Under the pieces are notes generated by a model that made no database searches, had not been told where the DNA came from, and was given only the letters and a program-made list of their open reading frames with translations. The translations under genes and the position numbers were made by a program. A DNA stretch of 64,000 bases from Archangium lipolyticum (GTDB lineage Bacteria > Myxococcota > Myxococcia > Myxococcales > Myxococcaceae). Where the stretch lies: the NCBI RefSeq assembly GCF_024623785.1, contig NZ_JANKBZ010000002.1, forward strand, positions 682,001 through 746,000, given 5' to 3'. Below are positions 1-64,000 of this stretch, one piece after another (the stretch's first letter is position 1; every line of letters starts with the position of its first letter).

Positions 1-1489
1 CGATTGCCCGGAAGGCGGCGAGCGGGCCACCGAGCCCCTCGGCCCAGGCCAGTCCACGGGGAGACAGATTGGGCACGAGCGGGCCCAGGGATTCCCCGGA
101 GGGGGTGACCCGGGTGATGTCGAGGCCCTCGTCACGTACACGCTGGGGCACGAGCAGGGGAGCGAAGCGGGCGTGCCGGTGGTCGTGCACACAACCTTCC
201 TCCTCCAGGAGCGCGGCGGACAGGGGCAGCTCGCGCACGTTGAAGAGGAGCTTCACCGCGCCGCGATGCGGATCCCACGGGCCGCGCAGCCGGTGGTCGC
301 CGCGGGGAATGAGGCGCCGGTCCAGGTAGCAGAAGGCGCGAGCCTCGGGGGGGAGGGTGCCGCGGTGGCGCGCGCCGGCGTAGCGGAAGAAGGGACGCAC
401 GCAGGAGGAGTCCACCGCGAAGGGCGGTCCCTCCTTCAAGGCGCGCAGCTTGGGCAGCAGGGGCTCGGGAATCCCATGCGCGCGAGCGAACTCCCCGAGC
501 GCCTCCAGCGGTGTGCGCGCGAAGTCCTCGAGGCGGGAGAGCAGCCGCCGGGGGTCCCCATCCACCAGCAGCTCATCGAAGCGCGTCTTCACGCCGGTGA
601 GACTCACGGGGACGAGCGAGGTGAGCGGTTCTCCCTCGGAGCGCCAGCGGGCATCGAGCTCGGCGGCCTCCGGGGGAGTCGGAGCCAGACGCCACTCGGG
701 GGCCTCGGGAGTGAAGGGAACCCCCACCATCCCCTCTCCCTCCGGGAGAGGGTCGGGGTGAGGGTATCTGGAGTACACGGCCCGAGCCCGTGCATCCAGC
801 GGTGACGTCCACACGGTGATGCAGGTGCGCACCTGGGTGCCGGCGAAGGCGCCCGGACCGAGGTCCACCACCTGGCGCAGGGTCAACGTGCGCAGCAGCG
901 TGGCGCGAAGGGGGGCGTAGAGGAAGGCGTCGAGGAGGCTGGTGGGGGTGATGAAGGCGAGGACGCCGGGGCGCGAGGAGAGCCGGTGCGCGGCGAGCAG
1001 GAGGAAGAAGGCGAAGTCATCGCGCAGGCTGGTGCCCGGAGGGAGCGCGAGGGGCAGCAGGGCGCGGAGGCGGGCGTAGGCGTCGCGGTCCTTCAGGAGC
1101 GAGGAGGTGCCGTTGTAGGGCGGGTTGCCGACCCACACCTCCCGGTGCGAGGGGGGAAGATTGGCGAGCAGGGGCTCGAGCCCGCCGCGCAACGCATCTC
1201 CCACGCGGACGTCCGCGCCGGGCACTCGGGCCTGACAGGCGCGGGCCACCTCGGGGGAGAGCTCCAGCCCGGCGAGGTGGGCCTCGGGGCGGGCGAGTGC
1301 CGCGGCGGCGAGGAAGGCTCCGGCGCCACAGGCGGGGTCCACCACGGCGAGCGGCCCGTCGCCGGCATGCGCGAGGGCGAGCGCCAGCGTGCGCTCCACC
1401 AGGGGGGCGGGTGTGTAGAAGGCTCCGAGCGCGCGCCGGTCGAGTCCGGAGAACTGATGGACGAGCGCCTCCTCGTCGAGTTGAGGCAT
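1..1489 (-). CDS. N6-adenine DNA methyltransferase (Eco57I/TaqI-like), 3' part cut by the window edge
   Basis: Reading leftward from ATG 1489 (good AGGAGGA ribosome site at about 1502-1507), the frame stays open to base 1. The protein starts MPQLDEEAL and has an N-terminal class I SAM fold: FYTP, then VDPACGAGAFL (motif I) and the amino-methyltransferase catalytic motif NPPYN at about residues 121-125. This order is typical of the gamma-type adenine methylases of type IIG and orphan R-M systems. About 496 residues are visible and the C-terminus is missing. At about residues 240-252 the frame runs through a palindromic repeat that adds a PHPDPLPEGEG peptide. No restriction nuclease gene is visible next to it; one could be fused or lie beyond the edge. 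Confidence 0.8.
   Translation of the reverse strand, partial: MPQLDEEALVHQFSGLDRRALGAFYTPAPLVERTLALALAHAGDGPLAVVDPACGAGAFLAAAALARPEAHLAGLELSPEVARACQARVPGADVRVGDALRGGLEPLLANLPPSHREVWVGNPPYNGTSSLLKDRDAYARLRALLPLALPPGTSLRDDFAFFLLLAAHRLSSRPGVLAFITPTSLLDAFLYAPLRATLLRTLTLRQVVDLGPGAFAGTQVRTCITVWTSPLDARARAVYSRYPHPDPLPEGEGMVGVPFTPEAPEWRLAPTPPEAAELDARWRSEGEPLTSLVPVSLTGVKTRFDELLVDGDPRRLLSRLEDFARTPLEALGEFARAHGIPEPLLPKLRALKEGPPFAVDSSCVRPFFRYAGARHRGTLPPEARAFCYLDRRLIPRGDHRLRGPWDPHRGAVKLLFNVRELPLSAALLEEEGCVHDHRHARFAPLLVPQRVRDEGLDITRVTPSGESLGPLVPNLSPRGLAWAEGLGGPLAAFRAI
732..767 (-). repeat. REP-like palindromic element, copy 1, inside the methyltransferase gene
   Basis: CCCTCTCCC at 732-740 pairs perfectly with GGGAGAGGG at 744-752 around a 3-base loop. 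On the minus strand the palindrome is preceded by ATACCCTCACCCC. A near-identical element lies at 46292-46327. Here it is read in frame as PHPDPLPEGEG, a peptide signature often seen where this kind of repeat has entered genes. Confidence 0.85.
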
Positions 1490-1562
1490 CCGTTGTCCAT
1501 CCTCCTCCGGCGCGCTTTCCTTGCCGGGCCGGACCGTAGCAACATGGCCTCCAGGGTGCCCC

Positions 1563-2468
1563 ATGCCGCCTCCGCCGTCCAAGCCGAAGGTTCCAACGAA
1601 GGGTGTGCCGCTGGGGGAGGATGACGAGGCCCCCACGCAGATGCAGCCGCGGAAGATCGCCCTTCCGCGCACCCAGTCGCGCGAGAGCGAGAGGACCGTC
1701 GTCGGGCGGCCCGCCTGGTCGGGAGGGGACGGGTTCGAGACGTCCGAGGTGAAGACGAGCCCGGGGCGGCCGGCCTTCACCGGGGATGCCACCCTTCCGG
1801 GACGGCCGGCCTTCACCGGCGTGGCTCCCGAGGTCCGGAAGAGCCTCTTTCATGACCGCTCCGCCCCACCGCGAGGGCTGCTGCCGTCCGAGGCGCTCCT
1901 GGCGGGCCTGGACGAGGCGCTCCAGAAGGCCGCGCAGCTCAAGGCCCCCGTGGCGGCGGTGCGAGGGCAGCTCAAGAAGGACTGGCTCCCCCTGCTGCGC
2001 CTGGCGGTGGAGCAGGCCGGTGGGGACGGGATGGATGCCTACGTCACGCAGCTGCTGGCACCGCCGGGGCGCAAGGCGACGTCGCCCCTGCTGGGAGAGC
2101 TGGCCTCGGGCATGGAGCGGTTGGAGGCCGCCGCGGACGTCAGCGCCTTGAGCACGGTGGCGCAGGAGATCCGCGCCATGGTGGCCCGGGCGTTGGGAGA
2201 CCCGTCGCCGCGCGCCATCTCGCTCAAGCTGTTGGAGAGCGAGCTGGACGGCCGGGTCGAGGTGGACGCGATGCTCTCCATCCGCTTCGCCTCGAACGCC
2301 GAGCTGGAGACGCGGCGGGCCGAGGCGGAGAAGACGCTGGAGGAGCTCCGCAAGCAGATGCAGGTGCTGACGGGGAAGCCACCGGGAGGCATCTTCTCCA
2401 ACTTCGCCCGGGTGAAGGTGGAGAAGCGGGTGATGGACGCCGAGGTCCGCCGCCGCGGCGTCCGTTGA
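1563..2468 (+). CDS. hypothetical protein with GRPAFTG repeats
   Basis: Not recognised. ATG 1563 (MPPPPSKPKV) is preferred to an upstream in-frame ATG at 1521 because the upstream 14 residues lie in the methyltransferase promoter region; the start is not certain. The protein is 301 residues. The N-terminal ~100 residues are low-complexity and disordered, rich in Pro, Arg and Thr, with three copies of a GRPA(F/W)(T/S)G motif. From about residue 110 it becomes helical and Leu/Ala/Glu-rich, with a coiled-coil-like stretch (ETRRAEAEKTLEELRKQ) near the C-terminus. It has no signal peptide or membrane segment, so it is probably cytoplasmic. It is divergent from the methyltransferase and convergent with htpG, with only six bases between the two stop codons. 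Confidence 0.7.
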   Translation: MPPPPSKPKVPTKGVPLGEDDEAPTQMQPRKIALPRTQSRESERTVVGRPAWSGGDGFETSEVKTSPGRPAFTGDATLPGRPAFTGVAPEVRKSLFHDRSAPPRGLLPSEALLAGLDEALQKAAQLKAPVAAVRGQLKKDWLPLLRLAVEQAGGDGMDAYVTQLLAPPGRKATSPLLGELASGMERLEAAADVSALSTVAQEIRAMVARALGDPSPRAISLKLLESELDGRVEVDAMLSIRFASNAELETRRAEAEKTLEELRKQMQVLTGKPPGGIFSNFARVKVEKRVMDAEVRRRGVR

Positions 2469-2474
2469 GTCCCC

Positions 2475-4475
2475 TCAGTTGCGCGTCACCTGCGTCTCGG
2501 GACCGGAGGCCACCGCGTCCGAGGCGGGCGTCTCGGGCCCCGAGGCCACCGCGCCCGCGGGCGTGGTCCTGCCCGGCGTCTGGGCCACTTGCGTCATCAG
2601 CGCCGTCATCCGCCGCGCGAAGCGGTTGGGGTCTTCCACGCTGCTGCCCTCGGTGAGCAGCGCCTGGTCGTAGAGCATCTCCACCCACTCCGTCACCTGG
2701 GGCGAGCCCGCCTCCTTCTCGTTGAGCGCGCGCAGGTGCTCGATGATGGGGTGCGCCGGGTTCACCTCCAGGATGCGCTTCACCCGAGGCACGCTCCGGC
2801 CCCGCTCGCGCAGCAGCCGCTCCACGAACGCGTGCGAGCCGCCCTCCGGCACCACCAGGCAGCACGGCGAATCCGTGAGGCGATCCGACACGCGCACCTC
2901 GCGCACGTGCTCCTTCAACACCTCCTTCATCCGGTCCGCCAGCGGCCCCAGCCCCTTGGCGCGCTCCTCCTTCTCGCGCTTCTCCTCCTCCGTCTCCTCG
3001 AGCTTCAGGTCCGCGTGCATCGCCGACACCAGCGGCTTGCCCTGGAACTCGCGCAGCCCCTGCGACGCCCACTCGTCCACCGGGTCCGTCATGTACAGCA
3101 CCTCGTACCCGCGCTTCTTCAGCGCCTCGAGGTGCGGCGAGTCCACCACCGCCTTCCGCGACTCGCCGAAGACGTAATAGATGGCCTTCTGGCCCTCCTT
3201 CATCCGCGACACGTAGTCCGCCAGGGAGGTGAGGCCCTCCTCACGCGAGCTCTCGTAGCGCAGCAGCGCGCCCAGCTTCTCGCGGTGCTCGGTGTCGACC
3301 GCCAGGCCCTCCTTGAGCACCGGGCCGAAGCCCTGCCAGAACGTGCGGTAGTCCTCCGGCTTGTCCTTGGCCAGCTTCTCCAGCATGTCCAACGTCTTCT
3401 TCGTCACGTGCTTGCGGATGGCCTGCACCACCGCCGAGTCCTGCAGCAGCTCGCGCGACACGTTCAGCGGCAGGTCGTCCGAGTCCACCACGCCCCGTAC
3501 GAAGCGCAGCCACTGCGGCAGCATCTCCTCGCAGCGGTCCATGATGAGCACGCGCTTGACGAACAGCCGCACCCCGCGCTGCTGCGGGCTGTTCAGGTCG
3601 AACGGCGGCTGCTTCGGCAGGAAGAGCAGTCCGGTGAAGACCTGGTTGCCCTCGGTCCGGAAGTGCGTCCACGCCAGGGGCGGCTCCCAGTCGTGCGTCA
3701 GGTGCTTGTAGAACTCCTGGTACTGCTCGTCGGTGATCTCACTCTTCGACCGCTGCCACAGGGCGCTGGCCTTGTTGACCACCTCGAGCTGCGTCTCGGT
3801 CTTCTTCGCGTCCCCCTCGCCCGTGGTCTTCTTCACCTGGAGCTTGATGGGGTGGTTCACGTAGTCCGAGTACTGCGTCACCAACGAGCGCAGGCGCCAC
3901 TCGTCGAGGAACTCCTTCTGGTCCTCCTTGAGGTGCAGGATGATCGACGTGCCGCGCGTGGCGCGCTCGGCGGGCTCCACGGTGAAGCTGCCCTTGGCAT
4001 CCGAGGTCCACTTCCACGCCTGGGTGTCCTTGCCCGCCGCCCGGCTCACCACCTCCACATGGTCCGCCACCAGATAGGAGCTGTAGAAGCCCACGCCGAA
4101 CTGGCCGATCAGGTTCACGTCCTTCTGGCCCCGCTGTGACACCATCTCCAGGAACTCGCGCGAGCCGGAGTGGGCGATGGTGCCCAGGTTCTTCACCAGC
4201 TCGTCATGCGTCATGCCGATGCCGGTGTCCTCGATGGTCAGCGTGCCCTTCTCCACGTCCGGGAGGAGGTGGATCTCCAGCGCCGAGGCTCCCTCGAGCA
4301 GCTCGGGCTCGGTGACCGAGCGGAAGCGCAGCTTGTCGAGCGCGTCCGACGCGTTCGACACCAGCTCGCGCAGGAAGATCTCCTTGTGGCTGTAGAGGGA
4401 GTTGATGACCAGGTTGAGGAGCTGGTTGATCTCCGCCTGGAACTTGTGGGTCTCCCGTTGAGTATCGACGGACAT
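2475..4475 (-). CDS. htpG: molecular chaperone HtpG (Hsp90)
   Basis: The 666-residue protein carries the GHKL ATPase motifs of Hsp90: [35 protein letters not shown] and a GTSIILHL segment. The middle and C-terminal dimerisation domains follow ([20 protein letters not shown]). ATG 4475 ([12 protein letters not shown]) is chosen because family members start there and GGAGG lies a few bases upstream; a longer in-frame extension to 4682 has no family support. HtpG is a cytosolic ATP-dependent chaperone of the stress response. Unusually, the protein ends with an extra tail of about 30 residues containing a repeated AVASGPET unit. The gene is divergent from the acetyltransferase at 4615. Confidence 0.97.
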
Positions 4476-4614
4476 TTTTCCTCCGGGCGCCCTCGGAGGG
4501 CGCGGACGCCCTCCCTGTAACCATTGAAAAGGCGCTGTCCAGCTGCCGGGTCGCTCGGCAGTGGAGCGGGCAGGGAACTTCTGGCCTAGGCTGCGCGCCA
4601 TCTGGGAGGACAGC

Positions 4615-5805
4615 GTGGATACGACCGCACAGCATTTCGGACAGCCGCAGGGGGAGCAGGAAATCTCCACCATGTGTGACATCGTCGCTCAGGCGTTTGG
4701 CATGAGCCCGGACGAGATGCGCCCCTGGCTCAAGCGGGTCGAGGACGGGCAGGGCCAACAGAGGGTCCTGCGCGAGGGTGGCTCGGTGGTCGCCACGCTC
4801 GTCTTCATTCCCATGGGTCAATGGTTCGGTGGGCGCTCGGTGCCCATGGTGGGGGTCGGCGGGGTGGGCGTGGCTCCCGCCAGCCGGGGCCAGGGCACGG
4901 CCACCCGTCTGATGCAGGCGGGCCTCCGGGAATTGCGTGGCCAGGGCGTACCCCTCGTCAGCCTCTATCCCGCCACCCAGCCGCTCTACCGGCGCGTGGG
5001 CTTCGAGCAGGCCGGCTCGCGCTTCGAGATCCGCGTGCAGGTCCCAGGGCTCGACTTCCAGGAGAGGTCCCTCTCGCTGCGGCCGGTCCAGGCGTCCGAC
5101 ATGCCGGCCCTCCACGCGGTCTACCGCCGCCACGCGCAGCGGCAGCAGGGGTGGATCGATCGGACTCCGTATACCTGGAACCGCGTCACCCACCCCAAGG
5201 GAGAGACCGCCTATGGCTACCTCGTGGAGGGCTCCTCCGGGGTGGAGGGCTACCTCTTCCTCACGCGCCGGGCGGATCCGCGGAGCTTCAAGCAGGAGCT
5301 CAACCTCACGGACCTGGTGGCGCTCACCCCGGCCGCGTGCCGGCGGCTGCTGAGCTTCATCGGCGACCACCGCTCGCTGGCCACGGAGGTGGTGTGGCGC
5401 GGCGGTCCGGCGGACCCGATGCTCTTCCTGCTGCGCGAGCAGACGTACCAGGTGAAGCACCTCTTCTACTGGATGCTGCGCGTGCTGGACGTGCCCGCGG
5501 CCCTCCAGGCGCGTGGCTATCCGGCGGGGCTCTCGGGCTCACTGCACCTGGAGGTGGACGATGACCTCTTCCCGGAGAACCGGGGCCGTTTCGTGTTGGA
5601 GGTGGAGAACGGCGAGGCCGAGGTGCGCCCCGGAGGGGATGGGGACATGAAGCTGCACGTGCGCACGCTCGCGTCGCTCTACAGCGGCTTCCTCTCGCCC
5701 GCCGCCCTCCAGCTCGCCGGGGTGCTCGAGGCGGACGAGACCTCCCTGCGCACCGCCACGGCGCTCTTCTCCGGACCGCCGCCCTGCATGCCCGACATGT
5801 ACTGA
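4615..5805 (+). CDS. Eis-like GNAT N-acetyltransferase
   Basis: The 396-residue protein is laid out like the Eis family (COG4552). A GNAT domain carries the acetyl-CoA loop RGQGTATRLMQ, followed by YPATQPLYRRVGFE. A second degenerate GNAT-like domain follows, then a sterol-carrier-like C-terminal region. The C-terminus CMPDMY resembles the conserved end of Eis proteins, whose terminal carboxylate takes part in catalysis. GTG 4615 is preferred because GGGAGGA sits at 4604-4610; the longer frame from 4561 lies in the htpG promoter region. Eis enzymes acetylate amines on aminoglycosides or lysines; the substrate here is unknown. Confidence 0.85.
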   Translation: MDTTAQHFGQPQGEQEISTMCDIVAQAFGMSPDEMRPWLKRVEDGQGQQRVLREGGSVVATLVFIPMGQWFGGRSVPMVGVGGVGVAPASRGQGTATRLMQAGLRELRGQGVPLVSLYPATQPLYRRVGFEQAGSRFEIRVQVPGLDFQERSLSLRPVQASDMPALHAVYRRHAQRQQGWIDRTPYTWNRVTHPKGETAYGYLVEGSSGVEGYLFLTRRADPRSFKQELNLTDLVALTPAACRRLLSFIGDHRSLATEVVWRGGPADPMLFLLREQTYQVKHLFYWMLRVLDVPAALQARGYPAGLSGSLHLEVDDDLFPENRGRFVLEVENGEAEVRPGGDGDMKLHVRTLASLYSGFLSPAALQLAGVLEADETSLRTATALFSGPPPCMPDMY

Positions 5806-5832
5806 GCCTCGGGGTGATGCCTCCTGGCTCAG
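5802..5832. terminator. short hairpin between convergent genes
   Basis: CTGAGCC (5802-5808) pairs with GGCTCAG (5826-5832). The left arm contains the stop of the acetyltransferase and the right arm overlaps the stop of fabF. There is no T tract, so terminator function is inferred from position. Confidence 0.4.
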
Positions 5833-7070
5833 GTGGGCCGGCGGAACAGGAGCGACACGTTCGTTCCTCCGAACCCGAAGGAGTTGCTCATCACCGCGTC
5901 CACCCGGCGCTCTCGCGCCTTGTTGGGTACGCAGTCCAGCCGGATGCGCGGGTCCTGACGCTCCAGGTTGATGGTGGGCGGCAGGAACCCCCGGGTCAGC
6001 GCCAGGATGCTGATCGCCGCCTCCGCCGCACCGGCCGCCCCATTCATGTGGCCGGTCATCGACTTGGTGGAGGAGACCGCCAGCGAGGGGAGATGCTCGC
6101 CGAACACCGCCTCGATGGCTTCCGCCTCCAGGGCATCCCCGATGTCCGTGGAGGTTCCGTGTGCGTTGAGATACCCCACCTCCGCGGGGCTCATGGCCGC
6201 GTCCTTCAGCGCGAGCCGCATGGAGCGCCGCGCGCCCTCGTGTCCGGGCGCCGGGGTGGTGACATGGTGGGCGTCACTGCTGGCGCCGTAGCCCGCGAGC
6301 TCGGCGTGGATGCGCGCTCCCCGCGCCAGGGCGTGCTCCCGCTCCTCGAGCACCAGCATCGCCGCTCCTTCCGCGATGACGAATCCATCCCGGTCCACGT
6401 CGAAGGGACGGCTGGCCTTCTCCGGGGCATCGTTGCGCGTGGAGAGCGCCTTCATCGCGTTGAAGCCGGACACCGCCAGCAGACAGATGGGCGCCTCGGA
6501 GCCGCCCGTCACCGCCACATCGAAGTCGCCCCGCTCGATGCCCCGCATCGCTTCGCCAATGGCGTGGGCACTGGTGGAGCAGGCCGAGTTGGTGGCCCAG
6601 CTGGGGCCCTTGATGCCGTGGCGCATCGTGATGTAGCCGGCCGAGAGATTCACGATCATCTGGAGGATGAAGAACGGGCTCACGCGATCCGGGCCCTTCT
6701 CGAGGGCCTTCCGGTATGTCTCCTCCAGCGAGGAGATTCCGCCGACTCCGCTCCCGACGATCGCCGCCACGCGTTCGGCGTTGTCCGCCGTCACGCGGAA
6801 GCCCGAATCGGCCAGGGCCATGTCGGACGCCGCCACCGCCAGGTGCTCGAAGCGGTCCATCCTTCGCAGCTCCCGCCGGTCGATGAAGTCCTCCGGCTTG
6901 AAGTCAGGCACCTCGCCCGCGAAGCGCGTCTCCAACGCACTCGCATCGAACAGCGTGATGGGGCGGATTCCACTCCGGCCCTCGATGAGATTCCTCCAAC
7001 TCGCCTCCACCCCGGTGCCACACGGAGTGATGAGCCCGAGCCCCGTCACCACCACGCGCCTGCGCTTCAT
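5829..7070 (-). CDS. fabF: 3-oxoacyl-ACP synthase II (FabF-type)
   Basis: A 413-residue condensing enzyme with an intact thiolase-fold triad: Cys164 in [10 protein letters not shown], His304 in [11 protein letters not shown], and Lys336/His341 in [12 protein letters not shown]. It catalyses decarboxylative condensation of malonyl-ACP with acyl-ACP in fatty acid synthesis. ATG 7070 ([10 protein letters not shown]) follows AGGAGAG and matches the family start; the in-frame extension to 7112 is unlikely. It lies 78 bases downstream of a TetR gene on the same strand, so the two may form an operon. It is a single stand-alone gene and not part of the polyketide cluster at 20-34 kb. Confidence 0.93.
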
Positions 7071-7148
7071 GGGTCTCTCCTGGAATCGAACGGTCGTATG
7101 ATTTTCGGGCATGCGTGGTCCTCGTGGGTTCGTCGTGGGGTGAAGAGG

Positions 7149-7739
7149 TCAGTTCATGGCCTGGGCCAACAGGTCGTCGAAGGCCGCGCGGGCGTGCTCC
7201 AGGGCCCTGGGGTTCTGAAGCAGCCGGTGCGAGTGGTGGTAGCTGAGCAGCAGCCCCTGGACGGAGAAGGCCAGCCGGTGCACATCCAGCCCGGCGCGCA
7301 ACTGCTGCTGCTCCTGGGCCTGGCGCGCGAGCTTGACGATCATCAGCAGCAGGCTGCGCATCTGCGCCACCACGCTGTCCCGCACCGGTCCGGGGCAGTC
7401 ATCGACCTCGGAGGAGGCGGAGAGCAGGATGCATCCGCCGGGAACCTCGGGGCGGCTCAGCCACGCCAGCCAGCACTCGAACAGCGTGCGCAGGCGCGGC
7501 AGTCCGGGTTCCATCTGAAGCGCTGGTTGGACGACCCGGGCGTTGAAGGCCTCCGATGTGAAGTCCAGGACCTCGAGCTGCAGGCTCTCCTTGGACCCGA
7601 AGTGGGCGAAGAGGCCGCCCTTGGACATCTGGGTCTCCTCGGCCAGCTTGCCAATGGTGAGCGCCTCCAACCCCTCCCGGCTGGCCACCCGCACGGCGGC
7701 CTCCAGGATGCGCTGGTGCGTCTGTTCTCGCTTGCCCAC
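7149..7739 (-). CDS. TetR/AcrR-family transcriptional regulator
   Basis: The 196-residue protein has an N-terminal TetR helix-turn-helix (QRILEAAVRVASREGLEALT...SKGGLFAHFGSKESL) and an all-helical ligand domain. The start is set at GTG 7739 because it is the first in-frame start codon downstream of the palindrome at 7771-7792; the frame further upstream has no good start and would run through that operator-like site. The Shine-Dalgarno match is weak. It probably represses itself and possibly the following fabF gene. The ligand is unknown. Confidence 0.85.
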   Translation of the reverse strand: MGKREQTHQRILEAAVRVASREGLEALTIGKLAEETQMSKGGLFAHFGSKESLQLEVLDFTSEAFNARVVQPALQMEPGLPRLRTLFECWLAWLSRPEVPGGCILLSASSEVDDCPGPVRDSVVAQMRSLLLMIVKLARQAQEQQQLRAGLDVHRLAFSVQGLLLSYHHSHRLLQNPRALEHARAAFDDLLAQAMN

Positions 7740-7770
7740 GGTGTCGGTCGTCCGTTCTTGAAGCCAAAGG

Positions 7771-7792
7771 ATTATTACGATCGTTCGATTTC
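7771..7792. promoter_or_regulatory. probable TetR operator
   Basis: The centre ACGATCGT (7777-7784) is a perfect palindrome within the imperfect ATTATTACGATCGTTCGATT. It resembles the GAACGATCGTTC operators of many TetR-family proteins and lies 32 bases upstream of the TetR start, where autoregulation would be expected. Confidence 0.5.
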
Positions 7793-7818
7793 TGGCGCAA
7801 CCGGCTGATGACCGGATT

Positions 7819-8541
7819 TCAGGGCACCCAGGGGCCGAGCCCCGCGGGGGCCCCACCACAGGCCTCGCGCAGCCGCGCGAGCGCCTCGTCATAGGTGAGG
7901 GTCTCCGCGGCTTCCTTCACGGTGGGGGAGACCCAGTCCCGCCACGAGCGGAGCACGGTGACGTGACGGCCGCTCTCGGCCTGGGTCTCGGAGAGGTGCA
8001 CGAGCAACCGCTCCTCCAGTGCCTCGCGGGCCTTCGTCCACTCGCTGTCCTTGTCCAGGCGGACCACCCGGTCCCGCTCCACCGCCGACAGCAGGGCGCG
8101 CGCCTGGGGAGCGAGCCCCTCCAGCGAGCGGCGCCGCCGCGAGGGCTCCATGGCCACCCGGTACACCACGGGCCAGAGCGAGGCGTCCACGAAGGCCACC
8201 TTGCCTTCCACGAGCCGCACGGCGAGCACCTCGTCCGAGGCCCTCAGCATGCGTCCGAGCCGGTACATCAGCCGGCCCTTGGCGTGTGTCCTCCAGCTCC
8301 CATGCACCGGGCCTCCGGCCACGGCTTCGACGAGTGAGGTCACCCCAAAGGCCGGGACCTCCGTGACGACCTGCCGTTGCCGGATGAGCTCCAGGGCGTC
8401 GTGCTCGGTGTGGACCACGCTCGTGCTCCCTTCGGGGCCCGCCGCCAGGTACTCCGGACGGAGACCCACCGCATCGAACATGGGCCCGGGAGTGGCTCCT
8501 GGCCACGGGCGGGCTCCCAGGAGCGTGCGAGGAGTCGTCAT
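7819..8541 (-). CDS. hypothetical protein, 240 residues
   Basis: Function not recognised. ATG 8541 (MTTPRTLLGARP) is taken because the long open frame further upstream, to 9765, lies antisense to the hydroxylase gene. The protein is soluble, with no signal peptide or membrane helix. It has a conserved-looking central block (GGPVHGSWRTHAKGRLMYR) followed by VDASLWPVVYRVAM and a Glu/Arg-rich C-terminal helix. It reads in the same direction as the TetR gene, which starts 79 bases downstream, and is divergent, with only three bases between starts, from the sterol-desaturase gene. Confidence 0.65.
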   Translation of the reverse strand: MTTPRTLLGARPWPGATPGPMFDAVGLRPEYLAAGPEGSTSVVHTEHDALELIRQRQVVTEVPAFGVTSLVEAVAGGPVHGSWRTHAKGRLMYRLGRMLRASDEVLAVRLVEGKVAFVDASLWPVVYRVAMEPSRRRRSLEGLAPQARALLSAVERDRVVRLDKDSEWTKAREALEERLLVHLSETQAESGRHVTVLRSWRDWVSPTVKEAAETLTYDEALARLREACGGAPAGLGPWVP

Positions 8542-8544
8542 GTA

Positions 8545-9456
8545 ATGAACGCGGCCGGTATGCTCCGGGCCGGATCTCCGCGTCGCAGGAGGCAGCCCCG
8601 GTTGCTCGAGCAACTTCATGGACTCTGGCATTGGCTCTCCTCGTCGGACAGCGGCATGAAGGGCCCGCTCGTCTGGGCCATCCCCCTCCTGCTCGCGATG
8701 ATGGTGCTCGAGGCCCTCGTGAGCGCGCTCACGCGGGACGGCCATTACGACGCGAGGGATCTGCTGGCGAACCTGGGAATCGGCATGGGCAACGCCGTGG
8801 CGAACCTCGTCTGGAGCCCGCTGGCCCTGGCCATGAATGGCCTCGTCTACGCACACACGCCGCTGCGCATGCCCGTGGACGCCGTCTGGGCCTGGGTGCT
8901 GCTCTTCTTCCTCGAGGACCTCTGCTACTACGTCTCCCACCGTGCCGAGCACGGGCTCCGCATCCTGTGGGCCTCGCATCAGGTGCACCACTCCTCGGAG
9001 CGCTTCAATCTCAGCATCGGCGTGCGCACGCCCTGGCTGCATGGCGCCTTCCTCTGGGTGTTCTGGGTGCCGCTGGCGCTGCTGGGGTTCTCCCCGCTGA
9101 TGATCGTCACCCAGCAGGGGCTCAGCATGGTCTGGCAGTTCTTCTCCCATACCGGGCACGTGGGGCGGCTCGGCCCCCTCGAGCACCTGTTGAGCACGCC
9201 GTCGAACCACCGCGTCCATCACGCGCGCAATCCGGAGTACCTGGACAGGAACTTCGGCGGTGTTCTCATCCTCTGGGACCGCCTCTTCGGCACCTACATC
9301 CCCGAGCAGGCGTCCCCTGACTACGGACTGCCGGGAACTCCCCGCTCGTACAACCCGTTCATCCTGGTACTCCGCGTGTGGGGGGCACTCCTCCGGGATA
9401 CCGCTCGTGCACCCTCGTGGAGGCGGCGCTTGCGCTGCCTCGTGGGCCCCCCATGA
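8545..9456 (+). CDS. sterol desaturase / fatty acid hydroxylase superfamily membrane protein
   Basis: About 303 residues with four or five hydrophobic segments (WAIPLLLAMMVLEALVSAL, VWAWVLLFFLEDL, AFLWVFWVPLALLGF). The eight-histidine signature of the di-iron hydroxylases is present: HRAEH, then HQVHHS, then HRVHH near the C-terminus. Such enzymes oxidise membrane lipids (sterols, carotenoids, fatty acids) using O2 and a di-iron centre; the substrate cannot be inferred. The start is uncertain: ATG 8545 is the most upstream, and ATG 8560 or 8656 are possible. Confidence 0.85.
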   Translation: MNAAGMLRAGSPRRRRQPRLLEQLHGLWHWLSSSDSGMKGPLVWAIPLLLAMMVLEALVSALTRDGHYDARDLLANLGIGMGNAVANLVWSPLALAMNGLVYAHTPLRMPVDAVWAWVLLFFLEDLCYYVSHRAEHGLRILWASHQVHHSSERFNLSIGVRTPWLHGAFLWVFWVPLALLGFSPLMIVTQQGLSMVWQFFSHTGHVGRLGPLEHLLSTPSNHRVHHARNPEYLDRNFGGVLILWDRLFGTYIPEQASPDYGLPGTPRSYNPFILVLRVWGALLRDTARAPSWRRRLRCLVGPP

Positions 9457-9586
9457 GCCACTCATGGAGGACTCGGGTATTCCGGACTCAAGGTTGTTTC
9501 TGATATCTCCGGAATACAAGCGATGCCCGGCCATGGTTGGGCCTGGAACACCCGGGGGGGTGCTCATGGAGATGAGGAGCAAGGGA

Positions 9587-12388
9587 ATGGATGGCGCTCC
9601 ACGAAAGTCGGCCCCGAGGCTGGACTCGGCCTCGGCCCAACTGGAGGTGTTGTGGAACGCGCCCCTGGGCATTGCCTTCGTGGACCGGGAGCTCCGGGTC
9701 CTGCGCATCAATCGGGCCCTGGCCGAGATGAAGGGCCTTCCGCTCCCTGAAGCGCACACGGGCAAGCTCCTCTCCGACGTGCTTCCGCCAGGCGAGGCCT
9801 CGAGGGAGCTCCTCGAGCGTGCCCGGCGCGTCCTCGCGACGGGTCAGCCCCTGGCGAATGTCGAGCTGGAGTGGGGGGCGCGGGAATCGCCAGGCAAGCA
9901 CCGGTTCTCCCGAGTGAGCTGCCACCCCGTCCACGACGGTGTGGAGGTGGTGGGCCTCTGTGTGTACGTCGAGGACACCACCGAGCGGATTCTCGTGGAA
10001 GAAGCTCGCCTGGTGAGCGAGGCCGGGCTGAGGCGTCTGTTCGACTCGAACCTCATCGGCATCCTGGTCTGGGAGCGGACGGGGGGCATCCTGGAGGCCA
10101 ATGGCCGGATCCTCGAGATGTTGGGGTACCACCGTGAGGACCTGAAGGGTGGGGGTCTCAACTGGCTCGCGCTCACTCCCCCCGAGCACGCGGGCGCCCA
10201 CGAGCGGAGTCCCGAGGAGGTGTTCTCCGCCCAGGTGCCTTCCGAGCGGGTGTTCCTGTGCAAGGACGGGCGGCGGGTGCTGGTGCTCCTGGTGGGCGCC
10301 TTCTTCGAGGGCTCCAGGTCCGAGGGCATCACCTTCGTGCTCGACATCTCCGAGCAGAATCGCGCGCGTGAGGCCCTCCGCGAGAGCGAGCTGCGCCTGC
10401 GCGGCGTCGTGGCCGCCCTGTCCGAGGGCATCGTCTTCCACGATACCGCGGGCGCCATCGGGTTCTCCAACGCGGCCGCCTGCCGGCTGCTCGGCCTCAC
10501 GCAGGATCAGCTGCTGGGCCGCACCTCCTTCGACCCGCGCTGGCGCGCCGTGAAGGAGGATGGCAGTCACTATCCGGGCGAAGAGCACCCGGCCATGCTC
10601 GCCCTGCGCACGGGGGCTCCCCAGCTCGACAAGGTGATGGGGGTCTACCGCCCGGATGGCACCCGGGTCTGGTTGTCCATCAACGCGCTTCCTCTCCCTG
10701 GCCCCGATGGAAGGACGCCCCTGGGGATGGTGGCGTCCTTCTTCGACATCACCGGGCGCAAGGAGACGGAGGAGGCACTCCGGGTGAGCGAGGAGCGCCT
10801 GCGGATGGCGATGGACTCGGCCGCCATCGGCACCTGGGACTTCAACCCGGTCACCCTCGGGCTGCTGTGGGACTCCCGCACCCGGGCCCTCTTCGGGCTG
10901 CCGCCGGACGCCCCGGTGGACTACGGCGTGTTCCTCTCGGGGCTTCACCCCGAGGATCGGGAGCGCACGGAGCAGGCCATCCAGTCGGCCCTGCGGCCGG
11001 AGAGCGGCGGGCACTATGACATCGAGTACCGCACCGTCGGCCTTCAGGACGGTGTCGAGCGGTGGATCGCGGCCCAGGGGCGTGCCTGGTTCGATGACAA
11101 GGGCCAGGCCTTCCGCTTCGTCGGCACGGTGCTGGAGATCACCCAGCGCAAGCGGGCCGAGGCCAGCGCGCGCTTCCTCTCGGACGCCAGCCGGCTCCTC
11201 GCGGAGCGCCTGGACAGGCCCGAGGAGATGCTCCAGCGGGTGGCCCGGCTCGTCGTCTCCACCTTTTCCACCTACTGCATCATGAGCGTGGTGCAGGAGG
11301 ACGGCAGCGTGTCGCGTGTGGCCGCTGTGCACAGGGAGCCCGCCAAGGAGGACTTCATCCGGAGGTCCTCGAAGTTCGGGCCCGGAGCCCAGGAGTCGAG
11401 TCCCCTGTTGGAGGTGGTGCGCACCGGCAGGTCGAGCCTCGTCCGGGACTTCACCCCGGAGGTCCGGCAGCGCTATGCCGTCAGCCCCGAGCACCTGGAC
11501 GTGATGAACGCGCTGGATGCCTGCTCGATGATGTGCGTGCCGATGCGGGCCCGGGGGCAGGTGGTCGGCCTGATGATCCTCTCGGCCGCCGCGCCCCAGC
11601 GGCGGTATGACGAGCAGGATCTCTCGCTGGCGGAGGAGCTGGCCCACCGGGTGGCCATGGCGCTCGAGAACATCCGCCTCTTCCGCGAGGCCAAGCAGGC
11701 CGTGGGGCTGCGCGACGAGTTCCTCTCCATCGCGAGCCACGAGCTGAAGACGCCGCTCACCTCGCTCAAGCTCCAGCACGCGCTCATCGACCGGTTCCTG
11801 GGGCCGGAGACCCGGGCGGCGGTGGGCCCGAGGCTCTCGGCGGCCATCCGGCAGGTGGAGCGGCTCTCCTCGCTCGTGGGCAGTCTGCTGGACGTGAGCC
11901 GCATCGGCGCCGGGCGGCTGACGCTCGAGCCCGTCGACATGGAGCTCACCCAGCTCATCCGCGAGGTGATGGATCGCTTCTCGGAGGTGTTCGCCCAGGC
12001 GGAGTGCACCGTGGACTTCCCCGCCACGCCGCCGGTGCGCGGGTACTGGGACCCCCTCCGGTTGGATCAGGTGCTCGTCAACCTGCTCTCCAACGCGGCC
12101 AAGTACGGGGCGGGCAAGCCCATCCGCGTGCGCGTGGCGGTGGAGGGGACGCTCGCCTCGGTGATGATCCAGGACGAGGGTATCGGCATCTCCCCCGAGC
12201 ATCTGCCCCGCCTGTTCTCCCGGTTCGGGCGTGCGGTGTCGGAGCGGCACTACGGCGGGTTGGGGCTGGGGCTCTTCATCTCCAGGCAGATCATCGAGGC
12301 CATGGGGGGTAGCATCCGCGTGGAGAGCTGGCCCGCCCGGGGCTCCACCTTCACGGTGGAGCTACCGCTGGGCGCGGGCCCGCAGTAA
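9587..12388 (+). CDS. orphan hybrid-free sensor histidine kinase with four PAS domains and a GAF domain
   Basis: A 933-residue protein without membrane segments, so probably cytoplasmic. Three or four PAS/PAC units fill about residues 10-530 (repeated ITGRKETEEALRVSEERL-type linkers), followed by a GAF domain at about 550-690. The kinase core has His718 in the H box IASHELKTPL, an N box with LLSNAAKYG, and G boxes DEGIGIS and GGLGLGLFISRQI. ATG 9587 is chosen for the GAGGAG at 9574-9579 seven bases upstream; earlier in-frame ATGs at 9533 and 9566 have poorer sites. No receiver domain or adjacent regulator is present. PAS/GAF sensors bind small ligands, flavin or haem; the signal is unknown. 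Confidence 0.9.
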   Translation: MDGAPRKSAPRLDSASAQLEVLWNAPLGIAFVDRELRVLRINRALAEMKGLPLPEAHTGKLLSDVLPPGEASRELLERARRVLATGQPLANVELEWGARESPGKHRFSRVSCHPVHDGVEVVGLCVYVEDTTERILVEEARLVSEAGLRRLFDSNLIGILVWERTGGILEANGRILEMLGYHREDLKGGGLNWLALTPPEHAGAHERSPEEVFSAQVPSERVFLCKDGRRVLVLLVGAFFEGSRSEGITFVLDISEQNRAREALRESELRLRGVVAALSEGIVFHDTAGAIGFSNAAACRLLGLTQDQLLGRTSFDPRWRAVKEDGSHYPGEEHPAMLALRTGAPQLDKVMGVYRPDGTRVWLSINALPLPGPDGRTPLGMVASFFDITGRKETEEALRVSEERLRMAMDSAAIGTWDFNPVTLGLLWDSRTRALFGLPPDAPVDYGVFLSGLHPEDRERTEQAIQSALRPESGGHYDIEYRTVGLQDGVERWIAAQGRAWFDDKGQAFRFVGTVLEITQRKRAEASARFLSDASRLLAERLDRPEEMLQRVARLVVSTFSTYCIMSVVQEDGSVSRVAAVHREPAKEDFIRRSSKFGPGAQESSPLLEVVRTGRSSLVRDFTPEVRQRYAVSPEHLDVMNALDACSMMCVPMRARGQVVGLMILSAAAPQRRYDEQDLSLAEELAHRVAMALENIRLFREAKQAVGLRDEFLSIASHELKTPLTSLKLQHALIDRFLGPETRAAVGPRLSAAIRQVERLSSLVGSLLDVSRIGAGRLTLEPVDMELTQLIREVMDRFSEVFAQAECTVDFPATPPVRGYWDPLRLDQVLVNLLSNAAKYGAGKPIRVRVAVEGTLASVMIQDEGIGISPEHLPRLFSRFGRAVSERHYGGLGLGLFISRQIIEAMGGSIRVESWPARGSTFTVELPLGAGPQ

Positions 12389-12411
12389 ACCCCGTGGGCT
12401 GGAGGTTCACC

Positions 12412-12804
12412 GTGGATCGCACGACGCTGCACTCAGACAAAGCACCGAAGGCCGTTGGTCCCTACTCGCAGGCCGTCGTGGTGGATACCACGCGGACCGT
12501 CTACCTCTCGGGCCAGACGCCCATCGAGCCCGCCACGGGCGAGCTGGTCCAGGGCGACGTGAAGGTGCAGACCGAGCGGGTGCTGGAGAACCTCCGCGCG
12601 GTGCTCTCTTCCGGTGGACTGGACTTCTCCCACGTCGTCCGGTGTGGCGTCTTCCTCGTCGACATGGCCGATTTCGCGGCGATGAACGAGGTCTACGGCC
12701 GCTACTTCCCCGGCAAGCCACCCGCGCGGACCACCGTGCAGGTGGCGGGGCTCCCCCTGGGGGCGCGGGTGGAGATCGACTGCATCGCGGTGGTCGCCCG
12801 CTGA
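12412..12804 (+). CDS. ridA: RidA family reactive intermediate deaminase
   Basis: A 130-residue YjgF/YER057c/UK114 protein: KAPKAVGPYSQAV at the N-terminus, LSGQTPIEPATGELV in the middle, and PARTTVQVAGLPLGARVEIDC with the conserved Arg that binds the imine carboxylate. It hydrolyses 2-aminoacrylate and related enamines released by PLP enzymes. GTG 12412 is preferred, with GGAGG at 12401-12405 six bases upstream. It starts 23 bases after the kinase stop and could be co-transcribed. Confidence 0.93.
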   Translation: MDRTTLHSDKAPKAVGPYSQAVVVDTTRTVYLSGQTPIEPATGELVQGDVKVQTERVLENLRAVLSSGGLDFSHVVRCGVFLVDMADFAAMNEVYGRYFPGKPPARTTVQVAGLPLGARVEIDCIAVVAR

Positions 12805-12812
12805 AGCGCGAC

Positions 12813-12852
12813 ACCCGGGCGGGGGCACGAGCCGTCCCGGCCCCCGCCGGGT
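12813..12852. terminator. G+C-rich hairpin between convergent ridA and actP
   Basis: ACCCGGGCGGGGGC (12813-12826) pairs with GCCCCCGCCGGGT (12840-12852) with one bulged base. It lies between two converging stop codons. There is no T tract; a bidirectional terminator role is inferred. Confidence 0.5.
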
Positions 12853-12859
12853 AGGGGCC

Positions 12860-14482
12860 TCAGGTGGTCTGGGGCCTCGGGGCCGGCACGGGCGCGGGCG
12901 TGGCCGCCGGCGTGGCCGCGGGAGCGGGCGCGTCGGCTTCCGCGCCCACGTGCATGCGGTGCCGCACCTCGGCGAAGCGGCCGGCCGCCTCGGGCTCGGG
13001 GGCGAGCAGTGACACCACCCAGCCCACCAGGAAGGCCAGCGGCATGGTGACGAGGCCCGGGTTCTTCAGCGGGAAGAGCGCGTCCTCGTGGCCCAGCAGG
13101 TCCACCTGCACCGTGGGCGACAGGAAGATGAACAGCACCGCGCTCACCGAGCCGGTGATCATGCTGGCCACCGCGCCGCGCGTGGTGAAGCCCTTCCAGG
13201 CCATGGACAGCAGCAGGGCGGGGAAGTTGGCGCTCGCGGCGATGGCGAAGGCCAGGCCCACCATGAAGGCCACGTTCTGCCCCTTGAAGACGATGCCCAG
13301 GAAGATGGCCAGGACGCCCAGGCCCAGGCTGGCCAGACGGGCCACGCGCAGCTGCTCGTGCTCCGGCGCCTTGCCCTTGCGCACCACGCTCGTCCACAGG
13401 TCGTGCGAGAGCGCCGCCGCACCCGACAGCGTCAGCCCGGCCACCACCGCGAGGATGGTGGCGAAGGCCACCGCGGAGATGAAGCCGAGGAAGGGCTTGC
13501 CGCCCACCGCCTCGGCCAGCATGGGCGCCGCCATGTTGCCGCCCTTGTCCACGAGCTTGATGGCATCGCGGCCCAGGAGCACCGAGGCACCGAAGCCGAG
13601 GATGAACGTCACCAGGTAGAAGTAGCCGATGAGGCCGGTGGCGTAGAACACGGAACCGCGCGCCGCCTTCGCGTTGGGCACCGTGTAGAAGCGCATGAGG
13701 ATGTGGGGCAGGCCGGCCGTGCCGAACATCAGCGCCAGGCCCAGCGACACCGCCTCCAGCGGGCTGGACACCAGCTTGCCGGGGGCGAGCACCTCGGGGC
13801 CGTACTGGTCCGCCGCCGCCTGGAAGAGCGCCAGCGGGTTGAAGTTGAACTTCACCAGCACCATCAGCGCCAGCACCGTCGCGCCCGCCAGCAGCAGCAC
13901 CGCCTTGACGATCTGCACCCACGTGGTGGCGATCATCCCGCCGAAGAGCACGTAGAGGATCATCACCACGCCCACGATGACGACGGCGGCCTCGTAGGAC
14001 AGGCCGAACATCATGTGGATGAGGTTGCCGGCGCCCACCATCTGCGCGATGAGGTAGAAGCTCACCACGGCGAGCGTGCCCACCGCGGCGGAGATGCGCA
14101 CCGGCGTCTGCTTGAGCCGGTAGGCCACCACGTCCGCGAAGGTGTACTTGCCCAGGTTGCGCAGGGGCTCGGCGATGAGGAACGTCACCACCGGCCAGCC
14201 CACCAGCCAGCCCACCGAGTAGATGAGGCCATCGAAGCCGGAGAGCGCCACCAGGCCGGCGATGCCCAGGAAGCTCGCGGCGCTCATGAAGTCACCGGCG
14301 AGCGCGAAGCCGTTCTGCACGGCGCTCACCCCGCCACCCGCCGTGAAGAACTCCGACGTCGTCTTCGTCTTGCGCGCCGCCCAATAGGTGATGGCGAGCG
14401 TGAAGCCCACGAACACCAGGAAGAAGACGATGGCGATGATGTTGGGCTCGCCAATCGAGGTCGCTGCCTGCTGTGGATTCAT
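12860..14482 (-). CDS. actP: cation/acetate symporter ActP (SSS family)
   Basis: A 540-residue sodium:solute symporter with about 13 hydrophobic segments. It has the family N-terminus ([38 protein letters not shown]) and [15 protein letters not shown] in the middle. The order DUF485 gene then SSS gene on one strand is the acetate permease arrangement (yjcH-actP), which supports acetate or other short carboxylate uptake coupled to Na+ or H+. The C-terminus ends in an Ala/Pro-rich tail of about 35 residues that is probably cytoplasmic and disordered. It begins 15 bases after the DUF485 stop. Confidence 0.92.
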
Positions 14483-14497
14483 GGTGTGTTTCCCCTG

Positions 14498-14776
14498 TCA
14501 GCGACGGAACTGGTGGAGGGCCTTGTCGTACTTGTTGTTGGCCCACATGACGTAGATGCCGGTCAGCACCCAGGCGGCGGCGATGACCAGCGCGCCCAGG
14601 AGGATGCCGAGTGAGAGCCCCGGGGCGAGCAGCTTGCCCATGAGCGGCTTGTCGAAGGCCACGAGCAGGATGAAGCCGAAGTAGGACACCAACGTGCCCG
14701 CGGTGAGGACGGCGGCCACGCGCCATCGCGCCGCCGCCAGGGTTTCGAGCTCTTCGGCCTTTGTCTTCTGGGACAT
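14498..14776 (-). CDS. DUF485 small membrane protein (YjcH-like)
   Basis: A 92-residue inner-membrane protein with two hydrophobic helices (VAAVLTAGTLVSYFGFILLV and LGILLGALVIAAAWVLTGIY) and the DUF485 C-terminal YVMWANNKYDKAL. DUF485 proteins precede acetate permeases and are thought to assist them. ATG 14776 follows AAGGAG; the nine-residue in-frame extension is unlikely. First gene of the two-gene operon with actP. Confidence 0.9.
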   Translation of the reverse strand: MSQKTKAEELETLAAARWRVAAVLTAGTLVSYFGFILLVAFDKPLMGKLLAPGLSLGILLGALVIAAAWVLTGIYVMWANNKYDKALHQFRR

Positions 14777-14895
14777 GGTGCGGGGGTCTCCTTGGATGGG
14801 CACGCACGCATCCCATGAGCAACGCTCATTCCAGGCTTCAGCCTGAAGGGTCTCGCGGACTTGGCGCCTGCCACATCGCGTCAGACGTGTCGAAA

Positions 14896-14930
14896 GGTAA
14901 CGTCCCCGTCACCCCGGTAACGCCGGTAAC
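14896..14930. repeat. three short GGTAAC repeats in the intergenic region
   Basis: GGTAAC occurs at 14896, 14916 and 14925, the last two within CCGGTAACGCCGGTAACACCG. They lie in the 273-base gap between the divergent DUF485 gene (14776) and the permease (15050), so they may be regulator sites. No other gene is seen in this gap. Confidence 0.4.
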
Positions 14931-15049
14931 ACCGTTCCCCCGCCCCTCGGAGTCCCCACCAGGCATCCGCTCACGGAGGCCTCCCCGGGGCTCATTGCTC
15001 CGCCTCCGGGAGGTGTCCATCCCTTCACACATCCAGGGGGTGGAAGCCG

Positions 15050-16498
15050 ATGACACGCGAGCGGTACCAGAGGGAGGGGCAGCCGGGCGAAGCGCACGGC
15101 CAGGGTGACCCGGCATCCTCGGCGCTGCCCTTGCCGACGCTGCGTGTCATGGACGCCATCGCGCTCATCGTGGGCATCGTGGTGGGGGCGGGCATCTTCC
15201 GGACGCCCTCCCTGGTGGCGCAGAACTCGACGGGCCTGGCCTCCGTGCTGCTGTTGTGGGGCCTCGGCGGGCTGGTCTCCCTCATCGGGGCCATGTGTTA
15301 CGCGGAGCTGGCCAGCACCTGGCCCAACGCTGGAGGGGACTACCACTACATCCGCCGGGCGCTTGGGGAGTCGCTGGCCTTCCTGTTCGCCTGGGCGCGG
15401 CTGACGGTCATCCCCACGGGCTCCATCGCGTTGCTGGGGTTCATCTTCGGGGACTACGCCTCCCAACTGCTGCCGCTGGGTGCGCACTCGTCCGCCATCT
15501 ACGCCGCGCTCTCGGTGGTGGTGCTCACCGGGCTGAACGTGGCCGGCATCCGGTTGGGCAAGTGGACACAGAACCTGCTCACGGTGGCGGTGGTGGCGGG
15601 GTTGGGAATGGTCATCGTCGCCGGGCTCTTGTCCTCGCCGGCCGTTCCTCCACCGGCCACCGGGGCGATGGCGGGAGGAGCGGGCCATGCCGGTTGGGGA
15701 CTGGCGATGGTGTTCGTGCTGCTGACGTACGGCGGCTGGAACGAGGCGGCCTACATCTCCAGCGAGGTGCGCGGAAGCCGTCGCGGCATCGCCTCCGCAC
15801 TGCTGTGGAGCCTGGTGGCCGTCACCTGCCTCTACCTGCTGGCCAATCTGGCCTACCTGAAGGCGCTGGGGCTCTCTGGGGTGGCGCAATCGGATGCCGT
15901 GGCGGCGGAGCTCCTGCGGCGCGTGGCCGGGCCCGGGGGCGCTCAGCTCATCAGCCTGCTCATCTGCGCGGCGGTGCTCACCTCGTCCAACGCCACCGTC
16001 CTCATGGGCTCGCGCACGAACTACGCGCTGGGACGCGACTTCCCGATGTTCGCCCCCCTGGGGCGGTGGAGCGCCCGGGCGGGCTCGCCGGTGAACGCAC
16101 TGTTGATGCAGGGGACGCTCTCCCTGGCGCTGGTGGGCGTGGGCGCCATCACCCGGCGGGGCTTCGAGACGATGGTGGAGTACACCGCGCCCGTCTTCTG
16201 GTTCTTCTTCCTGATGACGGGCGTGTCGCTGCTGGTGCTGCGCCGGCGCGAGCCGGACGTGGTGCGCCCCTTCCGCGTGCCGCTCTACCCGCTCACGCCG
16301 CTGCTGTTCTGCGCGACGTGCGCATATCTCCTCTATTCGAGCCTCGCCTACACCGGGGCCGGGGCGCTCGTTGGCGTGGCGGTGCTGGCCACGGGGCTGG
16401 TGCCGCTGGTGCTCATGCGGCGGAAGGCCCGCCCGCGAAAGAATCCGTTGCACGGAGGTCGTACACCATGGGGAATCGGAAGGCAGCGATCGGCGTAG
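15050..16498 (+). CDS. APC-superfamily amino acid permease
   Basis: A 482-residue protein with 12 predicted membrane segments. The first helix motif IVGIVVGAGIFRTPS and the loop NAGGDYHYIRRALG are typical of the APC/LAT branch (SteT-like amino acid exchangers). YGGWNEAAYISSEVR in helix 6 and the FRVPLYPLTP segment near the C-terminus also fit. It imports or exchanges amino acids; the substrate cannot be assigned. Its 3' end overlaps the next gene by 31 bases in another frame, suggesting translational coupling. Confidence 0.9.
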   Translation: MTRERYQREGQPGEAHGQGDPASSALPLPTLRVMDAIALIVGIVVGAGIFRTPSLVAQNSTGLASVLLLWGLGGLVSLIGAMCYAELASTWPNAGGDYHYIRRALGESLAFLFAWARLTVIPTGSIALLGFIFGDYASQLLPLGAHSSAIYAALSVVVLTGLNVAGIRLGKWTQNLLTVAVVAGLGMVIVAGLLSSPAVPPPATGAMAGGAGHAGWGLAMVFVLLTYGGWNEAAYISSEVRGSRRGIASALLWSLVAVTCLYLLANLAYLKALGLSGVAQSDAVAAELLRRVAGPGGAQLISLLICAAVLTSSNATVLMGSRTNYALGRDFPMFAPLGRWSARAGSPVNALLMQGTLSLALVGVGAITRRGFETMVEYTAPVFWFFFLMTGVSLLVLRRREPDVVRPFRVPLYPLTPLLFCATCAYLLYSSLAYTGAGALVGVAVLATGLVPLVLMRRKARPRKNPLHGGRTPWGIGRQRSA

Positions 16499-17094
16499 CA
16501 CTGTTGGCGGGGCTGGGGCTCGGGGGCGGAGCGCTCGCCACGCAGGCCCCGGAGGGGCAGGACCCCTCGGACTTCGTCTACGTCCCTCCCAACCCGGGGC
16601 GGGCGGAGCTCCCCGAGCGGGCACCAGACGTGCCGTACGTGCCCACCTCACAGACGCTGGTGGACGCGATGCTGGAGCTGGCGGGCGTGCGGCAGGGAGA
16701 CGTGGTGTACGACCTGGGCTCGGGGGACGGCCGCATCGTCGTCACGGCGGCGAAGAAGTACGGCGTGCACGGGGTGGGCATCGACATCAACCCCGAGCGC
16801 ATCCAGGAGGCCGAGGCCAACGCACAGGCCGCGGGCGTTCAGCGGCTCACGGAGTTCCGGCAGCAGGACATCTTCAAGGCGGACATCGGGGATGCCTCGG
16901 TGGTGACGATGTACCTGCTGCCGAGCGTCAACAACCGGATGAAGCCCAAGCTGCTGCGGGACCTGGCGCCGGGGACGCGCATCGTCTCGCACGCCTTCGA
17001 CATCGAGGGATGGGAGCCGCTCAAGACCATCGAGGTGGAGGGGACCACGCTCTACCTGTGGGTCGTTCCCGAGAACCCGTCCCAGGTGCGGTAG
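16468..17094 (+). CDS. class I SAM-dependent methyltransferase with an N-terminal signal sequence
   Basis: A 208-residue protein. Residues 1-25 look like a Sec signal peptide (MGNRKAAIGVALLAGLGLGGGALA), followed by a Pro-rich linker and a Rossmann methyltransferase core: motif I VYDLGSGDGRIVV, then GIDINPERIQEA and VVTMYLLPSVN. ATG 16468 has CGGAGG about ten bases upstream. A methyltransferase outside the cytoplasm would lack SAM, so the leader may be a membrane anchor or the protein may face an unusual location. The substrate is unknown. It overlaps the permease gene. Confidence 0.85.
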   Translation: MGNRKAAIGVALLAGLGLGGGALATQAPEGQDPSDFVYVPPNPGRAELPERAPDVPYVPTSQTLVDAMLELAGVRQGDVVYDLGSGDGRIVVTAAKKYGVHGVGIDINPERIQEAEANAQAAGVQRLTEFRQQDIFKADIGDASVVTMYLLPSVNNRMKPKLLRDLAPGTRIVSHAFDIEGWEPLKTIEVEGTTLYLWVVPENPSQVR

Positions 17095-17122
17095 CCCACC
17101 GGGGCAGTGCAGTGATTGGCTT

Positions 17123-17148
17123 TGCTCGGTGTTGCCTGACACCGAGCA
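17123..17148 (+). terminator. perfect 10-bp hairpin after the methyltransferase
   Basis: TGCTCGGTGT (17123-17132), loop TGCCTG, ACACCGAGCA (17139-17148). It lies 29 bases after the methyltransferase stop and about 100 bases before the P450. There is no run of T residues afterwards, so it may be a terminator or a processing or attenuation element. Confidence 0.5.
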
Positions 17149-17244
17149 GAGCCGCTGATTCCTTTCCCACACAGTCTCTCGCCCACCGTGGCTCTCGCGC
17201 GGGGCCGGGGTCTATATGTCGGACCATCGCCCGAGGCCCCGCGC

Positions 17245-18441
17245 ATGAGTGCTCGACCCAACATCTACGCCCCCGATATCTGGAACAATCCACACGCCTT
17301 CTACTCCTCGCTGCGGCGCGAGGCGCCGGTCAGCCAGGTGGAGCCAGGCGGCTTGTGGGCAGTGACCCGTTACGAGGATGCGCTCCACGTCCTCAAGAAC
17401 CCGCAGATCTTCTCGTCGCAGGGTCTGCGCGCGGCTACCCAGCCGGCCTGGCTCGGGCAACGCAACCCGGTGAGTGACTCCATCCTGGTGTTGGATCCAC
17501 CGGAGCACACCCGCCTGCGCTCGCTCATTACCCGCACCTTCTCCGCCCCGGGCGTGGCCCGCCTGGAGTCCTTCGTCCGCTCCAATGCCGAGTCGATCGT
17601 CGCCGACATGCTGGCGCGCCGCCGGGTGGACTTCGTCGAGTCCATGGGCCTGACGCTGCCCTCGCGCACCATGAGCGCGTTGCTGGGACTGGACACCTCG
17701 CTGGCACCGCGTTTCAAGGGCTGGGCGGATGCCATCGTGAGCTTCGGCATCACCCCTCCGGACGCCACGGAGCGGCAGGCCGAGCTGCGCGCCACCCTGA
17801 CCGAGCTCAAGCAGCACCTGGGACAGGTCCTGGAGCTGCGCCGGCGCGAGCCCGGCCACGACGTGGTCAGCGATCTCCTCCAGGCCCGGGCTCAAGGCGG
17901 GGTCGTCTCGGATGACGAGCTGCTGGGTTTCCTCGTCCTGCTGCTGGTCGCGGGACTGGAGACGACGTACGACCTGCTGGGACTCTGCGGGCTGATGCTG
18001 GTGGACCAGCCGGACATCTGGGCGCGCTTGAAGGCGGACCGCTCGCTGGTTCCGAAGTTCGTCGAGGAGGTGCTGCGCTTCGAGTCGCCCTCTCAGTCCA
18101 CCATGCGCATCACCACCCAGGAGACCGAGCTGGGTGGGGTCCGGCTGCCCAAGGGGGCGGTATTGATGGTGCAGTTCGTCTCGGCCAACCGGGACGAGTC
18201 GGCCTTTCCCAATCCCCACCGCTTCGACCTGGACCGCACGGGCGCGCCGCACCTGGGCTTCGGCCATGGCATCCACTTCTGCGTGGGTGCTCCCCTGGCC
18301 CGGTTGGAGGCGCGGCTGGCCGTGGAGGTGCTGCTCGAACGTTGCTCCAAGCTGGTACGCGAGCCCGGGCCGGTCCAGTGGAACACGGCGGTGACCACCC
18401 GAGGGCCCGCGGTGCTGCACCTGGAACTTCACCCGGCCTGA
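17245..18441 (+). CDS. cytochrome P450
   Basis: A 398-residue soluble bacterial P450. I-helix oxygen motif AGLETTYD, ExxR in EEVLRFES, and haem-ligand loop FGHGIHFCVGAPLARLEAR with Cys346. ATG 17245 (MSARPNIYAPDIWNNPHAF) fits the usual N-terminus. It catalyses NAD(P)H-dependent monooxygenation with separate ferredoxin partners; none is encoded nearby. The substrate is unknown. It is a single gene convergent with the NtrC-type regulator. Confidence 0.95.
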   Translation: MSARPNIYAPDIWNNPHAFYSSLRREAPVSQVEPGGLWAVTRYEDALHVLKNPQIFSSQGLRAATQPAWLGQRNPVSDSILVLDPPEHTRLRSLITRTFSAPGVARLESFVRSNAESIVADMLARRRVDFVESMGLTLPSRTMSALLGLDTSLAPRFKGWADAIVSFGITPPDATERQAELRATLTELKQHLGQVLELRRREPGHDVVSDLLQARAQGGVVSDDELLGFLVLLLVAGLETTYDLLGLCGLMLVDQPDIWARLKADRSLVPKFVEEVLRFESPSQSTMRITTQETELGGVRLPKGAVLMVQFVSANRDESAFPNPHRFDLDRTGAPHLGFGHGIHFCVGAPLARLEARLAVEVLLERCSKLVREPGPVQWNTAVTTRGPAVLHLELHPA

Positions 18442-18453
18442 GTGGCGGGTGGC

Positions 18454-18460
<7 letters not shown>
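18435..18460. terminator. hairpin spanning both stop codons of convergent genes
   Basis: GGCCTGAG (18435-18442) pairs with CTCAGGCC (18453-18460). The left arm includes the P450 stop and the right arm includes the stop of the response regulator on the other strand, so each mRNA would end in the hairpin. Confidence 0.5.
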
Positions 18461-19815
<1,355 letters not shown>

Positions 19816-19989
19816 AGGTGCTTGCCCCCCTGTCCGAGGCCGCTCGCGGGGGCCCGGCGGATTCTCGGAAGGCTTGACCGTAAGGGTAGTCCCTCGGACC
19901 CGTCCTCTGTCCACCTCCAAACGGATTGACGAGGTGCGTCATGCCCGGCGCGCCGAGCGAGCCCGCTGGTGCGGCTCGCATCGGAGAAG

Positions 19990-20016
19990 GCCCTGAGCCG
20001 CTCGCTTCCTCAGGGC
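19990..20016 (-). terminator. hairpin at the end of the polyketide operon
   Basis: GCCCTGAG (19990-19997) and CTCAGGGC (20009-20016) form an 8-bp stem; the right arm contains the stop codon of the SDR gene. It has no T tract. It is placed to terminate the 20-34 kb operon, but weak readthrough into the response regulator is possible. Confidence 0.35.
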
Positions 20017-20813
20017 ACCGCCACGGCGCTCCCTCCATCCACGCGCAGCAGCGCCCCGTGGATGTAGTTCGCCAGCGGGCTCGCCAGGAAGGCCACGGCA
20101 TGCGCCACATCCTTCGGCACGCCGATCCGTGCCTGCGGCGTCGGGTAGTACTCCTCGACGAGGTGGTCCTTGACCTCTTCCCAGGTCTTTCCCCAGCCAC
20201 GCTGCACACCCATCATGAACATGTGGGTCTGCATCGACTCGGTCTGGATCAGACCCGGGCTGACCGTGTTCACGGTGATGCCCGAATCGGCCAGCTCGAG
20301 CGCGAGGCTCGCGGTCAGGTGGTTCATGGCCGCCTTGGACGCTCCATAGGCCGCCATGTCCGCGAGCGGGCGGGTCGATACGTTGCTCGAGATCTGGATG
20401 ATGCGTCCGAAGCGAGCCTCCTTCATCGCGGGGACGAGCGCATGGATGAGCTCGATCGAGGCCACGACGTTGATCCGGTAGGTCCGTTGCCACTCCTCGG
20501 GGGGCGGAGTGAACCAGCCAGGCATCGCGAAGCCAGGGGCGTTGTTGACGAGGATGTCCACCCCGCCGAGCCGTTCCCGGGCCTCCGCCGCGAGGCGCCA
20601 TCCCGCCCCCGAAGGCTCGAGGTCGACGACGAGGGGGACGGCCTGACCTCCTGCGTCGTGGATGGATTTGGCGATGGCGTGGACGCGCTCGGCATTGCGG
20701 CCGTGGACGGCCACGGTGGCACCCTCGGCCGCCAGGGTCCGGGCGATCTCCTCGCCAATGCCCATGCTGCTGCCAGTGATGAGGGCGCGTTTGCCCTCGA
20801 GCTCCAGATTCAT
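20010..20813 (-). CDS. short-chain dehydrogenase/reductase (SDR), last gene of the polyketide operon
   Basis: A 267-residue classical SDR: cofactor loop TGSSMGIG, NNAPG, catalytic Ser in QISSNVS and YGASK with the Tyr-Lys pair, then SPGLIQTES. The Arg after the glycine-rich strand (VHGRNAERV) suggests NADPH preference. It is expected to reduce a ketone or oxidise an alcohol, probably as a tailoring step. Start ATG 20813 follows a weak GAGGC. It lies 35 bases downstream of the flavoprotein gene on the same strand. Confidence 0.88.
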   Translation of the reverse strand: MNLELEGKRALITGSSMGIGEEIARTLAAEGATVAVHGRNAERVHAIAKSIHDAGGQAVPLVVDLEPSGAGWRLAAEARERLGGVDILVNNAPGFAMPGWFTPPPEEWQRTYRINVVASIELIHALVPAMKEARFGRIIQISSNVSTRPLADMAAYGASKAAMNHLTASLALELADSGITVNTVSPGLIQTESMQTHMFMMGVQRGWGKTWEEVKDHLVEEYYPTPQARIGVPKDVAHAVAFLASPLANYIHGALLRVDGGSAVAVP

Positions 20814-20848
20814 GGAAGCCTCGATGTCCTTGTTGGGGGAGGAGCCGC

Positions 20849-22435
20849 TCAGGCCACCAGGCGCTCGAAGTCGATGCCCAGGTCCTGGCAGAGGATTTGT
20901 GCCGAGGCGCGGCCGCTGCCCGCGCTGATGCTGCCACCCGGGTGGGTGCTCGAGCCGGTCATGTAGAGCCCGTCGATCGGCGTGCGGTACTGGCCCCAAC
21001 CCGGCAGCGGCCGCATGGCCATCGACTGGAAGAGATAGTTGCCGAGGTGGGTCGATTCCCCCTCGATGAAGGCGGCGTTGCGTCGCTCGATCTCCCGCGG
21101 GTTGATGATCTTCCGGTGGATGAGGGTCGACGCGCTCATGTTGGTCGTGTGCCGCTCCAGGTGCGCGAACACCTCGTTGGCCACGTCCATCTCGATTTCA
21201 TCCCACTTCTCCGCTCCTTGCTCGAGGTGATAGGGCGCGTAGCAGTGCAGGTAGCCGGTGTGCTTGCCGGGCGGTGCGCGCGTGGGATCGAACAGCGTCT
21301 GCGTGACCATGGCCGGTACATCCGGCCGGAGCTGGCCGCGCTGGAGATCCTCGAAGTAGCGGCGGAACTCCCTCCGTGTCGCGGGGGAGAACTCGACCAT
21401 GGCGGAGCGATTGACCTCCTCGCCAGCCTTGTAGCGGGGCGCCTCCTGGAGGGCCATGACCTGACAGAAGGACTGGAAGGGATTGATCTTCAGACGGCGC
21501 ACGCGGTGGGGCATCTCGGCGGGCAGCTCCCCGGGCTCGAGCATCCCGAGGAAGAGCTGCTTGACGTTGACACCGGACACCACGGCCCTCCGTGCCGTGA
21601 GCGTCTCGCCCGTCTCGAGCTCCACCCCGGTGGCTCTCCCTCCTCGCACGAGGATCCGCCGCACGCCGCTCCGGGTGCGCACCGTGGCTCCGTGGTCACG
21701 CAGACATTCCGCCAGCTTGTCGACGAGCACCCCGCTTCCCCCCTCGGGCACGCCGATGCCGAAGCGGTGGATGAAGGGGGTGAGCATGTAGAGGTGGCTC
21801 CCCGAGCCCACCTCGTGCGGATCGAAGATGACCTCGCTGGCCTGGCGGGCCATGGCGATCTTGAGCCGGTCATCCTCGAACCACTCGTCGAGTAGCTGCA
21901 TGCCGCTCAGCATCAAGGCATGCATCGTCTCCTGTCCCGCATCGCTCTGGTCGAGCATCGAGAAGAGCTGTCCGGTGGGCGGACAGGCGGAGAACATCGT
22001 GGGCAACATCATCTCCAGCCCGGCCCCCGCCCATGCGCAGAACCGCCTGTAGGCCTCCGCGTCGCGCGCCGAGAACTTCTCTGCGATGGAGGCGCAGGTG
22101 CGATCGATGTCGCGGTAGCAGATGAAGGAGCTGTCGTCGGGAAAGACGACCGAGTAGAGGATGTCCGGGTAGTGGTATTTGAGCCCGTACTTCGACATCA
22201 GCCCGAGCTCGTCGTCGAGGAGGAGCGGGTTGGCCTGGATGGTGATGTGGCAGGTCGACGCGGGGTCGGACTTGAATCCCGGGCCGCACAGCTCGCGAGT
22301 CACGCAGCCGCCACCGAGCCCGCCGCTCTTCTCGAGGACACAGACGTCGAGTCCCGCCCTGGCCAGATAGGCCGCGGTGGTCATGCCGTTGTGGCCAGAG
22401 CCAATGACAATCACATCGTAGGCGGGGTTCTTCAT
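20849..22435 (-). CDS. phytoene-desaturase-like FAD oxidoreductase
   Basis: A 528-residue flavoprotein of the CrtI/COG1233 type. The dinucleotide-binding motif VIVIGSGHNGMTTAAYLARAG at the N-terminus is followed by LEKSGGLGGGCVTREL. The C-terminal FAD motif GLYMTGSSTHPGGSISAGSGR completes the fold. Such proteins desaturate or isomerise polyenes and carotenoids or oxidise related substrates. Here, inside a polyketide operon, oxidation of the polyketide product is the simplest guess. ATG 22435 follows AGGAAGG and overlaps the upstream stop (ATGA), indicating translational coupling. Confidence 0.88.
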   Translation of the reverse strand: MKNPAYDVIVIGSGHNGMTTAAYLARAGLDVCVLEKSGGLGGGCVTRELCGPGFKSDPASTCHITIQANPLLLDDELGLMSKYGLKYHYPDILYSVVFPDDSSFICYRDIDRTCASIAEKFSARDAEAYRRFCAWAGAGLEMMLPTMFSACPPTGQLFSMLDQSDAGQETMHALMLSGMQLLDEWFEDDRLKIAMARQASEVIFDPHEVGSGSHLYMLTPFIHRFGIGVPEGGSGVLVDKLAECLRDHGATVRTRSGVRRILVRGGRATGVELETGETLTARRAVVSGVNVKQLFLGMLEPGELPAEMPHRVRRLKINPFQSFCQVMALQEAPRYKAGEEVNRSAMVEFSPATRREFRRYFEDLQRGQLRPDVPAMVTQTLFDPTRAPPGKHTGYLHCYAPYHLEQGAEKWDEIEMDVANEVFAHLERHTTNMSASTLIHRKIINPREIERRNAAFIEGESTHLGNYLFQSMAMRPLPGWGQYRTPIDGLYMTGSSTHPGGSISAGSGRASAQILCQDLGIDFERLVA

Positions 22436-23772
22436 GGCGCCTTCCTGGTTGCGCCGTCCGTATCCCCCACGTGGTTGTAGGCGGCGGTGATGCCCAGCAT
22501 GGGCCGGATGCTCTCGGGGAGCTGCGGCCCCGCGTAGTAGATGGCGTAGAGGATCTTGTCGAAGAGCACCTGGAAGGAGAGGTTGCTGGACACCAGCTCC
22601 TCGAGCCGCGGGTCGAGGGTGACGGGGAAACCCTTGCGCACCTCGAGGAGGTGGGTCTTCATCCGTTCCCAGACATGGATGACGAGTAACATCTCCATGA
22701 AGTCCGGCCGCTGGAATTGGGGCGGGAAGGGGCTGGGTTGCGACGTCGCTCCATTGTTCTCCGCGATGAGGAAGACGCGCACGGTGTTGACCAGCAGGTT
22801 CAACATGCACAGGAATCCCGTGTAGAACTCCCGGTCACCCGCCAGGTCCCGCATGGGCGTGACGGAATCCACGTCCGCGAAGGTGCCATTGACGAGCACG
22901 TTCTGCGGCTCGATGCACTGCCCGTTCTTGAAATGCTGGGCGTCGCTCGGGAAGTACCCCAGCAGCATCAGCTTCGCGACGAGCTTCAGCCACGAGTCCA
23001 GGACCCATTCGGGAGCCACCTCGTGCTTGAGGGTGTCGTAGATGAGCCGGGTGTTCTGTTGGAAGCCCGCGGTGCTGGTGCGGCTGCTCTCCATGGCCAG
23101 TGCGCCCGCGAAGTGGCTCACACGGGGGAAGGGGGCCTTGGGAAACCAGTAGACGTAGCAGGCCAGCCCGCCCTCCAGCTCGCCCTGGGCTATCTCCAGG
23201 GAGAAGCCGGACAGGAGTGGCAGGAGTCGGGCGCGGAACTCCGCCTCCACTTCAGGGGACCAGCGAATCACCAACAAGGGCACGGGGAGTCCGCCCAGTT
23301 CGCCGAACTTCGCCAGAAAGCCGCTCTGGACTTCCGCGGCCCGCTGGGCCTCGGAGAGGCCTTCCGCGAGCGTCAACGCGCCCGGAATCTTGCGTTCCTG
23401 GATGAGGAAGTACTCCAGCGCGTTCAGCACCGAGTGTCGCTGGTATCGCTCGAAGGGCCGCTCGTGCATGACGTGGAGGAAGGCCTGCTGATCCGCGCAC
23501 CGCAGGTCCCCGCCCTTGATGGCCAGCACGCTGTCTCCAGGCCCGCGTATGTAGAAGGCCCGGAAGTGTCCCGAGGGACGGAAGAGCCTCTCCGTCTCGA
23601 AGGTGTTGTTGGTGGGCGGTATGGGGATTTCCCGCCGCAGATTCTCCAGCTCGGCGGCCACCCAGGGTTCCGTCTCGCGCAGGTGCTTCCACAGCACGGG
23701 GGCGGAGAGGGCCACATCCCAGGCGAGGAGCGAGGCAGGGGCGCTCTGCTTCTTGGCAATGGATGTATTCAT
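22432..23772 (-). CDS. unrecognised 446-residue protein between amidotransferase and flavoprotein
   Basis: I do not recognise a family. The protein is soluble and globular, with no signal peptide. Notable segments are RAFYIRGPGDSVLAIKGGDLR near residue 75, ERPFERYQRHSVLNALEYF, and EPQNVLVNGTFADVDSVTP near residue 290. The last contains an N-x(8)-D-V-D pattern that loosely recalls a kinase or aminoglycoside phosphotransferase catalytic loop; this is speculation. Its start (ATG 23772) overlaps the asnB stop by four bases and its stop overlaps the flavoprotein start by four, so all three proteins are probably made together and used in one step or complex. Confidence 0.8.
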   Translation of the reverse strand: MNTSIAKKQSAPASLLAWDVALSAPVLWKHLRETEPWVAAELENLRREIPIPPTNNTFETERLFRPSGHFRAFYIRGPGDSVLAIKGGDLRCADQQAFLHVMHERPFERYQRHSVLNALEYFLIQERKIPGALTLAEGLSEAQRAAEVQSGFLAKFGELGGLPVPLLVIRWSPEVEAEFRARLLPLLSGFSLEIAQGELEGGLACYVYWFPKAPFPRVSHFAGALAMESSRTSTAGFQQNTRLIYDTLKHEVAPEWVLDSWLKLVAKLMLLGYFPSDAQHFKNGQCIEPQNVLVNGTFADVDSVTPMRDLAGDREFYTGFLCMLNLLVNTVRVFLIAENNGATSQPSPFPPQFQRPDFMEMLLVIHVWERMKTHLLEVRKGFPVTLDPRLEELVSSNLSFQVLFDKILYAIYYAGPQLPESIRPMLGITAAYNHVGDTDGATRKAP

Positions 23773-25709
23773 GTGGTTTGGGGTTGGAGGCCGAACCGCT
23801 GCTGGAGGACACACGCGCTGAGGGCGGACAGGAGGATGGGATCCATCGCGTTCCGGGTGGGAAGGTCCATGCCGGGCAGCCGGTCGAGCAGTGCGAGGAA
23901 CTTCTGGGGGTCATAGAAGGGCAGGGCGCGGAAGGCCGGTCCCCGCAGCGTGTCCTGCACCAGCTCGTAGAACCGGCTCCCCTGCGAGAGGGTCGACGGC
24001 GGCGCCATGAACGGGTGCTTCTGTCTCCGGTAGACGGCATCCGTCAGCACGGGTTTCGCCGCCTCGCGCAGCACGTACTTCTCCGTCGTGCCGCGGATCT
24101 TCTGCGAGATGGGGAAGGTCCGCGCCAGCTCCACCAGGTGATGGTCGAGGAAGGGCAACCGTCCCTCGATGGAGTTGGCCATCTCCATCCGGTCTCCCAG
24201 CAGGCTCAAGACGTAGTTGGGCAGCCCGCACTTGGACCAGAGATAGAGCGACTGGTTGACGGGGGCGCGCCCGGTGAGCTGTCCGCGCACATCCAATCCG
24301 CCGAGGAACAGGCGGTAGGCGTCCCGGCCCGCGAAGTGTGCCGCGAACTGCTGGGAGAAGAGTCCGCGGCCATGGGTCGCGATGTTGGAGAAGCTCGCGA
24401 GGAAGGAGGGGACGAAGCCGAGCACCCGCGAGATGCTGGCGTTCTCCGGGTTGTTCGCGTCGGGCAGCAGGGTGCCACGCGAGACCTGGTTCGCGGCCCG
24501 GAGATCCTCCAGGGCCCGCTCGAGGGCCGCTGGATCCTGCCCCCGCTTGTTGTAGAGCAGCATGTCCCGGCGGAAGTGCGGGTAGCCGGCGAGCACCTCA
24601 TCGGAGCCCTCGCCCGTGAGGACGACCTTGTAGCCCGCCTTCCGCACGGCGCGGCTGAGCATGAACTTGGCGACGCTGTTGGCATTGATGAGGAAGGACT
24701 CCCCGTGCCAGACGGCATCCGCGAAGTGGTCGGCGAGATCCTCCTGGCGCACGGGGATGGGCGTGAAGCTCGCTCCCGCCTTCTTCGCCATCTCCTCCGC
24801 GATGGAGGACTCGTCATATTCGGGGCGGTCGAATCCGAGCGTGAAGGCGTGGATGGGCTTGCTGCATTGCCGCTGCGCCAGGCCCAGGACGGCACACGAG
24901 TCCAGCCCGCCGCTCAGGTAGAGGCCCACGGGAACGTCCGCGTGGAGGCGGAGGCGGATGGCTTCATCCAGGGCCGTGCGGAACCGCTCGACGTAGGTCT
25001 CCGTCTCCTGGGGGGCTGCCTGTGCTTCCTCGGCCGGGTAGTCGAAGTCCCAGTACTTCAGGACCTGGAACTGTCCCTCCGTCGCCAGTCCATAGTGCCC
25101 GGGAGGAATCTGGTGGATGCCCTCGAAGAGGGTCCTGTCCTGGAGCGGGTTGAGCAGGTGGTGGAACTGGAAGACGGACTCATGATCCCACCGGGCGGGC
25201 ACGCCAGCGGCGAACAGGGCCTTGGCCTCCGAGGCGAAATACAGTGTGTCGCCGTGCCGGGCGTAGAAGAGCGGTTTGATGCCGAACCGGTCCCTCGCCA
25301 CGAAGAGCAACCGGTTGCGCTCGTCCCACAGCGCCAGCGAGAACTCGCCCCGAAGGTGGTGGAGGCACTGCGGACCATATTCCTCGTACAGGTGGAGGAC
25401 GATCTCGCTGTCGGAGCGGGTGCGGAAGCGGTGCCCACGTTCTTCCAGCTCACGCCGGATGCGCTGGAAGTCGTAGAGCTCACCATTGACGACCACTCGC
25501 AGGGATTCGTCCTCGTTGGTGAGCGGCTGATCTCCGGTGCTGAGATCGATGATGCTGAGCCGGGCATGCCCCAGCCCGACGCGCCCGTCACCCCGGAGCC
25601 AGTACCGCTGCGCGTCGGGTCCGCGATGGTGAAGGGCACGGGTGGCGCCAGCCAGTACGTCTGGGGAAATGGGCGCTTCCTTGGACAACAGGGCGACGAA
25701 TCCACACAT
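23769..25709 (-). CDS. asnB: glutamine-hydrolysing asparagine-synthetase-type amidotransferase
   Basis: A 646-residue two-domain AsnB. The N-terminal glutaminase is of the Ntn type, with the nucleophile Cys2 (MCGFVALL), HHRGPDAQ, RLSIIDLSTGDQP and NGELYDF. The C-terminal synthetase has the ATP pyrophosphatase loop LYLSGGLDSCAV. It moves ammonia from glutamine to an adenylated carboxylate. In a polyketide operon it resembles OxyD, which supplies the malonamate starter of oxytetracycline; it could equally amidate a finished acid or be a housekeeping enzyme. It is 47 bases downstream of acpS and overlaps the next gene (ATGA). Confidence 0.93.
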   Translation of the reverse strand: MCGFVALLSKEAPISPDVLAGATRALHHRGPDAQRYWLRGDGRVGLGHARLSIIDLSTGDQPLTNEDESLRVVVNGELYDFQRIRRELEERGHRFRTRSDSEIVLHLYEEYGPQCLHHLRGEFSLALWDERNRLLFVARDRFGIKPLFYARHGDTLYFASEAKALFAAGVPARWDHESVFQFHHLLNPLQDRTLFEGIHQIPPGHYGLATEGQFQVLKYWDFDYPAEEAQAAPQETETYVERFRTALDEAIRLRLHADVPVGLYLSGGLDSCAVLGLAQRQCSKPIHAFTLGFDRPEYDESSIAEEMAKKAGASFTPIPVRQEDLADHFADAVWHGESFLINANSVAKFMLSRAVRKAGYKVVLTGEGSDEVLAGYPHFRRDMLLYNKRGQDPAALERALEDLRAANQVSRGTLLPDANNPENASISRVLGFVPSFLASFSNIATHGRGLFSQQFAAHFAGRDAYRLFLGGLDVRGQLTGRAPVNQSLYLWSKCGLPNYVLSLLGDRMEMANSIEGRLPFLDHHLVELARTFPISQKIRGTTEKYVLREAAKPVLTDAVYRRQKHPFMAPPSTLSQGSRFYELVQDTLRGPAFRALPFYDPQKFLALLDRLPGMDLPTRNAMDPILLSALSACVLQQRFGLQPQTT

Positions 25710-25756
25710 ACATCCTCACCAGGTTCGCGTAGGAGAAAGGAACAGCTTCGGGGCCA

Positions 25757-26221
25757 TCAGAAGGAGAGCGACTCCACCGACTCGCTCTCCTCGGACAGCA
25801 ACTCATCGGCGGCCGAGCGCCTGTTGAACAGCGGGTACTCCATGGGGCTGGGACCCTCGGCGACGACCATGGCCACGGCGAACCCGGCGCTGTGGCTCAA
25901 GCTCAGCTTGAACCGGTGGATGCCGAGCTGCTGGGCGATCTGGTGCGCGGCCCCGGACAGCCGGAGCTCTGGCTTTCCGTCGGGGGCACTGAGCACCTCC
26001 AGCTCGTGCCAGTGCAGTCCCTCGGGAGCCCCGAGCGCCTTGATGACCGCCTCCTTCGCCGCGAAGCGCGCCGCGAAGTGCTGCCCTGGCTGCTTGCGGC
26101 CGCGGCAATACGTCCGCTCCGCCTCCGTGAAGACGCGCTCCTCGAACCGCCCGTCATGCCTTTCCAACGCCTTGGACAGGCGCCCGATCTCGCACAGATC
26201 GATGCCAATGCCGATGACCAT
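25757..26221 (-). CDS. acpS: holo-ACP synthase (AcpS-type phosphopantetheinyl transferase)
   Basis: A 154-residue AcpS: GIDLCEIGRL with Asp8, and ARFAAKEAVIKALG with Glu57, both Mg2+ ligands, then a C-terminal LSLSHSAGFAVA. It transfers 4'-phosphopantetheine from CoA to the serine of ACP. It is about 25-30 residues longer than typical AcpS owing to an acidic, Ser/Glu-rich tail. ATG 26221 follows GGGAG. It lies directly downstream of the cluster ACP, so it probably primes that ACP; it may also be the cell's only AcpS. Confidence 0.92.
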   Translation of the reverse strand: MVIGIGIDLCEIGRLSKALERHDGRFEERVFTEAERTYCRGRKQPGQHFAARFAAKEAVIKALGAPEGLHWHELEVLSAPDGKPELRLSGAAHQIAQQLGIHRFKLSLSHSAGFAVAMVVAEGPSPMEYPLFNRRSAADELLSEESESVESLSF

Positions 26222-26267
26222 GGATGACTCCCACTTCCGTGCTTCGTACCGTGCTGCGTGGTGTGAG

Positions 26268-26292
26268 CCCGAGGGAGTCGCGCTCCCTCGGG
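26268..26292 (-). terminator. perfect hairpin between ACP and acpS genes
   Basis: CCCGAGGGAG (26268-26277), loop TCGCG, CTCCCTCGGG (26283-26292). It starts 16 bases after the ACP stop in the direction of transcription. Without a T tract it is more likely an attenuator or mRNA-stabilising element that raises ACP relative to downstream products. Confidence 0.6.
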
Positions 26293-26307
26293 ACCGCGTG
26301 AACCGCT

Positions 26308-26544
26308 CTACGGCTGCGCCGACATGAGCGAGTAGAGGTCGCCGACGGTCTTCAGCTTCTTCTCGACCCCGTCGTCGATCTCGACATTGAAAGCCTTCTC
26401 CAGGGCGCTGCAGATCTCGACCATCTCGGTCGAGTCCACATCCAGATCGTCCTTGAGGGAGATCCTGGCGTTGATCTCCTCGATCTTCCGCTCGAGCAGG
26501 TTGGACAGGATGTTGTTGATCTTCGATTCGACTTCTTGCCGCAT
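26308..26544 (-). CDS. acyl carrier protein of the type II polyketide synthase
   Basis: A 78-residue acidic, helical carrier protein. The phosphopantetheine site is Ser38 in LDVDSTEMVEI, the DS(L/T) motif of ACPs. ATG 26544 has GAGGAC upstream. It lies 35 bases after the chain-length-factor gene, the classic KS-alpha/CLF/ACP order of a minimal type II PKS. It carries the growing poly-beta-ketone chain. Confidence 0.93.
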   Translation of the reverse strand: MRQEVESKINNILSNLLERKIEEINARISLKDDLDVDSTEMVEICSALEKAFNVEIDDGVEKKLKTVGDLYSLMSAQP

Positions 26545-26579
26545 GGGAATGTCCTCGATGTGTTGTGGGGTTTGTTTGT

Positions 26580-27827
26580 CTACCTGCCCGAGTCGCGGCG
26601 GATGACCAGCGACGCGTTCATGCCGCCGGAGCCGCGCGAGTTGATCAGGACGGCATCCAGCTGGTTGACCGTGGTGGCCTGGGTGACCACGGACAATCCC
26701 AGACCCGGATCCTGCTGCTTCAGGCCGACCGTGGGCGGGAGCTGGCGGTGCTCGAGAGCCAACGCGCCCCAGGCCGTGTCCAACGCACCGGCCGCCCCAT
26801 ACAGGTGGCCGGTCATGGACTTGGGGGCCGTCACGGGCAGGCGGTGGCAGAGGTCTCCGAACACCTTCTGGATGGCGGTGGCCTCCTGCTGGTCTCCTTC
26901 CCGGGTGGCGAGCCCGTCCGCCAGCAGCAGGTGGATGTCCCTGGGCTCGAGTCCGGCATCCTTCAAGGCACCGGACATGGCGCGCGACAGGCCTCCTTCC
27001 TCGGGCGGGAGCGTGGCCGGGTGGCACGCGTCGCTCGACAGGCCGAAGCCGTCGATCTCCGCGTAGACATGGGCACCGCGCCGCAGGGCGTGCTCCCGCT
27101 CCTCGAGCAGCAGGAAGGTGGCGCCCTCACCCGGCAGCAGGCCCTGCCGCGACACGTCGAACGGGCGGTAGGCCCGGGGCGTGGTGGCGTCCTGGCCTCC
27201 GGCGATGACCCCTTCCGTCACGCAGGCCAGGTAGGCGAAGGGCGTGAGGGGGGCTTCCGCTCCACCCGCGAGGATGATGTCCGCGGCGCCCTGGGCGATC
27301 GTGCGCGCCGCATAGCCGATGCTCACCAGGCCGCTGGCGCGGTCACACACCAGCGTCTTGCTGTGGCCCCGGAGCTCGAACAGGATGGAGATCTGCCCCT
27401 GCGGAGCGGCCGGGAACCAGGCGGTTGCCTGGAAGGGGCTGAGCTCCTTGTAGCCCAGGGTGTGAAGCTTGCGCAGCTCCCGGTCGGTGAAATCCCAGCC
27501 ACCGAGGCAGTTGCCCACGAAGACACCGAAGCGCTCACGGTTGACCTTCTGCAGGTCGACCGAGCCATCCTCCAGCGCGAGCTTCGACGCGGCCACCGAG
27601 TACTGGGTGTACGGATCCAGCTTGCGTGCCAACCGCATGGGCATGAAGTCGGAGGGGGTGAAGGCCTCCAGCGCGCCTCCCTCCCAGCCGGAGCGCTCCG
27701 CCAGCTCGTTGCCGGTGATGGGGCGGATGGATTGCTTGCCAGAGAGGGTGCTGGCCCAGGCGTTGCGCTTGCCGATACCGCCAGGGGTGAGCATTCCAAG
27801 GCCGGTGATGACGACGCGGCGGCTCAT
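26580..27827 (-). CDS. chain-length factor (KS-beta) of type II polyketide synthase, atypical active site
   Basis: A 415-residue ketosynthase-fold protein (VVITGLGMLTPGGIG) that lacks catalytic residues. In TLVCDRASGLVSIG the nucleophile position (Cys in KS, usually Gln in CLF) aligns to Arg163, with a non-aligned Cys161 nearby. The first catalytic His is replaced by Asp304 in LLADGLATREGD. Lys336 and His341 (KSMTGHLYGAAG) remain. This is the profile of a KS-beta partner that sets chain length and forms a heterodimer with KS-alpha. Its ATG overlaps the KS-alpha stop (ATGA). The Arg instead of Gln is unusual. Confidence 0.9.
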   Translation of the reverse strand: MSRRVVITGLGMLTPGGIGKRNAWASTLSGKQSIRPITGNELAERSGWEGGALEAFTPSDFMPMRLARKLDPYTQYSVAASKLALEDGSVDLQKVNRERFGVFVGNCLGGWDFTDRELRKLHTLGYKELSPFQATAWFPAAPQGQISILFELRGHSKTLVCDRASGLVSIGYAARTIAQGAADIILAGGAEAPLTPFAYLACVTEGVIAGGQDATTPRAYRPFDVSRQGLLPGEGATFLLLEEREHALRRGAHVYAEIDGFGLSSDACHPATLPPEEGGLSRAMSGALKDAGLEPRDIHLLLADGLATREGDQQEATAIQKVFGDLCHRLPVTAPKSMTGHLYGAAGALDTAWGALALEHRQLPPTVGLKQQDPGLGLSVVTQATTVNQLDAVLINSRGSGGMNASLVIRRDSGR

Positions 27828-29119
27828 CGCAGACCTCCAACGAAATCAGGGTTCGAGAAGACAACGGCGCTGTGGATGCCAGAGAACCCGCTCGCCTCCT
27901 TGAGGACGACATCGAGCTTCTGCTGGATGCTCTTGTTGGGCACGTAGTGCAGGTCGCAGGCTGGGTCGGGCGTCTCGTAGTTGATCGTCGGAGGCAGCTT
28001 CCCGGTGTGCAGGGCGAGCAGGGCCGAGATGCTCTCGAGGACGTTGGCGGCGGCCAGGGGGTGGCCCACCATGGACTTCAGCGAGCTGACGTGGATCTCA
28101 TAGGCGTGCTTGCCGAGCACCTCCTTGAGCGCCGTCGTCTCGTTGACGTCGTTCTGACGGGTGGAGCTGCCGTGCGCGGAGACGTAGCTGATCTCCCCCG
28201 GGAGGACGCGAGCGTCCTCGAGGGCCGCGCGCAGGGCCCGCGACAGATCGTGGCCGTCCGGCGGCAGGTCCGTCATGTGGAAGGCGTTGTTGCAGGAGCC
28301 GAACCCTCGCACCTCGGCGTAGATGGGGGCGTTGCGCCGCAGGGCGTGCTGGCGCTCCTCGAGGATGAGGATGCCGGCGCCCTCGCCGAGCACGAAGCCG
28401 TCGCGGTCGGCATCGAAGGGGCGCGACGCCTGGTGCGGAGCGGCGTTGCGCTTGCTGGAGAGCGCGCCGACGACGTCGAAGGCTCCCATGGCGATGGGGG
28501 TGATGGGCGCCTCGGCGGCGCCGCAGATCATCACGTCCGCCTCATTCGAGCGGATGCGATCCAGGGAGAACCCGATGGCATCCAACCCCGCGGTGCAGCC
28601 GGTGCTCAGGGTGAAGCAGGGCCCGAAAGCCTTGTACTCGGAGGCGAGCTCCGCCGAGGCCACGTTGAAGGTGGCGCCCTGGTAGAGCCAGCGCTGGGCC
28701 CACGCTCCGTTCAGGGGCGCGGTGCCCCGCTCGGTGAGCACCAGGAACTCCTCCTCCATGAAGCGGGTGCCGCAGATGGCGTTGGCCACGCACACGCCCA
28801 GCCGCTCGTGGTCCAGCTTCTGGAAGTCGAGCTTCGAGTCCCCCGTGGCCATGCGCGCCGCCGCCAGGGCGAACTGGGCATAGCGGTCCATGCGGCGGAT
28901 CTGCTCCTCCCTCAGTCCGAGCTCCCGCGGCCGGAAGTCCTTCACCAGTCCGGCGATCCTGGACCTCAGACCCTCGAGCGGGAACCGGTCCACCTCGAAG
29001 ATGCCGGACCTCCCCTCCAGGGTGTTGCTCCAGAAGTCCTTCAGGCCGATCCCGTTCGGGGCGATGATGCCCATCCCGGTAACGACGACACGTCGCTCTT
29101 TGTTGTTATGTGTTTTCAC
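27824..29119 (-). CDS. ketosynthase alpha subunit of type II polyketide synthase
   Basis: A 431-residue ketosynthase with an intact triad: Cys175 in LSTGCTAGLDAIG, His316 in SAHGSSTRQND, and Lys348/His353 in KSMVGHPLAAAN. The TGCTAGLD active-site context matches KS-alpha of aromatic PKSs more than FabF (NSACST). It condenses malonyl units on the ACP. GTG 29119 (VKTHNNKERRVVVTG) is taken as start, with GGAG upstream; the long open frame beyond is antisense-like shadow of the ketoreductase gene. It overlaps the chain-length-factor start by four bases. Confidence 0.93.
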   Translation of the reverse strand: MKTHNNKERRVVVTGMGIIAPNGIGLKDFWSNTLEGRSGIFEVDRFPLEGLRSRIAGLVKDFRPRELGLREEQIRRMDRYAQFALAAARMATGDSKLDFQKLDHERLGVCVANAICGTRFMEEEFLVLTERGTAPLNGAWAQRWLYQGATFNVASAELASEYKAFGPCFTLSTGCTAGLDAIGFSLDRIRSNEADVMICGAAEAPITPIAMGAFDVVGALSSKRNAAPHQASRPFDADRDGFVLGEGAGILILEERQHALRRNAPIYAEVRGFGSCNNAFHMTDLPPDGHDLSRALRAALEDARVLPGEISYVSAHGSSTRQNDVNETTALKEVLGKHAYEIHVSSLKSMVGHPLAAANVLESISALLALHTGKLPPTINYETPDPACDLHYVPNKSIQQKLDVVLKEASGFSGIHSAVVFSNPDFVGGLR

Positions 29120-29145
29120 TTGTTGCCGCTCCGGATGGCGAGTTG

Positions 29146-29937
29146 CTAGTAGTTGCCCAGACCGCCGCAGATGTTGATGGCCTGCGCGGTGATGCCCCTG
29201 GCGTGGTCGGAAGCGAGGTAGGCCACCATGTCCGCCACCTCCTCGGGGGTGATGTAGCGGCCGATGGGAACGCGCTGCTCGATGCGCTTCTTGGCCTCTT
29301 CCACCTGCACGCCCCAGATGCGCGCGTAGTTGCCGCGGACCTTCTCGGCCATCCCGGTCTCCACGAAGCCCGGACACACCGCGTTGACCGTGATGCCCTT
29401 GCTCGCCAGCTCCAGGCCCAGCGACTTGGTGAAGCCCACCACGCCATGCTTGGACGCGCTGTAGGGGGCTCCATGGAGGACGCCCTGCTTGCCGCCCGTC
29501 GAGGCGATGTTGATGATGCTCTGGAGGGAGGGGCTGGCCTTGAGCACCGCCTTGGTGGCGTAGAACACGCTGTTCAGGTTGGTCTCGATGACCTCCCGCC
29601 ACAGCTCATCCTCCACCTCGCTGGTGGTGCCACCGCCGGGGCGGCCCGCGTTGTTGACGAGCACCTCGATGCCACCCAGCGAGGAGACCACGTCGTTCAC
29701 CATCGAGTAGATGGACTGCGGCGAGCGCACGTCGCACTGGGCGATGACCGCCCGGGTGCCGAGCGCGCGAATCTCGGAGGCCACCTCCTCGAGCTGCTCA
29801 CGCGTACGCGCCGTGAGGGCCACGTCGAAGCCATCCTTCGCCAGCCGCAGGGCCGCCGCCCTGCCAATGCCGCGACCCGCCCCCGTCACCAGGGCCCGCT
29901 TCCGGTTGTTGCTCTCGTTCTTGGCCGTCTGCTGCAT
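29146..29937 (-). CDS. ActIII-like C9 polyketide ketoreductase
   Basis: A 263-residue SDR: TGAGRGIG cofactor loop, NNAGRPGGG at 95-103, Ser146, Tyr159 and Lys163 (STGGKQG, PYSASKHG). The polyketide-reductase features NNAGRPGGG, ASTGGKQGV, VCPGFVETGM and the C-terminal CGGLGNY are those I know from actinorhodin ActIII and its relatives. It should use NADPH to reduce one carbonyl (C9 by ActIII numbering) of the nascent aromatic polyketide. It lies 26 bases upstream of KS-alpha. Confidence 0.93.
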   Translation of the reverse strand: MQQTAKNESNNRKRALVTGAGRGIGRAAALRLAKDGFDVALTARTREQLEEVASEIRALGTRAVIAQCDVRSPQSIYSMVNDVVSSLGGIEVLVNNAGRPGGGTTSEVEDELWREVIETNLNSVFYATKAVLKASPSLQSIINIASTGGKQGVLHGAPYSASKHGVVGFTKSLGLELASKGITVNAVCPGFVETGMAEKVRGNYARIWGVQVEEAKKRIEQRVPIGRYITPEEVADMVAYLASDHARGITAQAINICGGLGNY

Positions 29938-29979
29938 GGGTTCTTCTCTTTCTGGGGTGTGAGGTGCTTGCCGTTGGCT

Positions 29980-30939
29980 TCAGGCTGACAGCCGCTTCTG
30001 GATGGCCTGCATGGTTCCGCGGCTGTTGGCGTTGATGGCCTTCTCGACGCGGTCGAGTGCCTCTTGCGCGCTCAGCTCCCCCCAGAACTGCTTCACCTTG
30101 TCGGGCTTGAGCTCGACCAGGTGCCGGGAGGTGACGCGCACGCCGCCGGAGACCGGCTCCAGCAGCCACTCGCCGGTGTGGATCCGGATCAGCGGAGGGG
30201 GCTCGGACTGGAAATAGGAGACACAGGAGGAGGGATTGCAGTGGCGCACGGTGCGGATGCGCTCCTGGCCGGCCTGGGTGGACACGGTCATGATGAACTC
30301 CTGGTTGTGGCCGTCGTCGTAGACCATCTCCACGGAGTGGCAGTGGGGCAGGAGCCTGGGCCACTCGTCCGCGCGCTTCAGCAGCTCGAAGATGGCCTCG
30401 GGCCTGGCGGCGATGACGAGCTGCTCCTCGAACTGTCTGCGCCACGCGTGGGTGGCGCTCTTGCTGGAGTCCCGCTCGAGGTATTCCTTGATGGCGGACA
30501 GCTCACGCTGGCTGTTGGTGTCCACCGAGCGCGTCATGAACTCCAGCGCTTCCTTCGGGTTGGTGACGCCCTGGATGCCATGGTTGGCGTCGAGCTGCTC
30601 CTTGACGTCGAAGCGATGCTCCAGCACCACCAGGGTGCCCTTGCGCAGGGGGAAGAAGTGCCAGACACCTTCCATCCAGCTCAGCAGCGGAGAGGGCTTG
30701 ACCTGCCGGAAGGTGATGACACGCGAGTCGCGGAAGATCTCCCGCCGCGAGCGCCAGGTCATCGGCTGGCCGTTGGCCAGCGCGGTGAGCTCGATGAGCT
30801 GGGAGCGCTCGTCCTGCTCGATGACCCTGGCGGCCTTGCAGGGCGGGAAGATCTGGGGCCAGCGCTCGACCTCGAGGCAGAGCTTGTAGGCGGCCTCGAC
30901 GTCGGCATCGATCTCGATATGGTGTTCCATCAGGTGCAT
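29980..30939 (-). CDS. didomain aromatase/cyclase (SRPBCC)
   Basis: A 319-residue protein made of two START/Bet v1-like domains, about 1-150 (MHLMEHHIEIDADVEAAYKLC, VERWPQIFP) and 165-319 (FEEQLVIAARPEAIFELL, DEWPRLLPHCHSVEMVYDDG). The double SRPBCC layout matches the didomain aromatases of reducing type II PKSs (ActVII/OxyK class), which form and aromatise the first ring after ketoreduction. ATG 30939 follows AGGAGA. It fits functionally with the ketoreductase next to it. Confidence 0.9.
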   Translation of the reverse strand: MHLMEHHIEIDADVEAAYKLCLEVERWPQIFPPCKAARVIEQDERSQLIELTALANGQPMTWRSRREIFRDSRVITFRQVKPSPLLSWMEGVWHFFPLRKGTLVVLEHRFDVKEQLDANHGIQGVTNPKEALEFMTRSVDTNSQRELSAIKEYLERDSSKSATHAWRRQFEEQLVIAARPEAIFELLKRADEWPRLLPHCHSVEMVYDDGHNQEFIMTVSTQAGQERIRTVRHCNPSSCVSYFQSEPPPLIRIHTGEWLLEPVSGGVRVTSRHLVELKPDKVKQFWGELSAQEALDRVEKAINANSRGTMQAIQKRLSA

Positions 30940-30958
30940 CGGTGTCTCCTCTGTTGCG

Positions 30959-31822
30959 TCAGACAATCGCCACGACGCGGCACCAGGCCGCGTCGGCACG
31001 CGCCAACTTCACCGGGAAGCACGCCACCTTGAATCCATGGGGCTGGCTGATTCCTCCCAGATTGGCCAGCCGCTCGAGCTGGCAGTACTCGCGCTCCCGG
31101 CCGAAGAGATGGGCGGGCCACAACTCTCCGGGGTCCCGGGTGCGCAGGTAGGCGTTGATCATCCGGGGGAAGGGCGCGTCGAAGCCGAAGCTGTCGATGC
31201 CAATCACCCGGATTCCCTGCTCGATGAGCCAGGCCGTGGCGGCGCGAGTGACACCCCGGAAGTGGGTGAAGTACTCGCGCTTGCCCAGATGGGCATCGCC
31301 GCCGGTGTACAGCAACACCACGTCGAGCGGCTTGAGGCGGTAGTCGATCCGCTCGAGCGCGGCGACCACCTCCTCCTGGGTGACAGGTCCCTGCTCCGCC
31401 GGCCCGCGGACATCCAGCACCACCCCATCGCGCAAGCACCACTCCAGGGGAACCTCGCAGATGGTGCGCGCCTTCTCTCCCTGGGCGTTCTTGTCGCCGT
31501 AGTGGAACGGCGCGTCCATGTGGGTTCCCGTATGGGTCGTCAGGTAGTAGTGCATCAACGACAGACCCTTGCCGTCCGGGAAGTTGCGATGGTCGAGCCC
31601 CTTGCCGAGGTGGTGTTTGAGCCACTCACGGACCGTGGCGAACCAGGAGCCACGCACCGCGTGGATGAGGCCCTTGCCGAGCAGGTCGGCCCCCTTCCGG
31701 TGGTCGATGTATTTGACCGTGACGGGCTCTGGCTCCCAATACTGGGGATCCACGGGGACGCTCAGATCGATGAACCGTTGCGCGGGATTCGCCGCGGAAG
31801 TCTGCGGGGCTCGAGGAGACAT
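30959..31822 (-). CDS. PF04199-type polyketide cyclase / metal-dependent hydrolase
   Basis: A 287-residue member of the kynurenine-formamidase-fold cyclase family. The metal-binding motif HTGTHMDAP (His97, His101, Asp103) is intact and FIDLSVPVDP opens the domain. The family includes the second-ring and later-ring cyclases of aromatic polyketides such as OxyN. It probably catalyses a further aldol or Claisen ring closure. It starts 14 bases downstream of the hydrolase stop. Confidence 0.88.
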   Translation of the reverse strand: MSPRAPQTSAANPAQRFIDLSVPVDPQYWEPEPVTVKYIDHRKGADLLGKGLIHAVRGSWFATVREWLKHHLGKGLDHRNFPDGKGLSLMHYYLTTHTGTHMDAPFHYGDKNAQGEKARTICEVPLEWCLRDGVVLDVRGPAEQGPVTQEEVVAALERIDYRLKPLDVVLLYTGGDAHLGKREYFTHFRGVTRAATAWLIEQGIRVIGIDSFGFDAPFPRMINAYLRTRDPGELWPAHLFGREREYCQLERLANLGGISQPHGFKVACFPVKLARADAAWCRVVAIV

Positions 31823-31836
31823 GGTGGAAAGGCCTT

Positions 31837-33012
31837 TCAGCGTCTGGCGCTGACGGGGAGGGGAGCGGTGGCACCGAGCTTCTGGGCCATCCAGTCGCCG
31901 AAGCGCGGGATGAAGTCCGCGAAGTAGTTGGTGCTCACGTGCCGCTCACGGGGATAGGAGATGAGCTCGAATCCACCCCGGGCCCATTCCTGGAAGCGCT
32001 TGCAGGCGACGAAGGGGAAGACGTTGTCCTGCTCTCCGTGGATGCACAGCAGCGGGGAGGTGAGGGCGGGGGCATCGTTCAGGTGCAACCGCTCATGGGC
32101 CAGGCGGTTCATGGCCTCGTCGTCCTTCTGCTTGAAGACGAAGCGGAAGTCCGTGCGCACCCGGGGGTTGATGCTCAGGTAGTTCTCGAGGTCGAAGGTG
32201 CCGGCCAGATTGATGCAGGCCTTGATCTCCTGGGGGTGGAAGGCGGCCGCCCGGCTGGCCAGATATCCGCCATAGCTCACCCCGAAGATGCCGATCCGGC
32301 TCTGGTCGATGCCGCTGTTGGCGCGCATCTGCCGCAGCACGGCTCCCACCACGTGCTCGAAGTCGGGCGTCAGCGGCTCCACACCGATGAGCTCGCCCTG
32401 ACCGGGGCCATCGAAGAGCATCACCGCCATGCCTCGCGCCAGGAACGTCTGGGCGAACACGAAGAGCTCGACCTCCTTGGCCGAGTCCAGACCATTGACG
32501 AGGATGACGCAGGGGTGGGGGCCCGGGGTGGCCGGGCGCATGAAGTAGGCCGGCAGGGCGTGGCCCTTGTACGCCACCGTGAGCCGCTCCGTGGGGTACT
32601 CCAGATAGGGGATGGCCCGATGGAAGACGCGGGTGACCCACATGCGCGTCTCGCGCTTGAGCGGCGCGTTGTCGAAGTACATGAACTCCGCGAAGTGGCC
32701 GGCGGCTGCGGCCTTGAGCAGCCATTGCCGGGCCGTGAGGTGGTGGCCGGCGGCCAGGGCCTTCTCCGCGGACTGCTCGTAGTCCTTCCCGAGCTTCAGC
32801 CAGCGGTCATGCCAGTCCCGCCAGTCGACCTTGCCCGGGGCACCGGGCTTGAAGCCCTCCAGCGCGATGGTGGTGTCTCCCCAGTCGAGCCCGGCGAAGA
32901 CCAGGCGCGTGAAGAACGCCTCCCAGGCGTGGAAGGCTTCCACGGGAAGGCTCCGGGTCTGCGGGAGCTCGTTGGATACGGACGGGCCAATGTCTTTCGC
33001 CTGGTTCTGCAT
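31837..33012 (-). CDS. alpha/beta hydrolase (FrsA/Ayg1-like)
   Basis: A 391-residue enzyme. An N-terminal helical lid of about 130 residues precedes the alpha/beta core. The nucleophile elbow GVSYGGY contains Ser246; the acid is probably in HGEQDN and the base His in RERHVST. Proteins of this type (Ayg1 in fungal melanin; AntI in the Photorhabdus anthraquinone cluster) shorten or release polyketide chains by retro-Claisen cleavage. That role fits here but is inferred. ATG 33012 (MQNQAKDIG) is chosen over the in-frame extension to 33189, which overlaps the SRPBCC gene. Confidence 0.85.
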   Translation of the reverse strand: MQNQAKDIGPSVSNELPQTRSLPVEAFHAWEAFFTRLVFAGLDWGDTTIALEGFKPGAPGKVDWRDWHDRWLKLGKDYEQSAEKALAAGHHLTARQWLLKAAAAGHFAEFMYFDNAPLKRETRMWVTRVFHRAIPYLEYPTERLTVAYKGHALPAYFMRPATPGPHPCVILVNGLDSAKEVELFVFAQTFLARGMAVMLFDGPGQGELIGVEPLTPDFEHVVGAVLRQMRANSGIDQSRIGIFGVSYGGYLASRAAAFHPQEIKACINLAGTFDLENYLSINPRVRTDFRFVFKQKDDEAMNRLAHERLHLNDAPALTSPLLCIHGEQDNVFPFVACKRFQEWARGGFELISYPRERHVSTNYFADFIPRFGDWMAQKLGATAPLPVSARR

Positions 33013-33049
33013 GGGATGGTGCTCCTGAGGGTGAGGCAGGTGGAGGTCG

Positions 33050-33496
33050 TTACTGGCGCTCGGCCCAGTCCTTGAGGTGCGTGAGCACCTGCGCGGTGTT
33101 GGCGTAGACGTTGCGCCCCAGCTCCTCCTGCGCCTGCGCGGTGGGCTGCGCCGGCTCGAAGGTGTGGATGACCACCAATCTGGAGCCACCCTCGCAGGGC
33201 TCGACGCTCCAGGTGCCGTGCATCCCGGCGAACTGGGGCGGCACGGTGATCATCTTGAACTGGATGTGCTGGCGCTCGTGCGTGTAGTGGCGGTGCGAGC
33301 GGATGGTATTGGTGCCAAAGGCGTTGCGGACCGTCATCTCCATGATGACCTCCCGCGCGTCCGCGCCCACCGCGTTCTGCTTCACCGCCAGACAGGTGGG
33401 GAACACCTGCGGCCAGGACTCCACCTGCGTGCAGCAGCGATAGACGATGTCGGGGGACTGCTTGATGACGATCTCGTTCTTGACGGAGGTTTCCAT
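33050..33496 (-). CDS. single-domain SRPBCC polyketide cyclase/aromatase
   Basis: A 148-residue START-like protein (METSVKNEIVIKQSPDIVYRCC, VESWPQVFPTCLAVK). It resembles monodomain aromatase/cyclases of aromatic PKSs and also one half of the didomain protein in this operon, notably WPQ(V/I)FP. It probably guides cyclisation. ATG 33496 is preferred; the in-frame extension upstream to 33628 covers the 3' end of the membrane-protein gene. Confidence 0.85.
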   Translation of the reverse strand: METSVKNEIVIKQSPDIVYRCCTQVESWPQVFPTCLAVKQNAVGADAREVIMEMTVRNAFGTNTIRSHRHYTHERQHIQFKMITVPPQFAGMHGTWSVEPCEGGSRLVVIHTFEPAQPTAQAQEELGRNVYANTAQVLTHLKDWAERQ

Positions 33497-33587
33497 GGCG
33501 GATTCCGGGCGTGGCTCTCCCTGTCCGCCGGCTGGCGGCAACGAGGAGAGGATGTGGGGGCGTGGCGAACGGCGGTCGAGGCTGGGA

Positions 33588-34046
33588 CTACTCGATTCTG
33601 GAAGTCTGACGGGGGATGAGCCTGCCACTCAGATGGAAGCCATCCCGCATCATCAGGGTGAGCAGGTAGATGTTGGTTGCCCCGGCCATGAGCTCCACGA
33701 GCTGGAGCACCATGAACAGAGGGCCGAAGGAGCCACGAAGTGCCAACATGTAGAGCGCGATGGCCAGGGGGGTCAGCACCAGCAATCCGTTGGCGGCGAT
33801 GAACCGCATCCGGGCCTGCTTCTTCTGGATGAGGGCGCTCTCGCGGTTGGCGGCCAGGGAGCGTCCCACCGCCGCCGTCGCGATCATGCAGGGGAACACG
33901 AAGACGAGCGCGTAGGCGATGTAGCGCTTGGCGGCGAGGATCCAGTCCGTCCTGCCAGAGAGCTCGACGATGCTGGAGGTCATGAAGAAGCTCGAGATGA
34001 AGAGGAGCGCGGTCGTGCCGAGGATGGCGTGGATACGGTTCTTCAT
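33588..34046 (-). CDS. small integral membrane protein, start of polyketide operon
   Basis: A 152-residue protein with four hydrophobic helices (ILGTTALLFISSFFMTSSIV, YIAYALVFVFPCMIATAAV, FIAANGLLVLTPLAIALYM, LFMVLQLVELMAGATNIYLLT). I do not recognise a family. It lies 92 bases upstream of the SRPBCC gene on the same strand. It could be part of export or self-protection, but this is only inferred from context. Confidence 0.75.
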   Translation of the reverse strand: MKNRIHAILGTTALLFISSFFMTSSIVELSGRTDWILAAKRYIAYALVFVFPCMIATAAVGRSLAANRESALIQKKQARMRFIAANGLLVLTPLAIALYMLALRGSFGPLFMVLQLVELMAGATNIYLLTLMMRDGFHLSGRLIPRQTSRIE

Positions 34047-34092
34047 GGCGAAGAGACCCTTGTCGGAATGCGAAGATTGCTGCCGTGGCGCT

Positions 34093-34359
34093 CTACTGTC
34101 CCTTGTGCGCGCCGTCGTGCCCGAGGCCGGCGGCCGGAGGGACCCGCTGCTTCAGATCGTTGATGACGAAATCGAGGATCTCGTTGGCGACAGCGATGAT
34201 CTGGTTTGCCGTGTAGCCATTGTCCCGCAGGTGAAGGATGAAGCCTCGGACGGTGCTCCGGCGGTCACTCCCGAGAGCACTGACATTGCTTCTGGCATGT
34301 GGTTCCAAGGGAAGGCTCTCAAATCGATTGCTGGCTCGATGGATTGACACGGTCTCCAT
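34093..34359 (-). CDS. possible small helical protein at the head of the operon
   Basis: An 88-codon frame from ATG 34359. The second half (GFILHLRDNGYTANQIIAVA, then NEILDFVINDLK) reads like a genuine amphipathic helical protein with high third-position GC; the first 30 residues do not. Shine-Dalgarno support is weak, so the start may be wrong. It lies between the predicted promoter (34560-34588) and the membrane-protein gene. Confidence 0.45.
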   Translation of the reverse strand: METVSIHRASNRFESLPLEPHARSNVSALGSDRRSTVRGFILHLRDNGYTANQIIAVANEILDFVINDLKQRVPPAAGLGHDGAHKGQ

Positions 34360-34559
34360 CCATCAGACCAGCTCAGTGGAACATCCATTGTTTCGAGTCG
34401 GAGTTGCGAGACTTTGTCGTGGCCATCATGTGAACTTTCCATGAGCCGCTGACGCCGGGGTGATGAGGGTCGTGAGGGCGGTGCTCACACGTCAGGCATT
34501 GGTTGCTGATGACTCGTCAGGACATGAGAAGGTGGGGAAACTTGCTTTCGTCGATTTTT

Positions 34560-34573
34560 ATTGTGCGGACAAT
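34560..34573. promoter_or_regulatory. MarR-type operator, copy 1
   Basis: ATTGTGCGGACAAT, with core TTGTGCGGACAA (34561-34572). The same core occurs at 35694-35705 and, as TTGTCCGGACAA, at 35741-35752 next to the MarR gene. Here it covers the -10 and part of the spacer of the promoter predicted ahead of the polyketide operon, a repressor position. Confidence 0.65.
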
Positions 34574-34588
34574 CATGTCCTTTGGCAA
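34560..34588 (-). promoter_or_regulatory. predicted promoter of the polyketide operon
   Basis: On the minus strand TTGCCA (34588-34583) and CACAAT (34565-34560) are 17 bases apart, a good vegetative -35/-10 pair (5/6 and 4/6). Transcription would run left into the small ORF and the polyketide genes. Confidence 0.5.
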
Positions 34589-34927
34589 CGCTGTTTTCTT
34601 TTGTGCAATGCGGGTGCCAGTGTCAGGAGATTCTCAAGTGGCCGGAGATGCGGGGAGATGGAGGCTGTGACAAAGTTGAGAGATGGTTCCGCGCGCAGAT
34701 GATTCGTTTCGCGGTCCCGGACCGGCAAAATTTGCGTCTTCCAGCTTGGGAGGATTTGATTGGAGAGTCAATCCCGCGGGGGTGTTCGGCTGCCAGGATT
34801 CAGCCAGCGGCAGTTGTCCGTCAGGATTTGAGAGGAGCCGCACGCCCAGGTCTCGCTGTCCCTCGAATGGGGCCCACGCGGACTTCTGGAAGGGAGGTCG
34901 AGTGCGGTGAGGGTGTAACGAATGGAA

Positions 34928-34972
34928 TGAGAGCGGACCGGAATCGGGCTCCGGTCCGCTCTCATTTTATTT
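34928..34972 (+). terminator. strong intrinsic terminator
   Basis: A perfect 15-bp stem: TGAGAGCGGACCGGA (34928-34942), 7-base loop, TCCGGTCCGCTCTCA (34950-34964), followed by TTTTATTT on the plus strand. It overlaps the stop of the cytochrome c gene on the other strand. The rightward transcript it would end has no convincing gene; a small RNA from about 34.6-34.96 kb is possible. Apart from the promoter, operator and small ORF, I see nothing else in 34360-34966. Confidence 0.8.
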
Positions 34973-35293
34973 GGCGCGGTGCCGGAGGATTGCCTCCGCG
35001 ATGCGCACGCGCTCTTCAGACGTCAGGGTGCGAGTCATCTCCACCATGGGCTTCATCGCCTCGAAGCCCTCCGGGGCGACCCGTGGTGCGCTCTTCCCCT
35101 CGAGGAATTGGACGAGCTCTTCTCGCGAGGAGTAGTGCGTCGAGATGAGGCGGAGGGAGGGACCCAATCCCTCGGTGGATGGCGTGTGGCACGAGGAACA
35201 TCCATGTTTCGCGAGCACGGTGTCCGGTGCCTCGCATCCCACGAGGAGCCAGGCGGCGACGAGTGCCGCCGGGAGCGTGGTGGTGCCCCTCAT
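34967..35293 (-). CDS. lipoprotein cytochrome c (class I)
   Basis: A 108-residue protein. N-terminal signal with a lipobox (AWLLVGC), then the haem-attachment motif CSSCH about 14 residues after the lipidated Cys and a distal Met likely in EAMKPMVEM. It is a periplasmic, membrane-anchored electron carrier. ATG 35293 overlaps the DoxX stop by four bases (ATGA), so the two are coupled. It is under the divergent MarR-operator promoter region. Confidence 0.88.
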   Translation of the reverse strand: MRGTTTLPAALVAAWLLVGCEAPDTVLAKHGCSSCHTPSTEGLGPSLRLISTHYSSREELVQFLEGKSAPRVAPEGFEAMKPMVEMTRTLTSEERVRIAEAILRHRAK

Positions 35294-35670
35294 GCGGTCA
35301 CCATCAGCGCCCAGCGCTGCCGGTAGCGCCAGATCAAGAACAGCTCGCAGGAGACGAGGAAGAGGGCCATCCCCATTCCCGGCCCCGTCTTCGCGAGCAG
35401 CAGCAGATAGAGCGCGATGTTGGTGATCACCGGGGCCAGGATGGCCACGCTGATGGGAACGTAGCGTCCGTACAGCAGAAGGACTCCCCCCACGACCTCG
35501 ATGAGCCCCAGGAGTGGCCACATGTAACCGCTGGTCATCAGGGCCGCGATGAACGTGGCGGCCGCTGGCGGCACGGGGGGCGTTGGCATGAACGGGTAGA
35601 ACTTGCTCGCTCCGAAGAGCACGAATACCGCTCCCATCAACCACCGGACCACGACTTCCAAGCGCTGCAT
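35290..35670 (-). CDS. DoxX family membrane protein
   Basis: A 126-residue protein with four membrane helices and the DoxX-like start (RWLMGAVFVLFGASKFYPF, then GLIEVVGGVLLL). DoxX proteins are linked to quinone or thiol redox and to oxidative detoxification. With the coupled cytochrome c it may form a small redox module. ATG 35670 is preferred; a GTG at 35682 is also possible. Confidence 0.85.
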   Translation of the reverse strand: MQRLEVVVRWLMGAVFVLFGASKFYPFMPTPPVPPAAATFIAALMTSGYMWPLLGLIEVVGGVLLLYGRYVPISVAILAPVITNIALYLLLLAKTGPGMGMALFLVSCELFLIWRYRQRWALMVTA

Positions 35671-35692
35671 GGTGACCCCCACACGGCATCAT

Positions 35693-35706
35693 GTTGTGCG
35701 GACAAC
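35693..35706. promoter_or_regulatory. MarR-type operator, copy 2
   Basis: GTTGTGCGGACAAC, an imperfect palindrome overlapping the -10 and start region of the doxX promoter. Confidence 0.7.
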
Positions 35707-35733
35707 TATATGGGGTGGTGGAGGGAGGGGCAA
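35705..35733 (-). promoter_or_regulatory. predicted doxX-cytochrome c promoter
   Basis: Minus-strand TTGCCC (35733-35728), 17-base spacer, TATAGT (35710-35705). It lies 35 bases before the doxX ATG and abuts operator copy 2. Confidence 0.55.
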
Positions 35734-35740
35734 GAATCAA

Positions 35741-35752
35741 TTGTCCGGACAA
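35741..35752. promoter_or_regulatory. MarR-type operator, copy 3
   Basis: TTGTCCGGACAA, a perfect 12-base palindrome 26 bases upstream of the MarR ATG, where it may cover the -35 of the MarR promoter (autoregulation). Confidence 0.7.
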
Positions 35753-35778
35753 CCTTTTCTGGTTAGAGGGGTCCAGTC

Positions 35779-36291
35779 ATGTGGCACGACAAGGAGATTC
35801 GGCGACCCGCTCGATTGGCGCCATCGGAGCGACCGGGCATCATCGGTGTGGAGGACGCCGTGGAACTGAACGACCAGCTTGGATACAACCTCTACCGCGC
35901 AGCGCTCCTGTTCCGTCGAGAGCTCATCCGGGCCCTGAGGGAGCACGACCTCACGCCCGAGCAGTGGCAGACCCTTGCCTCCCTCTGGGCGCACGGTCCG
36001 CTGTCTCCCTCGGAGATCGCTCGCGTGACCCTGCAGGATCTACCTTCCATCTCCCGGATGCTCTCCCGCATGGAGAAGCGAGGGTGGGTGGGGAGGGTGG
36101 AGGACCCGAAGGACGGGCGGTCGTTCCGCGTGGAGCTCACGCAGGAGGGGAGTCAGCTGCAGACCATTCTGCCTCCCCTCATCTTCGAGCACTTCGAGGG
36201 GGTGCTCGACGGGTTCCCCGAGGCGCGTCGCAGGAAGCTCCTGGAGCTTCTCCGGGAGCTCCGGCAGGTGCTGGGAGATCCAACCCCCTGA
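35779..36291 (+). CDS. MarR-family transcriptional regulator
   Basis: A 170-residue winged-helix regulator: TPEQWQTLASLWAHGPLSPSEIARVTLQDLPSISRML is the recognition region, followed by the wing VEDPKDGRSFRVELT. MarR proteins are usually repressors released by phenolic or aromatic ligands or by oxidation. It is divergent from doxX-cytochrome c. The operator palindromes between them and ahead of the polyketide operon suggest that it controls both. The start is uncertain: ATG 35779, or GTG 35848 or later. Confidence 0.88.
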   Translation: MWHDKEIRRPARLAPSERPGIIGVEDAVELNDQLGYNLYRAALLFRRELIRALREHDLTPEQWQTLASLWAHGPLSPSEIARVTLQDLPSISRMLSRMEKRGWVGRVEDPKDGRSFRVELTQEGSQLQTILPPLIFEHFEGVLDGFPEARRRKLLELLRELRQVLGDPTP

Positions 36292-36303
36292 AGAAGTCGG
36301 ATT

Positions 36304-39247
<2,944 letters not shown>

Positions 39248-39258
<11 letters not shown>

Positions 39259-39448
39259 GGCCGCTCCGGCGCGCCGCCCACGCTCCCAGTGCGATGACGC
39301 CGAGCCATACGGTGAAGGGCTGGTACCAGGGCGCGCCCTCTCGCAACCACAGCTGGCGCAGCGGCGAGCCGAAGAGGAGCGCCGCCACGGTGAACACGAA
39401 CAGCGAGAGCATGGCCGGTTGTCCCCCCGGCTCCGAAGCGCGCTTCAT
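39248..39448 (-). CDS. small membrane protein upstream of the SSS kinase
   Basis: A 66-residue protein with two hydrophobic helices (AMLSLFVFTVAALLFG and WYQPFTVWLGVIALGAWAA). Its stop overlaps the kinase start by 11 bases, so they are coupled. A small membrane protein precedes cbrA in pseudomonads (CbrX); the parallel is inferred. Confidence 0.75.
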
Positions 39449-39530
39449 CGGCTCCGAGCATAGCAGCGCGGAGGTCGGCGTGGCCGGGAGGAGAGGGGAT
39501 GGGTCAATCCTGGGTGATGCCGGTGGAGCT

Positions 39531-41093
39531 TTACGAGGCTTGACGGAGCAGGTCGGCGGCTCGCTCGGCGATCATGATGGTCGGGGCATTGGTATGGCCC
39601 CGGATGAGGGTCGGCATCACCGAAGCGTCTACCACCCGAAGACCCGCGAGCCCGCGGACCCGTAGCTCTGGATCGACGACCGCCCCCTCATCGACACCCA
39701 TCCGGCACGTTCCCACCGGGTGGTACAGGGTCTCGGCTTTCTGACGGATGAAGGTGGGCAGATCGGCGCCGGTACCGGGCTCCGGTTCGATGGGGATTGT
39801 CTCTTCTCGAGCCAGGGCGGGTGCTCGGAACACCTCCTGCGCTCGACGCACCCCGGCCACCAGCAGCTCCAGGTCCGCGGGATCGGACAGATAGCGAGGA
39901 TCGATGCGGGGTGGCTCCATCGGATGGGGGGAGCGCAGGGTGAGCCGGCCAGAGCTTCGAGGACGGAGCAGCACCGCGGAGATGGTCATGCCGTGCCCGG
40001 TGGGCCGGGTCAGCCCATGGTTGATGTAGGGATAGGGGGCCCACACGAGCTCGAGGTCGGGGGCACTCAGTTGGGGCGCGGACCGCACGAAGGCATGGGC
40101 CTCGGCCACATTCGAGGTCAGCATCCCCTTCCTCAGCAGCAGGAACTTGAGCAGATTGACGGGGGTCTCCGCCGCCAGGAGTGTGATGGGCCGTCGCACG
40201 CCCATGATCACCGCCACCATCAGGTGGTCGAGGAGATTGCGCCCCACTCCCGGCACATTCGCGACGACGGGAATCCCCAGCGCGGCGAGCTCCTCCGCCG
40301 GACCAATGCCCGACAAGAGGAGGAGCTGGGGTGAGTTCACGGCTCCACCGCACAGGAGCACTTCCCGCCGGGCCTCCGCTGTCTTTTCAATTCCGCCTTG
40401 CAGATAGCGGATCCCCATCGCCCTTCCCTGTTTGACCACGATTCCGGTGGCGTGGGCCAGGGTGCGCACCTCGAGGTTGGGCCGCTTCATCGCGGGCCGT
40501 AGGTAGGCTCCGGCGGTGGAGCAGCGCACGCCCCGGCGCTGGGAGACCTGCGTGTAGTAGCTCCCTTCCTGGGAGCTGGGATTGATGCGAGGGTTGAGAG
40601 GGATGCCTGCCTGAACGCAGGCCTCCATGAAGGCGTGGGTCAGGGGATTGGGGGACCGAAGCGCGGAGACACCCATGGGCCCGCCCGCTCCGGTGTGCTC
40701 CGAGGCCCCTTCCTGACAATCCTCCGCTCGGCGGAAATAAGGGAGGGTGTCGCGATACGACCATCCCGGGTTGCCCAGCTGGGCCCACTCGTCATAGTCG
40801 ATGGGATTGCCCCGCACCCACATCTGGGCATTCATCGAGGACGAACCCCCCAGGAGCTTGCCGCGAGGCCAGTAAAGCGAGCGCCCGGCGAGCTGGGGCT
40901 GGGGTTCGGTACGGTAGTTCCAGTCAACTTCCGTCTGGAAGAGCTTGCCGAACGCGGCGGGGATCTGGATCTCCCTCTTGCGATCCTCGCCGCCGGCTTC
41001 GAGGAGGAGGACACGGATGGAGGGATCTTCACTGAGTCGGCTCGCGAGCACACAGCCTGCCGAGCCCGCACCTACGATGACATAATCATGCAT
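39531..41093 (-). CDS. GMC-family FAD oxidoreductase (choline dehydrogenase-like)
   Basis: A 520-residue flavoenzyme: GAGSAGCVLASRL and LLLEAGG bind ADP-ribose, WPRGKLLGGSSSMNAQMW is the GMC signature, and LYHPVGTCRMG carries the active-site His. It oxidises alcohols to aldehydes; the substrate is unknown. ATG 41093 (MHDYVIVGAG) follows AAGGAG. It is monocistronic and unrelated by sequence to its neighbours. Confidence 0.92.
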   Translation of the reverse strand: MHDYVIVGAGSAGCVLASRLSEDPSIRVLLLEAGGEDRKREIQIPAAFGKLFQTEVDWNYRTEPQPQLAGRSLYWPRGKLLGGSSSMNAQMWVRGNPIDYDEWAQLGNPGWSYRDTLPYFRRAEDCQEGASEHTGAGGPMGVSALRSPNPLTHAFMEACVQAGIPLNPRINPSSQEGSYYTQVSQRRGVRCSTAGAYLRPAMKRPNLEVRTLAHATGIVVKQGRAMGIRYLQGGIEKTAEARREVLLCGGAVNSPQLLLLSGIGPAEELAALGIPVVANVPGVGRNLLDHLMVAVIMGVRRPITLLAAETPVNLLKFLLLRKGMLTSNVAEAHAFVRSAPQLSAPDLELVWAPYPYINHGLTRPTGHGMTISAVLLRPRSSGRLTLRSPHPMEPPRIDPRYLSDPADLELLVAGVRRAQEVFRAPALAREETIPIEPEPGTGADLPTFIRQKAETLYHPVGTCRMGVDEGAVVDPELRVRGLAGLRVVDASVMPTLIRGHTNAPTIMIAERAADLLRQAS

Positions 41094-41265
41094 GACGTTC
41101 TCCTTCAGCCAGGAGTCCGTCCCCCAGCACCCGAGGCGCGTGGGGCCTCTGCCGTTCATCCAGCTCCATGGGTGGAGGGTTGGCGGGGCGTTTGTGAGGG
41201 GCCTGGACGGGATGAGCGCGGAACCGTCGGGGAGCGCGCCTCCGCTGCGTCACCTCCGGGCTCGC

Positions 41266-44178
41266 TCAAGGGACGCCCTGGCAGTCCCGAGCGCCGGACC
41301 GTCGGTACGCCTCGCGCAGCTCCCGCAGGCCCGACCCTTCCTTCAACGAGGACTCCAGGGAGGACGAGAACCCGGTGGAGGCACTGCTCCTGATGACGGG
41401 CGGGCTCGCGGGCACGGGGACCTCGGTGAGTGGATCATGGATGCGATCGGGCTCACCCATTCTCGTGAGGGCCTGGTCCAGCAGGGACAGCACCCGCATC
41501 GCCTCCCGCAGCGCGCCCTCGTAGTCCCAGTCGTCGTAGCGCCTCAGGGCGCCGCTGTGCACCTGGAGGGCCTCCACCAAGAGGCGTCGCGGCTCCACCT
41601 CCTGGGGAAAGGAAGACTCGAACCGGGTGATGGCGTAGCCGAGGTGCCGCTCCACCGCCGCGAGCTCCTCCCGAGCGTGGGACCTGTGCAGCGTCGCTCC
41701 CATCCCAGCCTGAGGGCCCACACCGTTCCACTCGGAGGTGGTTGGCCCCCACACGGTGGAGAGACCGGTCGTCGTGTACATGTTCACCAGCTGATGCAGC
41801 AGCTGACCCGTGCAGTCCGTGGGAGAAGCGAGGAGCTCCTGTAGCCGCCGCAAGCTGGAGCGCTCGCCATCATAGTGGTAGCGCTTCCGGGGCTCTGGCG
41901 CGTGCATGTAGCCGAGTCCGTGTTGCAGCGTCTCGAGGGTCTGGAGGGTGGTGGTTGTCCGCACGAACCTCCGGCAGGTGGCGCGCAGGGTCTCGTCCTG
42001 GGAGTTGAACTCGTTGCACCAGTGAGGCGCGCCCATGTCCATCATCTTCTCGGAGAACGTCCGGAGCGAGGCTTGAGGCTGGACGCTGCCATCCGGCATG
42101 ACGCCATAAGGGACCTGGCTGCCATTTCCGCGGTGCTTGCCCAGGATGTATTGAGGCACCACCAGTGAGAAGTCCCTGCGCAGGATGCCTCCTCCCAGCT
42201 CATTGCCCGCGACGGAGACCCAGAATCCGCCTCCACCGAAATCCGTGACCAGGCCGAGCCCCGAGACGACCGAGAAGTTGACGGTGAAGGGCCCCCACTT
42301 CTCACCCAAGGGTCCATCCGGCGGAGGCGTGAGCAGGAGCGCCAGGGGCAGCACGGTGCGCTTGCCGGTCTCGTGGAAGGGCCTGGCGTTCACCCCCTGG
42401 ACATCGGGCCAGACGGCCTCGTAGATCCCCAGGCCTCCCTCCGCCGGGCTGGCGGTCAGCATCGAGGTGGTGACCAGGTAGTCCAGCCCCTTCTCCCAGC
42501 TCGAGCCCAGCTCGATCAGTCCCCCCTTCCCGTCTGGGAATTTCAGCTTCCGGTACAAGGGGGGATGCGGGAGGGTGATGGCTCGGCCCGAGGTTGGATC
42601 CACCAGGGTCGGCTTGTTCAGGAACTGTCTCAGCTGCGCCTTGAGCTGCGCTGCCTTCATCGGGTCGATGGTGCCGTCTGGCATCAAACCGAATGGGAAT
42701 GGAACGAAGGTCACCTTCCAATCCCCTGGGTTGAACTGGCTCAAGGAGTGCGTGGCCAGGCCCACGTCGAACACCTCCGCTATCTCATAGGTCTTCTCGC
42801 CACGGCCGGTCGAGGATTCCGCCTGGCATTGCGCCAGCGCCGCGGGCTCCGGGATGCGCGCCTTCTGCTTCGCCAACAAGCAGAGTTCCAGGGCATCGAA
42901 CCGCAGGTCGATGACCAGCGTCCTCAGCTCGTAGGCTTCGGAATAGACGTGGTTGGCCTTGATGGAAGTCTGAAGGACGCCGTGGCGGTAGAGTTCGAAG
43001 AAGCCGTCCTCGATCTGCTCCAGCAGCCGCTGGCGGTCGAGCTGACCCGAGCTGAAGGCAGCGAGCTCCCGGGTCGTGTCCGACACGAAGAGCCGGCGCC
43101 CCTTGTTTCCGAGCAGGTTCCGGATGGGCTCCAGCTTCCACTGTGCACACAGCGGTTGTGTGGGCTTCAGGCCAGGAATGCTGATGCCCGCCTGCGCCGC
43201 GTTGGTGCCTCGAGCGCATTCCACCTCCAGGGCAGCCATCATCTTGGGCTGGGTCAGTCCGCCTCCCAGGACCGCTGTCATGAGCTGGGAGATCTCCTGA
43301 CTCGTGGAGGTGGTGGCGGTGGCGGGCGGGTAGTGCACCTCTGCTGGAGCCAGTCCCCCAGCCGGCACCAGATCCCTCGTGGGATCCGCATAGAAGCTGT
43401 AGTGCTCCCTGGCGAGCTCGGCGAGGTTCAAGAAGACCAGGGTTGCCCCGCCACGCGGCTGCTGGCCGAAGGGTTGTTCCGAGAGCCAGGAGAAGAGCTC
43501 TTCATACGAGTAGAGATTGTAGGTGGCCGGGGGATTGTTCGAAGAGAAGGGAGTCTTGGAGTTCCGCAGGCGGGGATACAGGGTCTGCAGGGCGGAGGTG
43601 GGCAGGAAGTGGACTTGGAGCCGGCCAACGCGCCAAGGGACGTCCGTGTAGGCTCCGTCATGCTCGACGTAGTGGATGATATCGACGCGCCTGTGCCAGT
43701 CATCGACCAGATCCTCGAGATCCTTGTTCGGCTTCCAGATGACGCGCCCGGTGTTGGAATCCACCTCTTTCGCCAGGGAGAGGGCGTCGTAGCGGATCAT
43801 GCCATCGGGTGGAACGAGGTGGGGTGGGAGCCCGGGAGGAGCGGGAGCGAGTGAGAACTCCGCCGCACCGTATCTGGGCATGTTGGGAATCCACCAGGGC
43901 TTCGCGTCCACGATGTGGAGGGACGACAGGAGCTTCGAGAGCCGCGCCTGGACCTCTCCCCGCAGCTCCTCGGGAAAGCCGACGAAGTAGACGTCGAGCG
44001 CTACGTGCTCCTCCTCTCCCACATGTTCCCGGAGCGTCTCGAATCGCAGGGGAGTATCCGGGTTGGGCGGCTGCGTGGATGACGCAGGTGTTGTCCGGCA
44101 CCCGGCGAGGAGGACGAGGGAAAAGATGCACGCTCGGGCCACCGCGCCAACGAAATGAGAGGCGTGCTGACTGCTCAT
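41266..44178 (-). CDS. large lipoprotein of unknown function, 970 residues
   Basis: No family recognised. ATG 44178 (MSSQHASHF) follows AGGAGGA. The signal peptide ends with the lipobox LLAGC, so the protein is lipid-anchored. The body is mixed alpha/beta without membrane helices. Two separated segments share the pattern P(F/Y)G(L/V)MPDG(T/S), near residues 515 and 685, suggesting a duplicated module. A Gly-rich strand (FGGGGFWVSVAGNELGG) lies near 660 and the last ~40 residues are Ser-rich. It may be cell-surface or periplasmic; function cannot be assigned. Confidence 0.8.
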   Translation of the reverse strand: MSSQHASHFVGAVARACIFSLVLLAGCRTTPASSTQPPNPDTPLRFETLREHVGEEEHVALDVYFVGFPEELRGEVQARLSKLLSSLHIVDAKPWWIPNMPRYGAAEFSLAPAPPGLPPHLVPPDGMIRYDALSLAKEVDSNTGRVIWKPNKDLEDLVDDWHRRVDIIHYVEHDGAYTDVPWRVGRLQVHFLPTSALQTLYPRLRNSKTPFSSNNPPATYNLYSYEELFSWLSEQPFGQQPRGGATLVFLNLAELAREHYSFYADPTRDLVPAGGLAPAEVHYPPATATTSTSQEISQLMTAVLGGGLTQPKMMAALEVECARGTNAAQAGISIPGLKPTQPLCAQWKLEPIRNLLGNKGRRLFVSDTTRELAAFSSGQLDRQRLLEQIEDGFFELYRHGVLQTSIKANHVYSEAYELRTLVIDLRFDALELCLLAKQKARIPEPAALAQCQAESSTGRGEKTYEIAEVFDVGLATHSLSQFNPGDWKVTFVPFPFGLMPDGTIDPMKAAQLKAQLRQFLNKPTLVDPTSGRAITLPHPPLYRKLKFPDGKGGLIELGSSWEKGLDYLVTTSMLTASPAEGGLGIYEAVWPDVQGVNARPFHETGKRTVLPLALLLTPPPDGPLGEKWGPFTVNFSVVSGLGLVTDFGGGGFWVSVAGNELGGGILRRDFSLVVPQYILGKHRGNGSQVPYGVMPDGSVQPQASLRTFSEKMMDMGAPHWCNEFNSQDETLRATCRRFVRTTTTLQTLETLQHGLGYMHAPEPRKRYHYDGERSSLRRLQELLASPTDCTGQLLHQLVNMYTTTGLSTVWGPTTSEWNGVGPQAGMGATLHRSHAREELAAVERHLGYAITRFESSFPQEVEPRRLLVEALQVHSGALRRYDDWDYEGALREAMRVLSLLDQALTRMGEPDRIHDPLTEVPVPASPPVIRSSASTGFSSSLESSLKEGSGLRELREAYRRSGARDCQGVP

Positions 44179-44610
44179 GAGTGTCCTCCTGAGGTCTATG
44201 AGACTAGGGAAAATGCTACCGGAGCTCTCCACCAACCGGATCCACGTCTCGAACATGTGAAAGCACCTGTATGGGTTTTCCTGTGTATTGTATTTTCATG
44301 CGCGCAATGAATTGCAAGAGGCCGCTCGTGCTCCATCGCCGCTAACGATCGCCATCAACGAGCTATCACCCCCAGGGGGCATCTCATTGCGTAGTCTTCC
44401 GCAAAGACATTGCGCAGCATTTCAGAGCCAAAGGCGCTGCGGCTCCAGAGACTCTGCGAGCCTTTCAAAAAGCAGCCCTCGAATTGCTGTTGCGCGCCTT
44501 TGCGGCGCATTACCCGCAACGGGCTGGTTGGGCCAGCCGCGCCGAACTCATCGACTCCACTGGCACGCGGGCGGGAGCCGCGTTCCCGGAACTGTTAGGC
44601 TGCGTCCACC
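44179..44610. other. intergenic region without a recognisable gene
   Basis: About 430 bases of lower G+C between the divergent lipoprotein and protease genes. It probably holds both promoters (for example TACAAT near 44290 on the minus strand). Short open frames here lack coding character. Confidence 0.6.
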
Positions 44611-45657
44611 ATGTCCGCCTTCGTCCTGGGTGGGTCGGCGATCGTGCCGTCCCTCCTCCTGCTCTGGTACATCCTCGCGCGCGACAAGAACCCCGAGCCC
44701 CGCTCGCTGCTGGTGAAGACGTTCCTGCTCGGTGTGTTCATCTGCGGTCCGGTGGCCCTGCTGGAGCTCGCCATCCAGGGGCTGTTGCGGCCGTGGCTCT
44801 CGGGCATGTGGCGGCAGGCGTGGCTGGAGGCCCTCTTCGTGGCCGCCATCCCCGAGGAGGTCTTCAAGTTCCTGGTGCTGTTCGGCTACGTGTGGCGCAA
44901 GCCCGCCTTCAACGAGCCGCTCGATGGCGTCGTCTATGGCGCCACCGCCTCGCTCGGTTTCGCCACGCTGGAGAACATCCTCTACGTGAGCGAGGGCGGC
45001 ATGGGTGTCGCGCTGGCGCGTGCCCTGTCCTCGGTTCCCGCCCATGCCTTCTTCGGCGTGGTGATGGGCGCCCATACGGGCCGGGCGCGGTTCTCCGAGA
45101 GTGTCTCCGAGCGCCTCCGGCTCCTGGCCATGGGCCTGGGCGGCGCCATCGCGCTGCATGCCGCCTACGATGCCTTCCTGCTCACCCGGAGCGGGTTCGC
45201 CCTGCTGATGCCCGTGGTGCTGTTCGTCACGGTCTACTGGGGGCGCGGTCTCTACAAGCGGCTCCAGGCCGAGCAGGTCCGTGTCGTCCCCGTGGTCACC
45301 GAGCAGATCCTCGTGCCCGAGTGGATGCGCGCCGCGGGTGGCATGGGCAGGGCGCTCCCGACTGACCCGACGCTCCCCTCCTCGGGGCTGGTTCAACTCC
45401 CGCTCCGGCCTCCCGTTCTCGCGCGCACCTGGTGGTCGTGGCTCAAGCTCTTCCTCGGAGGAGTGGGGCTCTCCTTCTGTTCGCTCGTGCTGATCATGGT
45501 GTGCGTGGTGGTCTCCGAGTGGAAGACACCGTGGGACCTGGCGGAGCTCCTCACCTTCGTGGTGTCCTTCCTGCTGGTCGGACTGCCCGCGGCCGGCTTC
45601 TTCCTCATCTTCCGCTCGGGGCTGCGTGGCCCCTTCGCTCCAGAACGCGAGTCTTGA
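44611..45657 (+). CDS. PrsW family intramembrane metalloprotease
   Basis: A 348-residue membrane protein with eight or more hydrophobic helices. PrsW motifs are present: IPEEVFKFL (EExxK), FATLENILY and PAHAFFG. In Bacillus, PrsW cleaves an anti-sigma factor; related proteins in other bacteria have unknown substrates. The last ~100 residues are an extension with two more helices (FLGGVGLSFCSLVLIMVCVV, LLTFVVSFLLVGLPAAGFFLI). Its 3' end overlaps the convergent DUF488 gene by about 53 bases. Confidence 0.88.
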   Translation: MSAFVLGGSAIVPSLLLLWYILARDKNPEPRSLLVKTFLLGVFICGPVALLELAIQGLLRPWLSGMWRQAWLEALFVAAIPEEVFKFLVLFGYVWRKPAFNEPLDGVVYGATASLGFATLENILYVSEGGMGVALARALSSVPAHAFFGVVMGAHTGRARFSESVSERLRLLAMGLGGAIALHAAYDAFLLTRSGFALLMPVVLFVTVYWGRGLYKRLQAEQVRVVPVVTEQILVPEWMRAAGGMGRALPTDPTLPSSGLVQLPLRPPVLARTWWSWLKLFLGGVGLSFCSLVLIMVCVVVSEWKTPWDLAELLTFVVSFLLVGLPAAGFFLIFRSGLRGPFAPERES

Positions 45658-46237
45658 GCGTCTCGGGCTGCTCTGGTTCGCCCCCCGGGTAGAGCACCTC
45701 CCGGCCATGCAGCTCCGCGAAGGGTGTGAGCGCGTGGGGCTGGGCTCGGGTGCGGCTGGTGATGTGCCGCGCCACCACGCCCCGGGCGTATAGCGCATCC
45801 GCCACGAGCGTTCGGTGGCAACGCCAGCGCACCGCCTCGGCGCACATCAGCGCCAGCGGCCCGTCCGGTGTGAGCTCCCTCAGCTCCTCGAGCCCCCGTG
45901 CGAACTCGTCTGTCTGCATGTGGTCCGCGTAGCCCCGGAAGCTGGCATTGCGCCACGCGGAGTTGGGTGAGTCCTTTCGCGCGCGCCGCAGGCCCCCGAG
46001 CCGCGGCAGGTGCACGTACCGGATGTCCGCCTCCGCGAGTGTCTTGGGCAGTGTGTCCTGGTTGAACTGGGGATTGGTTCGCGAGCGAGGCACCGTGCGG
46101 ATGTCCACCAGCGTCCGGATGCCATGCGCCCGCAGCAGCTCCACCAGCTCCTCCGCCGAGCGCGTGGAGTGGCCCACCGTGTAGATGTCCGCCTTTCCCC
46201 AACCCGGTGCTCTTCGTCCCGGTGGTTTTGTGCTCAT
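45605..46237 (-). CDS. DUF488 domain protein
   Basis: A 210-residue protein: IYTVGHSTRSAEELVELL, LVDIRTVPRSR and MCAEAVRWRCHRTLVAD, the DUF488 signature with a conserved Cys-His pair. The biochemical function is unknown. The last ~50 bases overlap the end of the PrsW gene on the other strand. A palindromic repeat separates it from the SAM hydrolase gene upstream. Confidence 0.88.
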   Translation of the reverse strand: MSTKPPGRRAPGWGKADIYTVGHSTRSAEELVELLRAHGIRTLVDIRTVPRSRTNPQFNQDTLPKTLAEADIRYVHLPRLGGLRRARKDSPNSAWRNASFRGYADHMQTDEFARGLEELRELTPDGPLALMCAEAVRWRCHRTLVADALYARGVVARHITSRTRAQPHALTPFAELHGREVLYPGGEPEQPETLKTRVLERRGHAAPSGR

Positions 46238-46291
46238 GGATGGGATTCTCCTGCTGGGAAGGTGGGCACGGGGGCGATCGATGGGAAGCCA

Positions 46292-46327
46292 ATACCCTCA
46301 CCCCAGCCCTCTCCCAGAGGGAGAGGG
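46292..46327 (+). repeat. REP-like palindromic element, copy 2
   Basis: ATACCCTCACCCC followed by CCCTCTCCC (46307-46315), a 3-base loop and GGGAGAGGG (46319-46327). It matches copy 1 at 732-767 (opposite orientation) at nearly every base. It lies in the 96-base gap between two minus-strand genes. Confidence 0.85.
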
Positions 46328-46333
46328 AGCTTG

Positions 46334-47116
46334 TCAGCGGGGCTCGATTCGCACCCTTGCTCCTCGGCTTGCTCCAAGCTCCTGGGCCGCGCTGCCATCC
46401 CTCACCGACACCTCCAGCAACCCCGCGCTTCCCACCAGTGACAACGGTTCCCCCGAGGCGACGACCTGGTAGTGCGCGTGCGGTGCGTCCTCGATGACCT
46501 TGCTCCCGATGTGCACCCGGAACCGCGCCGGAAGTACCGCTCCCGGGAGGTTGGTGATGAGGTTGCCGTAGGTGTCCACGTGGAGCACCTCGCCCACCGG
46601 GCATCCGTCCTCCTCCCGGGGCGGCGGGAAGGAGATGGGCCTCTCCAGGTGGTGCAGCGTCCGGCCCAGTCTCTCCAGCGGTACGCCCGCCGCCAGGTGC
46701 CCCACCGCCGGTGCGAACACGTCCCGCCCGTGGAAGGTCCTCGACTGTTTCGGCCCCCAGTATTCCGGCTCGGTCAGCTCGACCGCTGCCGCCAATCCTC
46801 CAAGCTGCTCGAGGGCCGGCACCAGCAACCCGTTGTCCGGGCCCACCAGCACATCGCCTCTCCTCGTCCTCGCCGCCACGGCGCGGCGCGTCGACCCCAC
46901 TCCCGGATCCACCACCGCCAGGTGCAGCGAGCCCTCGGGGAATGCCTCCACCGCGCTCCACAGCAGGAAGGCTCCTGCCTTCACGTCCTGCGCGGGGACC
47001 TCATGGGTGAGGTCCACGAGGTCCACTCCCGGGGCGACCCGGAGGATCGCCGCCTTCATCTGGCCCACGTAGGTGTCCTTCAGGCCGAAATCCGTCAGCA
47101 GACTGATGGGAGGCAT
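46334..47116 (-). CDS. S-adenosyl-L-methionine hydrolase (adenosine-forming), DUF62 family
   Basis: A 260-residue member of the SAM hydroxide adenosyltransferase family: SLLTDFGLKDTYVGQMKA at the N-terminus, VVDPGVGSTRRA, GPDNGLL and HVDTYGNLITNL. It hydrolyses SAM to adenosine and methionine. The start is uncertain: ATG 47116 (MPPISLLTDFG) fits the family, though in-frame ATGs lie upstream at 47149 and 47167. Confidence 0.9.
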   Translation of the reverse strand: MPPISLLTDFGLKDTYVGQMKAAILRVAPGVDLVDLTHEVPAQDVKAGAFLLWSAVEAFPEGSLHLAVVDPGVGSTRRAVAARTRRGDVLVGPDNGLLVPALEQLGGLAAAVELTEPEYWGPKQSRTFHGRDVFAPAVGHLAAGVPLERLGRTLHHLERPISFPPPREEDGCPVGEVLHVDTYGNLITNLPGAVLPARFRVHIGSKVIEDAPHAHYQVVASGEPLSLVGSAGLLEVSVRDGSAAQELGASRGARVRIEPR

Positions 47117-47221
47117 CGTTCGGAGGATATCCACGGGCCCTCCGTTCATGGAGTGAAGAGGAGGCATTCACGCCCCGGGCCCCATCCGCGATAGAACGGA
47201 GATCAGCCCCCCTGGCCCTGT

Positions 47222-48229
47222 ATGCACCTCGTCATTCTCGGATGTGGAGTCTCTGGCCTGTCCTGTGGTGTCCGGCTGCTCGAGGCCGGTCACTCGGTGG
47301 AGCTCTGGGCGCGCGAGCTGCCTCCTCACACCACCTCTGATATCGCGGCGGCCGTCTGGTACCCGTACCTCGCGTTTCCCCAGGACCGCGTCACCGCCTG
47401 GTCCAGGCGCACCTTCGAGGAGCTGGGCACGCTCGCCCGGCAGCCGGAAACCGGTGTCCTGCGGGTGCTCGGGCTCGAGCTGCTGAGCAAGCACGCTCCC
47501 GACCCGTGGTGGCGGTCGAGCGTGCCCGACTTCCGCCGCGCCACCCCGTCCGAGCTGCTCCCGGGCTACGTGGATGGCTTCGTCTTCGAGGCCCCTGTCA
47601 TCGACATGCCTCGCTACCTCCCGTACCTGCTGGCCCGCTTCCGCCGGCTCGGCGGCACCGTGCACCAGCGCGAGGTCCGCTCGCTGGACGAGGCGTGGGC
47701 GGCGGCTCCGCTGGTGATCAACTGCACCGGACTGGGGTCTCGTTCCCTGCTGGGGGACGAGACGCTCTTCCCCATCCGGGGCGAGGTGCTCCGCGTGGCG
47801 CCGCTCCCGCTCGAGCGCTTCCTCCTGGACGAAGACGAGACGCGAGGCATGGCCTACCTCATTCCCCGCACCACCGACTGCATCCTCGGCGGCACAGCCG
47901 AGGCGGGCAACGCGTCGCTGGAGCCCGACCCGGCCCAGGCCGAGGGCATCCTCGCGCGCGCGGCGCGCCTGCTGCCCCCGGGTACCCGCATCCAGGTGTT
48001 GCAGCACCTCGTGGGCCTGCGGCCCGGGCGGCCCTCGGTCCGCCTCGAGCTGGAGCGGGTGGGGGGGCGCCCCGTCATCCACAACTACGGCCATGGCGGG
48101 GCGGGCGTCACACTCTCGTGGGGCTGTGCCGAGGAGGTGACGGCGCTCGTCGCACAGGTCGCCAGTGGCGCGGACCCCCTCGGATCGGTCAAGAATCCTT
48201 CGAGCACTGGGAGGACGGATGGAAACTGA
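47222..48229 (+). CDS. FAD-dependent D-amino acid oxidase-type enzyme
   Basis: A 335-residue flavoprotein: VILGCGVSGLSCGVRLLEAGH binds FAD, and the C-terminal block HNYGHGGAGVTLSWG is typical of DAAO and D-aspartate oxidases. VINCTGLGSRSLLGD and RGEVLRV are also family features. It would oxidise a D-amino acid with release of H2O2 and ammonia; specificity is not predictable. The next gene overlaps its 3' end by 11 bases. Confidence 0.9.
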   Translation: MHLVILGCGVSGLSCGVRLLEAGHSVELWARELPPHTTSDIAAAVWYPYLAFPQDRVTAWSRRTFEELGTLARQPETGVLRVLGLELLSKHAPDPWWRSSVPDFRRATPSELLPGYVDGFVFEAPVIDMPRYLPYLLARFRRLGGTVHQREVRSLDEAWAAAPLVINCTGLGSRSLLGDETLFPIRGEVLRVAPLPLERFLLDEDETRGMAYLIPRTTDCILGGTAEAGNASLEPDPAQAEGILARAARLLPPGTRIQVLQHLVGLRPGRPSVRLELERVGGRPVIHNYGHGGAGVTLSWGCAEEVTALVAQVASGADPLGSVKNPSSTGRTDGN

Positions 48230-48611
48230 GCAGAGCCACGAGCGTCTTCAGGCCGTGCTGCGGTTGCCCGCGGCCAGGCGCTACTCGTACTTCCTCCAGC
48301 GCGCGGTGGAGTCCGGCGAGGTCTGGGGACTCGATGGCGAGGGGTGGGCGCTCGCGCTCGACGACACGGGGCGGGACGTGCTGCCGCTCTGGCCCGCGCC
48401 CGAGTTCGCCGCGCTCTGCGCCAGGCGGCTGTGGTCCGGCTTCCAGCCCCGCGCCATCAAGCTGGAGGAGCTGCTGGACAACGTGCTGCCGCAGCTCGAG
48501 GAGGAGGGAATGCCGGTGGGCATCTTCTTCACTCCGGAAGGTCAGGGCCATCCCGTGTCGGCGCGCGAGCTCATCGACGCCCTGCGCGCGACGAGCGGAC
48601 CCGTGGCCTGA
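48219..48611 (+). CDS. DUF2750 domain protein
   Basis: A 130-residue soluble protein with the DUF2750 layout: ARRYSYFLQRAVESGEVWGLDGEGWALALDD, WPAPEFAALCA. Function unknown. ATG 48219 follows GGGAGGAC and overlaps the DAAO stop, so the two are co-translated. Confidence 0.85.
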   Translation: METEQSHERLQAVLRLPAARRYSYFLQRAVESGEVWGLDGEGWALALDDTGRDVLPLWPAPEFAALCARRLWSGFQPRAIKLEELLDNVLPQLEEEGMPVGIFFTPEGQGHPVSARELIDALRATSGPVA

Positions 48612-48715
48612 GCGGAAGCCCGCTCCGCCGCGAGTGGAACCTTGCACCTCCAGATACCTGCGCGCACCTGTACCGCCTTGAGGCACACCCGGGCGGGGCT
48701 TCTAGCTTGCGTGCC

Positions 48716-49600
48716 ATGTCTGGAGATTCCGACAACAAGACGGTGTACGCGAAGGGGATTGGCCCCCGTCAGGGCAGTGGTGGGTCGAAGCCCTGGGTTC
48801 CGTGGCTGGTGACGGCGCTGGTGGTGCTCATCTCCGGCGCCGCGGGCTACTTCGGCTTCAGCGCCTGGTCGGCGCAGAAGACGCGCGCGGAGGGAGCGGA
48901 GAAGTCGGCCGCGGAGGCCCGTGCGCAGGTGGTGGCCACGGAGCAGGCACGCAAGGAATTGGAGGTGAAGCTCTCGGAGCAGCTCGCGGCCAAGGAGCAG
49001 AAGCTCTCCGCGCTCGAGGACGAGCGCACCCGGCTGTCCACCGAGCGTGACCAGCTCTCGCAGGCGGTCCAGGAGAAGGAGGCCGAGCTCGCCCGCCTCA
49101 AGGCCACCTACGAGGACATCGAGCAGAAGTTGAAGGCGGAGATCTCCGATGGGGAGATCCGCCTGTCCCAGGCCGAGGGCCGCATCCAGGTGGACCTCGT
49201 GGACAAGATCCTCTTCGACTCCGGCGAGGCCAGTCTCTCCGAGCGGGGCTCCGAGGTGCTGGCGCGGCTGGGCACGGTCCTCTCCAAGGTGGAGGGCCGC
49301 TCCATCCTGGTGTCGGGCCACACGGACGATGCCCCGCCCTCGCAACGGCTGGCGGCCACCTTCCCGACGAACTGGGAGCTGTCCGTGGCCCGCGCGGTGA
49401 ACGTGGTGCGCTTCCTCGGGGAGAAGGCCAGTGTGCCCCCGGGCCGGCTGGTGGCCGCCGGTCACGCCGATACGAAGCCCGTGGCCAGCAACGCCACGCC
49501 CAAGGGGCGCGCCCGCAACCGTCGCATCGAGATCCTCCTCATTCCGGATCTCCCGGCGGGCAAGCGGAGCGAGGCCAAGGCCGACGCCAGCTCGCACTGA
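48716..49600 (+). CDS. OmpA/MotB-family peptidoglycan-binding envelope protein
   Basis: A 294-residue protein. One membrane anchor at about residues 28-50 (WLVTALVVLISGAAGYFGF) is followed by a coiled coil at about 55-150 (KLSALEDERTRLSTERDQLS), then an OmpA_C domain (IQVDLVDKILFDSGEASLSERG, VSGHTDDAP, NWELSVARAVNVVRFL, GHADTKPVASN, NRRIEILLIP). It should span the periplasm and bind peptidoglycan, like MotB/Pal-type anchors. No motor partner is nearby. Confidence 0.9.
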   Translation: MSGDSDNKTVYAKGIGPRQGSGGSKPWVPWLVTALVVLISGAAGYFGFSAWSAQKTRAEGAEKSAAEARAQVVATEQARKELEVKLSEQLAAKEQKLSALEDERTRLSTERDQLSQAVQEKEAELARLKATYEDIEQKLKAEISDGEIRLSQAEGRIQVDLVDKILFDSGEASLSERGSEVLARLGTVLSKVEGRSILVSGHTDDAPPSQRLAATFPTNWELSVARAVNVVRFLGEKASVPPGRLVAAGHADTKPVASNATPKGRARNRRIEILLIPDLPAGKRSEAKADASSH

Positions 49601-49609
49601 GCCCGTGCG

Positions 49610-49822
49610 TCAGGGAGTGCCCGGGCGATGGGGCGGCTGCTTGTGCTTCGACAGGCGGAAGGAGACGACGGCGAAGGCCACCGCCGCCACGACGAGCACC
49701 GCCACCCAGTACCAGAGCGCCGGGCTGCTGAGGACCTGCTGGTTCTCTCGCGACTGCGCGAGCGCCAGCACCGGGGTGAGCAGGTACAGCATCCAGACCG
49801 GGATTGTTTGTGAGGTCTTCAT
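49610..49822 (-). CDS. small membrane protein
   Basis: A 70-residue protein with an N-terminal signal-like helix (VWMLYLLTPVLALAQS) and a second helix (ALWYWVAVLVVAAVAFAVV). Unknown function. The longer in-frame start at 49909 is less likely. Confidence 0.6.
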   Translation of the reverse strand: MKTSQTIPVWMLYLLTPVLALAQSRENQQVLSSPALWYWVAVLVVAAVAFAVVSFRLSKHKQPPHRPGTP

Positions 49823-49905
49823 CACCCCGGAAAGCTGGGCATGTGTCCCGGGGTGTACAAGGAGAGGGCGTCGCACCGCTCGCTCGGACTCCGGGTCGGC
49901 CTCCG

Positions 49906-52900
49906 TCACGGAGGTGTCAGCGCCATCGAGCCAGGTGATGCCGTCTTCGGGGCATGCCGTTTGAGCAGGGCCTCCAGCTCGGACAGCTCGTCCGCGTGGA
50001 GGATGGGGGTCCTGAGGTAGGTGGTGCGCGCGGCCTGGGCGAGCTTCAGCGCACGCTCCGGCTGCTGCCCGGCATCCCAGAGCGCGCGGGCCAGGGCGAA
50101 CCGGATGGAGGCCGCGTACTCGGGCCGTCCCGGGTGGCTCTCGACGACATGGAGCGCGTGCTCGAGCAGCGGGATGGCCTCGGTGGCCCTGCCCAGTTTC
50201 TGTAGCGCCTCGCCCTTTCCCGCCAGCGGCAGGACGCCAGCCGGGGAGTCGCCACCCATCACCTTCTCGAAGAGGGGCAGCTCCTTCTCGAAGAGGGGGA
50301 GCGCGCGAGCGGCCTGGCCCATCTCCAGGTAGGTGGTGCCGATGTCGATGCGGATGAGGGCCGTGTTGAAGTGGTCGGGTCCCAGGTACTGCTCGCGCAG
50401 CTGCAGCGCCTGCTGGCGAAGCCGCAGCGCCTTGTCGCTCTGGCCCCGGATTTCATGGAGCCGCGCGAGCCCGAGCAGGGCCATCGTGTAGATGTGCTCG
50501 TGCTGCCGCGGGTCTTGCTTCGCCAGCTCCAGCACCTCCTGGAAGGTCTGCTGGGACTGGGACAGCCGCTCCAGCGAGGTCTGGGCCTCGGCCACCTTCT
50601 CGAGCGCCTGCAGCAGGTGGGTGCTCTCCGGGCCCGTGAGCTCCCGGAACTGGCGCACGGCCTCCTCGTAGTGTGAGAGGGCATTGAGATCCCGTCCCTC
50701 CGAGGCATCGAGATCGCCGTAGGCCAGGTGGAGGTGCGCCCACTCCTCGGAGCGGTTGCCGTAGGACTTCTGGTTGATCTCCCGCACCCGGTCGAGCAGG
50801 AGGCGCGCGTCGGAGATCCGCCCCTGCGAGGCGTAGGCATTCGAGAGGTTCGTCAGGGGCTGGGTGAGGAACGGGTGCAGGGGGCCGAGGTACGTCTCGC
50901 CCATGCGCACGAGGGACTCGAGCGCGCGCTGCGACTCGTCCATGCGATCCAGGTTGCCCAGCGCGGCCAGGGAGTTGGTGGCATAGCGCAGCGTCGTCGC
51001 GCTGGCCGGACCGAGGTGCTGCTGCGCGAGGGCGAAGGCCTTGTCGAAGGCCTCGTAGGCCTCGGCGAACTTGCCCTGCTGGTAGAACGACATGCCCAGG
51101 TTGTTGAAGAAGATGGCCCGCAGCTCGCCATTTTCCCCCAGCCTGTCCAGCGAGGCCTGGGCGAACTGCTTCCAGCGCTCGGCCTCCTCCTGGGGCCCGT
51201 TCAGGCAGTAGTAGCCCATCAGCCGCACGCTGGCCGCCGCCGTCACGGTGTCGTGCCGGGACTCGTACGCGAGCCACAGCGCGTCCGTGAGCAGCGGAGG
51301 CACGCCCTGGTTCTGCCCGGAGATGATCTGCGTCCACGCCCGAGTGAAGAGGGCCTCGGCGCGGACGGGCTTGTAGCCGAGCGTCGCCGTCTTGCCGATC
51401 ACCTCCGAGGCCAGGGTCAGGGCCTCCTTGAACTTGCCGGCCTCGGTGAGCGCCTTGACGCGGGCGAGCCGGGCGCGCTCGGCCTCCACGGCCTGGCGCG
51501 TGGGGGCGTCCTCGGGGGGCTTCACCTCGGACAGCAGGGCCTCCACGTCCGCGCAGCGCCGCAGGGGCCGCAGGGCGCTGGTGGCGGAGATGGCCTTCTC
51601 CACCACGGTGGCGTCGGCCTCGGTGAACACGTCGGTGAGCGCGGCCAGCTCCCGCCGGCTGCCCTCCAGACACGCCATGCGCAGGGACATGACGGCCTCG
51701 GACTGCTCACCGCGGATGCGCGTGGCCTCGCAGGTGTCCTGGTGCATGTCCGACCACGCCGCCGTGTACGCGTTCAGCGCCTCGCGCACGCGTCCCCAGG
51801 TGTCCTGGGCATGGGGCTGGCCGGTGGCGAGGAAGGCCTGCTCGATGGCCGTCTGGCGCGGCGCGCCCCAGATGCCCTCCATCTGCTCGGGAACGCCCGT
51901 GCACACGTGGGCATGGTGGTGGTGCCATTCGGTCCAGGCCATCACGCCCGCGCCCGTGAGGAGGAGCAGCAGGGCCGCGGCGGACAGCCAGCGGCGGCGC
52001 ACCAGGGCCGGATCCCTCTCCAGGATGGCCAGCAGCGCGTCCAGCGAGGGATAGCGCGCCTCCGGCGGGGTGTTGAGGGCGCGCAGCAGGGCGCGGTGCA
52101 CGAAGGGCGGCACCTTGGAGTGGGGCGGCGGGGGCTTGATGCGGCCGGCCAGCACGTTCTGCTTGCGCTCCTCGGGCGTGCTCCCCTCGAAGGGACGCTC
52201 GCCGTAGAGGGCCTCCCACAGCGACACGGCGAAGGAGAACTGATCGCTCCGCGCGTCCGCAGTGGCGCCGCGGAACTGCTCGGGCGCCATGTAGGCCGGA
52301 GTGCCCAGCACCGCGCCCCGCTGCGTCAGCTGCAACTCCAGCAGGCTGTGCTGCTTGACCGGGCCGGTGCTCGTCCCCGAGACGGGCGCGCCGTCGCCGG
52401 ACGCGGGCTCCTCCGCGGGCGCGTTGTGCGGGCGCGCCAGGCCGAAGTCCGTCACCCGGATGCGGCCGTCCCTGCCCACCAGGACGTTGGTGGGCTTGAA
52501 GTCGCGGTGCACGAGCCCGGCGGCGTGCGCGGCGGCCAGGCCCCGGCCCGCGTCCAGGAAGGCGGAGAGCGTCTCCTTCCAGCTCCGGGGCTTCTCCTGG
52601 TGCCACTGCAACAGGGTCTGGCCGTCCACCAGCTCCATGGCCATGAAGACCTGGGCGTCGTGCTGGTGCACGTCGTAGACGGCCACCACGTTGGGGTGGG
52701 AGAGCCGGGCCATGGCCTGCGCCTCGCGCAGCAACCGGGCCCGTCCGGGTGACCCCTCGGTGCCTCCAAGCGGGTCCTCTGGCGGCAGCAGCTTGAGCGC
52801 CACCTTCCGGTCCAGCACCGAGTCGTAGGCGGCGTACACCATCCCCATGCCGCCCTGGCCCAGGGGATCCAACACCACGTACCGGTCCAGGGGCGTTCCC

Positions 52901-53055
52901 CGGCCGAGCGCCGGCGCCTCCGGCGGACGGGGGCTGGCGCTCTCACCTCGCGCCTCTCCCGTGCCGAGCGCGACCGTGCGGCGCTCGTCGGTCACGAGCG
53001 TGCGGCGCCCGTCGGTCTCGAGCGTACGGCGCTCTTTGTCATCGAAGGACCCCAT
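49906..53055 (-). CDS. Ser/Thr protein kinase with transmembrane segment and TPR domain
   Basis: A 1049-residue Hanks-type kinase. Residues 1-30 hold three copies of an RRTLxTD unit. The kinase domain is at about 48-330: LGQGGMGMVY, VALKLL, HRDFKPTN at about 183, TDFGLAR and GTPAYMAPEQ. One membrane helix lies at about 365-387 (WLSAAALLLLLTGAGVMAW). The outer part (400-1040) is a TPR array with many 34-residue repeats. This layout is characteristic of myxobacterial kinases. ATG 53055 follows GAGGTGG. Confidence 0.95.
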   Translation of the reverse strand: MGSFDDKERRTLETDGRRTLVTDERRTVALGTGEARGESASPRPPEAPALGRGTPLDRYVVLDPLGQGGMGMVYAAYDSVLDRKVALKLLPPEDPLGGTEGSPGRARLLREAQAMARLSHPNVVAVYDVHQHDAQVFMAMELVDGQTLLQWHQEKPRSWKETLSAFLDAGRGLAAAHAAGLVHRDFKPTNVLVGRDGRIRVTDFGLARPHNAPAEEPASGDGAPVSGTSTGPVKQHSLLELQLTQRGAVLGTPAYMAPEQFRGATADARSDQFSFAVSLWEALYGERPFEGSTPEERKQNVLAGRIKPPPPHSKVPPFVHRALLRALNTPPEARYPSLDALLAILERDPALVRRRWLSAAALLLLLTGAGVMAWTEWHHHHAHVCTGVPEQMEGIWGAPRQTAIEQAFLATGQPHAQDTWGRVREALNAYTAAWSDMHQDTCEATRIRGEQSEAVMSLRMACLEGSRRELAALTDVFTEADATVVEKAISATSALRPLRRCADVEALLSEVKPPEDAPTRQAVEAERARLARVKALTEAGKFKEALTLASEVIGKTATLGYKPVRAEALFTRAWTQIISGQNQGVPPLLTDALWLAYESRHDTVTAAASVRLMGYYCLNGPQEEAERWKQFAQASLDRLGENGELRAIFFNNLGMSFYQQGKFAEAYEAFDKAFALAQQHLGPASATTLRYATNSLAALGNLDRMDESQRALESLVRMGETYLGPLHPFLTQPLTNLSNAYASQGRISDARLLLDRVREINQKSYGNRSEEWAHLHLAYGDLDASEGRDLNALSHYEEAVRQFRELTGPESTHLLQALEKVAEAQTSLERLSQSQQTFQEVLELAKQDPRQHEHIYTMALLGLARLHEIRGQSDKALRLRQQALQLREQYLGPDHFNTALIRIDIGTTYLEMGQAARALPLFEKELPLFEKVMGGDSPAGVLPLAGKGEALQKLGRATEAIPLLEHALHVVESHPGRPEYAASIRFALARALWDAGQQPERALKLAQAARTTYLRTPILHADELSELEALLKRHAPKTASPGSMALTPP

Positions 53056-53174
53056 TCCACCTCGCTCCCGCAGGATGTCACGCCCCCATGGCCGCGAGAA
53101 TGCATCGCTGCATCGATTCTCCAATCAACCCGCGGAGGGCGGCATGTGGCGGGCCGCTCGGAGGGTGACCGGGC

Positions 53175-53648
53175 TCAGCCAGCCCGCGCGAACCGCCGCA
53201 GCGCCTCGCCGGTGAGGCGGAAGAGCTTCCACTCCCGCTGCATCTCCGCGCCGAAGGACTCGTAGAACTCGATGGCCGGCGTGTTCCAGTCGAGCACGTT
53301 CCACTCGAAGCGCCCGCAGCCCCGCTCGACGGCGAGCTTCGCCAGGTGGGACAGCAGCGCCTTGCCGTGCCCCTGGCCCCGGTGCTCCGGCAGGACGAAG
53401 AGGTCCTCCAGGTAGAGGCCCGGCTTGGACAGGAACGTGGAGTAGTTGTGGAAGAAGAGGGCGAAGCCCACCACCTGCCCGGCGTCCTCGGCGAGGACGA
53501 CCTCGGCGTAGGGCCGGCCGCCGAAGAGGTGCTCTCGCAGATCCTCCTCGCGGAGGGTGACGGCATGGGTGAGCTTCTCGTACTCGGCCAGGGCGCGGAT
53601 GAGCCGGGTGATGATGGGGAGGTCCGAGGGGGTCGCGGAGCGGATCAT
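53175..53648 (-). CDS. GNAT-family N-acetyltransferase
   Basis: A 157-residue GNAT of the SSAT-like branch: MIRSATPSDLPIITRLIR, LYLEDLFVLPEHRGQGHGKALL (acetyl-CoA motif A) and LDWNTPAIEFYESFGA. It probably acetylates a polyamine or similar amine. It lies 119 bases upstream of the kinase on the same strand. Confidence 0.9.
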   Translation of the reverse strand: MIRSATPSDLPIITRLIRALAEYEKLTHAVTLREEDLREHLFGGRPYAEVVLAEDAGQVVGFALFFHNYSTFLSKPGLYLEDLFVLPEHRGQGHGKALLSHLAKLAVERGCGRFEWNVLDWNTPAIEFYESFGAEMQREWKLFRLTGEALRRFARAG

Positions 53649-53732
53649 GCGCGTGATGCTAGCGCGTGGGAGCGTGGCCGCCCATGGTAGCGTCCGCCGG
53701 CATCCGCACACCCGAGAGGGAGGGGCAGCATC

Positions 53733-54584
53733 ATGCGCAGGTTCGAGTTCGTGGAGGGCACCAGCGCGAAGTTCTGGATGGCCGAGGTCGAGGGCAACAC
53801 CTTCATCGTGGTGTACGGGCGGCTGGGCACCGAGGGGCAGCGCAAGGAGAAGGCGTTCCCCGACGAGGCGGGCGCGCGGCGAGAGTACGAGCGCAAGGTG
53901 GCCGAGAAGCTGCGCGAGGGCTACCACGAGGTGTCCGCCGAGGCCCCGCAAGAGGCTCCCAAGAACGCGAAGGGCGCCGCCGCGGCCTCGCCGAAGCTCA
54001 CGCTCCCACCCCGGGTGCGCGCGGGCAGCCCCACCGCCGGACAGGTGTCCGCGGCCGTCGAGGCGCTCACCCGGCTCGACACCCTGGTGGGCGGGCGGAG
54101 CTGGCGGGTGGCGCTCCAGGCCCGCCGGGCGCGGCGCGCGCTCCGGGCGCTGGGGGGGTTGGATCCATCCAGCCACTCCGCCATGGGCCCGGTGTTCTCC
54201 TCTCTGATGGCGAAGGTGGTGGCGCCCAAGGGGCAGCCGCGGTTGCCGCTGTGGGCGGCCATGGAGCTGCTGGCGGAGGTGGAAGTGTCGGCCTTCGTCC
54301 GGACGCTGGAGCAGTGGAAGCGCGCTCCCGCAGGCGCTCCGGCCATGGCAGCCACCGGCGTGCTGGCCCGTCAGGCCGAGGCTCTCGGCGAGCCCGAGCT
54401 GGCGCTTCGCATGGGCACGCTGCTGACGTCGGACGAGGCCTGGGACAAGCGCTGGAGCGCGTTACGGCCGCATGTCGAGGGCCACCTGGTGGCGGGGGGC
54501 AGCTCGCTGCCGGCCTGGCTGCGCTCGCTCGACGCCGGAGGGGATTCGCGCCTCGCCGAGCGCCTCTCCCGCCTGGGCGCGTGA
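53733..54584 (+). CDS. WGR domain protein
   Basis: A 283-residue protein. The N-terminal ~80 residues are a WGR domain (RRFEFVEGTSAKFWMAEVEG, VVYGRLGTEGQRKEKAFPDE). The remaining ~180 residues are an Ala/Leu/Arg-rich helical region of unknown type. WGR domains bind nucleic acid or nucleotide in PARP, MolR and related proteins. Start ATG 53733 has GGGAGGGG upstream. It is divergent from the GNAT gene. Confidence 0.85.
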   Translation: MRRFEFVEGTSAKFWMAEVEGNTFIVVYGRLGTEGQRKEKAFPDEAGARREYERKVAEKLREGYHEVSAEAPQEAPKNAKGAAAASPKLTLPPRVRAGSPTAGQVSAAVEALTRLDTLVGGRSWRVALQARRARRALRALGGLDPSSHSAMGPVFSSLMAKVVAPKGQPRLPLWAAMELLAEVEVSAFVRTLEQWKRAPAGAPAMAATGVLARQAEALGEPELALRMGTLLTSDEAWDKRWSALRPHVEGHLVAGGSSLPAWLRSLDAGGDSRLAERLSRLGA

Positions 54585-54603
54585 GGGGTGTACCGTGCGG
54601 GAC

Positions 54604-55017
54604 ATGACCATCTCCCGCTGGTACTGGGTGCCCGTGCTCGCGCTGTGCGCGGCCGGGTGTGCTTCGGGCAGGAGGGCCTCGCGTGCCCCCTCGGGCTCCG
54701 CTACCGAGCAGCGCGCGCAGGACCTGGAGGCGCGTAACGAGGCGATGCGCGAGGAGCTGAGCCGCAAGAAGGCCGAGCTGCAACAGTCCTTCCAGACGAT
54801 GGCGCAGGCGGAAGGCGCCGCGGGTCTCGGCTCGCTCGGTTGTGCCGGAGTGGCTCCGGCCAACGCGCAGATGCAGGGGTTGCCCCGCTCGGGCGCCGTC
54901 CACGCCCAGTTCAGCCTGCGGGGCCAGCCCTACCGCATGACGGCCACCTTCTCCGCGCCTCGCCCGGCGGGCGGTTGGCGCGTGTCCCAGGGCACCTGCA
55001 GGGTGGTGGGGCCGTGA
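54604..55017 (+). CDS. lipoprotein of unknown function
   Basis: A 137-residue lipoprotein with lipobox LCAAGC, then a coiled coil (ATEQRAQDLEARNEAMREEL) and a C-terminal beta domain with HAQFSLRGQPYRMTATFSAP. Its stop overlaps the start of the next lipoprotein (GTGA), so they form an operon with coupled translation. Function unknown. Confidence 0.75.
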   Translation: MTISRWYWVPVLALCAAGCASGRRASRAPSGSATEQRAQDLEARNEAMREELSRKKAELQQSFQTMAQAEGAAGLGSLGCAGVAPANAQMQGLPRSGAVHAQFSLRGQPYRMTATFSAPRPAGGWRVSQGTCRVVGP

Positions 55018-55718
55018 GGGTGCTTCGATTCGGGCTGCTGGCGCTGCTCGCCCTCGTCGCCACGGGCTGCGCCACGGACCCGGCCACGCGCATGCGTCTG
55101 GCCGAGCAGGAGAACCAGCGCCTCACCCGGGAGATGGCGGAGACGGACCTGGCCCTCCAGTCGGTGCACGCCTACACCGGGGAGCTGCGCTCGCCCGGGG
55201 CGTCGGGGCGCTCCTTCAACATGTATTTCTCGCCCGCGTCCCTGCAGCAGCTGGCCTCGCAGATGCTTCCGATGCGGATGGCGGCGCGCAACTTCCACAA
55301 GCAGCTCGAGGGCGAGGTCATCGTCGAGAGCCTCTCCGACATCCGCTTCGGCCCGCTCAACACGCTCACCTGCAGGGCCGTGCTGCGCGGAGAGAACGTC
55401 CGCTACACCGGCCGCGTGCCCAAGGGCTACCAGGGGGAGATCCGCAAGTTCCAGGCGGGCGTGGCCGCCGGCGTGGTGGCGGACCTGGTGGTGGAGCTGT
55501 CCCTGAGCGACAGCTCCCTGGTGGCCCGGGCCCGCGCCACGCAGACGCGGCTCAAGGCCCACTCCAACGGTACGGCGGAGGGCATGCTGAGGGATCAGAT
55601 GAATGACCGGACCCTGCGCTCGCCCTTCGCCTTCGATCTCACCATCCAGGGCAGCGGCGCGGTGCCGCGCCGCATGGTGCTCACCGCCAACCACCTGGTG
55701 GTGACGTACGCGCCGTAG
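55014..55718 (+). CDS. lipoprotein of unknown function
   Basis: A 234-residue lipoprotein with lipobox VATGC, a short coiled coil (RLAEQENQRLTREMAETDL) and a beta-rich domain (VIVESLSDIRFGPLN). GTG 55014 overlaps the previous stop; GTG 55020 is also possible. Function unknown, probably envelope. Confidence 0.75.
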   Translation: MRVLRFGLLALLALVATGCATDPATRMRLAEQENQRLTREMAETDLALQSVHAYTGELRSPGASGRSFNMYFSPASLQQLASQMLPMRMAARNFHKQLEGEVIVESLSDIRFGPLNTLTCRAVLRGENVRYTGRVPKGYQGEIRKFQAGVAAGVVADLVVELSLSDSSLVARARATQTRLKAHSNGTAEGMLRDQMNDRTLRSPFAFDLTIQGSGAVPRRMVLTANHLVVTYAP

Positions 55719-55727
55719 CGCTCGCGC

Positions 55728-56543
55728 TCAGTTCCCGCCCGCGGACGAGCTGTGGGCGGGCGCCGACGTGCCCGACAGGTCCGGCTGCTTGTCGATCTCC
55801 TCCGCCGGCCAGCCGCGCGCCGCCTCGTAGTAGCGCGGAGCCTTCACCTTGCGCTTGTCCTTCGCGCTCAGGCCCTCGGGGGACACCAGGCTCTGCTCGC
55901 CCTCCTTCACGGACTGGACGACGTGGCCGTCGCAGAAGAGCCACTCGGTGCGGCCGTCGGCGAACTTGCGCGCGTAGTACACGTCGGTGCTGCCGATCTC
56001 CGGGTTCTTCGCGCACCACGTCTGGCGTGCCGCCTGCTCGCGCTGCGGCGCTTCCTCGTTCCACTTGGCCTGCGCCGCCTCCACGGCGGCCACGGCCGTG
56101 GCCTCCGCCAGCCGCGTCCGCGACAGCTCCACCAGCTCCGAGCCGCGCTTGGACAGCTCCGGGAAGGCCCCGGACTTCGCGAAGCCGCACGCCTGCACCG
56201 CCTTGAGGTTCGTCTGGTGCACATCCAGCACCTTGCCCAGCGAACCCGAGGCCTCCTTCAGCAGCGCCACCTGCTGCGCGTACTCCGCCGCCTTCGGATC
56301 CTTCGCCTGCTCCGTCGAGGACAGGAAGCGCGCCAGCAGTCCGTTCACTCCGCTCAGCTCGTCCGACAGCCAGCGCGGCTCCGCGTCACAGATGTTGGCC
56401 TTGGCCCCGGTGTAGTCGCGGTACTCCGCGCGGGCCGATCCCAGGCTGTACTGCTGTGACGGCGCCACCCGCTTCGCCCCGCACGCACCCAGCGCCAGAC
56501 TCAAACCTCCGACAATCCACAGCTTCCGGCTCAAGAAATTCAT
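55728..56543 (-). CDS. lipoprotein of unknown function
   Basis: A 271-residue lipoprotein with lipobox ALGAC and a largely helical, Ala/Glu-rich body. A C-terminal region has repeated Cys (CDGHVVQSVKEGE preceded by WLFCDG). Function unknown. It is convergent with the preceding lipoprotein pair (gap nine bases). Confidence 0.75.
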   Translation of the reverse strand: MNFLSRKLWIVGGLSLALGACGAKRVAPSQQYSLGSARAEYRDYTGAKANICDAEPRWLSDELSGVNGLLARFLSSTEQAKDPKAAEYAQQVALLKEASGSLGKVLDVHQTNLKAVQACGFAKSGAFPELSKRGSELVELSRTRLAEATAVAAVEAAQAKWNEEAPQREQAARQTWCAKNPEIGSTDVYYARKFADGRTEWLFCDGHVVQSVKEGEQSLVSPEGLSAKDKRKVKAPRYYEAARGWPAEEIDKQPDLSGTSAPAHSSSAGGN

Positions 56544-56760
56544 GGCTCCCGACTCTATCGGACAAGGATACATCCGGTCGAATTACTTGGAGTTCAAACT
56601 ACATGCCCAGCGGGTTGATCCAACCCCGACAACCCGGGGCCTTTCGTGACAGGGCCGTCACGGTCTTGCAAGAACCCGGTGAGTTGAGCAGCGGACGGTT
56701 GAGGCGCCCGACGCACCGTCACACAGTCGTGGCGCACGTGCCGTGGGGAGGACCGTCGGG

Positions 56761-58461
56761 ATGCGGAAGCTGCTTCCAGGAGTGCTCGCGTTGGTGGTGG
56801 TGCTGGTTGCCTGCAAGGAGTCCAACCAGGGACCTTCGGGAGCGTCGGCTCCCGCGCGCAAGCAGCAGGAGGCGGTGGGCGGGCCGGCGCTGGTGCTGAC
56901 GGTGGCCTACGGCAGCGAGAAGAAGAGCTGGTTCGAGGAGCAGGCGCGGGCCTTCGAGCGGAGCGGGGCGAGGACGAAGTCGGGCCGCTCCATCCAGGTG
57001 CGGGGTCAGGCGATGGGCTCCGGGGAGGCGGTGCAGGACATCGTCTCCGGCAAGCTGAAGGCGCACGTCTACAGCCCGGCCTCCAGCGCCTACCTGCCGC
57101 TGCTCAACAGCGCGTGGCTGACGGCCTCGGGCAAGACGAAGCCGGTGGTGGGGGAGGGGGAGCCGCTGCTGCTCTCGCCCATCGTCATCGCCATGTGGAA
57201 GCCCATGGCGGAGGCGCTGGGCTGGCCGGGCAAGCCCATCGGCTGGGTGGACCTGATGAAGGTGGCGGCGGACAAGCGCGGGTGGGGCGCGTACGGGCAC
57301 CCCGAGTGGGGCCGCTTCAAGCTGGGCCACACGCATCCCGAGTTCTCCAACTCGGGGCTGCTGTCGGTGCTGGCCGAGGCCTACGCGGGAGCGGGCAAGA
57401 CGCGCGGACTGACGGTGTCCGACGTGGAGGGCAAGAAGACGAGGGAGCTGCTGACGGACATCGAGGGCACGGTGGTGCACTACGGCAAGTCCACCGGCTT
57501 CTTCGCCGACAAGATGCAGCAGCGCGGACCGGGCTACGTGTCAGCGGCGGTGCTGTACGAGAACCTGGTCATCGAATCCTACGGCAAGCCATCGGCCGCG
57601 CCCTTCCCGCTGGTCTCCATCTACCCGGTGGAGGGCACCTTCTGGTCGGACCATCCGTACGCGGTGCTGGAGGCGGACTGGGTGGGGGCGGAGGAGCGTG
57701 AGGCGGCGCAGGCCTTCCTGACCTTCCTCAAGGCGCGGCCGGCGCAGGAGCGCGCGCTGGCGCTGGGCTTCCGTCCGGCGGACCCCGCGGTGGCCATCGC
57801 GGCACCGGTGGACGCGGCGCATGGCGTGGACCCCAAGCAGCCGCAGACGCTGCTGGAGGTGCCCGGCGCGGACGTGCTGGAGAAGCTGCTGGCCGTGTGG
57901 CGCGAGACGAAGAAGTCCACGGACGTCACCTTCGTCTTCGACAAGTCCGGCAGCATGCTGGGCCGCCCGCTGGCGGAGGCCAAGGTGGGGGCCCGCCGCT
58001 TCCTGGAGTCGCTGTCGGACCGGGACGCGGTGACGCTCATGCTGTTCGACAACAACGTGTATCCGCCCATGGGCCCGCTGGTGCTCGGCAAGGGCCGCGC
58101 CGAACTGCTCGGCCGCGTCGACAACATCATCGCCGACGGGGGCACGGCCCTCTACTCCGCTACCCTGGCGGCCTATCAATCCGCCGTCGCCCGGGCACAG
58201 AAGAGCCCGGGGATGATCCACGCGGTGGTGGTGATGACGGACGGCAAGGATGAGAGCAGCACCATCACACTGGCGCAGCTGCAGAGCGGCCTGTCCTCCT
58301 CGAGCGAGGAGAACCCGGTGCGCATCTTCACCATCGCCTACGGGCAGGGCGCCGAGGGCCAGGTGCTGGAGCGCATCGCCGAGGCGGGCAAGGGCTCGAG
58401 CGCGAAGGGCGGCGTGGAGGACATCGTCCAGGTGTACCGGGACATGGCCTCCTTCTTCTGA
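56761..58461 (+). CDS. solute-binding protein fused to a von Willebrand A domain, lipoprotein
   Basis: A 566-residue lipoprotein (lipobox VLVAC). Residues ~35-370 form a periplasmic binding protein of the extracellular family 1/11 type. Residues ~388-566 are a VWA domain with an intact MIDAS: DKSGSM, a conserved Thr region and MTDGKDESS. ATG 56761 has GGAGG upstream. It shares several motifs with the third gene of the operon (GHT-P--SNSGL, SDHP-A-L-ADWV, ERALA-GFRPADP). No transporter gene is present. Confidence 0.88.
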   Translation: MRKLLPGVLALVVVLVACKESNQGPSGASAPARKQQEAVGGPALVLTVAYGSEKKSWFEEQARAFERSGARTKSGRSIQVRGQAMGSGEAVQDIVSGKLKAHVYSPASSAYLPLLNSAWLTASGKTKPVVGEGEPLLLSPIVIAMWKPMAEALGWPGKPIGWVDLMKVAADKRGWGAYGHPEWGRFKLGHTHPEFSNSGLLSVLAEAYAGAGKTRGLTVSDVEGKKTRELLTDIEGTVVHYGKSTGFFADKMQQRGPGYVSAAVLYENLVIESYGKPSAAPFPLVSIYPVEGTFWSDHPYAVLEADWVGAEEREAAQAFLTFLKARPAQERALALGFRPADPAVAIAAPVDAAHGVDPKQPQTLLEVPGADVLEKLLAVWRETKKSTDVTFVFDKSGSMLGRPLAEAKVGARRFLESLSDRDAVTLMLFDNNVYPPMGPLVLGKGRAELLGRVDNIIADGGTALYSATLAAYQSAVARAQKSPGMIHAVVVMTDGKDESSTITLAQLQSGLSSSSEENPVRIFTIAYGQGAEGQVLERIAEAGKGSSAKGGVEDIVQVYRDMASFF

Positions 58462-58481
58462 GAGTGGGACCAAGAGGGGAC

Positions 58482-59288
58482 ATGGCCGAGCGCGGTGAAT
58501 CGACATTGGTGGGCCACCTTCCGAAGGTGCTGGCGCGCTCGGCGGGGAGCACGCTCAACCTGGTGGTGGCGGGCTCGTCGGCGCTGCTGGCCGCGGTGCT
58601 GCACTCCTGGGCGGTGGCCGCGCTGGGAGGCGCGGCCTACGTCGCGCTGGTGGCGTGGGACGTGGTGTCGCCCGGCTTCTGGAAGGAGACCCTCTCCGGC
58701 GGCTCGGACGAGGCGCGGAAGCTGCCCGCCCCGGGCAGGCTGGAGGATCCCCGGATTCGAGACTCGGTGCGGGCCATCCACCAGGCGCGCGAGGAGCTGA
58801 CGCGCACACTGGAGGGCGCGCCGCGCGGGGTGGTGGCGCACCTGGGGCTGGCCCTGGCGTCGGTGCGGGAGCTGGAGGGCCGGGCGGTGCGCCTGGTTCA
58901 GCGGGGCGAGGAGCTCTTCCGTTACCTGCGCACGGTGGACCTGGGCGCGGTGCGCGAGCAGATCCGCCTGTTGGACGAGCAGTCCCGGGCGGCGCGGGAC
59001 ACGGAGGCGCGGGGGCAGTACGAGAGCTCGCGCAAGACGCGCGAGGAGCATCTGGCGGCGCTGATGGACATCCACACGGCGTACGAGCGGGTGCTGGCGA
59101 ACCTCTCGAGCGTCGCGGTCACCTTCCAGGGGCTGCCCGCCAAGGTGATGCGCCTGCGCGCCCTGGACGCGCAGGCCACGGACAGTATGTACGGGGACCT
59201 CGGCGAGGAGCTCGCCCGGATGAACGGTGAGCTCCAGGCCTTCGAGGACACCCTGCAATCGCTCAAGGAGGTTCGAGTCGCATCATGA
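58482..59288 (+). CDS. membrane-anchored coiled-coil protein
   Basis: A 268-residue protein. Two hydrophobic helices near the N-terminus (GSTLNLVVAGSSALLAAVLH, VAALGGAAYVALVAWDVVS) are followed by a long helical and coiled-coil region to the C-terminus. It recalls proteins that accompany VWA/TelA-like genes, but no family is certain. ATG 58482 is preferred. Its stop overlaps the next ATG (ATGA). Confidence 0.75.
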   Translation: MAERGESTLVGHLPKVLARSAGSTLNLVVAGSSALLAAVLHSWAVAALGGAAYVALVAWDVVSPGFWKETLSGGSDEARKLPAPGRLEDPRIRDSVRAIHQAREELTRTLEGAPRGVVAHLGLALASVRELEGRAVRLVQRGEELFRYLRTVDLGAVREQIRLLDEQSRAARDTEARGQYESSRKTREEHLAALMDIHTAYERVLANLSSVAVTFQGLPAKVMRLRALDAQATDSMYGDLGEELARMNGELQAFEDTLQSLKEVRVAS

Positions 59289-60481
59289 AGCCCAAGGTCT
59301 TCATCATCCTGGGGTTCCTCGTCGCGGTCGGCGCGGTGCTCTTCATCACGTCCTCGAACAAGGACAAGGCGCAGCAGGGCGGAGAGACCGCCCCTTCATC
59401 GCGGCAGGGGCCTTCCGGGCCGGCGACGGAGATCACCTTCCTCTACAGTACGGAGAAGAAGGAGTGGGTGGAGTCCGCGGTGGTGGGCTTCCAGCAGGAG
59501 AACCCGTCCATCCGCGTGAAGCTGGTGGGCAAGGGCTCGCTGGACGCGGCCCAATCCATCCTGGACGGCAAGGAGAAGCCCACGGTGTGGAGCCCGGCCG
59601 ACAGCGCCGTGCTGCGCATGCTGGAGTCGGAGTGGTCGACGGACCCGCAGCGCGGGCAGCTGTTCGCCACCAGCGGGGATGACGCTCCGCAGCCGCTGGT
59701 GATCACCCCGCTGGTGTTCGTGGTGTGGGAGGACCGGGCCGAGGTGTTGCAGAAGGCCTCGGGGGGCGTGGTGTCGTGGAAGGCCATCCACAAGGCGGTG
59801 GCGAGCGACCAGGGCTGGCCGGCCATCGGCGGCAAGCCGGAGTGGGGCTTCGTGAAGCTGGGCCACACGGATCCGACGCGCTCCAACTCGGGCCTGCAGG
59901 CGATGCTGCTGGCGACGCTGGAGTTCTACGGCAAGCGCACGGGGCTGTCGGTGGGAGACCTGCTCAAGCCCGAGTACCAGACGTGGGTGAAGGAGCTGGA
60001 GAAGGGCGTGACGCGGTTCGAGACCTCCACCGGCACCTTCATGACGGACATGGTCCGCTTCGGCCCATCGAAGTACGACATGGCGGTGGTGTACGAGAAC
60101 CTGGCCATCTCGCAGATCGGCAACGCGCAGGGCCGGTGGGGCAACCTGAAGGTGTACTACCCGGCGCTCACGCTGTGGAGCGACCACCCGGCGGCGCTGC
60201 TGCAGGCGGACTGGGTGACGCCGGAGCAGCAGGACGCGGCGCGCAAGTGGCTGGCGTACCTGCACAGCCGTCCGGTGCAGGAGCGCGCGCTGGCGTTCGG
60301 CTTCCGCCCGGCGGACCCCTCGGTACCGCTCAAGACGCAGGACGCGGCCAACCCCTTCACGCGGCTGGCACCCCAGGGCATCCAGGTGGACGTGCCCCCC
60401 GTGGCCGAGGTGCCGGAGGGGTCGGTGGTCCGCAACCTGCTGACGATGTGGTCGCGCGTGGTGGGCTCGGCGCAGCGCTGA
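59285..60481 (+). CDS. membrane-anchored solute-binding protein
   Basis: A 398-residue protein with one N-terminal membrane anchor (VFIILGFLVAVGAVLFIT) and a periplasmic binding domain paralogous to that of the first gene in this operon. It has no permease or ATPase partner, so it may sense or scaffold rather than import. ATG 59285 overlaps the previous stop. Confidence 0.88.
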   Translation: MKPKVFIILGFLVAVGAVLFITSSNKDKAQQGGETAPSSRQGPSGPATEITFLYSTEKKEWVESAVVGFQQENPSIRVKLVGKGSLDAAQSILDGKEKPTVWSPADSAVLRMLESEWSTDPQRGQLFATSGDDAPQPLVITPLVFVVWEDRAEVLQKASGGVVSWKAIHKAVASDQGWPAIGGKPEWGFVKLGHTDPTRSNSGLQAMLLATLEFYGKRTGLSVGDLLKPEYQTWVKELEKGVTRFETSTGTFMTDMVRFGPSKYDMAVVYENLAISQIGNAQGRWGNLKVYYPALTLWSDHPAALLQADWVTPEQQDAARKWLAYLHSRPVQERALAFGFRPADPSVPLKTQDAANPFTRLAPQGIQVDVPPVAEVPEGSVVRNLLTMWSRVVGSAQR

Positions 60482-60492
60482 GCCCACCGTGC

Positions 60493-60696
60493 TCAGCAGC
60501 AGCGCCCGCCGCCGCTCCGGTAGCGCGCGCGCATGCGCTCGTCGAAGAACTCCTCGTAGCTCATCACCGGCCGCGAGGGGTGGTGCTGGCGCATGTGCGC
60601 GACGTAGGTGTCGTAGTCGGGCACGCCGATGAGCAACCGGGCGGTCTGCACCACCCGGCGCCAGAGCGTCTTCGGAGTGGCTCGAGAGGCGTCCAT
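60493..60696 (-). CDS. YbdD/YjiX family small protein
   Basis: A 67-residue protein with [17 protein letters not shown] and the conserved C-terminal Gly/Arg/Cys-rich end ([10 protein letters not shown]). YbdD/YjiX proteins accompany CstA/YjiY pyruvate or peptide transporters. It follows cstA after one base. Confidence 0.88.
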
Positions 60697-60697
60697 G

Positions 60698-62761
60698 TCA
60701 CGGGCCCGCGGCGGCGAGGGGGACAGGCGGTGTCTCCTGTGCCGTCGGGACCGTCGAGCGGCGGGCCGCCAGCGCCGCGCGGACTCCGAAGGCGAGGGTC
60801 GCCACCACCACCAGCATGAAGATGACGGTGAGGGCGGCGTCCACGTAGTCGTTGGTGATGACCTGCTGCATGTCCGCCAGCGACTTCGCCGGTGCCAGCA
60901 CCTTGCCGCTCTCCGCCGCCGCGGAGAAGGCGCGCGCGTGGGCGAGGAAGCTGACCCGGACATCTTCGCCGAACACCTTCTGCCAGCCGGCGGTCAGCGT
61001 GCAGCACACCAGCCACACGGTGGGGAGCGCGGGAATCCACAGGTAGCGCTCGCGCTTCATCTTCACGAGCACCACACAGGCGAGGATCAACGCGATGGCG
61101 GCCAGCATCTGGTTGGCGATGCCGAACAGCGGCCACAGCGTGTTGATGCCGCCCAGCGGGTCCACCACGCCCTGGTAGAGGAAGTAGCCCCAGCCCGCCA
61201 CGCAGATGGCCGTGGCGATCAGGTTGGCGCTCCAGGACTCCGTCCTCTTCAGCGGCGCGTAGACCAGGCCGGCCAGCTCTTGAATCATGAAGCGCCCCAC
61301 GCGCGTGCCCGCGTCCACGGTGGTGAGGATGAACAGCGCCTCGAACAGGATGGCGTAGTGGTACCAGAAGGCCATCATGCCCTCGCCGCCCACCAGCCCA
61401 TGGAGGATCTGCGCCATGCCCACCGCGAGGGTCGGCGCGCCACCCGCTCGCGACAGGATGGAGGACTCGCCAATCTCCCGGGCGGTCTGGGTGAGCATCT
61501 CCGGGGTGACGACGAAGCCCCACTGGCTGATGGTCTGGGCCGCCTGCTCCACGGTGGTGCCGATCACCGCGGGCGGTGAGTTCATGGCGAAGTACACACC
61601 CGGCTGCAGCACCGTGGCGGCGATCAGCGCCATGATGGCGACGAAGGACTCCATCAGCATCGCGCCGTAGCCCACCATGAGCGCCTCGCGCTCGTTGGCC
61701 AGCATCTTCGGTGTGGTGCCCGAGGAGATCAGCGAGTGCCAGCCGGACACCGCGCCGCAGGCGATGGTGATGAAGAGGAACGGGAACAGGTTGCCCGCGA
61801 ACACCGGACCCGAGCCGTCGACGAAGCGGGTCATCGCCGGCATCCGCAGGTCCGGCATGGCCAGGACGATGCCCACCGCCAGCAGCAGGATGGTGCCGAT
61901 CTTCAGGAAGGTGGACAGGTAGTCGCGAGGCGCGAGCAGCAGCCACACCGGCAGCACCGAGGCACAGAAGCCGTAGGCGATGAGCATCCAGGCCAGCGCC
62001 TTGCCGTCGTAGGTGAACAGCGGCGCGAAGGTCGGGTTCTCGGCCACCCGGCCACCCAGCCAGATGGACAGCATCAGCAGCACGAAGCCGATGACGGACA
62101 CCTCGAGCACGCGGCCCGGACGCAGGTAGCGCAGGTACAGCCCCATCAGCAGGGCGATGGGAATGGTCATGGCCACGGTGAAGGTGCCCCAGGGACTCTC
62201 GGCCAGCGCCTTGACCACCACCAGGGCCAGCACCGCGAGGATGATCATCATGATCATCAGCACGCCGATCATCGCCACCACGCCGGCGGCGGGGCCCAGC
62301 TCCATGCGCACCATGTCGCCCAGGGACTTGCCGTCGCGGCGGATGGAGAGGAACAGGATCATGAAGTCCTGCACCGCGCCGGCCAGCACCACGCCGAAGA
62401 GGATCCACAAGGTGCCGGGCAGGTAGCCCATCTGCGCGGCGAGCACCGGGCCCACCAGCGGACCGGCGCCCGCGATGGCGGCGAAGTGGTGGCCGAACAG
62501 CACCCACTTGTCGGTGGGCACGTAATCGAGGCCGTCATTGCGGCGCTGCGCCGGGGTGGCCCGGGAGGGGTCCAACCTCAGGGCCCTGTCCGCGACGAAC
62601 CGGCCATAGAAGCGGTAGCCGAGCAGGTAGATGCTGACGGACGCGACCACCAGCCAGGTGGCGTTGATTGTCTCGCCCCGGTGCAGCGCCACCGTCCCCA
62701 GACAGAACGCGCCGAGAATGGCGAGCAGTGCCCACCCCAGTTTGCTTGCGATACGATTCAT
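60698..62761 (-). CDS. cstA: carbon starvation protein A (CstA)
   Basis: A 687-residue membrane transporter with about 16-18 hydrophobic helices. Signatures include [41 protein letters not shown] and [15 protein letters not shown]. CstA imports peptides or pyruvate on carbon limitation. ATG 62761 follows AAGGGA. It forms an operon with the ybdD-like gene. Confidence 0.95.
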
Positions 62762-62861
62762 GGTGTTCCCTTCGCTCGGTGCATCTCCCGGAACGTTCCC
62801 CATGGACCGGGCCGGGTCAATGCTCCAGATCGCGCTCCGGGCACCAGTCAGCAGCGTGGGT

Positions 62862-64000
62862 TCAGCCGAAGGTGACCGGGAGGTGCTCCAGGCCCCGGAT
62901 GAAGGCCGTCTTGCGCCACTCCAGGCGCTCGGGTTCCACCGCCAGCCTCACCCCCGGTGCCCGGTTCAACAGCAGCTCGAAGGCCACCGCCGCTTCCATC
63001 CGAGCCAGCGGCGCCCCCAGGCAGAAGTGGATGCCAGAGCCGAACGCCACGTGTCTGTTGGGCGTGCGCCCCACATCGAAGCGATCCGGCTCGGCGAACA
63101 CCTCCGGGTCATGGTTGGCCGCCATCAACCCCGCGACCACCATCTCGTTCGCGGGGATGATCTGGCCGCACACCTCGATGGGGTCCACCGTGAAGCGCGC
63201 CGTGCTCGTCTCCACCGGGCTGCAATAGCGCAGCATCTCCTCCACCGCCGGGCCCATCAGCTTCCGGTCTCCCCGCAGCCGCTCGTGCTGCTCGGGGTGC
63301 GCGAGCAGCGCCAGCAGCCCACTGCCCAGCAGGTTCACGGTCGTCTCGTGGCCGGCCACCAGCAGCAGGAAGACCATGCTGGTGAGCTCGGTGGGACTGA
63401 GCCGCTCTCCCTGCTCCTCGGCCGCCATCAGCGCGCTGAGCAGATCCTCCCCCGGCTCGGTCTGCCGCCGCTGGATGAGCGTGGAGAGGTACTGCACGAA
63501 GCTCCGGCCCGCGGCCATGGAGTGCTCGGGGCTGCTGTCCGGAGCGAACAGGGCCTGTGTCCACTCGCGGAACTGATCGCGATCCTCGGTGGGTATTCCC
63601 AGCATCTCGGCGATGACGATGACGGGGAAGGGGAAGGCGAAGGCGTCGATGAAGTCCACGCTCCCACGGGCCAGCGCCGCCTCCAGCAGCTCGGTGGCGA
63701 GGGTGAGGATGCGCGGGCGCAGCGCTTCGACCCGCTTGGGGGTGAAGGCCTGGGAGACCAGCGCGCGCAGCCGGGTGTGGTCCGGCGGATCCGAGGCCAG
63801 CATGTGCTCGAGCAGCCCCTGCTGGGCGGATCGGAAGACGGTCGACCGCGCTTGCGCGCTCAACTTGCGCGGGTCCTTGGTCAGCCGCTCGTCGCGCAAC
63901 ACCTCCACCGTGTCGTCGTAGCGGGTCACCACCCAGAAAGGCATCTGCCGGAGGGGCTCCACCAACCGGACGATGGGCGACTGCTCGCGCATGCGCGCAT
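62862..64000 (-). CDS. cytochrome P450, 5' end beyond the window
   Basis: The frame is open to the right edge; an ATG at 63992 exists but homologues have about 20-30 further residues, so the start is probably outside. I-helix AGHETTVN, ExxR EEMLRYCS and haem loop FGSGIHFCLGAPLARMEA are intact. It resembles CYP107-type bacterial P450s. Substrate unknown. Confidence 0.92.
   Translation of the reverse strand, partial: ARMREQSPIVRLVEPLRQMPFWVVTRYDDTVEVLRDERLTKDPRKLSAQARSTVFRSAQQGLLEHMLASDPPDHTRLRALVSQAFTPKRVEALRPRILTLATELLEAALARGSVDFIDAFAFPFPVIVIAEMLGIPTEDRDQFREWTQALFAPDSSPEHSMAAGRSFVQYLSTLIQRRQTEPGEDLLSALMAAEEQGERLSPTELTSMVFLLLVAGHETTVNLLGSGLLALLAHPEQHERLRGDRKLMGPAVEEMLRYCSPVETSTARFTVDPIEVCGQIIPANEMVVAGLMAANHDPEVFAEPDRFDVGRTPNRHVAFGSGIHFCLGAPLARMEAAVAFELLLNRAPGVRLAVEPERLEWRKTAFIRGLEHLPVTFG

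Follow-up and report, generated by a model that had tools for sequence, protein, structure and literature searches.

A putative AntI-type hydrolase lacking the AntI gate and paired with a cyclase in a type II polyketide operon of Archangium lipolyticum

The window analyzed in this study, a 64,000-nucleotide stretch of the Archangium lipolyticum genome, carries a type II polyketide synthase (PKS) operon in which an alpha/beta-hydrolase gene (HYD; 31837..33012, minus strand) lies between two cyclase genes. The locus raises the question of what such a hydrolase does to the polyketide. Among the papers considered, experiments demonstrate chain trimming in bacterial type II polyketide biosynthesis only for AQ-256 of Photorhabdus, where the enzyme is AntI. 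The source genome measures 12.6 Mb and belongs to the same family as Pyxidicoccus fallax, a species whose own hydrolases are considered below.

The open reading frame of HYD translates into 391 aa plus a stop codon; an AGGAG box precedes its start codon, the ATG at 33012. A longer version beginning at the GTG at 33189 is unlikely, because it runs into the upstream cyclase gene. The position-specific GC content (0.65/0.44/0.91) indicates a real gene. HYD is 95% identical to the copy in a congener (G065), which carries the same operon; the values obtained by simple counting (dN 0.024, dS 0.128) indicate that the gene is under purifying selection. The motif GVSYGG places the nucleophile at Ser246, which fits a triad with Asp329 and His358; a GLDS loop occupies residues 174-177. 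In the AlphaFold model (mean pLDDT 90.6), residues 24-136 form a helical N-domain and residues 141-379 an alpha/beta-hydrolase core. The translation, the motif, and the modeled domains therefore confirm the lid-plus-core hydrolase with a Ser246 nucleophile that an earlier sequence-only reading had described.

HYD is the third of 14 unbroken minus-strand genes between 34046 and 20010; neighboring genes are never more than 91 bp apart, and 4-bp overlaps occur three times. It is preceded by MEM152 (33588..34046), a 152-aa protein with the look of a membrane protein and no Pfam match, and by CYC1 (33050..33496), a single-domain SRPBCC polyketide cyclase. It is followed by a PF04199 putative cyclase (CYC; 30959..31822), a didomain aromatase/cyclase (ARO/CYC; 29980..30939), an SDR-type ketoreductase (KR; 29146..29937), ketosynthase alpha (KSa; 27824..29119), the chain length factor or KS beta (CLF; 26580..27827), an acyl carrier protein (ACP; 26308..26544), and an AcpS-type phosphopantetheinyl transferase (25757..26221). 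The remaining genes encode an asparagine-synthase-like glutamine amidotransferase with Asn_synthase and GATase_7 matches (ASN; 23769..25709), a 446-aa protein without a Pfam match (X446; 22432..23772), a phytoene-desaturase-like FAD oxidoreductase (20849..22435), and a second SDR oxidoreductase (20010..20813). KSa, CLF, ACP, KR, and ARO/CYC are thus all encoded in the same operon as HYD.

The operon is predicted to make an aromatic compound that probably contains nitrogen. The top PDB match of ARO/CYC is BexL, which we take to suggest a reducing-type pathway. The PDB search with CLF returned mostly FabF matches, plus the actinorhodin and AntDE proteins. CLF is 61% identical to its counterpart in P. 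fallax, and pyxidicyclines are called nonaketide-derived (PMC12386333); this relation only suggests a nonaketide chain for the operon.

The PDB sequence search with HYD identified AntI as the best match (E-value 6.7e-49), followed by DHPONH (1.5e-45), Wdyg1p (2e-20), FrsA (1.2e-13), and Ayg1 (6.8e-10). The structural comparison with AntI that the sequence-only reading had proposed as a check also yielded AntI as the closest structure: in VIA-align, the HYD model matched 6hxa with a Z of 47.3 and 1.9 A over 357 residues, and the values for DHPONH, Ayg1p, FrsA, and Wdyg1p were 44.3, 38.1, 38.0, and 37.5. This fold match is not independent of the sequence match, because the alignment from which the model was built contained Photorhabdus AntI rows. 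HYD and AntI are only 29% identical, and DHPONH (2jbw) scored close to AntI both by sequence and by fold; both points count against reading HYD as an AntI-type lyase. DHPONH and FrsA, which are not known from polyketide pathways, share the fold of HYD but fall outside the PKS-linked branch described below.

Relatives of HYD at E <= 1e-60 were found in 4 of 195 Myxococcota genomes, namely its own, that of the congener, that of P. fallax (G115), and that of a congener of P. fallax (G132). GTDB contigs were also scanned with a single degenerate pattern, which yielded 38 loci of relatives; KSa and CLF matches occurred together in 15 of them: Nonomuraea typhae, Herbihabitans rhizosphaerae, Zooshikella harenae, P. 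fallax, Mixta theicola, a Cellvibrionaceae MAG, a Richelia MAG, and eight Photorhabdus. The pair was absent from the other 23 loci, some of which are on short contigs (5.0 kb for L035 and 3.5 kb for L037). On viral contigs, no relative of HYD was confirmed.

In the first tree (34 rows), HYD and AntI fell into a branch of 16 proteins with a support of 98/99, and HYD shared no such branch with Wdyg1p or with 2jbw; DHPONH, FrsA, and Wdyg1p were all outside it. Wdyg1p forms a long branch whose exact place is unsure, and Ayg1 itself was not among the rows. A second tree, to which seven actinobacterial rows were added and from which the PDB rows were removed, recovered the identical 16 rows with a support of 100/99. 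These rows are the window protein, that of the congener, five further myxobacterial copies, two actinobacterial proteins, and those of Zooshikella, Mixta, the Cellvibrionaceae MAG, and four Photorhabdus. Type II PKS genes lie near 15 of the 16, and the rows labeled PKS-linked include one whose contig has no PKS match (L021) and one that lies past its cluster's AcpS gene by about 4.6 kb (G132_2). Of the 15 loci with KSa and CLF, 11 were represented in the tree, and all but one of these 11 lay on the AntI branch. The exception was the Richelia protein (L028), which adjoins PKS genes and fell outside the branch in both trees; forcing it inside was not rejected (AU p 0.349). These findings suggest that the AntI branch extends to Myxococcota and Actinomycetota and to Gammaproteobacteria other than Photorhabdus. 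The closest relatives of HYD are therefore not unrelated esterases, the outcome that would have spoken against the sequence-only reading.

The Photorhabdus AntI of the AQ-256 pathway (6hxa, 8qbh) has the fold, the Ser/Asp/His residues, the GLDS loop, and an equivalent of Arg24 in common with HYD, and the Photorhabdus ant loci have KR, the didomain ARO/CYC, CYC, KSa, and CLF in common with the operon. The amidotransferase, CYC1, and the FAD oxidoreductase are extras of the operon, whereas AntG, an acyl-ACP ligase encoded in the ant cluster, is without a counterpart; no AMP-binding match was found across the 14 genes. By sequence alignment, HYD keeps the equivalents of Ser245, His355, Asp326, the GLDS loop, and Arg24 of PlAntI. 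The GLDS loop and Arg24 were considered as diagnostic marks and rejected, because they are also present in relatives without a PKS.

Another difference concerns the gate of PlAntI, formed by Tyr20, Arg282, and Asp327 and missing in HYD, in which the alignment gives A32, P283, and N330 at these positions; the match to Arg282 rests on alignment in a variable loop, and HYD has an arginine one position on. Among the 25 rows listed, the full gate was found in six, those of four Photorhabdus, Mixta, and the Cellvibrionaceae MAG. The D327A variant of PlAntI is reported to still make AQ-256, with approximately 30% octaketide shunts (PMC11165489), so loss of the gate need not stop trimming.

The gene next to HYD offers a possible substitute for the gate. 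CYC1 ends 37 bp before the start of HYD, and in Nonomuraea typhae (L022) and Herbihabitans rhizosphaerae (L023), the counterparts of CYC1 and HYD form a single reading frame of more than 520 residues. CYC1 is 38% and 40% identical to the front part of the respective fused proteins; in Pfam, the Polyketide_cyc2 match of this part scored 46.2 bits in Nonomuraea, which exceeds the cut-off, but 22.4 bits in Herbihabitans, short of the 27.4 bits required. The fusion is good evidence that CYC1 and HYD act together. The hydrolase parts of the two proteins are 52% and 49% identical to HYD, and the two clusters have CYC1, MEM152, the FAD oxidoreductase, and MarR relatives in common with the window; carboxylase-like genes, predicted from sequence, are their own, and their fetched flanks contain no amidotransferase match. 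A search for further fusions in 250 and 297 genomes of two actinobacterial families revealed nothing above 40% identity except the two known hits. Seventeen other hits were at 32-40%, and two of them (L093 and L094) were checked for PKS genes and had none. Loss of the gate and presence of CYC1 are not coupled everywhere, because the Zooshikella protein (L024) lacks Arg282 and Asp327 and also lacks an adjoining CYC1 match. The intact second copies in P. fallax and G132 are likewise ungated and without an adjacent CYC1.

The published work on AntI provides a template for the function of HYD. PlAntI is reported to cut the C2''-C3'' bond, free acetyl-ACP, leave a C14 ester on Ser245, and close the ring in a shut state (PMC11165489). 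In the same report, the S245A and H355A variants yield octaketide shunts, and the mechanism favored is the one that releases acetyl-ACP; deletion of antI is described as leading to aloesaponarin II and DMAC (PMC6638757). The best reading of our data, which we hold with moderate confidence, is that HYD is an AntI-type serine lyase that trims an ACP-bound, cyclized chain. HYD would work on the cyclized chain while it is still attached to the ACP of the operon, and Ser246, assisted by His358, would attack the chain, bound as a thioester, at its beta-keto carbon. Acetyl-ACP would then be freed by a retro-Claisen cut, release and two-carbon shortening would be simultaneous, and the shortened chain would stay as an ester on Ser246. 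This ester would be resolved with the help of CYC1 or by water, because the gate residues proposed to serve the self-contained ring closure of PlAntI are missing in HYD. We infer the substrate, the position of the cut, the partner role of CYC1, and the role of the amidotransferase, which would act elsewhere on the molecule, either by providing an amide-bearing starter or by later amidation. A product length predicted from CLF alone may be two carbons too long.

The sequence-only reading had proposed that an Ayg1/AntI-like hydrolase cleaves an acyl unit from an aromatic polyketide. This reading is partly supported: HYD belongs to the AntI branch and sits in a type II PKS operon, and trimming of its chain is probable by homology. 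A cut from a finished aromatic is less likely than cleavage on the carrier. The likeness holds for AntI and is looser for Ayg1 and Wdyg1p, which are weaker matches than DHPONH, with Wdyg1p off the branch.

The strongest competitor of the trimming reading, which we regard as possible but doubtful, is that HYD is a discrete off-loading thioesterase, which would hydrolyze the thioester and release a full-length polyketide acid, perhaps amidated by ASN, with no C-C cut. The Ser-His-Asp machinery that such an enzyme needs is present, Pfam recognizes no other release enzyme among the 14 operon genes, and an asparagine-synthase-like enzyme could use a free acid directly; the gate that favors ring closure is missing, so access of water is plausible. 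However, HYD groups with AntI in trees whose rows include no type II thioesterases, and AntI, Afyg1p, and Wdyg1p, which have the same fold, are all described as cutting C-C bonds on polyketides (PMC11165489).

It is unlikely that HYD works in the manner of Ayg1, by taking an acyl side chain off an aromatic product that has already been completed and released. The fungal DHN-melanin enzymes Ayg1p and Wdyg1p have the two-domain fold (Z 38.1 and 37.5) and a catalytic serine in common with HYD; they are reported to act on released naphthyl compounds and to function in an open state (PMC11165489), which would suit a protein without the AntI gate. Nevertheless, they are only 20-22% identical to HYD, and the long branch of Wdyg1p, a weaker match than DHPONH, lies outside that of HYD. 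The fusion to an SRPBCC cyclase in relatives also points to an ACP-bound intermediate. We rejected this mode as the best reading on the basis of the tree position and the operon context, which make on-carrier cleavage of the AntI type the likelier of the two.

That HYD is an unrelated esterase or a self-protection hydrolase in the operon by chance is highly improbable: its top Pfam match is the general FrsA-like family, but the linkage to type II PKS genes extends across several phyla with the same operon position in related clusters, the trees set HYD apart from relatives without PKS genes, and of the two actinobacterial homologues (37-39%; L093 and L094) with no cluster-gene match in the 19-20 kb around them, the one placed (that of L093, from G201; row L082) fell outside the AntI branch.

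The sequence-only reading had called the pairing of HYD with an amidotransferase unusual, and the frequency data bear this out, with the pairing found only in the window and in the congener. With the amidotransferase as query, no match at E <= 1e-6 was obtained in the 38 loci of relatives (flanks of up to 10 kb, on some short contigs) or among the genes called in L014 and L016-L020. The pairing is odd in frequency, yet it presents no chemical contradiction. Because the published AntI mechanism places the cleavage at the end attached to the carrier protein, the trimmed chain would keep an amide located at the starter end. OxyD supplies such an amide-bearing starter in oxytetracycline. For ASN, provision of an amide-bearing starter and late amidation are equally possible. 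A second amidotransferase copy, 54% identical, lies approximately 17.6 kb before the start of the window (7496-9421 in L074; G000:C2:662505-664421), and no other cluster-gene match was found in the 20 kb fetched around it.

The myxobacterial paralogues revealed a different fate of the active site. The operons of P. fallax and G132 have the order of the window (hydrolase, CYC, ARO/CYC, KR, KSa, CLF, ACP, and AcpS), with a KSa identity of 67%, but the hydrolase at this position has GLGHGG in place of GxSxG, with Gly for Ser, and lacks the catalytic His. In the window genome, a hydrolase copy on contig C57 adjoins a second type II PKS and carries GLAHGG, in which Ser is changed to Ala and the His is kept. 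The three nucleophile-less copies form one branch (100/100). P. fallax and G132 each have one extra copy with Ser and His intact, which in P. fallax is on another contig. Because the nucleophile has been lost in paralogues on the AntI branch, membership of the branch alone is no proof of catalysis. Between P. fallax and G132, the nucleophile-less operon hydrolases gave a dN of 0.17 and a dS of 0.365 (simple counting, one species pair), and dN and dS, respectively, were 0.067/0.325 for KSa, 0.069/0.300 for CLF, 0.071/0.304 for CYC, and 0.069/0.248 for the intact second copy. The dN of the dead copies is approximately 2.4 times that of their neighbors (0.17 vs 0.067-0.071), so these copies may equally be decaying or have taken on a new role. 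Among the literature matches listed, no nucleophile-less or cyclase-fused relative of AntI appeared; "AntI" is inseparable from "anti" in such a search, and this is weak evidence of absence.

Two side observations concern these paralogues. A divergent multicopper oxidase gene adjoins the intact copy in G132 (L016, 16235-19158) and in P. fallax (L019, 2-2556), which recalls the co-occurrence of ayg1 and abr1 in the fungal melanin cluster (PMC11165489). Adjoining the G132 cluster (L016, 2878-6051), fused proteins combine an AMP-binding domain with an SRPBCC cyclase and a muconolactone-isomerase-like domain with SRPBCC.

We take P. fallax DSM 14698 to be the pyxidicycline producer An d48, and its type II PKS cluster is probably the pyxidicycline cluster. 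KSa matches at E <= 1e-60 in this genome were found on C21 (two, a KSa/CLF pair), C60 (two), C111 (one), and C117 (one); C60 was set aside as the pyxidicycline cluster because its genes look aryl-polyene-like. Among the genes called around the P. fallax cluster, no homologue of the window's amidotransferase was found. A pentapeptide-repeat gene lies approximately 8.7 kb before the C21 hydrolase, and pyxidicyclines are described as discovered in P. fallax with pentapeptide-repeat genes as a guide (PMC8222398) and as containing nitrogen (PMC9231227). In the window genome, none of 11 pentapeptide-repeat matches lay inside the window, and the closest on the same contig (G000:C2:565647) was about 116 kb before it.

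A wider reading of the branch, which is speculative and rather improbable as a whole, would distinguish three modes. The first would be gated and self-sufficient, as in Photorhabdus, Mixta, and Cellvibrionaceae. In the second, an ungated hydrolase would rely on a separate or fused SRPBCC cyclase for ring closure (the window, its congener, Nonomuraea, and Herbihabitans). The third would comprise nucleophile-less scaffolds beside a type II PKS (P. fallax, G132, and the second PKS of the window genome), and the chain, untrimmed by that protein, would stay carrier-bound for long enough to take up ammonia and give nitrogen-containing rings such as those of pyxidicyclines. In Photorhabdus with AntI blocked, shunts are reported to arise via assimilation of NH3 into the ACP-bound octaketide (PMC12186476). 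If this reading were true, the loss of one serine would serve in nature to switch a pathway between trimmed aromatic polyketides and nitrogenous ones.

The known kind to which HYD corresponds is AntI, and what differs here is the missing gate, the CYC1 partner or fusion, and the nucleophile-less copies in related clusters. The HYD locus and its relatives suggest that ring closure can pass to a partner cyclase and that some members of the AntI branch have no nucleophile. Operons whose ketosynthases are related and whose hydrolase, at one and the same position, is either live or dead offer a direct test of the effect of this protein on the length and nitrogen content of the product.

Further observations concern the second PKS of the window genome and two genes in and near the operon. 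The second cluster (8599-19600 in L014; G000:C57) encodes TcmI-, cupin-, and ABM-type cyclases or oxygenases, and its gene order resembles that reported for the aggregicyclin cluster acyA-K (PMC13213394); at E <= 1e-130, its KSa had no other relative across the 195 Myxococcota genomes. A MarR-type regulator gene at 35848-36291 has relatives at 35-39% identity that adjoin the MEM152 gene in the Nonomuraea and Herbihabitans clusters, and it is a likely regulator of the cluster. X446 is missing from the otherwise collinear cluster of the congener, and matches to it were found in 8 of 195 Myxococcota genomes; its single-sequence structure model (pLDDT 36.4) was too low in confidence for use. The X446 matches at 65-69% in G061-G063 and G093 lie within open frames of approximately 1500 residues, and in the one frame examined (L076), the X446-like part, placed by arithmetic, comes directly behind AMP-binding and carrier-protein domains, suggesting that X446 may act on carrier-bound substrates.
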